Position numbers and translations under genes: made by a program
IMG/VR virus record: IMGVR_UViG_3300021957_000057
Span: 1 to 50,235 of that record
Source: a virus
Strand: one strand, 5' to 3'
DNA: 50,235 nt
Shown: in pieces, positions 1-50,235 of the stretch
How positions within the stretch are numbered: the first letter of the stretch is position 1
How the letters are laid out: each line of letters begins with the position of its first letter
Notes under the pieces: model-generated
Told to the model about the DNA's origin: nothing
The model's database searches: none
What the model saw: the letters and a program-made list of their open reading frames with translations, nothing else

Positions 1-2
1 TT

Positions 3-317
3 AACGTTGAAAAACAACGTTTAGTTGAAACAGCAAAAAGAGAAAAGATTATGAACGAACTGATTGCTCCTTTGAGCAACGATCAGCGCGAGATTATGAC
101 AGACTTACTGGAATCAGTACAAACCACTAGACTACAAAAGTCTTTTGACAAGTACTTACCATCGGTTATCGACGGAAATACTCCAGCAAAGCGTAAGGCA
201 GCAATTACAGAAGGCAAAGAAATTACAGGCAACAGAGAAGAAACAATGACAGCAACTAAAGCAGACGAAGAATCAATCAGTAATGTAGTTGATATTAAAC
301 GTCTTGCTGGATTATAA
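3..317 (+). CDS. 22: Prohead core scaffold protein gp22, C-terminal part
   Basis: The reading frame is open from the window edge (codons from base 3), so this is the end of a longer gene; the internal ATG at 51 is not the start. The visible 104 residues are charged and helical (a run rich in K, E and R, then NELIAPLSNDQREIMTDLLE) and end in VVDIKRLAGL. In T4-like phages gp22 is the main core scaffold on which gp23 assembles; it is cleaved by the gp21 protease and lost before DNA packaging. Its place directly before gp23, with an 11-bp gap, matches the usual T4-like order 22-23. The call rests on this synteny and on composition, as gp22 sequences diverge strongly. Confidence 0.82.
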   Translation, partial: NVEKQRLVETAKREKIMNELIAPLSNDQREIMTDLLESVQTTRLQKSFDKYLPSVIDGNTPAKRKAAITEGKEITGNREETMTATKADEESISNVVDIKRLAGL

Positions 318-331
318 TTAAGGAGATAATG

Positions 332-1507
332 ATGTCAGAACTATTAGAAAGCCGCTGGGTAGACACCAAAACTGCTCTTCTTGAAGGCTTGCAAGGCAAC
401 AAGAAGTCTGTTATGGCTGCTACGCTAGAAAACACCCGCAAGTACTTGTCAGAGAGTGCTACAGCTGGTGCAACAAGTGCGGGTAATGTCGCAACACTAA
501 ATCGTGTGATCCTTCCAGTGATCAGACGTGTAATGCCAACCGTTATTGCTAACGAGTTAGTAGGCGTACAACCAATGACTGGTCCTGTGGGTCAAATCCA
601 CACTCTACGTGTTCGTTATTCAGACACAGTAGGCGCAGGCGCATCAGGTGCAACAGCAGGCGAAGAGGCTCTAAGCCCATTCAAAATTGCTGAAGCATAT
701 TCAGGTAATGCTACATCAGGTAAAGCTGATGCAACAGCAGCACTTGAAGGTGAAGCAGGCAACAGAATGTCAATTCAAATCTTGAAGCAGACAGTAGAAG
801 CTAAGACACGTAAATTGTCAGCTCGCTGGACGTTTGAAGCTGCACAAGACGCACAGTCTATGCACGGTATTGACGTAGAAGCAGAAATCATGGCTGCATT
901 AGCACAAGAGATTACTGCTGAAATTGATCAAGAAGTACTAGCGTCTTTAGACTTACTAGCTGGTGCTGCTGCTGAAACATATGTACAAACAGGTGTTTCA
1001 GGTACAGCTACATTCGTAGGTGACGAGCATGCCGCATTGGCAGTGCAGATCAACCGCGTAAGTAACTTGATTGCACAGCGCACACGTAGAGGTGCAGGTA
1101 ACTGGGCTGTTGTATCGCCATTCGCGTTAACAATCCTACAATCTGCTACAACTTCAGCGTTTGCACGTACAACTGAAGGTGCTTTTGAAGCCCCAACTAA
1201 CACTAAGATGGTTGGTACTTTGAACAACGCTATGAAAGTGTATGTAAACACTTATGCTGCTGATGATTCAGCGGTACTAATCGGCTACAAAGGTTCAAGC
1301 GAATCAGATGCAGCGGCATTCTATTGCCCATACATCCCGCTAATGAGCTCAGGAGTTGTATTGGATCCAGGTACATTCGAACCAACAGTATCATTCATGA
1401 CACGTTATGGATATGTTGAGTTGAATAACACTGCGTCATCGCTTGGTAACGCAGCTGACTACTTGGGTAAAGTAGACATTACTGACACAGCAGTTAGCTT
1501 TAGCTAA
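332..1507 (+). CDS. 23: Major capsid protein gp23
   Basis: This 391-residue protein is the gp23-type HK97-fold capsid subunit. It contains the stretch VIRRVMPTVIANELVGVQPM followed by GPVGQIHTLRVRYS, a hallmark of T4-like capsid proteins (T4 has a similar PALIAFDILGVQPLSGPTGQ region). It is shorter than T4 gp23 (about 520 residues), as in many marine relatives. Two ATGs are adjacent at 329 and 332. The Shine-Dalgarno AAGGAG at 320-325 is 6 bases from the second, so I place the start at 332. Two strong hairpins follow the stop. No late promoter is seen between gp22 and gp23, so both are probably on one transcript begun upstream of the window. Confidence 0.95.
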   Translation: MSELLESRWVDTKTALLEGLQGNKKSVMAATLENTRKYLSESATAGATSAGNVATLNRVILPVIRRVMPTVIANELVGVQPMTGPVGQIHTLRVRYSDTVGAGASGATAGEEALSPFKIAEAYSGNATSGKADATAALEGEAGNRMSIQILKQTVEAKTRKLSARWTFEAAQDAQSMHGIDVEAEIMAALAQEITAEIDQEVLASLDLLAGAAAETYVQTGVSGTATFVGDEHAALAVQINRVSNLIAQRTRRGAGNWAVVSPFALTILQSATTSAFARTTEGAFEAPTNTKMVGTLNNAMKVYVNTYAADDSAVLIGYKGSSESDAAAFYCPYIPLMSSGVVLDPGTFEPTVSFMTRYGYVELNNTASSLGNAADYLGKVDITDTAVSFS

Positions 1508-1528
1508 GTTTAGTTTTACTAAACAGAA

Positions 1529-1555
1529 AATAGGTCCTACGGGGCCTATTTTTTT
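1529..1555 (+). terminator. Intrinsic terminator after gp23
   Basis: A nine-pair stem (AATAGGTCC with GGGCCTATT, one G-U pair) closes a tetraloop and runs directly into seven T residues. It lies 21 bases after the gp23 stop and fits rho-independent termination of the capsid transcript. Confidence 0.85.
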
Positions 1556-1567
1556 GACTTTAATATT

Positions 1568-1602
1568 AAAAGCTCAATACTTAACTGTGTCGAGCTTTTT
1601 TC
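1568..1602 (+). terminator. Second hairpin terminator after gp23
   Basis: AAAAGCTC at 1568-1575 pairs with GAGCTTTT at 1592-1599, followed by more T residues. The 16-base loop is long. With A-runs on one side and T-runs on the other, it could act on both strands as a back-up terminator between gp23 and the next late promoter. Confidence 0.6.
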
Positions 1603-1607
1603 TTATT

Positions 1608-1616
1608 TGATAAATA
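1608..1616 (+). promoter_or_regulatory. T4-type late promoter
   Basis: TGATAAATA matches the T4 late -10 box TATAAATA in seven of eight positions and is followed by CTAATG. No -35 element is expected for gp55-dependent promoters. It lies between the gp23 terminators and the next gene, giving a leader of about 90 bases. Confidence 0.65.
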
Positions 1617-1711
1617 CTAATGTCAGATAGCGAGCCGCAAGGCGGACTTATGCTGCACCACAGCGTAGCCCATAGAACGGGCATAGGACTACTTTTTATA
1701 GGAGAAAACAA
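1617..1711 (+). other. Structured leader of the capsid-associated gene
   Basis: The leader is richer in G and C than its surroundings. It holds two small hairpins: CCGC-AA-GGCGG near 1635-1646 and GCCC...GGGC near 1669-1683. It ends in TATAGGAGAAAACAA, a clear ribosome binding site. No reading frame here has convincing codon use. The ORF from 1620 overlaps the next gene in another frame and I reject it. Function unknown. Confidence 0.4.
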
Positions 1712-2116
1712 ATGGGAAGACCAATTAATAAAAGATTTTTCGGAGAGCCAACAGCAGACGGCAACGAAATTAAAGTACGTTTTCGTGCTACAGGCCAAGC
1801 AGAAGCAAACGGCTGGATTGTAAAGCAATTAGGATCTAAAAAGTTCCGTTGCTATGATGGTACTAATACAATGGATTGTACTTTAGTTGACAAATCACAA
1901 GGTACATTAGCTGTAGGCGAAATGACAATTACTGTAAAAGACGATGGCGGAACAGCTCGTCAAGTTACAAAAATTGCAGGACGCAAAGTAACACTTGACT
2001 CAGGCGTAAGTATTGCTTGGAACTTTAGTAATGCTACCGATGATGGCGCAGTTGAAATGGAAGAAGCTGGTACAGATGATGCATTCACTGGCGCAGACGA
2101 TTTCGAAGCTGACTAA
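1712..2116 (+). CDS. Small conserved capsid-region protein (possible head decoration protein)
   Basis: This 134-residue protein starts MGRPINKRFFGEP and ends in a very acidic tail (EMEEAGTDDAFTGADDFEAD). The middle is predicted to be beta-rich (IKVRFRATG, TLAVGEMTITVKDD). A protein with this N-terminus commonly follows gp23 in marine T4-like phages, as far as I recall, and is carried in virions. I infer a capsid decoration or accessory role from the position between gp23 and the fibre genes, from its own late promoter and from the terminator behind it. No enzymatic motif is visible. The start is fixed by AGGAG at 1701-1705. Confidence 0.7.
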   Translation: MGRPINKRFFGEPTADGNEIKVRFRATGQAEANGWIVKQLGSKKFRCYDGTNTMDCTLVDKSQGTLAVGEMTITVKDDGGTARQVTKIAGRKVTLDSGVSIAWNFSNATDDGAVEMEEAGTDDAFTGADDFEAD

Positions 2117-2123
2117 GATTAGT

Positions 2124-2155
2124 TATGGGGGATTAAGTTCCCCCATATACTTTTT
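2124..2155 (+). terminator. Intrinsic terminator
   Basis: TATGGGGG at 2124-2131 pairs with CCCCCATA at 2140-2147 around an eight-base loop and is followed by TACTTTTT. The perfect GC-rich stem marks the end of the capsid module and the border with the fibre region. Confidence 0.85.
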
Positions 2156-2170
2156 AAATAGGATCAAAGA

Positions 2171-3208
2171 ATGTCAAAATATCTTAACGTAGCAGGAACA
2201 CCGGGCGCACTTAATAGCGGAAACTATACAGTATCTGTTCAATCAGGCGGCTATATAAAGTTGAATACTGGTGTTGCAGCAGGAACAGTTTTTGTTACTG
2301 GTGATTTAGTAGTTGAAGGAAACTTTACAAGACTAGAAACTACTGATACTGTTATTACAGATAGAGTTATCACACTTAATCAAGGCGATGACGGTTCAAA
2401 CGGAATTCAAGGAACTGAGAAATTTTCTGGATTAGAAATTAATCGAGGAAGTATTGCTAATGTATATTTTGGATATGACGAAGATATAAGTGGATTTATA
2501 ATTTATGATCAAAGTAGTAATTTACAAAAACTTAGAACAAGCGGATTAGACACCGGCGGAGCATCGTTATTACTAACTCCAGGAAATCCATCAACGGGTA
2601 CAGGAGCAGCACCTACAGTTTCTGTTCAAAACGTAGTAAACTATGAATACGGTACATTTGAATATGATGCCGGCGGCAATATTAATGGATCATTAAGAAA
2701 TCCAGATGCATTAACTAATGTTCAAGGTGTAGCAGATTATGTTGCATATAACTTTGCTAATGTTTTCTTAAGTCAAATTGGTGACGGATCGTTATCAGTT
2801 ACTAGTATTACTATTGAAGACGAAGAAACAACAAGCAATCCAAGTGTAATAAAATTTGCAATAGACAATAATGTAGTTTCTCAACTGTATGCAGACCGTT
2901 GGGAATTTGATCAAATAAGAGTTGCAGGAACTACTATTGAAACACTAGCAAGTGATGCTGATTTAGTTCTTAGGGCGCCAGGAGTTGGCGGAGTTAAAGT
3001 TGAAGATTCGTTGGTACTAACAAGTGTCCCAGGCGGAGATGATATATCGCCTGAAAATTTAGAACCTTTATATACTAGTGAAGGTATTAAATTATATGCT
3101 TCAAATCAGTCTAACGGAAAAACAGGATTGTTTTTTGTAAACAAAGAACAAACACGAGATGAATTAATAAGTAAAAATAGATCACTGCTATTCAGCATGT
3201 TATTTTAA
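2171..3208 (+). CDS. Virion structural protein, fibre-like
   Basis: A 345-residue beta-rich protein typical of marine T4-like fibre or baseplate-associated proteins. Residues 47-75 read like a registration module (TGDLVVEGNFTRLETTDTVI, then TDRVITLNQGDDGSN). The same modular style occurs in the larger proteins downstream (LVVEGN, DLVLRAPG). No catalytic residues, signal peptide or membrane segment are visible. It starts after AGGA at 2160-2163, and only 9 bases separate it from the next gene, so they are one transcript. I infer it is part of the tail fibre system; its exact position in the virion cannot be given. Confidence 0.65.
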   Translation: MSKYLNVAGTPGALNSGNYTVSVQSGGYIKLNTGVAAGTVFVTGDLVVEGNFTRLETTDTVITDRVITLNQGDDGSNGIQGTEKFSGLEINRGSIANVYFGYDEDISGFIIYDQSSNLQKLRTSGLDTGGASLLLTPGNPSTGTGAAPTVSVQNVVNYEYGTFEYDAGGNINGSLRNPDALTNVQGVADYVAYNFANVFLSQIGDGSLSVTSITIEDEETTSNPSVIKFAIDNNVVSQLYADRWEFDQIRVAGTTIETLASDADLVLRAPGVGGVKVEDSLVLTSVPGGDDISPENLEPLYTSEGIKLYASNQSNGKTGLFFVNKEQTRDELISKNRSLLFSMLF

Positions 3209-3217
3209 GGAAACAAA

Positions 3218-3745
3218 ATGGCAATTAAAAACGCACAATTAAGACAAACATACGTAGACATACTAGACCCAGATGGAGATAATCCGGGTGCGTATGCAGG
3301 TGGAGTGCCACAGAATAAAACATATGCTATTACAAATATTTTAGTTTGTAATAACGGCTCAACAACTGCCCAATTTGATATACACATTGTGCCACAAGGT
3401 AATGCAACAGACAACTTCGTAACTAGAGTTATTAACAACTTAGAATTACCTGCTGGCGAAACATTTACATTTGACAATGAAAAAATTGTTCTTGACCAAG
3501 GCGACAAACTTAGATTTCAGTCAGAACCAGAATATGTAGGACCGTCTATTAATGCTGGTAGTTTTGTAGTTGGAAAAGAATATACAATTGTATCTGCTGG
3601 ATCTACAGATTTCACAGCACTAGGTGCAGCTGATAATAATCCTAGTACAATTTTTACAGCAACTGGAGCAGGTTTAGGATCAGGCACAGCACGGTTGTCA
3701 AGATATACAGTATTATCAGCAACTGTGAGCTATTTGGAAGTATAA
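3218..3745 (+). CDS. Small virion protein with a GSTDFTALGA module
   Basis: A 175-residue protein in two parts. Residues 1-110 look like a small beta-sandwich (YAITNILVCNNGSTTAQFDI), related in layout to the 109-aa and 105-aa proteins at 10716 and 20666. Residues 115-155 carry an inserted module, KEYTIVSAGSTDFTALGAAD, then TIFTATGAGLGSGTA. A divergent copy of this module occurs in the next gene. The stop overlaps the next start by one base (TAATG), so translation is coupled. Probably a fibre or tail accessory protein. The function is not known. Confidence 0.6.
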   Translation: MAIKNAQLRQTYVDILDPDGDNPGAYAGGVPQNKTYAITNILVCNNGSTTAQFDIHIVPQGNATDNFVTRVINNLELPAGETFTFDNEKIVLDQGDKLRFQSEPEYVGPSINAGSFVVGKEYTIVSAGSTDFTALGAADNNPSTIFTATGAGLGSGTARLSRYTVLSATVSYLEV

Positions 3746-4431
3746 TGAGATTAATAAAGCGCCAAACTACTAACCTAAGAAGTATTGCCGGAAAAGGCGT
3801 ACAGTACGACATTGATGATCAAGTGATTGTTGATAGCGAACGTGCATTATTAGTACCTAAAGGCGCAACATCTGAACGTCCAAGCGAATCAGGTATTGCA
3901 ACATCACAAACTGAAGGACAACTTAGATATAACTCAACAACTGAACAATTTGAAGCATACCAAAATGGATCTTGGAGAAATTTAAGATTTAAAGAACCTA
4001 ATAGAGACCCGGGTATTGTACAACAAACATTAACTGGCGCTGATGCAACTAATATTATATTTGGTAAATTAGCAAACCAAACATTATTTGCTCCCTCTCA
4101 AGAAAGGCACATTTTAGTATTTGTTGAAAACGTTTTTCAAATAGCAACAACTAACTATACTATAATACAAAATCCTCCAGCAAGTGACGTAGGTGGAGAA
4201 ATTGATGTAACAACAGCAACACAGGGCACAGAGTATAAAATAACAACCGTTGGTGATACTGATTTTACAACATTAGGCGCAGCTTCTAACAGTGTAGATG
4301 AAGTTTTTGTGCTTAATAGTAATACTCCATTAGGCACAGGCCAAGTAAGGGCATCAGGATATTATCTAAGATTTACATCACCACCTCCTTTTGGAAAAGA
4401 CGTCACTGTATTACATAACTTTGACAAATAA
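3745..4431 (+). CDS. Virion protein with the same inserted module
   Basis: 228 residues. The N-terminal half includes RPSESGIATSQTEGQLRYNS and FEAYQNGSWRNL. This 'RYN..T..FE.Y..G.W' motif recurs in the big fibre proteins downstream (for example RYNTETNLYEGYDGNW at about 10097-10153) and probably marks a short conserved structural element. Residues 155-195 hold a second copy of the EYKITTVGDTDFTTLGAAS module. It is coupled to the gene before by TAATG. Likely a fibre-associated structural protein. Confidence 0.6.
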   Translation: MRLIKRQTTNLRSIAGKGVQYDIDDQVIVDSERALLVPKGATSERPSESGIATSQTEGQLRYNSTTEQFEAYQNGSWRNLRFKEPNRDPGIVQQTLTGADATNIIFGKLANQTLFAPSQERHILVFVENVFQIATTNYTIIQNPPASDVGGEIDVTTATQGTEYKITTVGDTDFTTLGAASNSVDEVFVLNSNTPLGTGQVRASGYYLRFTSPPPFGKDVTVLHNFDK

Positions 4432-4434
4432 ATA
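4427..4434 (+). promoter_or_regulatory. T4-type late promoter
   Basis: AATAAATA matches the late box TATAAATA in seven of eight positions. It overlaps the end of the previous gene and lies 24 bases before the next ATG, with AGAGGGA as the ribosome binding site between. Confidence 0.6.
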
Positions 4435-4458
4435 CATTAGTCAAAGAGGGAAAATAAC

Positions 4459-7242
4459 ATGTCGCAAGTAGGTAGAATTGGTGGTGGCGTACTTAAAAGT
4501 AATCTTGAACGTCAAGGTATTGATCTTGCATTCGAAAACGATTTACTTTATCTAGACGTTAATAATGATCGAATTGGTATTAATACTACATCGATGGCAA
4601 GTCCCGATGTACTTACTACAATTTCTCCAATTAGAACAACTAATGCAATAACAACTGGTACCTTTAACTTAGGTAGTTTTGAATTGCAAGGTAATGCAAT
4701 AACTCAGTTAGTTGAAAATACTATTAACTTAAATTCAACAGGTGATATCTTTGCAACAGGAATTGAAACTGCAAATTTAAAATTTGATGCTAATGAACTT
4801 TCGTCAACTACCGACAATACTAATATAGAACTAAGACCAAACGGAACAGGAACTATTGAAATCCAAAGCTCCTGGAATTCGACTGGTAGTATACATTCAA
4901 CTGGTAATATAACATTTGCAGGTGATTTAACTTTAGGTGACGACGACAATGACAACGTTACTTTTGCTGCTGATGTTAATAGTGACATTCTCCCAAACTT
5001 AACAAATACAAGTGCATTAGGTTCACAGACAAAACGCTGGAACGCTATTTACAGTAATTTATTAAACACTACATCGTCATTTGTAGATGATGTAATTGTA
5101 CAAAGTACTTCACTATCAAGACGCCAAGGCAACATATTTTATGTAAGCACACTCGGTAGTAATGCTAATGTTGGCGATCATCAAAACGGAGCATTTCGTA
5201 CATTGTCACACGCACTTAGCGTAGTTGATGCAAGTACACAAGGTCCAGTAACTATTCACATTTATCCAGGAGAATACGAAGAAGTATTTCCTTTAGTTGT
5301 TCCTGAAAGAATTACTATATCGGGTGAGGATATTAGAAACTGTATTATTAAACCTACTGCCGGAACAAATACAAACAATGCATTTGAAATGAATCAAAAT
5401 GTTACAATTGAAAATCTTACAATTAAAGATTTTTATAGTCCAGGACATGCATTTACTTTTGCTGCTAACACAATAATTACAGAACGTTCCCCGTACATTA
5501 GAAACGTAACAGTTATTACAAAAGGTACAGAATATGCACCTCCTATAAATTGGCTTGCTGTCGGTACTTACATCCAACGCCTTAGTGGATTTTTTAATGA
5601 TGCTGTTAATGGACCATTAGAACCCTTTTTAACAACCCAAAGTCCATCAGGATACTTATATGGCGACCTTAATAATACCAGGAGTAATCCATATCTGCCG
5701 TATTATGCAGAGTCTGGTGCTGAAATTACAACAGCTGACGCTGTAATAGCATATAATATTCATAACGGAACTCAAACTTATGGTTCCGGTACGTGGATAT
5801 ACGATGAATTTATACCTGCATTAAACGCTTTATATATGAGCGACAAAAATACTTACGCAGAATTTTTTGAAGAAGTTCATCCTGATCCAAGATTTTTTGA
5901 AAGCGGAGATGCAGGCAAAGGTGCTTTAATTGATGGAGCAACAACAGGATCTAGTACTAGAGAAGCTAGTATGCTTTTCCATTCAGCTACCTTTATTACT
6001 CCGGGTGTAGACGCTATAACAATGACAAATGGCGTTAGAGTAGAATGGCTTAACTCGTTCACGTATTTTGCTAATAGAGGATTGTATGCAACAAACGGAA
6101 CATTAGGCAGAGCAAATGATAGCACAACATTTGGTGCAGAGATAAGATCAATAGGCTCGGCAAATGTGTATGGTACTAAAGGTGCAGAAGCAGACGGCGC
6201 AAATACACTAATGTATCTAATAGGACATAATTTTGCTTATACCGGTGTTGGTAAAAGTGTATCGAATGATCGAACACTTACTATTACAGCAAACGAAGTT
6301 ACAGAATTAAATTCTGGAAATATATATTACACATCAACTGATGCCGACGGTACATTTAAAGTTGGAGATAACTTTTTTGTAGACTTTGAAACTGGGTCAA
6401 CTAGTATAGATGCTAACACAATTGATTTTAGTGGAATTGGCTCAATATCTGTACGGAATGGTGTTGATCGTTCTTTTATTGACGGATCAAAAGTTGATGT
6501 TGGTAATATTAGGATTACTGGAAATACTTTAACTACTATTGACGGAGATTTAACATTATCTCCAGTTACTGAGTTATTTAATACAGATAATAATGTTTCT
6601 TTAATTCTAAGTAATGGTACAGATATACAAAGAAATAATTTACAAGCTGATATTAGATATAACACAGATTCAAATTTATACGAAGGTTATTCATCGGGTA
6701 ATTTAAGTTTAGGCGGTATATATTCAAGTGATAGACAAGAAAGTATTGATACACATGATACTAATAATACTATAATTCTTAGAGCAGCCGGCGTCCAAGT
6801 AGGCTCTATTGACAGTAATAGTACTAATTTACACGGACTATCAACTGGCGATATTTTGTTTGACAATAATTTAGTAACGACAACACTTTCACAGTCAGAT
6901 CTAGAACTTAAAAGAACTACAGCTACAAATGTAGTAGATGTATATGACTTTGATTTAAAAAATAGTACATTTTATAATACATCGGCCAATAATTTAACAC
7001 TAGCTACAACTAATAATGGTTATGTAAAATTTGGCGGTACAACTGGCTTAGTAGTTCCGGCCGGAACTACTGCTGAACAATCATCAACTCCTGCAGAAGG
7101 TGAAACAAGATATAATACAACAGAAGGTTATATGGAAACTTGGAACACTGAAAAATGGCAAAGAAGTGCTGGTGAAGGCGCAGAAGTTACTGACGAAATA
7201 CTTAAAGAATTAGTCGATATTTACACCATAGTACTTGGTTAA
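4459..7242 (+). CDS. Large fibre protein with right-handed beta-helix domain
   Basis: 927 residues. The start MSQVGRIGGGVLKSNLERQG is shared with the next large protein (MAIGRISGPLLKANLLREGV), so the two are paralogues. Around residue 226 a pectate-lyase-like beta-helix begins (FYVSTLGSNANVGDHQNGAF, then IHIYPGEYEE), a fold used by phages to bind or cut polysaccharide. It is interrupted by a helical insert around residues 360-480. A late module YYTSTDADGTFKVGDNFF follows near residue 625. The C-terminus repeats the RYNTTEGYMETWNTEKW element. No lyase active site can be assigned by eye, so receptor binding is as likely as depolymerisation. Confidence 0.72.
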   Translation: MSQVGRIGGGVLKSNLERQGIDLAFENDLLYLDVNNDRIGINTTSMASPDVLTTISPIRTTNAITTGTFNLGSFELQGNAITQLVENTINLNSTGDIFATGIETANLKFDANELSSTTDNTNIELRPNGTGTIEIQSSWNSTGSIHSTGNITFAGDLTLGDDDNDNVTFAADVNSDILPNLTNTSALGSQTKRWNAIYSNLLNTTSSFVDDVIVQSTSLSRRQGNIFYVSTLGSNANVGDHQNGAFRTLSHALSVVDASTQGPVTIHIYPGEYEEVFPLVVPERITISGEDIRNCIIKPTAGTNTNNAFEMNQNVTIENLTIKDFYSPGHAFTFAANTIITERSPYIRNVTVITKGTEYAPPINWLAVGTYIQRLSGFFNDAVNGPLEPFLTTQSPSGYLYGDLNNTRSNPYLPYYAESGAEITTADAVIAYNIHNGTQTYGSGTWIYDEFIPALNALYMSDKNTYAEFFEEVHPDPRFFESGDAGKGALIDGATTGSSTREASMLFHSATFITPGVDAITMTNGVRVEWLNSFTYFANRGLYATNGTLGRANDSTTFGAEIRSIGSANVYGTKGAEADGANTLMYLIGHNFAYTGVGKSVSNDRTLTITANEVTELNSGNIYYTSTDADGTFKVGDNFFVDFETGSTSIDANTIDFSGIGSISVRNGVDRSFIDGSKVDVGNIRITGNTLTTIDGDLTLSPVTELFNTDNNVSLILSNGTDIQRNNLQADIRYNTDSNLYEGYSSGNLSLGGIYSSDRQESIDTHDTNNTIILRAAGVQVGSIDSNSTNLHGLSTGDILFDNNLVTTTLSQSDLELKRTTATNVVDVYDFDLKNSTFYNTSANNLTLATTNNGYVKFGGTTGLVVPAGTTAEQSSTPAEGETRYNTTEGYMETWNTEKWQRSAGEGAEVTDEILKELVDIYTIVLG

Positions 7243-7253
7243 TCCTAAAAAAC

Positions 7254-7261
7254 GATAAATA
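7254..7261 (+). promoter_or_regulatory. T4-type late promoter
   Basis: GATAAATA lies 12 bases after the stop of the first beta-helix gene and gives a leader of about 110 bases to the second one. Confidence 0.65.
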
Positions 7262-7376
7262 ATATTAATGCAGAGTATGACCAATACCTGCAGGGTCAGA
7301 CTGTGGTTAGCCAGCAAAGAACCCAAGGGGTGAAAATTCGGCTAGAGGGACAGGATCCCCGTACTGAGGAGAAGAG
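7262..7376 (+). other. Long leader of the second beta-helix gene
   Basis: At about 115 bases this is the longest leader in the window, and it is richer in G and C than its neighbours. It contains the palindrome CCTGCAGG, a possible GGGGT...ATCCCC pairing near 7327-7353, and a good ribosome binding site, GAGGAG, at 7368-7373. No convincing ORF is seen. A structured regulatory leader is possible but unproven. Confidence 0.35.
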
Positions 7377-10300
7377 ATGGCTATTGGTCGAATAAGTGGT
7401 CCACTCTTAAAAGCAAACCTACTTCGTGAGGGAGTGGATCTAGCTTTTGAGAATGACTTATTATATCTAGATGTTACAAACAGTCGCATCGGCATAAACA
7501 ATGCAAGTCCCCAGTATGACCTAGATGTAACCGGAACTACAAGAACAACTAATTTAGAAGTACCAGGCAATGGTGCTTTTGGTGATGTTAGAATCTCTGG
7601 CAACACTGTATCTTCTGTAACAAATCGTCTAACACTAGGTGCAAACAATAATACAGTTTATCAACAAAAATTAGTTATTGATGACTTCGATATCGAAAAC
7701 AATGTTATCAGTACAAACTCTGAAAATACCAATTTACAAATAAATCCAAACGGCACCGGAACTGTTGAAATATACGGTGATACAAATGTCTATGGTAATA
7801 TTACTGCAACTGGAAATATTACAGCTGACGGAAATATTACAATTGGCGATGCAGATACCGACAACGTTATTTTTAATGCAGAAATTGATTCAGATATTAT
7901 TCCTAATGTAACAGACACATACAAGTTAGGTAGTGATCCAGGATTAGGCGGCCAACAGTGGCAAGACACATGGACTAATAACTTTTATGCAGATACTGTA
8001 ACTACTAATAATATTATTGCAGATGGAATTAACTTAGCATTAAGACAGGGCAATATTTATTATGTTGCAGAAAACGGCGACGACACTAATACCGGCGACC
8101 ATACTAACGATCCTCATGCAACTATTAAACATGCATTAAGCCAAGCAAGTGCCGGCGACACAGTCCACATTTATCCAGGAGTGTATGAAGAAATATTTCC
8201 AATGACTATACCAGCCGGTGTAACATTAAAAGGACACAGTCTGCGTAGTGTAAATATTCAACCAACAGCAGGAACAAATACTAACACAGCATTTTTGCTC
8301 AACGGTGAATCTACAATCGAAGATATTACAATTAAAGACTTCTTTGCTCCAGGATATGCTTTTGAGTTTGCAAACAACTTTACAGTAACATCAAGATCAC
8401 CATATATTAGAAATGTAAGTGTAATTACATCAGGAAGTGTAACACCAGCAGACGACCCAAGAGGCTTTGCTCAAGGTGATGCAGGCGGCGGCGCAAAACT
8501 TGACGGCAGTATAGCAAATGCAGCATCAAGAGAAGCAGGATGTTTATTCCATAGTGTAACTTTTATTACGCCTGGAGTAGATGCATTAACTGTTACTAAC
8601 GGTGTTAGAGTAGAATGGTTAAACTGTTTTACTTATTTTGCAAATAGAGGCTTGTATGCACTTAACGGTGCTACAGGATTAAAAGCAGCAGGACAAACAT
8701 CAATAAGAGTTGACGGGCTAGTAGGAACATTTAATGCTGCTGAAACATTTACATACTACGACACTGATGGCGTAACAGCATTAGCCACAGGTACAATTGC
8801 ATCTAAAGATGCAGACGGTAAATTTTATATACCAGGCAACTTAACAGGTTTAGAAACTGCTGCCGAGCGCGGCGGTAAATCTACTACAGCATATGCTGAT
8901 GCTCAGTTAAGCACAACACAGAAGAAATTTGGACAAACAAGTTTATTACTTGACGGCACTGGCGACTACGTTGGAATAACATCACAAGATGACTTTGGCT
9001 TTGGTACTGACGAATTAGAAATAAGTTTTTGGATTTACCATACTAATCCAGGTACTGTCCAAACTATTGTCGACTTTAGAGCAGGTTCAGCAGTTGATTT
9101 AGCACCTATGATATACATTGATGCATCTAATCAACTATTTTATTATACAAATAGCGGAAATCAAATCGCTGGAGCAACAATAAGCGCAAATACTTGGACA
9201 CACATAGCACTGACAAAATCAGGAACAAGTACAAAATTATTTGTTAACGGAACACAATCGGGTGCAACATATACTGACAATCATGATTACGGCACAGCTA
9301 AACCGTTAGTAATTGGATCTATTTTTGACGGCTCAGCAGATTATTTTAACGGTTACATTGACGAATTAAGAGTTTCAAAAGGTGTAGCTAGGTATACTAG
9401 TAATTTTGTTGCTCCAACATCAGAAGAAACAAGTGATACAAATACATCATTGTTATTACACTTTAATGGAACTAATACAGCAACAGTATTTCCAGATGAC
9501 ACTTTAAATTCACAAGACATAAGATTTAGCGGCGGAGCTACAGCTAACTATATAACATTAGCTGATACTACAGACTTTGGCGCCGAAATACGCTCAATTG
9601 CAAGTGCGTGTGTATATGGAAACTACGGAGTAGTAGGCGACGGCAAAGGCGTACTAATGTACCTAGTAAGTCAAAACTTAGCGTACATTGGAACAGGTAA
9701 ATTAACTGACAACGACGAGACAAATGTAATACAAGCAAATGAAGTTAATGAATTAAACGGAGCAAAAGTAAGATATAGCTCAGTTGATCACAAAGGTGAT
9801 TTTAGAGTTGGTGATTTATTCCATATTGATCAATCAACAGGTACTGTAGATTTTACTACATCAGACTTTAATATTGACACTACTGGTGGTATAACTATTA
9901 ATACTGGTGGCAACGTTACTACAATTACTGGTGACAAAATTGAAACAGGTAATTTAAGATTAAGTGGAAACACTATTGAAAGTTTAAGTGGAGATATAAA
10001 CTTAGACGCAGACAGTGGCACTGTTAGAATTAGTTCTTCGAGTGCGCTACAATTGCCAAAAGGCAATACAGCAGCTAGACCTACACCAGCGACAGGTATG
10101 ATCCGTTATAATACCGAAACAAACTTGTATGAAGGTTATGACGGCAACTGGATCGCGCTAAATGGTGTTTATGATTTAGACCTAGATACACGTATAACTG
10201 CAGAATTAACACCAGGCGCAAACGACGGCATAATTAGATTTTATATACAAGATAGTGTAGTAACTACAATCGATGCAGATAAATTAGAAACTCCTAGAAT

Positions 10301-10709
10301 TGAAGTAGACGATATTGTAATTGACGGAAACACTATTGAAGCAACTACGATAAATACTGATTTAGTACTGTCGTCAAATGGAACAGGTGCTGTAGTTATA
10401 GACGATCTTGCATTTAAAGATTCAACTATTACTAATAGAGCAGTAGACGCAGTTACATTATTTGAACAAAGTGGTGCTGGGTATTTTAAAATTGATGGCA
10501 CTAACGGATTTATTGTACCAGTTGGAACAAATGTTGAACGTCCAGCTGCTGCAAATAGAGAAACCGGAATGGTGCGTTACAACACAGAACAAAGATATTT
10601 AGAAATATGGGACGGATTTAGCTGGGTTTCAGTTGCAGGCGCAACAGGCTCAATTAGTTTTGCAGCAGCAGAAGACTTAGCAATTGAATACGTATTAACA
10701 TTAGGATAA
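7377..10709 (+). CDS. Large fibre protein: beta-helix plus LamG-like lectin domain
   Basis: 1110 residues, paralogous to the gene before it (shared N-terminus, IYYVAENGDDTNTGDHTNDP beta-helix from about residue 226, RVEWLNCFTYFANRGLYALN). About residues 505-700 form a LamG/concanavalin-like insert: FGQTSLLLDGTGDYVGI, LEISFWIYHTNPGTVQTIVD, NTWTHIALTKSGTSTKLFVN, GYIDELRVSKGVARYTSNF. This fold binds sugars in many proteins. The late module VRYSSVDHKGDFRVGDLF lies near residue 800, and a RYNTE..YLEIWDGFSW element is at the C-terminus. I infer a glycan-binding tail fibre. The insert is absent from the paralogue, so it was gained or lost as a cassette. Confidence 0.75.
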   Translation: MAIGRISGPLLKANLLREGVDLAFENDLLYLDVTNSRIGINNASPQYDLDVTGTTRTTNLEVPGNGAFGDVRISGNTVSSVTNRLTLGANNNTVYQQKLVIDDFDIENNVISTNSENTNLQINPNGTGTVEIYGDTNVYGNITATGNITADGNITIGDADTDNVIFNAEIDSDIIPNVTDTYKLGSDPGLGGQQWQDTWTNNFYADTVTTNNIIADGINLALRQGNIYYVAENGDDTNTGDHTNDPHATIKHALSQASAGDTVHIYPGVYEEIFPMTIPAGVTLKGHSLRSVNIQPTAGTNTNTAFLLNGESTIEDITIKDFFAPGYAFEFANNFTVTSRSPYIRNVSVITSGSVTPADDPRGFAQGDAGGGAKLDGSIANAASREAGCLFHSVTFITPGVDALTVTNGVRVEWLNCFTYFANRGLYALNGATGLKAAGQTSIRVDGLVGTFNAAETFTYYDTDGVTALATGTIASKDADGKFYIPGNLTGLETAAERGGKSTTAYADAQLSTTQKKFGQTSLLLDGTGDYVGITSQDDFGFGTDELEISFWIYHTNPGTVQTIVDFRAGSAVDLAPMIYIDASNQLFYYTNSGNQIAGATISANTWTHIALTKSGTSTKLFVNGTQSGATYTDNHDYGTAKPLVIGSIFDGSADYFNGYIDELRVSKGVARYTSNFVAPTSEETSDTNTSLLLHFNGTNTATVFPDDTLNSQDIRFSGGATANYITLADTTDFGAEIRSIASACVYGNYGVVGDGKGVLMYLVSQNLAYIGTGKLTDNDETNVIQANEVNELNGAKVRYSSVDHKGDFRVGDLFHIDQSTGTVDFTTSDFNIDTTGGITINTGGNVTTITGDKIETGNLRLSGNTIESLSGDINLDADSGTVRISSSSALQLPKGNTAARPTPATGMIRYNTETNLYEGYDGNWIALNGVYDLDLDTRITAELTPGANDGIIRFYIQDSVVTTIDADKLETPRIEVDDIVIDGNTIEATTINTDLVLSSNGTGAVVIDDLAFKDSTITNRAVDAVTLFEQSGAGYFKIDGTNGFIVPVGTNVERPAAANRETGMVRYNTEQRYLEIWDGFSWVSVAGATGSISFAAAEDLAIEYVLTLG

Positions 10710-10715
10710 GAAACG

Positions 10716-11045
10716 ATGGCAACACAATTTAAAAATAAAGTAGTAAAAGAAATTGGTGAAGTTCCAATACTAGCATTAGAAACTGACGCAGCAACTAGGT
10801 CAACTATAATCGGAATGAACTTAGCTAATTTAACAGATTTTATTGTATATGCTAGTGTGCTAGTTCACGATGATACTAGTGCAGAAGGATACTTTTTAAA
10901 AGATGCTGTTATCCCTCCGAATAGTACTTTGCATGTACTAGCAGCAGGCGAAAAATTGATACTTGCTCCGTCAAATCAGCTATATATAGTAGCTGACCAA
11001 GATGATGCATTAGACGCAGTTATAAGTTACGTAGATATTGTATAA
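10716..11045 (+). CDS. Small beta-sandwich virion protein
   Basis: 109 residues without known catalytic motifs. The pattern (TIIGMNLANLTDFIVYASVL, VIPPNSTLHVLAAGEKLILA, SNQLYIVAD) is that of a small all-beta protein. It is shared in layout with the proteins at 3218 and 20666, so I see a small paralogous family spread through the fibre region. It starts 6 bases after the previous stop, with AGGA inside the end of that gene. Possibly a fibre adaptor or trimerisation unit; function not known. Confidence 0.55.
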   Translation: MATQFKNKVVKEIGEVPILALETDAATRSTIIGMNLANLTDFIVYASVLVHDDTSAEGYFLKDAVIPPNSTLHVLAAGEKLILAPSNQLYIVADQDDALDAVISYVDIV

Positions 11046-11056
11046 GGAATAAAGAT

Positions 11057-11797
11057 ATGTCAAATTACACAGGAATGTCACCAGACACAATGATGGGAGC
11101 AGTGCCCAACAGATTCTTTTACGGTTTACGTAGAACTGATAACGGAGAACTATTTGCTGCTAAATCAGACCAAATGAAAACAACTAACGAACATACAATT
11201 ACAATTAATAATCCTGGCGATCCTGCAAATAACTTTCCTAATTTTGAACAAGGTCAAGACTTCTACGAAGGCAGAGATGTAAATCATAATCTAGTACATG
11301 CAAATTTAAATTACGAACAACTTCGTTGGGATGAAAGAAATATTTCTTACTATGTAGACGATGATGGTGAATTAGTAGCAAGAATAAATCATACATTTAC
11401 TTATGATAATAATTCAAGTACAGATGGTGTTGTAGAATTTAATAAAAATGATTTTGATGTTAGTGTTGCAACCGGCACTAATATATATGGCACCGGTAAT
11501 CGGTATTATGTAGAACGACATGACGGTGCAAGTCCAACTCTTGACCTAGTAGAAGGCGAAACATACATTTTTAGACAAGATGACAGTTCAAATGCTACAC
11601 ACCAATTATTGTTCTCGACAACTCCAAACGGAACGTGGGGCGGCGGCGTAGAATATACTACGGGTGTATCTAAAGAAGGTGTAGCAGGAACTGCAGGTTC
11701 CTACACACAAATAACAGTAGCAGCAAGTGCCCCTGTATTATATTACTATTGCGTTAATCATAGTGGTATGGGTGGCCAGGTAAATACAATTACATAA
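11057..11797 (+). CDS. Virion protein with C-terminal cupredoxin-like module
   Basis: 246 residues. The first 150 have no recognisable domain. The last 100 (from about residue 148, YYVERHDGASPTLDLVEGET) resemble a cupredoxin: a beta strand with YIFRQDDSSNATHQLLFSTT, then the closing loop LYYYCVNHSGMGGQV. His182, Cys232, His235 and Met238 have the order and spacing of a type 1 copper site. The C-x2-H-x2-M loop has the length seen in amicyanin. Similar modules recur in marine phage proteins. Whether copper is bound is unknown; the fold could serve only as a stable beta domain. The gene is co-directional with the fibre genes on both sides. Confidence 0.6.
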   Translation: MSNYTGMSPDTMMGAVPNRFFYGLRRTDNGELFAAKSDQMKTTNEHTITINNPGDPANNFPNFEQGQDFYEGRDVNHNLVHANLNYEQLRWDERNISYYVDDDGELVARINHTFTYDNNSSTDGVVEFNKNDFDVSVATGTNIYGTGNRYYVERHDGASPTLDLVEGETYIFRQDDSSNATHQLLFSTTPNGTWGGGVEYTTGVSKEGVAGTAGSYTQITVAASAPVLYYYCVNHSGMGGQVNTIT

Positions 11798-11816
11798 TTA
11801 GTGAACAGGAAAGATA

Positions 11817-14800
11817 ATGGCAGATTTTTTATTAGACAGAATTAGATTTAAATGGAGAGCCGGTTGGGTATCTGGCACCGTGTACACTAAAGATGACGTA
11901 CTTTACTATAAAGGTAGAGTATATGTTTGTTTAGTTGGACACACAGCTGGCTCAGATATAAGAACTGATATTTCAAAATGGGACTTAATGTTTGCTGGGC
12001 AAGAATGGAAAGGCGACTGGCAATCTGGTGTTAATTACGGTATCGGTAACATTGTAAAGTTTAATGGTTATGTCTATAGATGTATATCTAATCACACTAG
12101 TGTTGTTGTAGTAAATATAGGATTGCCGGGTGATATTAATAACTGGACTCTCCTTGCTACTACCTATGATTGGAAAAATACATGGACAACTGGAGTTTAT
12201 TATAATTTAGGTGATGTTGTTAGATATAACGGTACTGTTTACATTTGTACAACTAAACATCAATCTGCGCTTGACTTTATACTTGGTTTAGAAGATGACC
12301 AAGCTAGTTGGACCACTGTTGTTACTTCTGATTATTGGGCAACAGATTGGGTTAATGATTCGAGATATACAGTAAACGATATTGTTAGATACGGCGGAAT
12401 TGTTTATAGGTGTACCGAAGGACATACTAGTGCAAGTACTACAACTTTAGGTTTAGAAAATGATCAATCAAAATGGGAAACTGTTTTAGATGGTATTGAA
12501 TATAAAACAACATGGAATACTGGCACTACATATAAATTAAATGATATTGTTAAAATAGATTCCTACTTATATATTTGTACAACTAATCATACTGCAAACA
12601 TATTTACTGACGAGCGTGCTAATTGGCAAATATGGATTCCCGGACTTGGCTACGAACAGTTATGGGAAGTTGCTGCAACGTATAACCAAGGAGATATAGT
12701 TTTATATGGTGGTTACACATATGCTGCATTACAAGAAAATACAGGAGTAAAGCCATCTGTTGACGGATTAGTTCAAGATTCAGGTAACTGGGAACTTATT
12801 ACAACCGGATATAGTCATAAAGGTGAATGGCAACTTGCTACTGAGTATCTAACCGGCGATGTAGTTAGACACGGAGGATACTTATATGTTGCTATAGGTG
12901 ATAGCACAGACAGTTATCCTGATACAGAAGTAGGCGCTTGGAAAGTAGTAATACCAGGATTTAAATTTAGAGCAGAGTGGACAGATGCAGCAACATACTA
13001 TCCAGGTGACATTGTTACATATGTAGGAACAGCGTATACTTGTATTTCAAGACATGTAGCAACATCGTCAGGTAGCAGACCCGACCTTGATCAAGACTAT
13101 ACACAAGAAAATTTTTGGGAACTTATATCTAAAGGTAGTGCTAATAACGTTCTTGCAGCAGTTGGAGATATGAGAGTATACGAATCTAATATAACTAATC
13201 TTGCAATTGGAACTCCAGGACAGGTTACTAAAATTGTAAATGACTTACCTAGTTTCCAAGACTTTGGTGTAGTTGATAACGTATACTTTGTTGGAGTAAA
13301 TGGAAGTGATACTGACGGATTTGGTTTTACTGAAAATGCTCCCTTTAGGACAGTAAGATTTGCATGTGCATATATACTACAAGACCCGGGTACTAGATCG
13401 CCCGCTACTGTTTATATTAAGACTGGAGTTTTTGAAGAAATTTTACCAATTAGTGTTCCTGCTGATGTAGCATTAGTAGGTGACGAATTAAGAAGTACTG
13501 TGATAACACCAGCAGCTGGATTTGAAGAATCTAACATGTTTTACGTTAGAAACGGCACCGGTATAAGAAATATGACTCTACGAGGATTATCAGGTACACT
13601 AGGATCTCAAAATCAATACTTAACACGTCGACCTTCTGCAGGAGCTTATGTAAGTTTAGATCCGGGCACAGGCACAACTGACAGCTCAGTGCAAATTACA
13701 AATAAATCACCATATATACAAAATGTAACAACGTTTGGTACTGGCTGTGTAGGTATGAAAGTTGACGGCAGTTTGCATGATAGCGGAAACAGATCAATTG
13801 TTGCAAACGACTTTACACAAGTACTAGACGACGGAATCGGCGTATGGATTACAAATGGAGGTCTATCAGAATTAGTGTCGGTATTTACATACTACAACCA
13901 TATTGGATATCTAGCAGAAAACGGTGGAAAGATGCGAGCCACAAACGGTAACAACTCGTATGGAACATACGGCAGTGTTTCTGAAGGAATTACAGACGGT
14001 ATAACTCCAATTTATGCTAGTGTTAATAATCAATCACAAGAAGCACAATTTGGAGTAATTCATAACAACGGTAACGAAATAATGGCAGTTTCTTACAGTC
14101 ATGCTGGACAAGGATATTCTTCTGCAACGCTTAATATTGCAGGTTCTGGTGCAAGTGCTAGTTTGACAATGAGTGATTTTAGAGACGGCGCAGTAAGTAA
14201 TGTTAGAATTAGTCCTCCAGGAGACAGTTCAACACCAGGCGGATTAAATTATACAAATATTGTAGGCGAAGCACAAACGGGCGACACTACAAGTATAACA
14301 CTTGATAATGGAGATCTGCAAACTGATGCTGCAAAATATCAAGGACAATTTATTTTTATTACAGGCGGTGCTGGTATAGGACAATATGGTGTTATAGATA
14401 CATATACTCCGGGTACAAAAATTGCAACAATTGTAAAACATAGTGATGGCACAGCTGGCTGGGATAGAATTAGTAGTAATTACGCAATTGCTACAGAATT
14501 AAATTTAACAACTCGTTATCAAATTGAACCGAGAGTTGTATTTTCTGCTCCAGGATCAGGAACAAGAGCATGGGGAAGAGCTGTTTTAGAAAGTAGTAGA
14601 ATTACAGGTATAAACATTTATGATCCTGGATCAGGCTATACAACACCTCCTACAATTACTGTTACAGACAACGAAGAAACAATTGATGCACAATTTGATG
14701 TTTTTATAAATGACGGTGTATTAGGATTGCCTACATTTGGTAATCGAGGCGTAGGATATATTAGATCAACTGGAACAATCACTGGCGACGGATTTGCAGA

Positions 14801-15620
14801 ACTATATCAAACAGGAAATGTTATAACGGTAAGTAATCTTATAAGATTACCAGGACCGGGTGATAACTTTTATATCAACGGTATAGATGATGTAATTTAT
14901 AAATTAACAAAAATAGAAAGTGTATCAGGAACCGAACCTAGTTTATCTGCAACAATCAGAGTATTTCCTACAATCGGTATAGAAGAATCTCCTGCACACA
15001 ATGCTGGAATTTCTATTAGACAAGATTATAGTCAAGTACGATTAACTGGACATGACTTTTTAGATGTAGGTTCAGGTAATGTTAGTAGTACTCGCTACCC
15101 ACAATTATATGTAGATGGCATAGATAGTTTAAACGCTCCACAGCAGCAAAACGAAGCAGTTGAATCTGGCGGCGGACGAGTATTTTACACAAGTACTGAC
15201 CAAGATGGTAACTTTAGAGTTGGTGAATTATTTGAAGTAGAACAAAGTACCGGTATTGTAACTATTGATGCTTCGCAGTTTGATTTAACTGGACTTACTG
15301 AACTAAGTTTAGGCGGAATACAAGTTGGCGGCAGTGCTGTTGTTATTAAAGAGTTTAGTAAAGAAAGTACATTTATTGCAAACAGTAATAATATTGTACC
15401 TACACAGGCTGCTATTATAAAATACTTGAACGGTAAGATTACTGGTGGTAGTTCAAATGCAACAACTAGTAAAATAACTGCTGGACAGGTTACCGCATCA
15501 AATAACGACATAGGTTCAACTGGCACAGTAATTAATGTGCCAGTACAAGTAAATTTCACTGGTGGAGTTAGTGGTGACTTACTAGCACACCAATTATTCA
15601 GAATACAATCAAATAGATAA
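11817..15620 (+). CDS. Giant fibre protein with eight N-terminal carbohydrate-binding-like repeats
   Basis: 1267 residues. Residues 8-440 hold eight repeats of about 50 residues with the pattern W..g..Y..gDiV.y.G..Y.C...H (for example YDWKNTWTTGVYYNLGDVVR). This is the signature layout of CBM5/12 chitin-binding type domains. A beta-helix domain begins near residue 488 (VYFVGVNGSDTDGFGFTENA, VALVGDELRSTVITPAAG). Two loop modules near 830-960 follow (YSSATLNIAGSGASASLTM, YDPGSGYTTPPTITVTDNEE). Residues 1121-1140 encode the GGRVFYTSTDQDGNFRVGEL element. I infer a sugar-binding side or tail fibre. It is paralogous to the next gene over its whole length. Confidence 0.75.
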   Translation: MADFLLDRIRFKWRAGWVSGTVYTKDDVLYYKGRVYVCLVGHTAGSDIRTDISKWDLMFAGQEWKGDWQSGVNYGIGNIVKFNGYVYRCISNHTSVVVVNIGLPGDINNWTLLATTYDWKNTWTTGVYYNLGDVVRYNGTVYICTTKHQSALDFILGLEDDQASWTTVVTSDYWATDWVNDSRYTVNDIVRYGGIVYRCTEGHTSASTTTLGLENDQSKWETVLDGIEYKTTWNTGTTYKLNDIVKIDSYLYICTTNHTANIFTDERANWQIWIPGLGYEQLWEVAATYNQGDIVLYGGYTYAALQENTGVKPSVDGLVQDSGNWELITTGYSHKGEWQLATEYLTGDVVRHGGYLYVAIGDSTDSYPDTEVGAWKVVIPGFKFRAEWTDAATYYPGDIVTYVGTAYTCISRHVATSSGSRPDLDQDYTQENFWELISKGSANNVLAAVGDMRVYESNITNLAIGTPGQVTKIVNDLPSFQDFGVVDNVYFVGVNGSDTDGFGFTENAPFRTVRFACAYILQDPGTRSPATVYIKTGVFEEILPISVPADVALVGDELRSTVITPAAGFEESNMFYVRNGTGIRNMTLRGLSGTLGSQNQYLTRRPSAGAYVSLDPGTGTTDSSVQITNKSPYIQNVTTFGTGCVGMKVDGSLHDSGNRSIVANDFTQVLDDGIGVWITNGGLSELVSVFTYYNHIGYLAENGGKMRATNGNNSYGTYGSVSEGITDGITPIYASVNNQSQEAQFGVIHNNGNEIMAVSYSHAGQGYSSATLNIAGSGASASLTMSDFRDGAVSNVRISPPGDSSTPGGLNYTNIVGEAQTGDTTSITLDNGDLQTDAAKYQGQFIFITGGAGIGQYGVIDTYTPGTKIATIVKHSDGTAGWDRISSNYAIATELNLTTRYQIEPRVVFSAPGSGTRAWGRAVLESSRITGINIYDPGSGYTTPPTITVTDNEETIDAQFDVFINDGVLGLPTFGNRGVGYIRSTGTITGDGFAELYQTGNVITVSNLIRLPGPGDNFYINGIDDVIYKLTKIESVSGTEPSLSATIRVFPTIGIEESPAHNAGISIRQDYSQVRLTGHDFLDVGSGNVSSTRYPQLYVDGIDSLNAPQQQNEAVESGGGRVFYTSTDQDGNFRVGELFEVEQSTGIVTIDASQFDLTGLTELSLGGIQVGGSAVVIKEFSKESTFIANSNNIVPTQAAIIKYLNGKITGGSSNATTSKITAGQVTASNNDIGSTGTVINVPVQVNFTGGVSGDLLAHQLFRIQSNR
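15171..15233 (+). repeat. 63-bp perfect direct repeat, copy 1
   Basis: These 63 bases are identical, including third codon positions, to 20207-20269 in the paralogous gene, while the flanks have diverged. They encode GGRVFYTSTDQDGNFRVGEL plus F. Confidence 0.9.
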
Positions 15621-15623
15621 ATA
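15616..15623 (+). promoter_or_regulatory. T4-type late promoter
   Basis: GATAAATA overlaps the stop codon of the first repeat-bearing fibre gene and lies 24 bases before the next start. Confidence 0.6.
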
Positions 15624-15646
15624 TATTAAATAGAGCGGAGTTTTAA

Positions 15647-18600
15647 ATGGCTGAATTTAAATTAGGTAGAATTAGATTTATATGGAAGGGTGCTTGGACA
15701 GGCACAACCGTATACTACAAAGACGACATCGTAAAGCATGGCGGTAGTACTTTTGTATGTACTACAGGATACACAAGTTCAAGTAATTTTGATACTGACT
15801 TCGCTACCTACTGGGACAAACTTGCCGATGGTCAAGAATGGAAAGGCGACTGGACAAACGCAACTGTTTATAAAATAAATGATATCGTAAAATATGGTGG
15901 TTATTTATATGTTGCAAATACAGCCCACACTGCTAATACGTTACTTGAAAATGATCAGTCTAAATGGGATCTTTACGCTGAAGGTTTTGATTGGAAAAAC
16001 ACCTGGGCAACTGGTACACATTATAAAGTCAACGATATTGCAAAATATAATGGTATAACTTATCTGTGTATTACAGCACATACTAGTGCTGCAACAGACG
16101 CATTAGGTTTAGAAGCAGATCAAGGCAACTGGCAGAAATTTACCGACGGTTTACAATGGCAAAGCGATTGGGCTATTAATACTAGATATCGTGTAAATGA
16201 TGTTGTTAAGTATGGCGGACAACTTTATGTTGTTAATACTGGACACACTAGTGCTGCAACAATTACATTAGGACTAGAAGCAGATCAAGCTAAGTTTGAT
16301 TATATGCACAAAGGCATCGAGTACAAAGGTACTTTTGCATCTAGTACACGTTATAAAGCAAATGACGTTGTTAAGTCGGGCGGCGGACTTTGGATATGTG
16401 TAACACCATACACTAGCCAAGATAGAATTAGTCAAGACGAAGCAAATTGGGCACAGTTTGTTGAAGGTCTAGAATTTGAAGACAGTTGGAATCCTACTAA
16501 AAATTATGATGTGGGCGATATTGTAACATACGGTGGTTACACATATGTTGCTAAAACTAACCATGTTGAAAAGCGTCCAACTGCTGAAGCAGCAGACTGG
16601 GACTTGTTCAATACTGGTTTCCGTTTTGTAGGTGAATGGGGCGATGATAGCTCACTAGAAGATTATCTAGTAGGCGATGTAATTAGACATAGCGGATTTA
16701 CTTATGTATGTACAACTGATCATCAAAACCAAGAACCACCAAATGCAACATATTGGGAAAAATTAAACGAAGGCTTTAAATGGAAAGGCGACTGGACTGA
16801 TGCTACATCATACGATTTAGGTGACGTAGTTGAGTATAACAGCAGCTCATATGTTGCTGTTGCAAAACACACATCCGATGAAACTGTTGCTCAAAACAGA
16901 CCAGACCAAGATACAAACGGTTCTGAATGGAACTTAATGGCAGGTGGTCCTGAAAATAATGTAATGACTACTGATGGCGACATGGTTTACTATAGTGGCT
17001 CTGGCCCAGCTAGATTGCCTGTAGGACAAGTAGGACAAATTCTACGTGTAAATTCTTTAGCCACAGCACCTGAATGGGGCTTCTATGGCGCTATTGATAA
17101 TGTTGTTTACGTTGACATTAACGGAACAGACGGCGCAGCACCTAGCTTTGGTACAACTATTGATAGACCGTTTAAAACTATTAAACATGCAGCGTATAAT
17201 ATTGAAAATGGATATTTACGTCCAAATGCTCGCAAGCTAATTCAATTAAATGCGGCATTTATTGCAGACGAAACAGTAGAATGGGTAGATGCACAAGTTA
17301 CAGCAAATGCTGGCAGTCCATTTACTAATGCGTTTACTTATGATAAAGCAGCTTGGAGAGTATATGTAGGACGTTTAGTTTCGGCACTACTTTATGATTT
17401 AGGCCATAGTGGCAACGAAGAATCACGCAAACTAACATTAGCAATTTATAATGCTGCTGACGTTACAGGTAAAACAGCAGAATTTGTTGCAACAATAGAG
17501 TATGCAGAAACAGTTATAGATGCTATAATAAGTAATGTTGCACCAGCAGCTATATTTGGATCATTGACTAGACATACTGATGTAACACTTATAGAAGAAT
17601 CAGGAGCGCAAACTTTTATTGGCAATCTTATTGATATTCTTACAGATGCAGTAACAGCAGGTGATACTACTGGAGTACCTGCAGAATCACAACCACAAAA
17701 TACTATACTTGTAAAAACTGGACAATTTACTGAAGTAGGACCGATTGTTGTACCTAAAAACACAGCAATCGTCGGTGACGAATTGCGCTCTACTAAAATT
17801 AGTCCGGCTGGTAGTTTGGTAGCAAATGCAGACGTAGCATATAGTTTAGATGGAATTTCTAGACTACAAGCAGTTATGAGTCTTGCTGTTACTAACCCTG
17901 CTGGTATTACTAAATCCACAGGTAATGCACTAGACCCGATTGCAACACATGTTGTGGGATCCGGTGCTGCTGGTACAGCAGCCGCTGGTATTGTACAAGA
18001 TATATATGATCATATTGATTTTGAAATTAATGCTACAGGAACTAAACCAACACTAGCAGGTAGTAATGCTCCTTTAACATCTACAGACTATACATATGCA
18101 ATTGAATCTATTGAAGCAAATAGAGAATTTTTGAAAGCAGAAGTATTAGCATACATTGCAGTTACATATCCTTTATACGTTTATGATACAGCAGCATGTG
18201 CTAGAGATGTTGATCGTTATATTGATGCAGTAAAATATGATTTGCTGTATACAGGAAATTATAAAGCAATCAGAGCCGCAACAGCATATGTAAATTCAGT
18301 ATCAGGTTCGACACTTAAAGATTTGTTTTATGTTAGAAACGGAACTGGTCTAAGAAATTGTACACTAACCGGTTTGACTGGATCACTAGGTGCTGCTAAC
18401 GCATACGGAACTAAACGTCCTACAGCAGGCGCATTTGTAAGTTTAGATCCGGGTTTTGGTACAGCAGACGAACACGCTTGGATTACTAATAAATCACCAT
18501 ATGTACAAAACGTAACAACATTTGGTACTGGTTGTATAGGTATGAAAGTTGACGGCGACTTACACGCAGGAGGCAACGACTCAATTGTTGCAAACGACTT

Positions 18601-20650
18601 TACGCAAATTTTAAGTGATGGCATTGGCGTATGGGTTACTAACTTAGGCAGATCAGAACTTGTTAGTGTGTTTTCATACTACGGACACATTGGTTACTTA
18701 GCAGAGAACGGTGGTAAGATTCGTGCTACAAATGGTAACTCATCATATGGTGACTACGGTACTGTTGCTGAGGGTATTGACTCAACTGAAACTGCTATAA
18801 CAGCAACAGTAGATAATTATTCAACTGAAGCAAAAATTACTAATGTACTAACAGACGGAAATAATATTCTTACTTTTGAATATCTAAATGCCGGTGTAGG
18901 TTATACAGCTGCTACTGATGCATTGCTTACTATAGAAAATCAAAGCGGTACAGACAGCTCTAGAGCAGAAGGTACATACGTTGGAGTTACTGGTGCAACA
19001 AGCGCAAGCGGTACAGGACAAGAATTTGATATTATAGTAGATTCTAATGGATTTACTAGTGTAGTTATTAACAAAGGCGGCAGTGGATTTGTTGTTGGAG
19101 AAACGGTTACAATTGCAGATTCATTACTTGGCAGCGGCGGCGCAGCGAATTTAACTTTTGACGTTGCTACAATCGGTGATGCTACAGAATTTACAGTCAC
19201 AGGCGAAGGCTTTGGCGCAGATATAGCATCAGTTAATGTTAATGACGGCGGAGTATTTGAAGTTAGACTAACTGACCCATCATCAAACTTAGGTGGCGAC
19301 GGATTTGTAGACGCAACTAATACTGGTCAAACTGGTAGTGCAACGCAGATTACATTGAGTAACACTGACATATCTTTGAGTGCTGCTTATGTAGGAATGG
19401 CAATATTTATTAAAGCTGGAACTGGCGCAGGACAATACGGATACATTGACACTTACAATAGTGGTACAAAAATTGCTACTATTAAGAAATGCAGTGACGA
19501 TTCTGCAGGTTGGGATCACGTAACAGGCGCAGCAATTGAAACACTTCTAAATGATACTACAGAATATTTAATTGAACCAAGAATAACATTTAGCGGCGGC
19601 GGCGTAACAGCATATGCTGATATTGCTAAGGCTCGTGCAAGAGTAAGCGATGAAAAAATTGTAGAAATACGTATTTGGGATTCAGGTAACGGGTATACAA
19701 GTGCTCCTACTATGACAGTAACTGATCCTAACAATACTGTTGAAGTTCCGCACTTAGTGAGAATCGGCGACGGAGTATTAGGACAGCCAACATGGACAAA
19801 TAGAGGTACAAACTTTACAACAGCACAATCTGAAGTTACTGGTGATGGATATGCAGACTTATACCAACCCGGTAACGTTATAGCAGCCGAAGGCTTAACT
19901 GCTGTTCCACAAGCTGGTTCAAATGTTGAAATAGCCGGAATAGCAGGAACATTCTTTAAACTTGTTGCTGTTAGAGATTTATCAGGAACTGGACCGTATA
20001 GAGCTACACTTCAATTATCGCCAGAAATTAGTATTACTGATGCTCCAGAGCACGGCGAAGGCTTAGAAATGCGTATACGCTATAGTCAAGTAAGATTAAC
20101 TGGACACGATTTCCTAGATATTGGCACTGGTAACTTTGCAAATACTAACTATCCAGGTGTTCCTTTAATAGATCCAGATCCGCTTAAAGAAACAAACGAC
20201 TTCAATGGCGGACGAGTATTTTACACAAGTACTGACCAAGATGGTAACTTTAGAGTTGGTGAATTATTTAGTGTTGAACAGGCAACAGGTGTTGCTACTC
20301 TTGACGCTGACGCATTTAATATCAGCGGACTACAAGAACTACAACTTGGCGCACTTAGTTTAGGCGGCACAAATGCTACAATTACTGAGTTTAGTACAGA
20401 CGGTACATTTACTGCTAACAGTGATAATATTGTTCCAACACAAAAAGCGATTAAAACATATATACAATCACAAATTGGTGGCGGTGCAGGTGAACTAAAT
20501 GTAAACCAACTTACTGCTGGTAATATAAGAATTAGTGGTGATACTATTACTAATACAGCCGAAACAGCGATAAATATAACTACTAATGTAAACTTTACCG
20601 GCGGAGTAACCGGCGATCCAGTTGCATTGAATTATTTTTTACTATCATAA
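15647..20650 (+). CDS. Giant fibre protein, paralogue with eight carbohydrate-binding-like repeats
   Basis: 1667 residues, with the same plan as the gene before it: eight W...Y..nDiVkyGg..Y repeats (residues 8-440), a beta-helix from about 487 (VYVDINGTDGAAPSFGTTID), then GSGFVVGETVTI-type loops and the DQDGNFRVGELF element near residue 1530. It is 400 residues longer because of two helical insertions, about residues 525-640 and 810-890. The second includes CARDVDRYIDAVKYDLLYTG, a module also found in the 2144-aa protein at 29950. I infer a long, probably trimeric receptor-binding fibre. Two paralogues side by side suggest duplication and later divergence of specificity. Confidence 0.75.
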   Translation: MAEFKLGRIRFIWKGAWTGTTVYYKDDIVKHGGSTFVCTTGYTSSSNFDTDFATYWDKLADGQEWKGDWTNATVYKINDIVKYGGYLYVANTAHTANTLLENDQSKWDLYAEGFDWKNTWATGTHYKVNDIAKYNGITYLCITAHTSAATDALGLEADQGNWQKFTDGLQWQSDWAINTRYRVNDVVKYGGQLYVVNTGHTSAATITLGLEADQAKFDYMHKGIEYKGTFASSTRYKANDVVKSGGGLWICVTPYTSQDRISQDEANWAQFVEGLEFEDSWNPTKNYDVGDIVTYGGYTYVAKTNHVEKRPTAEAADWDLFNTGFRFVGEWGDDSSLEDYLVGDVIRHSGFTYVCTTDHQNQEPPNATYWEKLNEGFKWKGDWTDATSYDLGDVVEYNSSSYVAVAKHTSDETVAQNRPDQDTNGSEWNLMAGGPENNVMTTDGDMVYYSGSGPARLPVGQVGQILRVNSLATAPEWGFYGAIDNVVYVDINGTDGAAPSFGTTIDRPFKTIKHAAYNIENGYLRPNARKLIQLNAAFIADETVEWVDAQVTANAGSPFTNAFTYDKAAWRVYVGRLVSALLYDLGHSGNEESRKLTLAIYNAADVTGKTAEFVATIEYAETVIDAIISNVAPAAIFGSLTRHTDVTLIEESGAQTFIGNLIDILTDAVTAGDTTGVPAESQPQNTILVKTGQFTEVGPIVVPKNTAIVGDELRSTKISPAGSLVANADVAYSLDGISRLQAVMSLAVTNPAGITKSTGNALDPIATHVVGSGAAGTAAAGIVQDIYDHIDFEINATGTKPTLAGSNAPLTSTDYTYAIESIEANREFLKAEVLAYIAVTYPLYVYDTAACARDVDRYIDAVKYDLLYTGNYKAIRAATAYVNSVSGSTLKDLFYVRNGTGLRNCTLTGLTGSLGAANAYGTKRPTAGAFVSLDPGFGTADEHAWITNKSPYVQNVTTFGTGCIGMKVDGDLHAGGNDSIVANDFTQILSDGIGVWVTNLGRSELVSVFSYYGHIGYLAENGGKIRATNGNSSYGDYGTVAEGIDSTETAITATVDNYSTEAKITNVLTDGNNILTFEYLNAGVGYTAATDALLTIENQSGTDSSRAEGTYVGVTGATSASGTGQEFDIIVDSNGFTSVVINKGGSGFVVGETVTIADSLLGSGGAANLTFDVATIGDATEFTVTGEGFGADIASVNVNDGGVFEVRLTDPSSNLGGDGFVDATNTGQTGSATQITLSNTDISLSAAYVGMAIFIKAGTGAGQYGYIDTYNSGTKIATIKKCSDDSAGWDHVTGAAIETLLNDTTEYLIEPRITFSGGGVTAYADIAKARARVSDEKIVEIRIWDSGNGYTSAPTMTVTDPNNTVEVPHLVRIGDGVLGQPTWTNRGTNFTTAQSEVTGDGYADLYQPGNVIAAEGLTAVPQAGSNVEIAGIAGTFFKLVAVRDLSGTGPYRATLQLSPEISITDAPEHGEGLEMRIRYSQVRLTGHDFLDIGTGNFANTNYPGVPLIDPDPLKETNDFNGGRVFYTSTDQDGNFRVGELFSVEQATGVATLDADAFNISGLQELQLGALSLGGTNATITEFSTDGTFTANSDNIVPTQKAIKTYIQSQIGGGAGELNVNQLTAGNIRISGDTITNTAETAINITTNVNFTGGVTGDPVALNYFLLS
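20207..20269 (+). repeat. 63-bp perfect direct repeat, copy 2
   Basis: Identical to 15171-15233 at every base; see that entry. The two copies lie about 5 kb apart in the same orientation and could support recombination between the two fibre genes. Confidence 0.9.
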
Positions 20651-20665
20651 TGGAGAAAACATAAA

Positions 20666-20983
20666 ATGGCCACAGGAAGATTAGCAGCAGTTGATGTAGC
20701 TGCAACAACAAATACAACCACGTATACTTGCCCAGCAAGCACATATGCTGTTGTATCAATAAATATATGTAACAGGGGTGCAGCATCCGCTGCAGTAAGG
20801 ATTGCAATTGCAGACGCTGATTCGCCCACAGCAGGTGAATATATAGAATACGATGTTGATGTATTTTCAAAAAATGTTCTTGAAAGAACAGGAATAGTTC
20901 TTGCAGCTACACAACGTATTGTTGTATATTCAAGTGCAGCGAATATTAGTGCAGTAGTTGTCGGAATTGAAACAGCGGCATAA
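20666..20983 (+). CDS. Small beta-sandwich virion protein
   Basis: 105 residues, alanine- and valine-rich, with the strand pattern TYAVVSINICNRGAASAAVR, FSKNVLERTGIVLAATQRIV, SAVVVGIE. It belongs with the small proteins at 10716 and 3218. No cleavable signal or membrane segment is expected despite the hydrophobic strands. It starts behind TGGAGAAAACATAAA. Its stop codon is part of the late promoter box of the next gene. Function not known; likely a fibre accessory. Confidence 0.55.
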   Translation: MATGRLAAVDVAATTNTTTYTCPASTYAVVSINICNRGAASAAVRIAIADADSPTAGEYIEYDVDVFSKNVLERTGIVLAATQRIVVYSSAANISAVVVGIETAA

Positions 20984-20986
20984 ATA
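20978..20986 (+). promoter_or_regulatory. T4-type late promoter
   Basis: GCATAAATA overlaps the stop codon of the 105-aa gene, 22 bases before the next ATG. The same nine-base form recurs at 28587, 42433 and 47632, which supports it as a real element. Confidence 0.65.
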
Positions 20987-21007
20987 CAATAGAAGAGGTA
21001 TTATAAA

Positions 21008-21292
21008 ATGGGAAGATATGTAACTCCACAAATTACAACAAGCAATTTAACAGCAAGTTATGCTGATTCAAATTCAACGTTTGACGGCGATTATTTAACA
21101 GCATACACTGCAAATGACGTTGTGTACTCAAGTATAACCTACGAAGATGTAGTCGGTGGCGCAGCAGCTTTCGGCGGTGTATTTAAAAGAATTACTGGTT
21201 GGACAGAAACTAACAGCGTAAATAATAGTACACAATCTATAGCAGTAAATTACGATGCTTCTAACAGAGTATCTAGTTTGACGATAACATAA
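21008..21292 (+). CDS. Short conserved virion protein
   Basis: 94 residues, MGRYVTPQITTSNLTASYAD at the start, acidic and probably beta-rich. I recognise no family with certainty. It starts after AGAGGTATTATAAA and lies 13 bases before the first cysteine-rich gene. The shared late promoter and tight spacing suggest it is made together with the two cysteine-rich proteins and may assemble with them. Confidence 0.5.
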   Translation: MGRYVTPQITTSNLTASYADSNSTFDGDYLTAYTANDVVYSSITYEDVVGGAAAFGGVFKRITGWTETNSVNNSTQSIAVNYDASNRVSSLTIT

Positions 21293-21305
21293 TTAGGAGC
21301 ATAGC

Positions 21306-22295
21306 ATGTCAGATCCAGCAGTATATAACGCAATATTAGAAGAAAATAAACTCTTGCAAGAATCTATTCAAACAGCAGGACTTGAAGTTGCGTTAGCAGC
21401 GTTAAGTAGTTGTCCTACAGATACTTCTAACTGGAGCTTGTTACCATTACTAGAGGACCCGGTAGGTTGTTTATGTGTTTATGATTCGGGCACCGGTCAT
21501 TTAAGATGCGGACAATGTTGCAATTGGACTGTTCCAGCAGGAGCATCAAAAGCACAATTCCAATTATGGGGAGCAGGCGGCGGAACAGCAAATGGCATGT
21601 GTTGCGCAGGCAATTCGTTTGGTAGTACAGGAGCATTTGCTACCGTGATTATTGATGTAAATCCAGGAGACTCGTATACACTGTGTGCAGGTTGTGCATA
21701 TTGTTGCTACGCATATTGCTCTGCGGCAAACTATACCACTGGCGACACAACCTATGTAAACGGCAACAACTTATCAGGTTTGTGTGCAATGGGCGGACGT
21801 TCAAGAATTAGTTGTACTATGAAAGATTATCACGGAAGTATTAGCCAATGTAGATGGAGAGGCGATAATTCTAGTGATAGCTCAGGACCTTGTCTTTGTG
21901 AAAGTGCAAGTTGGTACTGTTTTGATAATAGCTGTGCAACTTGTGGCACTATTCCGTTTGTTCCATCATCTACCCAAACATTTAAAGGCTCAGCAACTGG
22001 AGGAAATGTATACGGATTGCCTAGTATAGCAGGCGGCGGCTGTTTAGACCGTAACAATTACGGCTATCATACTCATCCTCCACTTATTGGCCCTTGTCAC
22101 ACACCACAGTCGAGTAGTTGCTGCTGCCAGACTTTTAGTAGTGGTAGTTGCTGCGGCGGTTGTAGATGCCGAACATGTTTTGGAAGAATGTGCTATCCAG
22201 GCGCAGGCGGCGCCGGAACACATATGATGGGCGGATCAATGTATTGGTATGGTGACGCAGGTAGAGGCGGCATGGTAAGAGTAACTTGGAAGTAA
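21306..22295 (+). CDS. Cysteine- and glycine-rich adhesin candidate
   Basis: 329 residues with 32 cysteines (nearly 10%), many as CC or CxC pairs (SCCCQ, SCCGGCRCRTCFGRMC). A short N-terminal helix (residues 3-32) precedes WTVPAGASKAQFQLWGAGGG, the start of a glycine-rich sandwich domain of the type found at phage tail tips. The C-terminus returns to GAGGAG and GDAGRGGMVRVTW. There is no signal peptide, so the protein folds in the cytoplasm. The cysteines may bind metal, or form disulfides after lysis. I infer a distal adhesin. It is not an ordinary T4 gp37 or gp38, and its family is unclear to me. Confidence 0.6.
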   Translation: MSDPAVYNAILEENKLLQESIQTAGLEVALAALSSCPTDTSNWSLLPLLEDPVGCLCVYDSGTGHLRCGQCCNWTVPAGASKAQFQLWGAGGGTANGMCCAGNSFGSTGAFATVIIDVNPGDSYTLCAGCAYCCYAYCSAANYTTGDTTYVNGNNLSGLCAMGGRSRISCTMKDYHGSISQCRWRGDNSSDSSGPCLCESASWYCFDNSCATCGTIPFVPSSTQTFKGSATGGNVYGLPSIAGGGCLDRNNYGYHTHPPLIGPCHTPQSSSCCCQTFSSGSCCGGCRCRTCFGRMCYPGAGGAGTHMMGGSMYWYGDAGRGGMVRVTWK

Positions 22296-22301
22296 CTTGG
22301 A
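22280..22301 (+). repeat. 11-bp tandem duplication at a stop codon
   Basis: AGTAACTTGGA occurs twice in a row (22280-22290 and 22291-22301) and spans the end of the first cysteine-rich gene. The second copy supplies the stop codon, so the duplication may have set the present C-terminus. Confidence 0.7.
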
Positions 22302-22320
22302 ATTAAAAGGATAACAAATT

Positions 22321-22962
22321 ATGGGTAAAACATTTACAGTAAACGTTCCAGATCAATTATGGCTTAATAGTTGGACCGAAAATAAAACAGAGTCATACAC
22401 ATACGAAGGTCCTGACACTTGGAATGTAGTAGTTTGTGGCGAATCACTACTTGCATCAGAATGGTCAGAGGAGGCTTTGGAAGCTGCACCCAATACTAAA
22501 GATATTGTAGTTACAGTTGACGCAACAGATGATTCAAATCTTCCGGTAGCATATTTTATACACACTCAAGGTATTGAGCACGAATATACTGAAGAAGACG
22601 AAACAAATCATGATGATTCGGTATATAAAAAAATTACTAATCCTTTAATACATGACTATTTTGATATAGGCTACGATAGTGAAACAGGATTACATTTAAC
22701 ACCAATATATAAAAATACAAAGACTATTGCTGAAGAAAAGGCAGAACAAAGACTTGCGTATGTAAAAAAATACAATGATGTTTACGATTTTGACGCAGAT
22801 GCACAAGCAATTATTGATACGTTTTTAACATCAATGACTACATATATGTCAACGATGGCAAGCGTTTATCCATGGAAATATACAACAATAGACGAGAATG
22901 AAATTCCAAAAATTCCTGCATCTATCGTAACTATTTTTAATACATTACCAGAAGTCGAATAA
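22321..22962 (+). CDS. Uncharacterised virion protein between the cysteine-rich genes
   Basis: 213 residues, acidic, with a beta-rich first half (TFTVNVPDQLWLNSWTENKT, DIVVTVDATDD) and a helical second half (TIAEEKAEQRLAYVKKYNDV). I do not recognise the family. Its second half, with a helix then a short C-terminal segment, resembles small tail-fibre-associated proteins. It lies between two cysteine-rich genes, 10 to 25 bases from each, so it is probably part of the same adhesin assembly. Function not known. Confidence 0.5.
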   Translation: MGKTFTVNVPDQLWLNSWTENKTESYTYEGPDTWNVVVCGESLLASEWSEEALEAAPNTKDIVVTVDATDDSNLPVAYFIHTQGIEHEYTEEDETNHDDSVYKKITNPLIHDYFDIGYDSETGLHLTPIYKNTKTIAEEKAEQRLAYVKKYNDVYDFDADAQAIIDTFLTSMTTYMSTMASVYPWKYTTIDENEIPKIPASIVTIFNTLPEVE

Positions 22963-22972
22963 GGAGTTTACA

Positions 22973-23671
22973 ATGAGTGACGTTATATTATATGCGGCAT
23001 TAAAAGAAAATCAAAGATTAAATACAGAGTTATTAACTCTTAAAACCGGCGGCGGCGGCGCAGCCGGCGCTGCTTCTACTACCCCTGATATATTATACAA
23101 CTGTAACGGTTGTTGGAACGGCTCTGCGGAGATTCCAGAGGCAAATCGAGGTGTATATACTAGATACGAAATAGTAGGAAGTACTAACTATTGGATACAC
23201 TATTGTTCGTCATTAAACTTTGGATTTGCAGGAGCTTGCAGCGGAAGTTGTCAGGATAACTTTGCTCAATACTGTTGTACTCACTGCTCTTGCGGCTGGA
23301 TTGGTGATGTCAAATGTAATAACGGTACAGAACGTTATGATTGTGCTGGAACAATTCCTTGGATTTTTGGATGTAGTAGCGGCTGTATGACAGCTTGTAG
23401 ACAAGGTGGCATGATGTGGAATATTGGCTTAGCGGCAAATAACGCTTGTTGCGGAGACGACCGAGGATTCCATTATTGTTCTGCAACCAGTAACAACGGC
23501 TCCACAGTGATGTGCTGTTCTGGTGTAAGAAACTCAGGTTATGGATATTCATGCTGCGGCGGCGAGCCAAGTTGCTTAAAATCTATATGTTTAACAACAC
23601 AGGGCTCTGGTAATCCATTTGGATGTCAAGCTAACGTAACTATAATGGGTTACGGCAAGATAACGCCATAA
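22973..23671 (+). CDS. Second cysteine-rich adhesin candidate
   Basis: 232 residues with 24 cysteines (about 10%). The N-terminus MSDVILYAALKENQRLNTEL parallels MSDPAVYNAILEENKLLQES of the gene at 21306, so both probably share an attachment helix. A GGGGAAGAA linker, encoded by a GC-rich run near 23046-23074, leads to the cysteine domain (YCCTHCSCGWIGDVKCN, MCCSG, SCCGGEPSC). The two cysteine domains align poorly by eye. Tail-tip adhesin is an inference from context and the shared N-terminus. The odd composition in an AT-rich phage suggests selection for stability or metal binding. Confidence 0.58.
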   Translation: MSDVILYAALKENQRLNTELLTLKTGGGGAAGAASTTPDILYNCNGCWNGSAEIPEANRGVYTRYEIVGSTNYWIHYCSSLNFGFAGACSGSCQDNFAQYCCTHCSCGWIGDVKCNNGTERYDCAGTIPWIFGCSSGCMTACRQGGMMWNIGLAANNACCGDDRGFHYCSATSNNGSTVMCCSGVRNSGYGYSCCGGEPSCLKSICLTTQGSGNPFGCQANVTIMGYGKITP

Positions 23672-23694
23672 TATAACGTATATAGGAATTAATA

Positions 23695-24069
23695 ATGACA
23701 AAATCAGAATTTTACAAAAAATGGTATAGTACTAGACTTGAAAATCAATCACTACAAGAGAACGGATATCCTAATGTTTCGTTTAAAGGCGACTTAATAT
23801 CTACTGAAGAACAATGGCAAGAGTTTTTAGAAGCTGAAATTGAACTAGATGAATTTAAAAAACTCAGTGCCGAAGCTGCCGAAATGTTAGGTGAAGAATA
23901 TGTACAACCATATACACAAGCAAGAATTTATCCAGATTTAACTGAACAACTAGACGGCGTATATAAAAGCCTAAAAGCAATTAAAGATTCTGGCGTTGAC
24001 CTTGGAACCGAAGGCAATGCATATATAGATTCTATTACCGCAGTAAAAGAAGCAAATCCTAAAAACTAA
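23695..24069 (+). CDS. Tail-fibre assembly-like small protein
   Basis: 124 residues, largely helical and acidic. It ends with ARIYPDLTEQLDGVYKSLKA and AYIDSITAVKEANPKN. The 'YP...eQLD..y....' motif near the C-terminus is common in small phage proteins next to tail fibre genes, often annotated as fibre assembly or chaperone proteins. It is the last gene of the adhesin block and is followed by a strong hairpin. A chaperone or attachment role for the cysteine-rich proteins is plausible. I see no evidence for an enzyme. Confidence 0.5.
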   Translation: MTKSEFYKKWYSTRLENQSLQENGYPNVSFKGDLISTEEQWQEFLEAEIELDEFKKLSAEAAEMLGEEYVQPYTQARIYPDLTEQLDGVYKSLKAIKDSGVDLGTEGNAYIDSITAVKEANPKN

Positions 24070-24102
24070 AGTTATAACAGTTAAAAAACTTTAACCACTT
24101 TC

Positions 24103-24155
24103 ATCCTCTATGCTAGTTTGTACTAATAAGTAATAGCAAGCATAGAGGATTTTTT
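24103..24155 (+). terminator. Hairpin: terminator that also holds the next ribosome binding site
   Basis: ATCCTCTATGCT at 24103-24114 pairs perfectly over 12 bases with AGCATAGAGGAT at 24139-24150 and is followed by a run of T. It ends the adhesin transcript. The 3' arm contains AGAGGA (24144-24149), which is also the Shine-Dalgarno of the glycosyltransferase starting at 24157. Read-through RNA would therefore have a masked ribosome binding site. Confidence 0.8.
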
Positions 24156-24156
24156 A

Positions 24157-25152
24157 ATGAAAAAAGCATTTTTTATCAACGGCGGCGCTGGTAGAGTTCT
24201 TTGTAGTATACCTGCATTAGAATATTATAAAGAACATACTGACCCTGATGTTGTTATCGTTGTAGAAGCATGGCAAGAACTTTTTCTTTCTACAAGTTTA
24301 AGAAAAAACGTATACACCGGCAATGGAGGTGATTTATTTAATCTATTAAAAGATAGAGAAATAGTAAGCCCTGAGCCTTATAGACTAAATGCATATTATA
24401 ATCAGCGTGTTAATTTAATACAAGCATTTGATATGTTGATTAACGGTGTTGATGATACTGTTGAGGGCAAGCCTATAAATTTAGATTTAGGAAAAGCTGA
24501 TCAAATATATGGGTATAATTTAGTTAATCAAGTTAAGCAACAAATGAAAAAAGAAAAAATGATTGTGTTCCAGCCATTTGGAAGTGGTGCTAAAATGGAA
24601 GGTAACTTCATTTACGACACAAGTGGTAGAAGTTTTGAATTAAAAGATATTTTTAGAACTGTTGAAGAATTATCAAAAGACTATGCTATAATACTAATGA
24701 CTCAAATTCACATACCTTCAGATCAGCCCATGGGTGCAGCAATACCAGATAATGCATCTTTATCACAATGGATGGGTATTGTAAATGCAGCAGACTATTT
24801 CCTCGGCTGTGATAGTATGGGTCAACATTATGCACATGCATTAGGTAAGCCGGCTACTGTAGTAATAGGCTCTACATTTCCAGAGAATATAAGTTATCCT
24901 GGAAATAAAGACTTTACTATTATAGACAATGCTAAACAAACACGCACTTATCAGCCATTTAGAATTACAGGAGATCCTGTATCAGAAAGAGACAACGAAG
25001 ATAATATGATTTTAACAGATGAAAATTTTGAAATAATGATTAAAAGTGTAAAAAATAAATTAGGAACAGGAACCAAAAATTCAATATTTGGATCTAATTT
25101 GTCAAAAGATGAAAACCAACCTTTTAAAAATAAGACAGGAGGTAAAGCATAA
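24157..25152 (+). CDS. GT9-like glycosyltransferase (heptosyltransferase-type)
   Basis: 331 residues. The N-terminus MKKAFFINGGAGRVLCSIPA resembles the G-x-G-D loop region of ADP-heptose:LPS heptosyltransferases. The C-terminal Rossmann half has AADYFLGCDSMGQHYAHALG followed by KPATVVIGST, the family's nucleotide-sugar binding signature (usual form GxDSGpxHlAaAlg). It probably transfers a sugar from a nucleotide donor to a surface or virion glycan in the cytoplasm. The phage also encodes ADP-heptose enzymes at 36.4-39.4 kb, so a heptose donor is attractive but unproven. The tail after residue 290 is low-complexity. Its stop overlaps the next start (TAATG). Confidence 0.75.
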   Translation: MKKAFFINGGAGRVLCSIPALEYYKEHTDPDVVIVVEAWQELFLSTSLRKNVYTGNGGDLFNLLKDREIVSPEPYRLNAYYNQRVNLIQAFDMLINGVDDTVEGKPINLDLGKADQIYGYNLVNQVKQQMKKEKMIVFQPFGSGAKMEGNFIYDTSGRSFELKDIFRTVEELSKDYAIILMTQIHIPSDQPMGAAIPDNASLSQWMGIVNAADYFLGCDSMGQHYAHALGKPATVVIGSTFPENISYPGNKDFTIIDNAKQTRTYQPFRITGDPVSERDNEDNMILTDENFEIMIKSVKNKLGTGTKNSIFGSNLSKDENQPFKNKTGGKA

Positions 25153-26957
25153 TGGATAGTGGTTATATTTTAGGCATTGCTAGAGGTCATAATGCAGGAG
25201 TTTGTTTATTAAAAGATGGAGAAATTGTTTTTGCTTTAGAAGAAGAAAGATTGACTAGAGCAAAATACGACGGCGGCCCTTATGCAACAATGATAAAAGT
25301 AAAAGAGTATACTGATAAAGTAGATGCTATTGTAATATCACATACGCAATCATTACAAGATACAGCAGGCAAAGTAGATTTTAGTGGCGACGATGTGTAT
25401 ACAGGATTGGCCCGCAAACTAGGACTTATATCTCGTAAAGAAAATAATCACGATCATCCTCAAGTATTTGATTTAAGTGCTCATCATCATAAAATACACG
25501 CAGCTTGCGCATTTTATAGAAGCGGATTTGATGAAGCTGCTGCTGTGATAGTAGATGGAGCCGGAACAGTACACCCTGCACAATCAGGTAGCATTACTAC
25601 TGCTGCATGGGAAGTAGAAAGTATATTTGATTGTTCTTATCCTGATTACATAAAAACAATATATAAACATTTTGGATCACGAGACCCTATTCCTACAGTT
25701 ATACACAATGAGGTTTCGAGTGAAAGATATGGTGAAGACGGAAGTCATACAGAGATAATTAGTGGACACGCCGGCATTGTTAAGGTATATGAAGCTGCTA
25801 CTGAATATTGTGGTTTTACTGCTATTGAAGCAGGAAAAGCAATGGGATTATTTCCATACGGCGAACCAAACGATAAAATTCCTCCGTTGTTTAATAAAGA
25901 TACAAAATTTCCGTTATCAAATAAGAATGTAATAGTTCCTACATATCCAAACGGCGCATTTGTTAATCTTTTTAATTACAGTGAATTATCAAAAGAAGGT
26001 GCAGAGTATGACCCAGATTTTGATTATACTAAACTGAAATCAAGAAGAGATATGGCATATGCTTGTCAAAAAGAAACACAAGCACAAGTACTTGATTTAA
26101 TTAAAACTGCTGCTAAATTAACTGGTAAAAATAAAGTTGTAGTTAGCGGCGGATATGGATTAAACTGTGTTGCTAATTATGAGTATTTAAAAGACTTAAG
26201 AACTGAAGGTATTGAATTGTTTGTTGAGCCTATTTCAAACGACGGCGGCACAGCTATCGGTGCAGCACTATTATATTACCATAGTATTCATAAATCAGAT
26301 CTACGTAGATCAAGGGAAATATATTTAGGACCTCAGTATCATTATACTGATGAAGAAATTTTAGATTTAGCTTCAAAATACAATGGTATAGTTACAGATG
26401 CAACGCATACAGATGTTATTGAATTAATGACTAGCAAAAATATTGTTGCTAACTTTCAAGGTAGATCAGAATCTGGTCCACGTGCGTTAGGTAATCGTAG
26501 TTTAATGTTTGATCCGACATTTGAAGACGGCAAAGACTTTGTTAACGAAATTAAACGCAGAGAATATTTCCGGCCGTTTGCTGGATCTATTCTTGCTGAG
26601 GATGTACACGAATGGTTCGATTTGCGGGGCATGGAAGATAGTCCTCATATGATGTATGCTGTTAATTGTCAACCTGGAGTTGCTGAAAAAATTCCTAGCA
26701 TTATTCATGTAGACGGTACATGTCGTATCCAAACTGTGACTAAAGAAGAAAATCCTCATTACTATGATATTATTAAAGAATTTAAAGAAAAAACAGGTTG
26801 TCCTATTATCTTTAATACAAGTTTTAATCTAGGCGGTGAGCCTCTAGTTGAAACACTTGAAGATGCATTATGGACTCTACAAGAATCAGATATTGAATAT
26901 CTTTACTTGCCTGAGTATGGAAAATTAATTACAGTTGGAAATTGGAAGATTGCGTAA
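25152..26957 (+). CDS. Carbamoyltransferase of the NodU/CmcH/TobZ family
   Basis: 601 residues, full family length. The N-terminal Kae1-like domain has GHNAGVCLLKDGEIVFALEE, the metal-binding HHHKIHAA motif, EAGKAMGLFPYGEP and VVSGGYGLNCVANYEY. The C-terminal domain has FQGRSESGPRALGNRSLMFD and GCPIIFNTSFNLGGEPLVET. These enzymes move a carbamoyl group from carbamoyl phosphate, through carbamoyl-AMP, to a sugar hydroxyl in antibiotics, Nod factors or glycans. The start has an ideal AGGAGGT at 25137-25143 and overlaps the GT9 stop, so the two are made together. The likely role is O-carbamoylation of the glycan built by the GT9; the acceptor is unknown. Confidence 0.9.
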   Translation: MDSGYILGIARGHNAGVCLLKDGEIVFALEEERLTRAKYDGGPYATMIKVKEYTDKVDAIVISHTQSLQDTAGKVDFSGDDVYTGLARKLGLISRKENNHDHPQVFDLSAHHHKIHAACAFYRSGFDEAAAVIVDGAGTVHPAQSGSITTAAWEVESIFDCSYPDYIKTIYKHFGSRDPIPTVIHNEVSSERYGEDGSHTEIISGHAGIVKVYEAATEYCGFTAIEAGKAMGLFPYGEPNDKIPPLFNKDTKFPLSNKNVIVPTYPNGAFVNLFNYSELSKEGAEYDPDFDYTKLKSRRDMAYACQKETQAQVLDLIKTAAKLTGKNKVVVSGGYGLNCVANYEYLKDLRTEGIELFVEPISNDGGTAIGAALLYYHSIHKSDLRRSREIYLGPQYHYTDEEILDLASKYNGIVTDATHTDVIELMTSKNIVANFQGRSESGPRALGNRSLMFDPTFEDGKDFVNEIKRREYFRPFAGSILAEDVHEWFDLRGMEDSPHMMYAVNCQPGVAEKIPSIIHVDGTCRIQTVTKEENPHYYDIIKEFKEKTGCPIIFNTSFNLGGEPLVETLEDALWTLQESDIEYLYLPEYGKLITVGNWKIA

Positions 26958-26960
26958 AAT

Positions 26961-26995
26961 AAAAAAGGACACAGATAATAATGTGTCCTTTTTTT
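26961..26995. terminator. Bidirectional terminator
   Basis: AAAAAAGGACAC at 26961-26972 pairs with GTGTCCTTTTTT at 26983-26994. The A-run on one side and T-run on the other make it a terminator on both strands. It sits between the convergent carbamoyltransferase (plus) and SGNH hydrolase (minus). Confidence 0.9.
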
Positions 26996-27003
26996 ATTAA
27001 AAA

Positions 27004-27792
27004 TTAATATCCTGGAACAAATGCAGACTCACCGCGGTCTGTTGCAATATGATATTCAGATATTTGATTTTCTAAAAATTCTGTATTATTTTTTGATATT
27101 ATTTTTTCTTCAAAACTAGTTGTTAGATCTAATATCTTATTATTTGTAAAAGTATTGTATAATTTGTCTTCTAATATTTTATGATTATTTTTTGTAAGAT
27201 GTCCTGCTCTTCTATCTATAGTATTAGAAAACTTATTATAAAACCATTCTGTATCTTGTTTACTTTTAAATTCATTATAGCAAACATCAAACAGACTTCC
27301 TTTAACAGTATATCTATGACTTACTGGAAATCCATCATGTTCAAATCCAGGAATTGCTATAAGATTCCAGTTAAATTTATCTGTCATATAGTGAATAGAT
27401 CCTAACATTTTTTTAAAATTTAATTGTGACTTTCTGTAAAACTGTAAATTATTAGCATACCCTACAATAGCATTGTATTGATCTCTACTTACATGCTTAT
27501 GTAGATCGTCTACGTAAAAATTTGAAAAAGTTGGTTGCTCTTCAATTAACCATTCTCTACTTGAAGATGATGTAATTACTATGACATAATCTTGAGGACT
27601 TATTTCCTCGGCATGTAAATCGATTTCATGATGTATATAATCATTACCAACACCCCATTGAGAAAAGTTTTTATACTCAGTACAATTTAATCGTTTTCCT
27701 AAACTGTATGCCCAAAACCAAGGAGTAATTTTTTGATTATTATTTGCTAAGTGCGTTCCGTAACTATCACCAAAAATCCAAATTTTAGACAT
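27004..27792 (-). CDS. SGNH/GDSL-type hydrolase-like protein
   Basis: 262 residues. All main SGNH blocks can be seen: KIWIFGDSYG at residues 3-12 with the expected nucleophile Ser10, FSQWGVGNDYI with Asn50, and DRRAGHLTKNNHKIL with Asp193 and His198. Family members deacetylate or de-esterify sugars and lipids. Next to a glycosyltransferase and carbamoyltransferase it could remove or transfer acyl groups on a glycan. GAGGA lies 11 bases before the ATG. The adjacent leader at 28504-28563 carries a fossil copy of its first 13 or so codons, so there were once two tandem copies. The substrate is unknown. Confidence 0.7.
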   Translation of the reverse strand: MSKIWIFGDSYGTHLANNNQKITPWFWAYSLGKRLNCTEYKNFSQWGVGNDYIHHEIDLHAEEISPQDYVIVITSSSSREWLIEEQPTFSNFYVDDLHKHVSRDQYNAIVGYANNLQFYRKSQLNFKKMLGSIHYMTDKFNWNLIAIPGFEHDGFPVSHRYTVKGSLFDVCYNEFKSKQDTEWFYNKFSNTIDRRAGHLTKNNHKILEDKLYNTFTNNKILDLTTSFEEKIISKNNTEFLENQISEYHIATDRGESAFVPGY

Positions 27793-27856
27793 TATAATAT
27801 TTCCTCAAAAATTCACTGGTCAAATCTAAATTTCTCCTTTTTTATGAGTATAATGT

Positions 27857-28507
27857 CTATTTTAAGATTAATTGATTAATAGGATTTTTTAAAGTAGAGT
27901 TAGCATTTGTTAGTTCTCCTTTTAGAAAGACATTAAATGCCAAACAATACCTCTTTAAATCCGAAGTACATTGAGTTGTGGCATGTAATAGTCCGGAAGG
28001 AAATATATATAAATCGCCGGTCTTAGGAGATAATTGCCATTGGGTTGCATTAAAAATATTCCATGCTACTGGCACTGGACAAATGGCTGTAGGAAATATA
28101 TTGTGCTTGTAAGGACTATCAAGAAGAAATACACTTTCGTCATCATCTGGACAATCAATATAAAATACTCCAGAGAATAAACTATTTCCGTGTTCGTGCA
28201 TGGAGGCATAATCTCCTCTGTCATGTACAGTAACCCAAGAAGTAGTAATTACGGCTTCTATTTTTTTATCAATACATAGGACGTCATACACATAACTATT
28301 CACAGATTGTAGTATTGATGATTTTAAGTCTTTATAAATTTCTTGATCTAAAAAGTAAGTATTTTCAGTTATCCATCCTGTATCAGATGACATTCTGTAG
28401 AATTCACTATTTTTGACACTGCTTAATGTGTTTTTATCAAGTTTTAATGATGAAACATATACTGGTGTAGAAAACAACGGCATTACATCGTGATTATTTT
28501 GCATCAT
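27857..28507 (-). CDS. 2-oxoglutarate/Fe(II) oxygenase-like protein
   Basis: 216 residues of the putative 2OG-Fe(II) oxygenase family common in marine phages (TIGR02466-like). The start MPLFSTPVYVSSL is typical. The double-stranded beta-helix core has MHEHGNSLFSGVFYIDCP with candidate metal ligands His104/His106, a distal His175 in FPSGLLHATTQ, and Arg186 in KRYCLAFNVF for the 2OG carboxylate. Such enzymes hydroxylate proteins, sugars or small molecules; the substrate is unknown. Two adjacent ATGs (28507, 28504) follow GGAG. The stop of a 19-codon fossil reading frame lies inside ATGATG, so translation may be coupled to it. Confidence 0.75.
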   Translation of the reverse strand: MMQNNHDVMPLFSTPVYVSSLKLDKNTLSSVKNSEFYRMSSDTGWITENTYFLDQEIYKDLKSSILQSVNSYVYDVLCIDKKIEAVITTSWVTVHDRGDYASMHEHGNSLFSGVFYIDCPDDDESVFLLDSPYKHNIFPTAICPVPVAWNIFNATQWQLSPKTGDLYIFPSGLLHATTQCTSDLKRYCLAFNVFLKGELTNANSTLKNPINQLILK

Positions 28508-28563
28508 AATATCTCCAATGTTCCGTAGCTATCACCGAAAATCCATAAGTTACCTTTTTTCAT
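28504..28563 (-). pseudogene. Fossil 5' end of a second SGNH hydrolase gene
   Basis: On the minus strand these bases read MKKGNLWIFGDSYGTLEIL then TGA. The LWIFGDSYGT part matches KIWIFGDSYGT of the intact SGNH gene at 27792, both in protein and over about 23 bases of DNA (two differences). The rest of the gene is gone and the frame runs into the oxygenase ribosome binding site (GGAG). Its TGA overlaps the oxygenase ATGATG. I infer a deletion that fused the start of one gene to the next, leaving a short coupled leader peptide. Confidence 0.75.
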
Positions 28564-28568
28564 AATAA

Positions 28569-28576
28569 TACTTATA
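28569..28576 (-). promoter_or_regulatory. Possible minus-strand late promoter
   Basis: Read on the minus strand this is TATAAGTA, one mismatch from TATAAATA, 5 bases before the fossil ATG at 28563. It is close to, and divergent from, the plus-strand box at 28587. AT-rich context makes chance matches likely. Confidence 0.35.
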
Positions 28577-28586
28577 TATTGTATGA

Positions 28587-28595
28587 GCATAAATA
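28587..28595 (+). promoter_or_regulatory. T4-type late promoter
   Basis: GCATAAATA followed by CTATAAAG lies 22 bases before the 134-aa virion gene. It is the same nine-base box as at 20978, 42433 and 47632. Confidence 0.65.
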
Positions 28596-28616
28596 CTATA
28601 AAGTGGAACCAAGAAC

Positions 28617-29021
28617 ATGATTGATATTACAAAATACTTTAGCAGAGGTTTAAAAACCAGTATACAAATGAAAGACAACGGGTCGTTTTCGCATAACGGT
28701 CCTTGGAAACAAGTGTATACGGATACCCAAGTTGCCCGATGGCACAGTGGAGAATTTTCGAGCGCAGAATTTACTATCAGCATTGATTATAATACAACTC
28801 AAAAAGAAATTATAAAGTGTATAGTATGTAATAGCGCAGAGTATGCAAGTTTAGCTATAATAGGAAGAAATAATTTAGGTACTAATTTAGTAGAATTAAG
28901 TGTCACTGCAAATTCGTCTTACGTAGAGTTACTGATCAATCCTGCAGATGCAGCATACCAAGGAGCTAAGTTTATACACACTGCACAATATTTTAGAAAC
29001 CAAAATCCTCTAACTCCGTAA
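28617..29021 (+). CDS. Conserved small virion protein
   Basis: 134 residues, starting MIDITKYFSRGLKTSIQMKD. Strand-like segments (FTISIDYNTTQKEIIKCIVC, NSSYVELLINPADA) suggest a beta-sandwich. It has its own late promoter and is followed 11 bases later by another late box. I infer a structural role from this and from the large virion genes that follow. No motif points to a reaction. Confidence 0.5.
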   Translation: MIDITKYFSRGLKTSIQMKDNGSFSHNGPWKQVYTDTQVARWHSGEFSSAEFTISIDYNTTQKEIIKCIVCNSAEYASLAIIGRNNLGTNLVELSVTANSSYVELLINPADAAYQGAKFIHTAQYFRNQNPLTP

Positions 29022-29032
29022 TGTTGTTAATT

Positions 29033-29040
29033 GATAAATA
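29033..29040 (+). promoter_or_regulatory. T4-type late promoter
   Basis: GATAAATA lies 19 bases before the ATG at 29059, with TGGAG as ribosome binding site just downstream. Confidence 0.6.
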
Positions 29041-29058
29041 CTGTAGATGGAGTAATAT

Positions 29059-29946
29059 ATGTCAACACTAGTAAATACACCGTTTAGGTCAAAATATGGG
29101 TTTGAAAGTACCGGCTTTGAAGTAGATAGCTTAGGTAATATTTCTGCTAAGTCTATCAGTTTAGTTGATGCTACAGAAGTACCAGACTCGGATCTCCCTG
29201 CTGACAACGCATTTAGTGAAGTTGGTGGAAATTTTCGACTGAGCGGAAATGCAACTGATAATCCAGGATTTACTGTTTTTCGAACTAAGACAGTAACAAT
29301 TGATCTTGATTTAACTACACTTAATTTTAATATTTATTCAGACGCTGGATTTACTACTTTATACAGTTTAGGATTAACACACGATAGCGGTGACACTGGC
29401 GTAGATGTACAAGGTAAAACATCTGGAAGAATTGCTTGGACTGTTCCCCTAGAAGCTCCTGATACTTTATATTATGCAAACACAGCCGGAACTGTGTCAG
29501 GTACTATTACAATTGAAAATGCACCTAGCGCATTCAGTGAAGTTGATATAACATCGACGATAGCAAGTACTAGTACAACTACTGGAGCACTTACAGTCGC
29601 AGGTGGCGCAGGCATTGCAGGCGACCTTAACCTAGGCGGAAATTTAAATATTCAAGGAATTGGCATCCCTGCATTATCGTCTAGTACAAATTTAGATTTA
29701 TCAGCAGGAAATAAAATAGTTGTAAAAATTAATGATGTACTGTTAGGAAGTATTGGTGCAACCGGCTCCGCACTTCCGGTAGTTGACACTACTATAAATA
29801 ACACTACAATAGGTTCAACAACTCCGGCAACAGCAGCTTTTACTTCGGCTACAGTTAGTAGCGAACCCACAGCTAACAGTGGAATAGCAAACAAACAATA
29901 TGTAGATCGCACAGCGGTAGCATTAGCAATAGCATTTGGATTATAA
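29059..29946 (+). CDS. Virion structural protein, fibre-like
   Basis: 295 residues. The N-terminus (NTPFRSKYGFESTGFEVDSL) and the middle stretch IASTSTTTGALTVAGGAGIA followed by GDLNLGGNLNIQG are typical of fibre-like proteins in marine T4-type phages. A second short repeat-like element, NTTIGSTTPATAAFTSATVS, lies near residue 250, and a C-terminal helix ends in KQYVDRTAVALAIAFGL. A similar 'DEILKELVDIYTIVLG' or 'EDLAIEYVLTLG' helix ends the beta-helix proteins at 7242 and 10709, which suggests a shared attachment tail. Likely a fibre component. Confidence 0.62.
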   Translation: MSTLVNTPFRSKYGFESTGFEVDSLGNISAKSISLVDATEVPDSDLPADNAFSEVGGNFRLSGNATDNPGFTVFRTKTVTIDLDLTTLNFNIYSDAGFTTLYSLGLTHDSGDTGVDVQGKTSGRIAWTVPLEAPDTLYYANTAGTVSGTITIENAPSAFSEVDITSTIASTSTTTGALTVAGGAGIAGDLNLGGNLNIQGIGIPALSSSTNLDLSAGNKIVVKINDVLLGSIGATGSALPVVDTTINNTTIGSTTPATAAFTSATVSSEPTANSGIANKQYVDRTAVALAIAFGL

Positions 29947-29949
29947 AAC

Positions 29950-32900
29950 ATGGCAAAAACACAAATAAAAAATTACGTATTCAAACCAGGATTAGGTGCT
30001 ACAGACAATTTATATCCTAATGCTTATAGCTTAATAAATGCAAATAAATCATTTATACAGAAAGAAATGAGTGCATATATTGCAGATAAAGTAGCAGCAG
30101 CCGCACAATATACCCCCACTGGAGCTACGTATGCGCCTGCTACAGGTGTATTAACATTAACAATAGGCACACACAACTTTAATGTTGGAGATGCAATTAT
30201 AATTGCAGACGGTGGATTAACGTTTACCAATGCAAGCGCAGGCGCTGTTCCATTTTTTGATAAAGCACTAATAATTACAGCAGTTTCGGCGAATACTAGT
30301 GTTACAGTTAACGCAGGTATATCAACTGATCTTACTGCACACTCGTGGGTAAGTTCTGTAGCAAACGCAACGCAAGACGTATTCTTTAACTACACAAATA
30401 CTAGTGTATTAAAATGTGAACGCGATGTTGGATATGTTGTTGATGCATATTTAAAAGATTTACGTTATGGCGGAAATCAAAACGTATACAATACCATTAA
30501 GTATTATTGGGATCAAACAGTTGCACAAGTAGACGGAGATCGCGGCGCAGAACTTTCTGCACATAATTTTATTGGTAGATTAATTAAAGATTATATTCTT
30601 ACTAAAACATCTTATACTGCATCTAATACAGAAGTTACACAAACTATAACAGGAACCGCAAGCGAAACTACTGCACAATTTACTCCGTCTGGTGCAACAT
30701 ATACTCCTACAACAGGTGCTATGTCTATAACAATAGGCGAACATACGTTGGCAGCAGGCGACGAAATACATATTGCACCAGGTGGCATAACATTTACTTG
30801 TGCATTAGATGGTGGTGCAACACTACATCCGTATCCAAGAGCAGTTGGTGTTCCAAATACTAAAGGTAAAGATCCTTACTATTATGCTCCAATTACTATT
30901 ACATCAGTTACGTCGACTACAATTACTGTCAATGTTGGTATAAGTTCTGATACTAGTTTACACACATTTAGTAGTGCAGTTGCAAATAGTATAACCGCTG
31001 GACCAAGTGCTAAAATTAATACCTTAGTGTTTAATACCGTTGATGTTATATCTAATGGTCTTAATGCATTGCCTAAATTTATTCATACTGGTGTAGGCAC
31101 AATTAAAATACAAGGCAGATATGACTTAGATCAGTTGATATTAATTACTAATGTAACATCTAATGATATTATATATAATTTTAGTGCACCAGCCACAGGC
31201 GGCTTAGTTAGTCTTAAAACTGATAAAGTATCTGAAGATACAGATTTTGTCAAATATTTAGAAACAACTGATGCTATTACAACAATTACTTTAAATTACG
31301 ATACTTCTGGGCATTCATCGACAGACGACCTGCAACTTTTTGTAGAAGAACTAGAAAACGGCAAAAGTGTAGTAACTACTAGACCTTATGATTTTGGCAC
31401 AGATGCAATTGAACGTTTAAGAATTGCGCAACCTCAATCAATGCTCGACGCTGACTTTGAATATGGATTACAGCCTACTAAATGGGCTGCTATTGCAACA
31501 ATGAGAGGTTATCCTTCAGTATACGAAGTACCGGGAACAGATACTCCAGTTTTATCAGTGGTAACTGATGCAAGTGCAGGCACAGACGGAATTGGCCAAA
31601 GTTTAATTACTGTAACTACAGTAGGGCCACATAATATTCCAGTAGGTACGCCTATAACTATTAAAGCACTAGAAGATAGCGTGAATGGCGCAGCTCGAGC
31701 AGAAGGTAGTTTTGTGGTTGTAGAAGCTCCAACAACTAATACCTTTACATATTATGCAAAATCTAAAGTTGGTACAGTTAATCCAACTACTCTTTCTACA
31801 ACATATACACAACTAAGACAGGCTGCATTTTATACAGGTGCGGCTATTGGCGAGCCAACAGTTACAGTTGTAAGTAATGGTAGTGCAGGAACTATGGTAG
31901 CTGAATTAGATATTGCATCAGGAAGTACAATTATACCGTTTGACGGACCATCTCCAGAAGTTGGTTCTCCATTAACAAATGCAAATATTCCAACAGGTTC
32001 TCAGGTTACTAGTATTGTAGATACTAGTGCAGGCGGCGGCGAATACATTACGCCTTTAGTAACAACAAGCCTATTAGGTGGCGAAACTAGCATTACTGTT
32101 GACGATGCCACAGGAATTGTGCCTAATCTTGCAATAGATAGAGGCGACGGAACCGCTATATACGTTAACAGTGTTGCAGGTTCAACAGTAAATATGTCAG
32201 GCGAATTCGTTGGTGCGCTTACAGCAAATAATGAATCATATACAAATATTGCTCCGCAACCAAATGATCCAGCTGGTGTTAATTTATTAGTTAATATTAC
32301 TACTGGTGGCGGATCGTACACATTATCTGGAATTCAAAACTCAGGTGAAAACTATCAAATTGGTGATAGAATCCTTATAGTAGGAACAGACCTCGGCGGC
32401 ACATCACCTACTAATGATCTTGTTATGGTAGTAGATACTGTTGATAGTGCAAACGGAATTGCTACAGTAACTTTAACTGGAAATGCAGTTACTGGAGCAG
32501 AAACTTATAGTAATGTTTCGGGAACTTATCTAAGCGGCACTGGTACACAGGCAGCATTTGATATTAGCTATCTTAATAATGTTTATACTGTTGTTGATGT
32601 AACATCACCTGATCTATCAGCAGGCTATCAAGTAGGTGATGTTGTAGTAATTAATGGCGCAACTATAGGCGGCACAGCTGTCACACACGATATAACAATA
32701 CAAGTAGATAGTATCGGAGCAGGCGGCGGCATTGTAAGTGTAACAGCTACAGGTACAGCACCAGATGCAGCGTTATCATTTAATAATCCGTCTAGTAGTA
32801 CTAACTCCGTTAGCGGCACCGGAATTCAATTTAATATTGACACTTCAGGATCAACTTATAGTGCAACAATAATAAATGATCCTGCTGACGGTCTACCATA

Positions 32901-35900
32901 TGGCGACAATTACTTGCCCGGAGAAACCGTAACTGTTTTAGGAACGGAACTTGGAGGCGCGACACCAGCTAATGATTGTACAATTACAATTGATAATGTC
33001 AACGGCAACGGTGCACCTACAGCAGTATCAGTAACTGGAACAGCATATAACGGCAATTCTTTCACTGGCAGATCTAGTGATAACCGTCTTGGCTCCGGAG
33101 CAGAATTTGATATTGTACTCGCAGTAGGAGCTTACACTCCAACTATTGCTACAGCAGGCACTGGATATAATGTAGGTCAAAAATTTGTCATCCAAGGCGG
33201 CACTGATGTACCAGGAACTAGTCCAGCTAACGATCTTACTATAACTGTTACAGCCGTCGATGACATTAGTACAGGCGTTATTACAGCAATAAGTCATACA
33301 GGTACAGCAGTAACTGGAACAGCAACTTTTAATGGTGTTACGGGAACAACACAACCGCTTGAAGGATCTGGACTAAGACTAGATATTACTAGAGCAGCCG
33401 GAACTTATAGCAGTGTAACTATTAACGACGGCGGCGCTGATTACAGCGTAGGAAACTCCTTTACTATCGAAGGTATTAATTTAGGCGGCACATCGCCGAT
33501 AAATGATGTGTATGTTAGAATTACAAGTGTAGACGGTTCTGGCGCTGCTACAGCAATAATTGACGAAAGCGATTCAGCTCCAGCTGGACATCAATTTACG
33601 TTTATTAGTACAGTAGTTGTTACAGATGCCACAAGTGGTCCAATTTCTAAAAACGCAACAATTACATACGGCGCTTTGGCAACATTAGAAATTACATTAA
33701 ATAATGCACATGGGCTTGTTCCAGGAGACACATTTATTGTAACTTCTGCATCAGACGACGGAGTTAACAATCATGCATTATCAGCAGGATCATTCTTTGC
33801 TACAGATATACCTGCCGTAAACAAATTAAGATATCAAGCAAGAGCAACTGGAACAATTGATGCAACAACATCTAGTATATTAGGCACATTGTATTCAAGA
33901 CCTGACAGCTTCTTTGTTCACAGACCATATGACGGCGGTGTACAGTTAGGTACAGGCGGTCCGCAGCACGGAGCGCAAGCAATTCGTCAAAGTAAAAAGT
34001 ATATTCGTTACCAGTCAGGTAAAGGCATTATGTACACAACAGGTGCTCTGTTTGCACCAAGTTACGATTTACGCAGTCTAACAGCAGACGGTGTAGAAGT
34101 AGGATCACTAATTACAATTGAAACAGATGATAATGATCACGGCGTACAAGTTGGTGGCATTGTTAGAATTCTCGGAGTAGAAACTCCTGGATATAATAGT
34201 GGTAGTGAAACTGCTGTGCCGCCACAGTTTGATTACACCGTAGAAAGTGTAATTGATGAACGTACATTTACAGTACGAGCACAGCGTAGACTAGGCGCAA
34301 CTACCGCTATACTAGGCTTTGGCTCACAGATGAGCGTTGTTGCTTGGCACGGAGCTACAGTACGTTCAGGTATCTTTGATGATCAAAACGGTATTTTCTG
34401 GGAATTTGACGGCACACAAATTAGTGTAGCACAACGTACAGGTACAAGACAACTTGCAGGAACAATTGCACTAAACGTAGATGATAACTTAGTAGCAGGA
34501 ACAAACACTAGATTTTTAGATCAATTAAAAGCAGGTGACAGAATTATTATTAAAGGTATGACGCACGTTGTAAGTCATGTCAACAGTCAAACTGAAATAA
34601 CAGTTACGCCAGACTTCCGCGGAGTTGTAAACATTAGTGGCGCTAAGGCTAACCTAATTGTAGATAAGAAAACAAAACAAAAAGACTTTAACTTAGATAC
34701 ACTAGACGGTACTGGCCCAAGTGGTTACGATATTGACATTGCTAAAATGCAGATGATTGGTATTCAATACAGTTGGTATGGTGCTGGTTTTATTGACTTT
34801 ATGCTACGTGGCGCAGATGGTAACTTTGTGTTTGCACACAGAATGCGTAACTCAAACGTAAACACAGAAGCGTTTATGCGTTCAGGTAACTTGCCTGTAC
34901 GTTATGAAGTTAGTAATGAAGGTCCTTCAGGCAAGTTAAGAGAAGCTTTAGATATAAGTCAAGTTACAATACCATTAACAGACAGTAGTTTCTTCCCAGA
35001 TTATGGTACAGTTTATATCGATAATGAAATTATGACATTTACTAGTAATGACAAAACTACTAATACACTAACAGGTGTAACTCGTGGCGCAACATTTACA
35101 AACTTTCAAGCAGGAGCAACACGAAGCTATACAGCTGCTGCCGCCACAACACACACTGATCGAACAGGTGTTGTGCTAATATCACAAACTATTACACCAT
35201 TGATTAGTCACTGGGGTAGTGCGTTTATTACAGACGGCATGTTTGACGATGATCGAGGATATATTTTCTCATACGCTGAGAATCAAGTAAACGTTAGTAC
35301 TACTAAACAAAGTGCTTTCTTAATTAGATTATCACCAAGTGTATCAAATGCACTTATTGGTGATTTAGGTGAAAGAGAACTACTAAACAGAGCACAGTTA
35401 CTACTACAGGGTATTGAAGTTACATCAGACGGCACAGACGGAACTAATGATATCGTAGGAGGTATTGTTATTGAAGGAATTCTTAATCCGCAAAACTATC
35501 CACTTAATCCAGCAGACATTGGTTGGACAGGACTAAGCGGGGTTGCACAAGGTGGTCAACCAAGTTTTGCACAAATTGCTTCCGGCGGTAGTGTTAACTG
35601 GTCAACTGGTGATGCTGCAACAACAGCAACAGCTACATCACAAAGTTCAATTAGTGCAGATATTAATTCAGGTATATATAACAGTCCAAATAATAGAAAT
35701 TATGTATACATTGATACAGCAGATTATCAAACTACATTCGGAACTACAGGCAGAGGCCCTGTTTTAGGTAAAACTATTACAGGTAGTAATATTAGAGCAA
35801 ATACTACTATTACTGATGTGTATATCAGTGGCAGCTATGGTTATTTTAGATTAAGCCGAAATACTAATGGTCAAACATCATCCGGAACTGTAGGTGCGTT

Positions 35901-36384
35901 TTCAGTGTTAACTGCCAATGAAGCGTTGGTTAATAGAAACTTTGCATATTTTGCTAAAGCAAGTTTTGAAGCATCGGGTGCAGGGATTGGCACAGAACTA
36001 TCCAACGGCGGCAGTGTTACATTCCCAGCTAACACATTGATCAACAGTGTTGACTTGTTAGACTTCGGCGGCACAGAGTACTATGAAGTGCAGTTTAATA
36101 ATGCGTTTATTGGTACACTAGCAGTGGGCTCAGGTACAGTAGAATTTACGTTTGTGCAACCACCGTATGCACAGCCTGGAGAAACAGTATTCTCATTCAT
36201 TGCAACACCAGGTGAACGTGCTAGTTTAGACTTATCGCAGTTGAAAGAGCTTACAAACACGCCGCTAGGTGGACGAGGAACATATCCAAATGGTCCAGAT
36301 GTACTAGCACTTAACGTGTATAAAGTTGGCGGAGTCGCAACTGATGCAAATATTATTCTAAGATGGGGCGAAGCACAAGCCTAA
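29950..36384 (+). CDS. Giant modular virion protein (2144 aa)
   Basis: It is built from repeated modules. TPTGATYAPATGVLTLTIG (near residue 54) and FTPSGATYTPTTGAMSITIG (near 244) are two copies of one domain. Between them lies CERDVGYVVDAYLKDLRYGG, a helical module shared with the protein at 15647. Residues 795-1215 hold five repeats of about 85 residues with GdxxxIxGxxLGGTSPxNDxxI. The C-terminal 500 residues (MLRGADGNFVFAHRMRNSNV, LSPSVSNALIGDLGERELLN) are a conserved block of large structural proteins in marine T4-like phages. There is no clear enzyme motif. I infer a long tail or baseplate fibre. It ends in a hairpin shared with the convergent gene. Confidence 0.7.
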   Translation: MAKTQIKNYVFKPGLGATDNLYPNAYSLINANKSFIQKEMSAYIADKVAAAAQYTPTGATYAPATGVLTLTIGTHNFNVGDAIIIADGGLTFTNASAGAVPFFDKALIITAVSANTSVTVNAGISTDLTAHSWVSSVANATQDVFFNYTNTSVLKCERDVGYVVDAYLKDLRYGGNQNVYNTIKYYWDQTVAQVDGDRGAELSAHNFIGRLIKDYILTKTSYTASNTEVTQTITGTASETTAQFTPSGATYTPTTGAMSITIGEHTLAAGDEIHIAPGGITFTCALDGGATLHPYPRAVGVPNTKGKDPYYYAPITITSVTSTTITVNVGISSDTSLHTFSSAVANSITAGPSAKINTLVFNTVDVISNGLNALPKFIHTGVGTIKIQGRYDLDQLILITNVTSNDIIYNFSAPATGGLVSLKTDKVSEDTDFVKYLETTDAITTITLNYDTSGHSSTDDLQLFVEELENGKSVVTTRPYDFGTDAIERLRIAQPQSMLDADFEYGLQPTKWAAIATMRGYPSVYEVPGTDTPVLSVVTDASAGTDGIGQSLITVTTVGPHNIPVGTPITIKALEDSVNGAARAEGSFVVVEAPTTNTFTYYAKSKVGTVNPTTLSTTYTQLRQAAFYTGAAIGEPTVTVVSNGSAGTMVAELDIASGSTIIPFDGPSPEVGSPLTNANIPTGSQVTSIVDTSAGGGEYITPLVTTSLLGGETSITVDDATGIVPNLAIDRGDGTAIYVNSVAGSTVNMSGEFVGALTANNESYTNIAPQPNDPAGVNLLVNITTGGGSYTLSGIQNSGENYQIGDRILIVGTDLGGTSPTNDLVMVVDTVDSANGIATVTLTGNAVTGAETYSNVSGTYLSGTGTQAAFDISYLNNVYTVVDVTSPDLSAGYQVGDVVVINGATIGGTAVTHDITIQVDSIGAGGGIVSVTATGTAPDAALSFNNPSSSTNSVSGTGIQFNIDTSGSTYSATIINDPADGLPYGDNYLPGETVTVLGTELGGATPANDCTITIDNVNGNGAPTAVSVTGTAYNGNSFTGRSSDNRLGSGAEFDIVLAVGAYTPTIATAGTGYNVGQKFVIQGGTDVPGTSPANDLTITVTAVDDISTGVITAISHTGTAVTGTATFNGVTGTTQPLEGSGLRLDITRAAGTYSSVTINDGGADYSVGNSFTIEGINLGGTSPINDVYVRITSVDGSGAATAIIDESDSAPAGHQFTFISTVVVTDATSGPISKNATITYGALATLEITLNNAHGLVPGDTFIVTSASDDGVNNHALSAGSFFATDIPAVNKLRYQARATGTIDATTSSILGTLYSRPDSFFVHRPYDGGVQLGTGGPQHGAQAIRQSKKYIRYQSGKGIMYTTGALFAPSYDLRSLTADGVEVGSLITIETDDNDHGVQVGGIVRILGVETPGYNSGSETAVPPQFDYTVESVIDERTFTVRAQRRLGATTAILGFGSQMSVVAWHGATVRSGIFDDQNGIFWEFDGTQISVAQRTGTRQLAGTIALNVDDNLVAGTNTRFLDQLKAGDRIIIKGMTHVVSHVNSQTEITVTPDFRGVVNISGAKANLIVDKKTKQKDFNLDTLDGTGPSGYDIDIAKMQMIGIQYSWYGAGFIDFMLRGADGNFVFAHRMRNSNVNTEAFMRSGNLPVRYEVSNEGPSGKLREALDISQVTIPLTDSSFFPDYGTVYIDNEIMTFTSNDKTTNTLTGVTRGATFTNFQAGATRSYTAAAATTHTDRTGVVLISQTITPLISHWGSAFITDGMFDDDRGYIFSYAENQVNVSTTKQSAFLIRLSPSVSNALIGDLGERELLNRAQLLLQGIEVTSDGTDGTNDIVGGIVIEGILNPQNYPLNPADIGWTGLSGVAQGGQPSFAQIASGGSVNWSTGDAATTATATSQSSISADINSGIYNSPNNRNYVYIDTADYQTTFGTTGRGPVLGKTITGSNIRANTTITDVYISGSYGYFRLSRNTNGQTSSGTVGAFSVLTANEALVNRNFAYFAKASFEASGAGIGTELSNGGSVTFPANTLINSVDLLDFGGTEYYEVQFNNAFIGTLAVGSGTVEFTFVQPPYAQPGETVFSFIATPGERASLDLSQLKELTNTPLGGRGTYPNGPDVLALNVYKVGGVATDANIILRWGEAQA
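32320..33600 (+). repeat. Five in-frame protein repeats of the GGTSPxND type
   Basis: Five consecutive units occur in the giant protein. Each has Y..Gd...I.G..lGGTsP.ND..I.V..V...G....v..TGTA, about 85 residues including spacers. They differ at the DNA level, so this is an old array, not a recent tandem expansion. Confidence 0.75.
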
Positions 36385-36395
36385 AGGGCTTGTGC
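36373..36395. terminator. Hairpin holding both stop codons of convergent genes
   Basis: GCACAAGCC at 36373-36381 pairs perfectly with GGCTTGTGC at 36387-36395. The stop of the plus-strand giant gene (TAA 36382-36384) and that of the minus-strand phosphatase (TAG, 36383-36381) overlap in the loop and stem. No T-run follows, so termination may be weak or need a factor. Confidence 0.6.
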
Positions 36396-37025
36396 AAACT
36401 CCCAAAGATTATCAAACACAAGTGTTTGTTTTTTAATCTGTTTGTATGCGTGTTTGTTTAATTGTTTTTCAGTTTCTAAACCATAGCCAGTTCTAACTAG
36501 TATAGGCTTAGCACCTATTTTGTAAGCAGCCTTTAAGTCACTAAGTTTGTCACCAACAAAAAAACCTTTTGAAAATTTAATAAATGAATGTTCTTTTTCG
36601 CATCTTTTAAACATTCCTATATTTGGTTTAGCGTATATATCCTGTTTTCTACTACTGGTACTATAATATATTGCATCAATACTAGGACATCCTGCTTGTC
36701 CTAAAAGCTGTAGCATTTTATTATGCACTTGTTCTACATCATTAGTAGTCATTAAACCTTTTTCTATTCCGCCTTGATTAGTAATAACTGCTATTCTATG
36801 ACCCTTAGATCGTAGTAGTGCAACAGCTTCTAAACTGTTGGGTATAGGTTGAAAATATTCAGGGGAAGTTACATATGTGCCTAAGTCTACATTAAGCACA
36901 CCGTCACGATCTAAGCCAACAACTGGTTTATTGTAATCATTATTAGTATTAGTATTAGTATTATTACTACTAAATTCTGATCCAGTATTACCTACAAACG
37001 CATTATCTAAAACACTTCTAGCCAT
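36381..37025 (-). CDS. gmhB: GmhB-like heptose bisphosphate phosphatase (HAD family)
   Basis: 214 residues from the ATG at 37025, which follows AAAGGA by seven bases; the frame continues upstream only to a TTG. HAD motif I is GLDRDGVLN with Asp39 and Asp41. VITNQGG and VGDKLSDLKAA follow, and LVRTGYG is as in GmhB. The family removes the C7 phosphate of D-glycero-D-manno-heptose 1,7-bisphosphate. The zinc-binding cysteine loop of E. coli GmhB is replaced by STSSRKQDIYAKPN, so this is a zinc-less variant. The N-terminal 30 residues are Asn/Thr-rich, coded by a hexanucleotide repeat. It overlaps the cupin gene by 8 bases and ends the heptose operon. Confidence 0.82.
   Translation of the reverse strand: MARSVLDNAFVGNTGSEFSSNNTNTNTNNDYNKPVVGLDRDGVLNVDLGTYVTSPEYFQPIPNSLEAVALLRSKGHRIAVITNQGGIEKGLMTTNDVEQVHNKMLQLLGQAGCPSIDAIYYSTSSRKQDIYAKPNIGMFKRCEKEHSFIKFSKGFFVGDKLSDLKAAYKIGAKPILVRTGYGLETEKQLNKHAYKQIKKQTLVFDNLWEFAQAL
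36942..36959. repeat. Hexanucleotide microsatellite in gmhB
   Basis: ATTAGT is repeated three times, with partial units on both sides. On the coding strand this gives alternating Asn-Thr codons near residues 22-30 of the phosphatase. Six-base slippage would change length without shifting frame. Confidence 0.8.
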
Positions 37026-37413
37026 TTTTTTCCTTTGACGTTTGACTATCTCCAGGAGCAACTCTATAGTTGTCCTCTACGCTGTCTGCTGTTGACACTT
37101 CAGTAATACTAGAACTTCCCTGTAGACAGATTAATCTATGTGGTTGTAGTGGAGGGTTATGCCAGACATCGCCTTCGTTTAATTCTTTTTCATACAATCC
37201 GGCATTTGTAGTATCAATCCATTGTACTTTAAATTTACCAGTATTTACAAACCATGTTTCTTCTTTTTCTCGATGAAAATGCATACTAAATTGAGCACCT
37301 TCTTTCTCAAAGAACATAATTTTTCCACAGTACTTGTCAGTGGATGCCCAAATTAATTCGTAGCCCCATCCTTTAGGAACAACTCCGCTAAGTCTAGTTG
37401 GTTCATTTTCCAT
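37018..37413 (-). CDS. Cupin, phosphomannose isomerase-like
   Basis: 131 residues, a single cupin barrel. Motif 1 is FSMHFHREKEETWFVNTGKF with His45 and His47 plus Glu51/Glu52 as candidate metal ligands. Motif 2 is GDVWHNPPLQPHRLICL. It begins with WGYELIWASTDKYCGKIMFF, as in the cupin domain of type II mannose-6-phosphate isomerases. It overlaps hldD by 11 bases and gmhB by 8, so it belongs to the heptose operon. It could isomerise or epimerise a sugar phosphate, perhaps in place of or in addition to GmhA, but that is a guess from context. It may also be a non-catalytic sugar-binding protein. Confidence 0.72.
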   Translation of the reverse strand: MENEPTRLSGVVPKGWGYELIWASTDKYCGKIMFFEKEGAQFSMHFHREKEETWFVNTGKFKVQWIDTTNAGLYEKELNEGDVWHNPPLQPHRLICLQGSSSITEVSTADSVEDNYRVAPGDSQTSKEKNG

Positions 37414-38221
37414 TAATATAATCCTCTATGTTTGTCCACTGCATATCTACTACACTATTTAAATTAGTTAGATCTGCACAGGTATAACTTTGGTATTGTG
37501 ATTTCATGTTATCTGGCATTGGTATGTATTCAATGTCGCCGCCGTGTTTGTTGACAATCGATTGCGCTACTGTTTCAAACCTTACTGGACGTCCTGTACC
37601 TACATTAAAGATGCCTGATTGATCTACATCAAACATTTTTTCATGTAGTCTACATATATCGTCTACACATACAAAATCTCTAAGATAATTATTACTATCT
37701 TCAAATAACTTAATTACACCGTTGTCTTTAGCTTGATATGCAAATTTAGTATACGGACTTGCTTGATCACCTTTGTGTTCTTCGCCTTCCCCGTAAACAT
37801 TAAAGTAACGGAAGCCTTGTATTTTAATGGCAAATTCATCTATGTATTGATTTATAAATCTATCAAACAAATACTTTGACCATGCATACGGCGATTGCGG
37901 TAATAACGGACCGTTCTCAGTAAAATGTGTAGTTGGACCGTAAACACTTGCACTAGATGCATATTGTAAATTAGTACCAAAGTTTTCACATATTTGTGCT
38001 AGTCTAACACTGAACTCAAAATTTTGTTCTAGTATTTGATTCACATCAGTAAAGGTAGTTGAACTAATTGCACCCAAGTGTATACACCAATCATAGCCTT
38101 CAGTATGTGGAAGCACACCTGGCTCCCATTCCCATCCTTCTACTTCGTGTCCTTGTTGCTGTAAATAACTTGCAACATTTTTTCCAATAAATCCTTGATT
38201 TCCTGTAACTAAAATTTTCAT
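37403..38221 (-). CDS. hldD: ADP-L-glycero-D-manno-heptose 6-epimerase (HldD)
   Basis: 272 residues, an extended SDR epimerase. It has the NAD(P)-binding GNQGFIG (residues 7-13), the catalytic YAWSK (Tyr112, Lys116), and stretches typical of HldD and not of general epimerases: HLGAISSTTF, GFRYFNVYGEGEEHKGDQAS, KLFEDSNNYLRDFV, SGIFNVGTGR, IEYIPMPD and YTCADLTNL. It converts ADP-D-glycero-D-manno-heptose to the L-glycero form. It is shorter than E. coli HldD (310 aa). The ATG overlaps the hldE stop (ATGA). Function is well supported, but no activity is known for this protein. Confidence 0.92.
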   Translation of the reverse strand: MKILVTGNQGFIGKNVASYLQQQGHEVEGWEWEPGVLPHTEGYDWCIHLGAISSTTFTDVNQILEQNFEFSVRLAQICENFGTNLQYASSASVYGPTTHFTENGPLLPQSPYAWSKYLFDRFINQYIDEFAIKIQGFRYFNVYGEGEEHKGDQASPYTKFAYQAKDNGVIKLFEDSNNYLRDFVCVDDICRLHEKMFDVDQSGIFNVGTGRPVRFETVAQSIVNKHGGDIEYIPMPDNMKSQYQSYTCADLTNLNSVVDMQWTNIEDYINGK

Positions 38222-39357
38222 TTGCTGTTCTCTATAATCTGTGTTGTTGAATACCCGTTTACTGTAGGAATAATATGTACGTTGGCTAAGTCATGTCCCA
38301 CAACAGTTTCAACAGTATAATCTCCGCCTTTTACAATTAAGTTGGGCTGTATATGTTTAATTAACTCATAAGGAGTATCTTGTTCAAAAACGTGAACTTC
38401 GTCTACCCATGGTAGTATAGATATTTGTTCAACACGTTTTTCTATATTGTTTACTGGACGATCGTTGCCCTTTAGGCGTTTTACACTTGCATCTGAATTA
38501 AGACCAACCACAAGTTTGTCGCCTAAGCTACGTGCTTCTTTTAGTAAATTAAAATGTCCTGTGTGCATAATATCAAACACACCGTTTGTAAAGATTACAC
38601 GTTCTTCAATATCATTGTGTGTAAGTATATGTGTACCTACGTGCTGTACTGCACGTCTAGAGCCCTTTATAGCAAGTTCTAAACATTGCGTATAATCATA
38701 ATTCTTAGTTAAGCCGTATACAAATGCAGCTGAGAAACAATCGCCTGCACCAGTAACATCTGACACTTCTACTTGTGCAACAGGCAGATTATAATCAACA
38801 CCGTCTATACTAGCAAGTACATTATCGCCAGCATTAGTAGTAATAATATTACCTTGCCACTGACAAAAACCAAACTTAGTAAATTCAACATTGTTAGGTT
38901 TTACTAACCATGCGTCTTTGTATTGGGTTGCATGTTCTTTAGGATCTACAATAATCTTACAATCAAACTTATTAATATGTTCAATAATTCTTAGAGATTC
39001 GTCTAGTACACCTTTGTTATAATCACTTAATATTACATAATCGTAATCACTAAAATCTCGTGATAGAATATAATCAAGGTATTGTTTACTGTCTGCGTGA
39101 TAATCGTTATCAATGCGTGTGACATAATGTCCATCACAAATCACTCTAGTTTTGACACTTGCTTCGTCAAAGATATCAACTAATTCAACATCAACACCTA
39201 AACTTTTAAGATTCTCATATACAAGTCCTGCGCCGCCAATTGTTTGAACTTCACGGTTATATGTTACAACAGGGACAGGAGCCTCAGGACTTATCCGAGT
39301 GCTTGTACCGTAAATATATGTGTCGATGATTATGTCGCCAAGAACTAATACTTTCAT
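38218..39357 (-). CDS. hldE: Bifunctional heptose kinase/adenylyltransferase (HldE)
   Basis: 379 residues. The N-terminal PfkB kinase (about 1-245) begins MKVLVLGDIIIDTYIYG and carries RISPEAPVPVV, typical of heptose 7-phosphate kinases, and DVTGAGDCFSAAF with base Asp206. The C-terminal nucleotidyltransferase (250-379) has FTNGVFDIMHTGHFNLLKEA (HxGH at 265-268) and NSDASVKRLKG. It makes heptose 1,7-bisphosphate and, after GmhB, ADP-heptose. It is about 100 residues shorter than E. coli HldE (477), with the loss in the kinase half. The first gene of a four-gene operon, it lies behind a perfect sigma70 promoter and seems to lack a 5' leader and ribosome binding site. Confidence 0.92.
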   Translation of the reverse strand: MKVLVLGDIIIDTYIYGTSTRISPEAPVPVVTYNREVQTIGGAGLVYENLKSLGVDVELVDIFDEASVKTRVICDGHYVTRIDNDYHADSKQYLDYILSRDFSDYDYVILSDYNKGVLDESLRIIEHINKFDCKIIVDPKEHATQYKDAWLVKPNNVEFTKFGFCQWQGNIITTNAGDNVLASIDGVDYNLPVAQVEVSDVTGAGDCFSAAFVYGLTKNYDYTQCLELAIKGSRRAVQHVGTHILTHNDIEERVIFTNGVFDIMHTGHFNLLKEARSLGDKLVVGLNSDASVKRLKGNDRPVNNIEKRVEQISILPWVDEVHVFEQDTPYELIKHIQPNLIVKGGDYTVETVVGHDLANVHIIPTVNGYSTTQIIENSK

Positions 39358-39363
39358 AGTTTT

Positions 39364-39392
39364 ATTATACTTTCTTTTGTATTATTTGTCAA
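39364..39392 (-). promoter_or_regulatory. Perfect sigma70 consensus promoter of the heptose operon
   Basis: On the minus strand TTGACA (39392-39387), a 17-base spacer and TATAAT (39369-39364) match the consensus at every position. The predicted start is at or within a base or two of the hldE ATG at 39357, which implies a leaderless mRNA. The -35 box lies over the last codons and stop of the Nudix gene. Confidence 0.85.
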
Positions 39393-39855
39393 GAAGATTT
39401 ATAGTTTGGAATACAGTCTCTAATTTAGATAAGTTGACTTTACTTTGAAGTGTATTGCGCAAACCATGATGTAAAGGTTTTGGCCATTTGGTAAAACTAC
39501 ACCAAGCATATCCGTTATGCTCGTCATTTAATATAGGAATAAATTCAGATTGTACTACACATAGGTATGTATGAAAGTGAAACTTACTATCTGCACTAAT
39601 GAAACTTTCTAAAGGCAATGTTTTTCTAATATCAGGCACACTACCAATTTCTTCTGAAATTTCTCTTTTAAGACCTTCCCAAGGAGTTTCTAAACCTTCG
39701 TTAGTACCTCCTACAAGCCCCCACATGTTGTTACGTTTGCCTTTGGCTCTGTGTAAGAAAAGGAATCTATTAGTATCTAATGTGTAGAATAATGCTCCAC
39801 TACATGTAATCATATTAGTCATACATATAGTTAGCCAGTCAAGTCTATTCTCCAT
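39382..39855 (-). CDS. Nudix hydrolase
   Basis: 157 residues from the first ATG. A perfect Nudix box, G-x5-E-x7-REIxEEIG, lies at about residues 50-72 (start GTNEGLETPWEGLKREISEE). Nudix enzymes cleave nucleoside diphosphates linked to another group, such as damaged dNTPs, nucleotide sugars or mRNA caps; the substrate here is unknown. The domain proper starts at about ITCSGALFY, so the true start may be the ATG at 39822 or 39813, which would remove the 25-base overlap with gp15. None of these has a strong ribosome binding site. It lies between gp15 and hldE, and its end carries the heptose promoter. Confidence 0.85.
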   Translation of the reverse strand: MENRLDWLTICMTNMITCSGALFYTLDTNRFLFLHRAKGKRNNMWGLVGGTNEGLETPWEGLKREISEEIGSVPDIRKTLPLESFISADSKFHFHTYLCVVQSEFIPILNDEHNGYAWCSFTKWPKPLHHGLRNTLQSKVNLSKLETVFQTINLLDK

Positions 39856-41249
39856 GTCCCAACTGGATAATCACCGTCTACAGATTTTAGCCATTCGTCG
39901 TCTTTAAACTTGTATTGAGTATTGGTATTAAGGTTAGTAGTGTATATTGTATCTGTAGCAGAACTTGCATCAAACACAATTACCCATTTAGTTCCGTCCC
40001 ATTCAATAATATCATTTGCGCTTGCTACTATCCCGCTACCGTCATTGTTTTGCCAAGCAACTGGAAATTGTGTAGCAGTACTACTAGGATCGCCTATATC
40101 GTCTAATAATAATAAACGTAATCCAGAAGTTTTAATACTTGTCGGATTGTAACTTAACGGATTAATAATATAATCAATGCTAGTTCTATTACTTATAATA
40201 GTGTCAGAGGGAAAACTGTCTGCATCCCAATTAACATTAATTATAGTTTCATCAAACGGATTAAGGGTAAACGTACCAGTTGAAGTACTGTCATTGTCGA
40301 TGCTTCTAAAAAATACCCTAGCTACATCAGCAGCATATGTTCCTGGAAGTGCTATAAATATTTCTCTCCAATTTTTAACACCAACTGCACCGTTTGATAT
40401 TAATCTCACTGTGTCACCGTCTACATATGCTCCGAATGTATTAAAATTAACATTAGCAGTTTCGCCTGCAATGTCTGTGCTTGCTTTCCGTCCTCCACTA
40501 GTTTCTACAGTACCAGGTTGAGCGTAATCATCATATTGGTTTAATTGCGGAGCACTTATACCAGAATCAATATCGCCTCTAGACTCATCAAACATCGAAG
40601 TAATAATATTTGTAATAACTCCCATCTTTTTAACTTTGGTAGGCGGACTAATGTATATTGGAATACTAAATGTAAGTGTTGCTATGTCAATTTCACTATC
40701 AATACCTACAGGAATACTACGATTAGACCATGTTACATTTTCTAAATTTACAACAGTTATACTAGTCCAGTCGACAAAGTTATCAGTAGTTTGCATTTCT
40801 AAACTAGGATTGAATAATACTAGTATTTGCTCTAGAAGTTGTAATTTTTGATCAGTATTACTTGCCCAAATATCTGCATTTAACCGCATCATATACGGAG
40901 TTGGTATTAATCTTTCAACTGTATAGTTTTTGCCTTGATAGTTTTCGTATTCGCCTGTTTCTTGGTTAAATGCTCGTTCTCTAATTGCAGTTTTACGAGT
41001 ATATGTTGCGTCTGCTAAACGATCTTTATCTAACTCTAATCCTGTTAAGTAAACTGCTATTCGAGGAACTGTTGGAAGTTTGTTTTCACTGTTTTCTCTA
41101 ATAATACTTGCTACTTGCCTAGTTAAATCTCCGTAAGTAACTGGTACGTCTTTAATTGTACCCTTTCCGTCTTTTACTGGAAAGTTACTGAGTATACGCA
41201 TCATCTGCGTAGTATATCTTCTTATTTGTCCGTCATAAAAATGTAGCAT
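39831..41249 (-). CDS. 15: Tail terminator/sheath stabiliser gp15
   Basis: 472 residues. The N-terminal 240 align by eye with T4 gp15 (272 aa): FYDGQIRRYTTQMMRILSNF, VPVTYGDL, PRIAVYLTGLEL, RLIPTPYMMRLNADIWASNT and QLLEQILVLFNPSL. T4 gp15 forms a hexameric ring that caps the tube and sheath and joins tail to head. A further 230 residues, beta-rich (WREIFIALPGTYAADVARVF, NDIIEWDGTKWVIVFDAS), extend the protein, as I recall from other marine T4-like phages. The start overlaps the gp14 stop (TAATG). The order gp14-gp15 is as in T4, but on the strand opposite to gp13. Confidence 0.88.
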   Translation of the reverse strand: MLHFYDGQIRRYTTQMMRILSNFPVKDGKGTIKDVPVTYGDLTRQVASIIRENSENKLPTVPRIAVYLTGLELDKDRLADATYTRKTAIRERAFNQETGEYENYQGKNYTVERLIPTPYMMRLNADIWASNTDQKLQLLEQILVLFNPSLEMQTTDNFVDWTSITVVNLENVTWSNRSIPVGIDSEIDIATLTFSIPIYISPPTKVKKMGVITNIITSMFDESRGDIDSGISAPQLNQYDDYAQPGTVETSGGRKASTDIAGETANVNFNTFGAYVDGDTVRLISNGAVGVKNWREIFIALPGTYAADVARVFFRSIDNDSTSTGTFTLNPFDETIINVNWDADSFPSDTIISNRTSIDYIINPLSYNPTSIKTSGLRLLLLDDIGDPSSTATQFPVAWQNNDGSGIVASANDIIEWDGTKWVIVFDASSATDTIYTTNLNTNTQYKFKDDEWLKSVDGDYPVGTWRIDLTG

Positions 41250-42421
41250 TAATTATCTGCCTCTGGCTTACGTGGACGCAATGCTTTCGACAAACTCTGT
41301 CTTTCTGGCACTGCTTCGCCGTCAATTGTATTTGATGCAGTATTATTAATAAACGATGATTTATAAGTTCTGCGTTCCAGTGTATTACTTAGATCCATTC
41401 TTAGTCCGTCTTCTACTTTTATCCAACGCGATCCGTCATACTTAAACATTCTATTAGGAAAAAAGTCAGTACGTAAATAATAATCACCGTTTTGATTAGT
41501 TCTAGGAAACTGTATGCCAAATCCAAATGGTGCTCCGTTTGGAGCAGTTCCGTCACCGTAATTAACAAGATATCCTGAATAGCCTTCTCTGTCTGGTCTA
41601 TCAGCTATTTCGTCGGAAGTTACATTAATATTACTAGCATCTAAATCAGTTTCGTCTGCTGTTTGTAATGCAACATTGCCAGCATCGTCTGTTGCAATAG
41701 AATAAAAATGACTAGTATCGAATCCACTTTTAGGAGCATCTGCTTCTGCTTGAGCAACTACTGCACTATTAATTTGCATTTCTTTTTCATATGTAGACAA
41801 TACATCTCTTAGTGTTGTATCAGAATCTTCTGATACAGGAAGATCAAGTATTTCTGCATATTCTTGTCCATCATAAATTTGTTTTAATTTTAGTCTATAT
41901 AAATGTGGATACCATGTTTGACTAAATCCTTCTGCGGCTCTGTTTACATCCTCTACAACATAAAACCGTTTAAGTGAAACATCGTAGTCATTTAATGCAT
42001 ATTCGTCTTTTAAATGCGGCAATTCAATTACATCGCCACTCATAATTTTTCTGCCTAATGTCTTTACACTACTGTTAATCGGTATAGTCATAAACAGTGT
42101 ATCATTACTTAAAAATAATCCAAATTGTGATAGATCAAAATCAATATCTTGTACATTATAAATTCCGCGCATTTCATAAACATCTGGATCGTATTTACGA
42201 TCTCTGTTTTCTAAAAATAACAAGTCTTGAATGTTTGTTTCTTTTACTACATCGTACTCTGGCTGTACCGCACTTCGGTCATCTTCTGACGGTGCGCTAG
42301 GTCCTAAATATTTGTGTATATTAATATCAGTACCGCCAATGGTAAACATTTCTTGGATTTGCTTATCCAAAAAGTAATAATCATTGCCGCGTTCGGGTTT
42401 ATATAAAGATAGTCTTGGCAT
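41249..42421 (-). CDS. 14: Neck protein gp14
   Basis: About 390 residues from the ATG at 42421 (MPRLSLYKPERGNDYYFLDK). The frame continues upstream to a second ATG at 42436 and a TTG at 42454, but 42421 gives the conserved N-terminus. MRGIYNVQDIDFDLSQFGLF, TLFMTIPINSS and GDVIELPHL correspond to the central part of T4 gp14 (256 aa). The C-terminal 180 residues are an extension (FPNRMFKYDGSRWIKVEDGL). With gp13 it forms the neck that closes the filled head. It is divergent from gp13, with a shared AT-rich promoter region. No Shine-Dalgarno is seen before any of the starts. Confidence 0.87.
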   Translation of the reverse strand: MPRLSLYKPERGNDYYFLDKQIQEMFTIGGTDINIHKYLGPSAPSEDDRSAVQPEYDVVKETNIQDLLFLENRDRKYDPDVYEMRGIYNVQDIDFDLSQFGLFLSNDTLFMTIPINSSVKTLGRKIMSGDVIELPHLKDEYALNDYDVSLKRFYVVEDVNRAAEGFSQTWYPHLYRLKLKQIYDGQEYAEILDLPVSEDSDTTLRDVLSTYEKEMQINSAVVAQAEADAPKSGFDTSHFYSIATDDAGNVALQTADETDLDASNINVTSDEIADRPDREGYSGYLVNYGDGTAPNGAPFGFGIQFPRTNQNGDYYLRTDFFPNRMFKYDGSRWIKVEDGLRMDLSNTLERRTYKSSFINNTASNTIDGEAVPERQSLSKALRPRKPEADN

Positions 42422-42426
42422 ATGTA

Positions 42427-42441
42427 TATTTAGCATAAATA
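42427..42441. promoter_or_regulatory. Bidirectional late promoter between gp14 and gp13
   Basis: TATTTAGCATAAATA is an inverted repeat (TATTTA / TAAATA around GCA). On the plus strand GCATAAATA (42433-42441) is the common late box, 16 bases before the gp13 ATG. On the minus strand GCTAAATA (42434-42427) ends 5 bases before the gp14 ATG at 42421. Confidence 0.6.
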
Positions 42442-42457
42442 CTAGTGGAGACAAACT

Positions 42458-43216
42458 ATGGCAGACTTAGCAACACAAAAACAAGAAATATTTGATTACG
42501 TTAATACGTTCCTAGGTGGTGGGATGGTTGATGTTGAACTTGATCCTATACATTATCAAACTGCACTTAATAAAGCACTAAGTCGTTTTAGGCAGCGTAG
42601 TGATAATAGTGTTGAAGAATCTTACATATTTTTAACTACAGTTATAGATCAAAATGAATATACATTACCTAATGAAGTTATAGAAGTACGTAAACTATTT
42701 CGTAGAAGTATTGGATCACGTTCAGGAGGTGGTGACGGCGGGAGTATGTTCGAGCCATTTAATCTAGCGTACACAAACACTTATTTGTTATCAGGTTCTA
42801 AGATGGGCGGACTAGCAACATATGATTTGTTTTCACAACACCAAGAACTAGTAGGCAGAATGTTTGGGTCATTTATTGAATTTAAATGGAATACTACAAG
42901 TAAAAAACTTACACTACTACAGCGTCCAAGGGCTGAGGAAGGACTATTACTGTATTGTTACAACTATCGTCCAGATAGTCAGTTACTAGAAGATTATTTA
43001 GCAAGCCAATGGATTAAAGACTACACGCTTGCAAGTTGTAAGTATATGCTAGGCGAAGCACGTTCAAAGTTTGCTACTATCGCAGGACCACAAGGCGGCT
43101 CAACACTAAACGGCGATGCGCTCAAAGCAGAGGCTCAACAAGAAATGGATAAACTTGATGCTGAACTAACTTTACAAGTATCTGGCGGCGTTGGCTACGG
43201 CTTTACTATTGGCTAA
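42458..43216 (+). CDS. 13: Neck protein gp13
   Basis: 252 residues. The N-terminal helix has VDVELDPIHYQTALNKALSR (T4 gp13: [20 protein letters not shown]). The C-terminus WIKDYTLASCKYMLGEARSK then GGSTLNGDALKAEAQQEMDK and GYGFTIG corresponds to the T4 end with KDYATALAKELNG, GVTIDGQRLIEEA and FGILVG. The protein forms the neck ring at the portal with gp14. GGAG lies 7 bases before the ATG. It is slightly shorter than T4 gp13 (309 aa). Confidence 0.9.
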   Translation: MADLATQKQEIFDYVNTFLGGGMVDVELDPIHYQTALNKALSRFRQRSDNSVEESYIFLTTVIDQNEYTLPNEVIEVRKLFRRSIGSRSGGGDGGSMFEPFNLAYTNTYLLSGSKMGGLATYDLFSQHQELVGRMFGSFIEFKWNTTSKKLTLLQRPRAEEGLLLYCYNYRPDSQLLEDYLASQWIKDYTLASCKYMLGEARSKFATIAGPQGGSTLNGDALKAEAQQEMDKLDAELTLQVSGGVGYGFTIG

Positions 43217-43222
43217 AAACAC

Positions 43223-43251
43223 TTGACAAACCCTTAAAATTAAGTTATACT
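43223..43251 (+). promoter_or_regulatory. Sigma70 promoter of the dNMP kinase
   Basis: TTGACA at 43223-43228, a 17-base spacer and TATACT at 43246-43251 (one mismatch to TATAAT). The start would be near 43258, leaving a leader of about 20 bases with AAGGAG. This host-type promoter contrasts with the late boxes of the structural genes. Confidence 0.82.
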
Positions 43252-43261
43252 ACATAGTATA
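43246..43261. promoter_or_regulatory. Palindromic operator candidate
   Basis: TATACTA-CA-TAGTATA, with seven-base perfect arms, covers the -10 box and the expected start point. A dimeric repressor bound here would block the promoter. It could also be a by-product of the AT-rich -10 sequence. Confidence 0.5.
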
Positions 43262-43277
43262 CTTTAAGGAGAATTGT

Positions 43278-43838
43278 ATGTTACCTAAATTACTTGTTGT
43301 CGGCCATGGTCGTCATGGCAAAGATACTGTTTGTGAAATGCTCGAACAATATGGATATACATTTCAGTCTAGTTCAAAATTTTGTTCACAATTGTTTATC
43401 TTTGATGATCTAAAAGACAAGTACAGTTACGCTGATGAAGAAGAGTGTTATACAGATAGGCACAATCGTCGTACTGAATGGTATAATATGATACATGACT
43501 ATTGTAGTGATGACTTAGCAAGACTAGGACGTAACTTATTCTCTGAACACGATATCTACTGTGGTCTGCGCAACAAGCGTGAATTTTTTGCAATGCAAAA
43601 TGAAGAAATATTTGACTATGCTATCTGGGTAGACAGAAGCGATCATTTACCTAGTGAAGATCCTGCATCAATGAGTATTGAACAATGGATGTGTAATTAT
43701 ACTATTGATAACAATGGCGACTTACAACGATTAAAAAAGAATGTACATGTACTAATGCAGACGTTGTTTAAAAATCGGGGGTTAAATCTCCCTGACGCCA
43801 GCGGATACCTTCTTTCTGAAGTGTTCGTTGACAGTTAG
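43278..43838 (+). CDS. Deoxynucleoside monophosphate kinase-like P-loop protein
   Basis: 186 residues. The Walker A motif GHGRHGKDT lies at residues 9-17; the GKDT ending is typical of phage dNMP kinases (T4 gp1 has GVKRSGKDT). DYAIWVDRSDHLPSED and the end TIDNNGDLQRLKKNV (usual form N.g.l..L...V) fit the family. It would phosphorylate dNMPs to supply DNA synthesis. It is shorter than T4 gp1 (241 aa). The last 23 codons overlap the end of the minus-strand HNH gene and look less conserved. It has its own sigma70 promoter, so it is probably expressed early although it lies in a late region. Confidence 0.8.
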   Translation: MLPKLLVVGHGRHGKDTVCEMLEQYGYTFQSSSKFCSQLFIFDDLKDKYSYADEEECYTDRHNRRTEWYNMIHDYCSDDLARLGRNLFSEHDIYCGLRNKREFFAMQNEEIFDYAIWVDRSDHLPSEDPASMSIEQWMCNYTIDNNGDLQRLKKNVHVLMQTLFKNRGLNLPDASGYLLSEVFVDS

Positions 43839-44103
43839 CACAAATAGTTTTTAAATTATTAGGACGACAATTATTTAAATCGCCATCTACATGAAACACA
43901 TTAAATTGTTCTTCGTGCTTAGATTTAAATCCACATTTTTCACATATATCTTTTTTGACATATCCTTTTTGTTCCCACATAGGTATACCGTGACCAATAC
44001 CGTTACGCAAGCACGATTCACACTTTTTACGATAGTAAGTTCTGCCATCTTTTTTATAATTAATAGCAGCAGGTCGATATCCACAAACACATAAAGGTCT
44101 CAT
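43768..44103 (-). CDS. HNH-type endonuclease-like zinc protein
   Basis: 111 residues with CVCGYRPAAINYKKDGRTYY, CESCLRN, CEKCGFKSKHEEQFNVFHVD, then GDLNNCRPNNLKTICANCQR. Two pairs of cysteines suggest zinc ribbons. FHVDGDLNNCRPNNL is the core of an HNH motif (His, then Asn, with the last His replaced or displaced). Such small proteins with a C-terminal WRQGDL.PDF occur in many marine T4-like phages, probably as free-standing homing nucleases. Its 3' end overlaps the convergent kinase by 71 bases, so it may have invaded next to that gene. Confidence 0.75.
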   Translation of the reverse strand: MRPLCVCGYRPAAINYKKDGRTYYRKKCESCLRNGIGHGIPMWEQKGYVKKDICEKCGFKSKHEEQFNVFHVDGDLNNCRPNNLKTICANCQRTLQKEGIRWRQGDLTPDF

Positions 44104-44107
44104 ATTG

Positions 44108-44115
44108 TATTTAGC
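44108..44115 (-). promoter_or_regulatory. Possible minus-strand late box before the HNH gene
   Basis: GCTAAATA on the minus strand, the same form as before gp14, lies 4 bases before the ATG at 44103. It is weak on its own, but the repeated arrangement is notable. Confidence 0.35.
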
Positions 44116-44158
44116 TCACCTTTTCTACCCCTTTTTTAGGGGTCTATTGTAGGTGATT
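44114..44158. other. Nested hairpin in the HNH-gp18 spacer
   Basis: TCACCT near 44116 pairs with AGGTGA near 44151, enclosing TACCCC...GGGGT around a T-run. It could stop transcription in either direction between the divergent genes, or structure the HNH leader. No T-tail follows the outer stem beyond ATTTATT. Confidence 0.45.
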
Positions 44159-44169
44159 TATTAATTAAA

Positions 44170-44178
44170 AGGTAAATA
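44170..44178 (+). promoter_or_regulatory. Late promoter candidate of gp18
   Basis: AGGTAAATA is a variant late box 52 bases before the sheath gene, with AACAGGAG as ribosome binding site at 44215-44222. Confidence 0.5.
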
Positions 44179-44229
44179 TACATATAGAACAACAGTACAA
44201 AAACTAATAATTCCAACAGGAGAAATAAC

Positions 44230-47200
44230 ATGGCATTAGTATCACCAGGCGTAGAAGTCAACGTAATTGACGAATCATTCTACACCCCAGCAGCTGGCGG
44301 AACTGTACCTATGATTTTTGTAGCAACTGCTAGTAATAAACTTTCAAGCAGCGGCACAGGAACAGCATCAGGTACAACTAAAGCAAACGCTGGTCAACCT
44401 TACTTAATCACCAGTCAGCGAGAGCTCGGTGAAACATTTGGCGACCCATTATTTTACAGTGACACCTCAGGTAACATGGTGCACGGTGGCGAACTTAACG
44501 AATACGGCTTACAGGCTGCTTATTCTGCACTAGGCGTTTCAAATCGTGCTTATGTAGTAAGAGCAGACATTGACTTAGCTGAACTAGAAGCAAGTGCATC
44601 AGCACCAGGCGGAGCACCTGCAAACGGCGCATGGTGGTTAGACACCCTTGCAAGTGAATTTGGTATTTTAGAATGGAATGGCGCAGCTATTACAACTGTA
44701 GGCGGACAATCATTTACTGGTACATCACACATTGCTATTACGTCAAGTGATGACTTAGATGGTAGTGATTTTCCTAAACAAGCAGTTGGGGCAATTGGAG
44801 AATATGCTATTGATCATTCAAGCAATGATAATAGAGTATTTTACAAATCTCCAGGTTACGGTGCATCACAAGCAACAAGAACAGCAAATGCAGGTAAGTG
44901 GGTTAAGCTAGGTAGTCCAGAGTGGGCAGATAGCTTTCCAGCAGCCAGCGGCACCAATGCTCCAACAACAGTTGATGCTACACATACAATTGTACTAAAT
45001 GGTGTTTCAGTCGTTGCTGGCGGTACAACATTTACTGATGTAGTAACAGCAATTAATGCAGCAGCAGTAACAGGCATAAATGCTGCACTAGTTGATAGCA
45101 GAATTAGAATTTATGCTGATGACACCGCAATCCGCGATGAAGGCGGCGTAGGTACTAATGCTACAGGAACAGTTACTATTGCAGAAGGTAACGGCACACT
45201 AGTAGCAAATTTAGGACTAACAGTAGCAGAATATTCAGCACCAAGAGTGCAAATTGCTCCACATACAAGTGTACCAACTTTTAAGTCTTCAGACACATCA
45301 CCTGCTCCAACAGGCAGTGTTTGGCTTAAGACAACACAACCAAACGGTGGCGCAAATATTAACATTAAAAAATATTCAGCAGCATCTAATATTTGGAATA
45401 AAGTTGCATCACCAATTTTTAGTAGACCCGAGCAAGCAATTTACGGTTTAGATCCAACAGGTGGCGGCACAAATATTAATGTTGATGCATTATTTGCAGA
45501 CGTTAACGTTTCAGGAGCAACACCTCCACTTGCTGACTTTAAAATATTCCGTAGAAGTGCAATTGGCGCAACTATAATTACTAGTGCTAAAGTTACATCA
45601 ACGGGTATTACAGCAGCTACATATACATTTACTGTACAAGAAACAACAGCAGCTTCGGCTAGTAAATCATCAGCAGTCACAGTAAGCGTTACAACCGCTG
45701 CTGACATTGCCGATGCAGATACATTAGCTGGTCAAATTAACGCAGCAGGATTAACGAATGTTATTGCTGTAGTTGATGCACAAAATCGAGTACAGATTTC
45801 ACACAAACTAGGCGGTGAAATTGACTTAGTTGATACTGACGGTGGCTTAGAACTATTTGGCTTTAGTGCAAGTGCAGGCGGAACAACTAACTTGTATTTT
45901 GCTCCAGGCACAACAGGAGCTACATCACCAAAGCAGTTTGTAGCTTCAAACTGGGCACCATTAACTTATACTGCTTCAAACAACGCACCATTGAGCTTAA
46001 CAGCACAAGGCGCATTATGGTACAATTCAATCGTTGACGAAGTTGACATGATGGTACACAATGGCGAAACTTGGGTAGGTTTAGCATATGACGGTACAAC
46101 AGGCGAAAGCTCGATTGCAAGTCCATTTAGCGGTACAGATATACAAGGACCAATTGTGTCAGCTACTGAACCAACTACACAAAGTGACTTGTCCTCACTA
46201 GTAACAGGTGATATTTGGGTAAGCACTGCAAGTGTTGAAGACTATCCGGTAATTTACAAATACAATGCAACTATTGCTGCAACAGGAGCAAATGGTTGGA
46301 TTTTAATTGATAGCGCAGACCAAACAACAGAAGAAGGTATTTTGTTTGGCGATGCACGTTACGGCGACACTGGCGGCACAGCAGCAGTAGCACCAGATGC
46401 TACTATTGCAGAAATGCTTATTAGTGATTACTTAGACCCAGATGCTCCAGACCCAGCATTATATCCAAGAGGTATGTTGTTATGGAACACACGCAGAAGT
46501 GGCTTCAATGTTAAGCGTTTTGAGCGTAACCATGTAGATATTAACGGAACCAACGGACGTTACGGAGATCTAAGTACAACTAATTACTATCCACACCGTT
46601 GGGTAACAGACTCAGGTAATAACGAAGACGGTTCAGGAACATTTGGACGTCATGCACAACGCAAGAGTGTTGTACAAGCGTTACAAGCACTAGTAAATAG
46701 TAACCAAGAAATACGCGACGAAGAGTCACGTCAGTTTAACTTAATGGCAACACCAGGTTATCCTGAACTAATTGGTGAAATGGTTACACTAAACACAGAT
46801 AGACGTTTAACATCGTTTGTGGTAGGTGACACACCATTCCGTTTAACACCAGATGCAACTTCATTAAATGAATGGGCAACTAACGTTAGACTTGCTGTTG
46901 AAGATAATGATGATGGTGCAGTCAGCTTTGACGAGTACATGGCTATGTACTACGGCGCAGGCTTTTCAAGTGATAACTTTGGTAATAACATTGTTGTTCC
47001 AGCATCACACATGGCGCTACGCACTATTATACTTAACGACCAAGTTGCGTTCCCCTGGTTTGCTCCAGCAGGTACAAGACGCGGTGGTGTAAGCAACGCT
47101 ACAAGTTCGGGCTATGTTAATAGCGAAGGCGAATTTGTTTCAGTAGCACTAAACACTGGACAGCGTGATACACTTTATTCAAATAAAATTAACCCAATTA

Positions 47201-47589
47201 CATTCTTAAGTGGTGCAGGTTTAGTAGTATTTGGACAAAAGACTCGTGCAAGAAACGCAAGTGCATTGGATAGAGTTAACGTAGCACGTTTAACTGTTTA
47301 CTTACGTGGACAGCTAGAGCTACTAGCAAAACCATACTTGTTTGAACCAAATGACAAGATCACACGTGATCAAATTAAAGCAGCAGCAGATGCATTGTTG
47401 TTAGAATTAGTAGCACTAAGAGCCGTTTATGATTACTTAGTTGTATGTGACGAATCAAATAATACAGCAGCTAGAATCGATCGTAATGAGCTGTACTTAG
47501 ATGTAGCTATTGAACCAGTTAAAGCGATTGAATTTATTTACATTCCGCTAAGACTTAAGAATACTGGGGAGATTGCTGCACTAGGTTAA
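44230..47589 (+). CDS. 18: Tail sheath protein gp18
   Basis: 1119 residues, much longer than T4 gp18 (659 aa). The start MALVSPGVEVNVIDESFYTP is the standard sheath N-terminus. LITSQRELGETFGDP and YGLQAAYSALGVSNRAYVVR follow. The C-terminal third, from about residue 734 (YPRGMLLWNTRRSGFNVKRF), with FPWFAPAGTRRGGV and the ending FIYIPLRLKNTGEIAAL, forms the contractile core. The middle 600 residues are inserted, beta-rich domains, two of which have an IN.A...GI.A....RI.I-type pattern as in phage surface modules. They should face outward on the sheath. It has its own late promoter. Confidence 0.93.
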   Translation: MALVSPGVEVNVIDESFYTPAAGGTVPMIFVATASNKLSSSGTGTASGTTKANAGQPYLITSQRELGETFGDPLFYSDTSGNMVHGGELNEYGLQAAYSALGVSNRAYVVRADIDLAELEASASAPGGAPANGAWWLDTLASEFGILEWNGAAITTVGGQSFTGTSHIAITSSDDLDGSDFPKQAVGAIGEYAIDHSSNDNRVFYKSPGYGASQATRTANAGKWVKLGSPEWADSFPAASGTNAPTTVDATHTIVLNGVSVVAGGTTFTDVVTAINAAAVTGINAALVDSRIRIYADDTAIRDEGGVGTNATGTVTIAEGNGTLVANLGLTVAEYSAPRVQIAPHTSVPTFKSSDTSPAPTGSVWLKTTQPNGGANINIKKYSAASNIWNKVASPIFSRPEQAIYGLDPTGGGTNINVDALFADVNVSGATPPLADFKIFRRSAIGATIITSAKVTSTGITAATYTFTVQETTAASASKSSAVTVSVTTAADIADADTLAGQINAAGLTNVIAVVDAQNRVQISHKLGGEIDLVDTDGGLELFGFSASAGGTTNLYFAPGTTGATSPKQFVASNWAPLTYTASNNAPLSLTAQGALWYNSIVDEVDMMVHNGETWVGLAYDGTTGESSIASPFSGTDIQGPIVSATEPTTQSDLSSLVTGDIWVSTASVEDYPVIYKYNATIAATGANGWILIDSADQTTEEGILFGDARYGDTGGTAAVAPDATIAEMLISDYLDPDAPDPALYPRGMLLWNTRRSGFNVKRFERNHVDINGTNGRYGDLSTTNYYPHRWVTDSGNNEDGSGTFGRHAQRKSVVQALQALVNSNQEIRDEESRQFNLMATPGYPELIGEMVTLNTDRRLTSFVVGDTPFRLTPDATSLNEWATNVRLAVEDNDDGAVSFDEYMAMYYGAGFSSDNFGNNIVVPASHMALRTIILNDQVAFPWFAPAGTRRGGVSNATSSGYVNSEGEFVSVALNTGQRDTLYSNKINPITFLSGAGLVVFGQKTRARNASALDRVNVARLTVYLRGQLELLAKPYLFEPNDKITRDQIKAAADALLLELVALRAVYDYLVVCDESNNTAARIDRNELYLDVAIEPVKAIEFIYIPLRLKNTGEIAALG

Positions 47590-47603
47590 TATGCGCACTT
47601 AAT

Positions 47604-47625
47604 GGGTGGATGAAATACTCCACCC
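47604..47625 (+). other. Hairpin between gp18 and gp19
   Basis: GGGTGGA at 47604-47610 pairs with TCCACCC at 47619-47625 around eight bases. It is followed by AAAAT, not T, so it is not a classical terminator. It may protect the gp18 mRNA end or pause transcription. Confidence 0.55.
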
Positions 47626-47631
47626 AAAATA

Positions 47632-47640
47632 GCATAAATA
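47632..47640 (+). promoter_or_regulatory. T4-type late promoter of gp19
   Basis: GCATAAATA lies 25 bases before the gp19 ATG, with ACAGGAG between them. Confidence 0.7.
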
Positions 47641-47665
47641 CATGTGTAACAGGAGATTATAAAAA

Positions 47666-48307
47666 ATGCCAATCACAACACTACAAAACATTAGTATACC
47701 TACAGAAGGTTCTGGATCTAATTCATCTTTATTGATGCCTAAGTTACAGTATCGTTTTAGAGTATTACTTGACAGCTTCGGCACTACAGGCGGTGCAGAC
47801 GGTACAAGAGAAATTTCAAGACAAGTAGTAGACGTAACTCGTCCAAACTTATCATTTGAACAAATGACAATCGATGCTTATAACTCAAGAACATATCTTG
47901 CAGGTAAGCATACATGGGAACCAATTACACTTACACTACGTGAAGATGCAAACAATAACGTACAAAAAATTATTGGTCAACAACTTCAAAGACAGTTTGA
48001 TTTCTTTGAACAGCAAAGTGCTGTATCAAGTGGATCATACAAATTCCAAACTAGAATTGAAATCTTAGACGGCGGCAACGGAACAGACGGAGCCAACGTA
48101 ATCGACAGATTCCAGCTAGTAGGGTGCTATATTGAATCAGCAAACTACAATACATTAGCATATGCTACAAGTGACGCAGTAACTACATCATTAACTATCC
48201 GTTATGATAATGCGATACAATTTGGCGGCGATGATATTTCTGGTATTGGTGAATCTGTAGCTAAAGCTACTGCTGGAAGCATTGGCGGAACAACAGCTAC
48301 TGGCTAA
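47666..48307 (+). CDS. 19: Tail tube protein gp19
   Basis: 213 residues, close to T4 gp19 (163 aa) plus extensions. The tube fold shows LMPKLQYRFRVLLDSFGTTG, QVVDVTRPNLSFEQMTIDAY, HTWEPITLTLREDANNNVQK and FQLVGCYIESANYNTLAYAT, with ITLTLREDANNNV as the best landmark. It stacks in hexameric rings inside the sheath. It follows gp18 as in T4, with its own late promoter in front and a strong terminator behind, so it can be made in larger amounts than its neighbours. Confidence 0.92.
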   Translation: MPITTLQNISIPTEGSGSNSSLLMPKLQYRFRVLLDSFGTTGGADGTREISRQVVDVTRPNLSFEQMTIDAYNSRTYLAGKHTWEPITLTLREDANNNVQKIIGQQLQRQFDFFEQQSAVSSGSYKFQTRIEILDGGNGTDGANVIDRFQLVGCYIESANYNTLAYATSDAVTTSLTIRYDNAIQFGGDDISGIGESVAKATAGSIGGTTATG

Positions 48308-48332
48308 ACTAGTTTCAAGGATTGGCGTTACA

Positions 48333-48372
48333 AAAAGCGGAGGTTGATTGATATCAATCTTCGCTTTTCTTT
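48333..48372 (+). terminator. Strong terminator after gp19
   Basis: A 16-pair stem (48333-48348 with 48353-48368, two G-U pairs) closes a TGAT tetraloop and is followed by CTTT. The A-rich 5' side and T-rich 3' side make it possible on both strands. Confidence 0.85.
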
Positions 48373-48394
48373 ATATGCGCATATAATAGTTAAG

Positions 48395-48402
48395 GATAAA
48401 TA
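48395..48402 (+). promoter_or_regulatory. T4-type late promoter overlapping a ribosome binding site
   Basis: GATAAATA is only 5 bases from the ATG at 48408, so a transcript from here would be leaderless. The overlapping AAGGA (48392-48396) could serve as ribosome binding site only on read-through RNA. Confidence 0.5.
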
Positions 48403-48407
48403 TTAGT

Positions 48408-49613
48408 ATGAGCATCAAAGATTTATTCACATTTAATTTAACTGCTGGCACACACTTACGTGATGCTAGGCATGCACATCAAATCTATACACAAAATAAT
48501 TTTACTTTTGCACCTAAACAAAAGTACATGTATCATGTGGTGTTACAACCAAATCCAGAAGTTGGAAATAGTGTAAATTCTAATTCTTTTAGTTTTCAAA
48601 AAGAATTAGGTGTTCTTGTTAAATCTGCAGACTTACCAAGTTTTAGAGCGAGTGTAGAAAACAAACAACAATATAACAGAAAAAAGAATATTCAAACACG
48701 TTTAGATTATCAGGACTGTAGGATTACACTGCATGATGATAACTTAGGTGCAGTACGTGCAATGTTTGAAGAATATTACAAATACTACTTTGCTGACGGC
48801 AATAGATCTGCAACTGGTTCCCAAGCCGCATATCTACAACGTGACAAATATTTTGGCGATGTGCCAAATTACGGTTTAAATAACAAAAAAAGAACTCCGT
48901 TTTTTAGTTACATAACAATATACCAATTAGCAAGACGAGAATGGTTTGCATATACACTAATAAATCCATTGCTATCAGCATGGGACCACGGGGGTGTAGA
49001 TAGTACTGATGGAGGATTTAACGAAGCATCAATGTCAGTTGCATACGAAGGCGTGTTATATAGTAAAGGTAAAGTAGGTCAAAATCCTCCTGTAGGCTTT
49101 GGTGATGCAGAAATTGGTTATGATGTAGAACCTAGTACATTAGGCGTAATAGATCAAGGATTTATTGGCGACGGTGGAAATGGGTTAATTCCTGCACTTA
49201 TAGGTCTTGGGACCAATAGTCTAGTAAATAATCTTTTTGGTAAAAGTCCTCCTCTTGTCAAAACCATCGGCGGCGCTGTTGTTGGCGGATTAATTGGCGC
49301 AGTAGTTAATGCAGCAACAGGCAACTCTAATCTTCCTTCAGTTGACACACAAGCAAACACAACAACAGCCAATCAAGCAGATCCTGAAGATTTGCCTGCA
49401 CTGTCAGTAGCATCAGTATTGGAAATATTGTCAGTTCCTGCTAACATGGCACAACTTATTACACCAATACTCAATACTGGAGTATTGCCTGGCGTTACAA
49501 TGGATACATATAATAATGGTACTGTAGATGAAAGACTGGCAATTGAAGCAGATGTATTGGACTTAGCTAGAGTTGAAAATATTAAAGTAGTTCAAATAGT
49601 ATCAAATTTTTAA
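48408..49613 (+). CDS. Second tail-tube-fold protein (tube initiator candidate)
   Basis: 401 residues. Residues 65-220 look like a tube-type beta barrel: ELGVLVKSADLPSFRASVEN, RLDYQDCRITLHDDNLGAVR, AMFEEYYKYYFADG and SMSVAYEGVLYSKGKVG. This strand plan is that of the gp19/gp54 family. After about residue 250 comes a hydrophobic, glycine-rich stretch (IKTIGGAVVGGLIGAVVNAA in style) that could be a membrane or packing segment. In T4, gp54 starts the tube on the baseplate. Its place next to gp19 makes such a role plausible, but a minor tube or terminator protein is also possible. Confidence 0.6.
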   Translation: MSIKDLFTFNLTAGTHLRDARHAHQIYTQNNFTFAPKQKYMYHVVLQPNPEVGNSVNSNSFSFQKELGVLVKSADLPSFRASVENKQQYNRKKNIQTRLDYQDCRITLHDDNLGAVRAMFEEYYKYYFADGNRSATGSQAAYLQRDKYFGDVPNYGLNNKKRTPFFSYITIYQLARREWFAYTLINPLLSAWDHGGVDSTDGGFNEASMSVAYEGVLYSKGKVGQNPPVGFGDAEIGYDVEPSTLGVIDQGFIGDGGNGLIPALIGLGTNSLVNNLFGKSPPLVKTIGGAVVGGLIGAVVNAATGNSNLPSVDTQANTTTANQADPEDLPALSVASVLEILSVPANMAQLITPILNTGVLPGVTMDTYNNGTVDERLAIEADVLDLARVENIKVVQIVSNF

Positions 49614-49627
49614 TTTAGGAGAATAAA

Positions 49628-50008
49628 ATGAGTAGAAACAAAAGTACATTTACTTCAGATTCAAGAACACTGTCTACTGATCCAACTCCAGAATACTATA
49701 AGAATTTCTATGAAACTGATATTGCATATAATCCTGAAGAAATAGATGCAACTATTGGTTATTTCTTAAAAAGAGGTTTTGATAAAGTTGCTGCAATAAA
49801 CACCGCAAGTGTTATATTACAACAAGCTAAGATAGATAAACTAAATGTTCAACAATTATTAGATACATTGTCAGGAGTAACTAATGTGCAGTTAAGTGTT
49901 ATTGTTGCACAAATTTTAAATATAAATAGATCTAAAACTAGTGCAATTGGATTCGTAAGACCTCCACCAGATACAGAATTGTTTGACCAAAGAAATGTTG
50001 TAATATGA
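49628..50008 (+). CDS. Conserved small virion-region protein
   Basis: 126 residues, helical in the middle (PEEIDATIGYFLKRGFDKVA, VQQLLDTLSGVTNVQLSVIV). As I recall, proteins with this N-terminus (SRNKSTFTSDSRTLS) are common in marine T4-like phages next to tail tube or head completion genes, but their role is unknown. It starts after AGGAG, and its TGA overlaps ATGATA just before gp4. It may be a tail completion or assembly factor. Confidence 0.55.
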   Translation: MSRNKSTFTSDSRTLSTDPTPEYYKNFYETDIAYNPEEIDATIGYFLKRGFDKVAAINTASVILQQAKIDKLNVQQLLDTLSGVTNVQLSVIVAQILNINRSKTSAIGFVRPPPDTELFDQRNVVI

Positions 50009-50009
50009 T

Positions 50010-50235
50010 ATGGCACATTTTGCGCAAGGCAAATTCACTCTAAAAAATCCTAAAAAATATATGGGTAATAAAACACCGACGTATAGATCAGGTTGGGAGT
50101 TTACCTTTATGAAGTTTTGTGACGAACATCCTAGTGTTAGTCAATGGGCTAGTGAATCAATACGTATCCCTTACAGAAACCCATTTACTGGTAAACAAAC
50201 TATATATGTGCCAGACTTTTTTATTGTATATGCTG
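50010..50235 (+). CDS. 4: Head completion protein gp4, N-terminal part
   Basis: The frame from ATG 50010 is open to the window end (75 residues). FTLKNPKKYMGNKTPTYRSG, WEFTFMKFCDEHPSVSQWAS and ESIRIPYRNP match the start of T4 gp4 (PKNISKYRGDPKKITYRSNW, then PEIIAWGSETAVIPY). gp4 closes the filled head before tail joining and resembles a nuclease. No Shine-Dalgarno is seen, and the gene starts 1 base after the stop before it, so translation is probably coupled. Confidence 0.9.
   Translation, partial: MAHFAQGKFTLKNPKKYMGNKTPTYRSGWEFTFMKFCDEHPSVSQWASESIRIPYRNPFTGKQTIYVPDFFIVYA

Follow-up and report, generated by a model that had tools for sequence, protein, structure and literature searches.

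ADP-heptose is made in Escherichia coli by the GmhA-HldE-GmhB-HldD pathway. The chemistry of GmhA is the phosphomannose isomerase reaction with one more carbon. Heptose gene clusters are already known from phages, and the sugar clusters of the cyanophages P-SSM2, S-CAM1, S-SSM7 and P-TIM68 contain HldE domains, HldD and a cupin (T4-GC307). Here, we propose a second class of sedoheptulose-7-phosphate isomerase, non-homologous to GmhA and exchanged in place with it, namely the cupin family found in jumbo marine phages, in cyanophages, in DPANN archaea and in a few bacteria. With it, these phages could make ADP-heptose without the GmhA of their hosts. We judge this proposal to be quite likely. 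The assignment of the cupin as an isomerase appears to be new. Among the papers searched, none linked a cupin with both ADP-heptose and GmhA, or with a sedoheptulose and heptose isomerase.

The stretch of DNA analysed here, hereafter the window, corresponds to one IMG/VR record in full (50,235 nt), which is itself a fragment. It encodes gp23, gp15, gp13 and the tail sheath, which bears out the T4-like context proposed in the initial annotation, and also long tail proteins. The operon described below is also present on a 335-kb contig that was binned into a Neomarinimicrobiota MAG and that shares synteny with the window between gp23 and the tail tube (237 to 286 kb of the contig). Therefore, the window phage is most likely a jumbo T4-like phage. 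Besides this 335-kb jumbo phage contig, the same MAG contains a near-duplicate of 153 kb, which also carries the operon (L092, L093, L249-L265). The structural genes beside the operon show DNA similarity to Pseudomonas PA5oct-type phages.

The four-gene operon is real, and the overlaps of 4, 11 and 8 nt given previously for its minus-strand reading frames hldE-hldD-cupin-gmhB proved exact. It encodes a bifunctional D,D-heptose-7-phosphate kinase and heptose-1-phosphate adenylyltransferase (hldE, 38218..39357, 379 aa), an ADP-glyceromanno-heptose 6-epimerase (hldD, 37403..38221, 272 aa), the cupin (37018..37413, 131 aa), which is the predicted sedoheptulose-7-phosphate isomerase replacing GmhA, and a gmhB-like D,D-heptose-1,7-bisphosphate 7-phosphatase of the HAD type (36381..37025, 214 aa from the ATG, or 226 aa from an alternative TTG start at 37061). 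The gmhB gene overlaps the tail gene on the opposite strand by 4 nt. Of 80 related loci in IMG/VR, nearly all share the order nudix-HldE-HldD-cupin(-GmhB), which hence is not a matter of chance. GmhB is missing in L074-L080, where the cupin is retained. In the further viral loci with the cupin, hldD was located within 5 kb in 74 of 74 cases and hldE within the same distance in 72 of 74. Several relatives (L004, L019, L021, L048, L053 and L055) carry differing oxygenase-like genes of ~600 nt between HldE and HldD, some of which are related to a 2OG-Fe(II) oxygenase of the window; these inserts are perhaps tailoring genes.

Profile searches against NCBIfam and Pfam upheld the families of HldE, HldD and GmhB, with scores below the curated NCBIfam cut-offs for all three proteins. 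HldE matched NF008454 (8e-80), TIGR02198 (1.7e-48) and TIGR02199 (4e-47), with a score of 268.7 against a curated cut-off of 521, and contains both the PfkB and the CTP_transf_like domain of Pfam in one protein. Its kinase domain covers about residues 1-250 and its adenylyltransferase domain about residues 250-378. The kinase domain is thereby shortened (~250 aa, versus ~315 aa usually); it retains the GAGD motif and gave PDB matches to the heptose-7-phosphate kinase 4e84. HldD matched TIGR02197 (5.2e-68; score 229.5, cut-off 274.6) and E. coli AGME (PDB 1eq2, 9.7e-47), with conservation of the catalytic YxxxK and HKG motifs. GmhB matched NF006506 (3.6e-39) and PDB 4pnh (1.1e-22), and has the HAD motifs of heptose bisphosphate phosphatase. 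The Cys/His zinc loop that precedes the KP motif elsewhere is absent in GmhB, which reads YSTSSRKQDIYAKP versus CPHTADDHCDCRKP in 4pnh. None of the three was placed in another sugar family, and their catalytic motifs are kept. On their sequences, they are divergent members of the expected families.

A perfect sigma-70 promoter (TTGACA-17-TATAAT, 39364..39392, minus strand) ends 6 nt before the ATG of hldE. Transcription of hldE is therefore predicted to start with the A of this ATG, which would produce a leaderless mRNA. All 39 distinct upstream sequences of relatives with a fused HldE match the promoter at 11-12 of 12 positions, as do 34 of 34 further loci selected by an HldE identity of at least 55%, while none of 2000 shuffles scored 12. 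Part of the -35 element falls within the end of the nudix coding sequence, and only the -10 element is free of coding constraint. Because of this conserved sigma-70 promoter before hldE, the operon can be regarded as having its own host-type promoter; it is also located just downstream of gp15. The conserved leaderless promoter is new here. The T4 late promoter TATAAATA was considered for the operon and rejected, since its occurrences were fewer than expected by chance and none was found before the operon.

The initial annotation assumed that these phage enzymes cover all steps of the pathway except the isomerase. This is probably wrong, since the cupin, whose role was overlooked, is the best candidate for the isomerase. 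We found no SIS-fold GmhA within the 50,235 nt of the window, none among 52 related viral records, including the complete cyanophages P-SSM2 and S-T4, and none on the syntenic 335-kb contig; the SIS matches of its MAG are on other contigs. The cyanophage "phosphoheptose isomerase" T4-GC306 was rejected as the missing GmhA, since it has the DxDGT motif of HAD proteins and gave a few weak matches of the HAD type. A SIS_2 search of the cyanophage genomes that bear T4-GC306 returned nothing. More generally, L081:13312-13656 and the homologues of T4-GC306 are annotated as phosphoheptose isomerase and look like HAD phosphatases, and the cupin beside these homologues is annotated as cysteine dioxygenase, which looks wrong as well.

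An alternative explanation might be that the phage uses the GmhA of its host, and that the cupin catalyzes another sugar step (e.g., epimerization or tailoring) or has a regulatory role. Phages often borrow host enzymes. However, a tailoring enzyme would be expected alongside GmhA, and of 121 genomes in the picocyanobacterial family only 33 gave any match to gmhA. Most picocyanobacterial-type hosts of the cyanophage relatives therefore seem unable to supply the first step. We consider the use of a host GmhA unlikely. Instead, the cupin is probably a non-homologous sedoheptulose-7-phosphate isomerase in the place of GmhA.

The isomerase assignment is supported by the active site of the cupin. 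The best PDB match of its profile was the D-lyxose isomerase 2y0o (5.6e-6, improving to 1.6e-7 when the profile was widened); its score against Pfam Lyx_isomer was below the family cut-off. Six residues are invariant, H45, H47, K50, E52, H92 and E105, and these correspond to H75, H77, K86, E88, H143 and E156 of the D-lyxose isomerase TsLI. They include all metal ligands of D-lyxose isomerase (H, H, E, H, here H45, H47, E52 and H92) as well as K50 and E105, the counterparts of the catalytic K86 and E156. Activity is lost when the positions equivalent to TsLI K86, E156 and D163 are changed (PMC8378251). The D163 column holds D in the cyanophage and archaeal members and V112 in the clade of the window, which argues against an isomerase; close to V112, D114 is invariant. 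AlphaFold modelled the cupin with confidence (pLDDT 92.9). A fold search with this model returned many cupins, including D-lyxose isomerase (rank 29) and 7zvy, a small phosphomannose isomerase of archaeal origin (TM 0.81 by target length). By itself, the fold search could not tell isomerases apart from other cupins; most cupins have other functions, and the many kinds recovered are in line with a different role of the cupin beside a host GmhA.

Evidence against such a different role comes from archaea, where the cupin occupies the place of GmhA. In a genome scan, the cupin turned up in operons of Woesearchaeota, together with HldD, a kinase, GmhB and an adenylyltransferase. In a sample of 194 Woesearchaeota genomes, in which an HldE-type kinase was counted at 288 bits or more, the genomes with this kinase comprised 11 with only the cupin, 20 with only GmhA, none with both and 3 with neither (Fisher p=1.3e-6, uncorrected for kinship). 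Counting the 117-bit SIS protein of a separate GHMP-kinase cluster gives one genome with both (p=2e-5), and at the loosest thresholds the exclusivity weakens to p=1e-4, again without correction for kinship in either case. In bacteria the cupin was too rare in the sampled classes for replicates of this test (1 strong match in 198, and 1 in 247).

Gene order points in the same direction. L228 and L230 have an RHH-NTP transferase gene on the minus strand followed by GmhA, HldD and kinase, and in L109, L111, L112, L213 and L214 the cupin takes the slot of GmhA between the same neighbors. Likewise, L233 encodes a kinase-GmhA fusion followed by an adenylyltransferase-GmhB fusion, and L218 and L220 a kinase-cupin fusion followed by an adenylyltransferase-GmhB fusion; a GmhB-cupin-adenylyltransferase fusion is found in L217. 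The shared slot, the shared fusion position and the mutual exclusivity together form, as read from these genomes, the pattern of non-orthologous displacement. The Woesearchaeota of L109, L111, L112, L213 and L214 have complete operons of the ADP-heptose type, and in several of them a GT9 gene lies nearby; the use of ADP-heptose in archaea seems little noted. One such archaeon has a separate cluster of GHMP kinase, SIS GmhA, GmhB and a transaldolase-like gene, of the GDP-heptose type (L196:488-3263).

Two cases fit less well with a cupin isomerase. In the phage SynMITS9220M01, the cupin and an SIS GmhA are both present, each near its own GHMP-type kinase, a coexistence that favors reliance on GmhA with another task for the cupin. 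In Marinoscillum, the cupin homologue stands alone, with no adjoining heptose genes.

The window contains a second cluster on the plus strand, with a gene for a GT9 heptosyltransferase-like glycosyltransferase of the GT-B type (24157..25152; phrog_8954) that overlaps by 1 nt with a gene for a NodU/CmcH-type O-carbamoyltransferase (25152..26957; PF16861 1.7e-58, PF02543 1.4e-27). The heptosyltransferase-like GT9 gene had been noted before. For the window protein alone this claim is weak, since its match to PF01075 (E=0.02) is below the Pfam cut-off and a PDB profile search gave nothing useful. It gains strength, however, from the aligned relatives, 27 of 27 of which matched PF01075 (best 1.8e-7), and is borne out by the fold, as the best 29 PDB matches were to TibC, which ranked first, the GT9 structure 3tov, WaaF and WaaC. 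Immediately upstream of the GT9-like gene are the genes of two very long tail proteins (11817-15620 and 15647-20650, plus strand), with 5-7 carbohydrate-binding modules (CBM_5_12) each. A 262-aa protein without a convincing family match is encoded at 27004-27792 (minus strand); its sequence starts with GDSYG, resembling an SGNH hydrolase, and it adjoins the carbamoyltransferase in several relatives.

Of 80 related loci, 78 have the carbamoyltransferase next to the GT9-like gene. GmhB-cupin comes directly after this pair in L266 and L270, whereas all genes of the module are contiguous in L273, L276, L278, L280 and L283, as in P-SSM2. Because they are joined in these relatives, the two clusters of the window are one module split by tail genes.

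We regard the following pathway as likely. The cupin, as a metal-dependent aldose-ketose isomerase of the D-lyxose isomerase type, would convert sedoheptulose 7-phosphate into D-glycero-D-manno-heptose 7-phosphate. With flux through the pathway as predicted, the HldE kinase would phosphorylate this product at C1, GmhB would remove the 7-phosphate, the C-terminal domain of HldE would add the adenylyl group, and HldD would epimerize C6. The GT9-like enzyme would then transfer the heptose to its presumed acceptor, either a tail protein of the virion or a glycan on the host surface, and the NodU-type enzyme may carbamoylate the heptosylated product. The missing zinc loop of GmhB, and its loss in some relatives, argue against the full pathway.

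What the glycan is used for can be read in two ways. We see roughly an even chance that the module glycosylates the virion, where the GT9-like enzyme would act like TibC on tail proteins, followed by carbamoylation. The module is located among tail genes, with the CBM-bearing ones directly upstream of the GT9-like gene, and the best fold match, TibC, is a protein heptosyltransferase (PMC4358343). Furthermore, the LPS of marine Synechococcus WH8102 and CC9311 contains no heptose (PMC4515613), and hence use in the LPS core is unlikely for the cyanophage relatives. Yet, WaaC/WaaF-like folds match nearly as well as TibC, and the promoter of the operon is host-type, not late. Both points would suit a module that alters the LPS or capsule glycan on the surface of the host, perhaps as a means of excluding other phages, since the strong conserved sigma-70 promoter fits the host RNA polymerase. 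The same reading has been published for the LPS genes of pelagimyophages (PMC7029224). We put it forward tentatively, as the tail-gene setting and the heptose-free LPS of known hosts of the cyanophage relatives weigh against it.

If the cupin is indeed an isomerase, the first heptose step would be filled in many phages and archaea that seemingly lack GmhA. It would also correct the widely copied annotations of the HAD protein as phosphoheptose isomerase and of the cupin as cysteine dioxygenase. Moreover, marine phages would be able to make, by a self-sufficient route, a sugar that is not used in the LPS of their known cyanobacterial hosts.

Like D-lyxose isomerase (2y0o, TsLI 7nzo), the phage cupin has a cupin fold, the active-site residues HxH..KxE..H..E and an EVST-like motif after the last metal ligand; D-lyxose isomerase is an aldose-ketose isomerase that yields the manno configuration, similar to the role predicted here. 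In contrast, the cupin is smaller (131 aa) and distant in sequence, has the additional invariant residues K14, K31 and R117, and its predicted substrate is a phosphosugar. The GT9-like protein shares its fold with the heptosyltransferases TibC, WaaC and WaaF, but is only 10-12% identical to them and is paired with a carbamoyltransferase. Compared to the E. coli pathway, the phage has homologues of HldE, GmhB and HldD, here in one operon, whereas it differs in being phage-borne, with a cupin instead of GmhA, a short kinase domain and a GmhB without zinc loop. The cyanophage sugar clusters are similar in gene content, and P-SSM2 and S-CAM1 also share the GT9-like gene and the carbamoyltransferase with the window. 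However, HldE is split in the cyanophage clusters, the small HAD protein T4-GC306 takes the place of GmhB, and their proteins are only 30-45% identical to those of the window.
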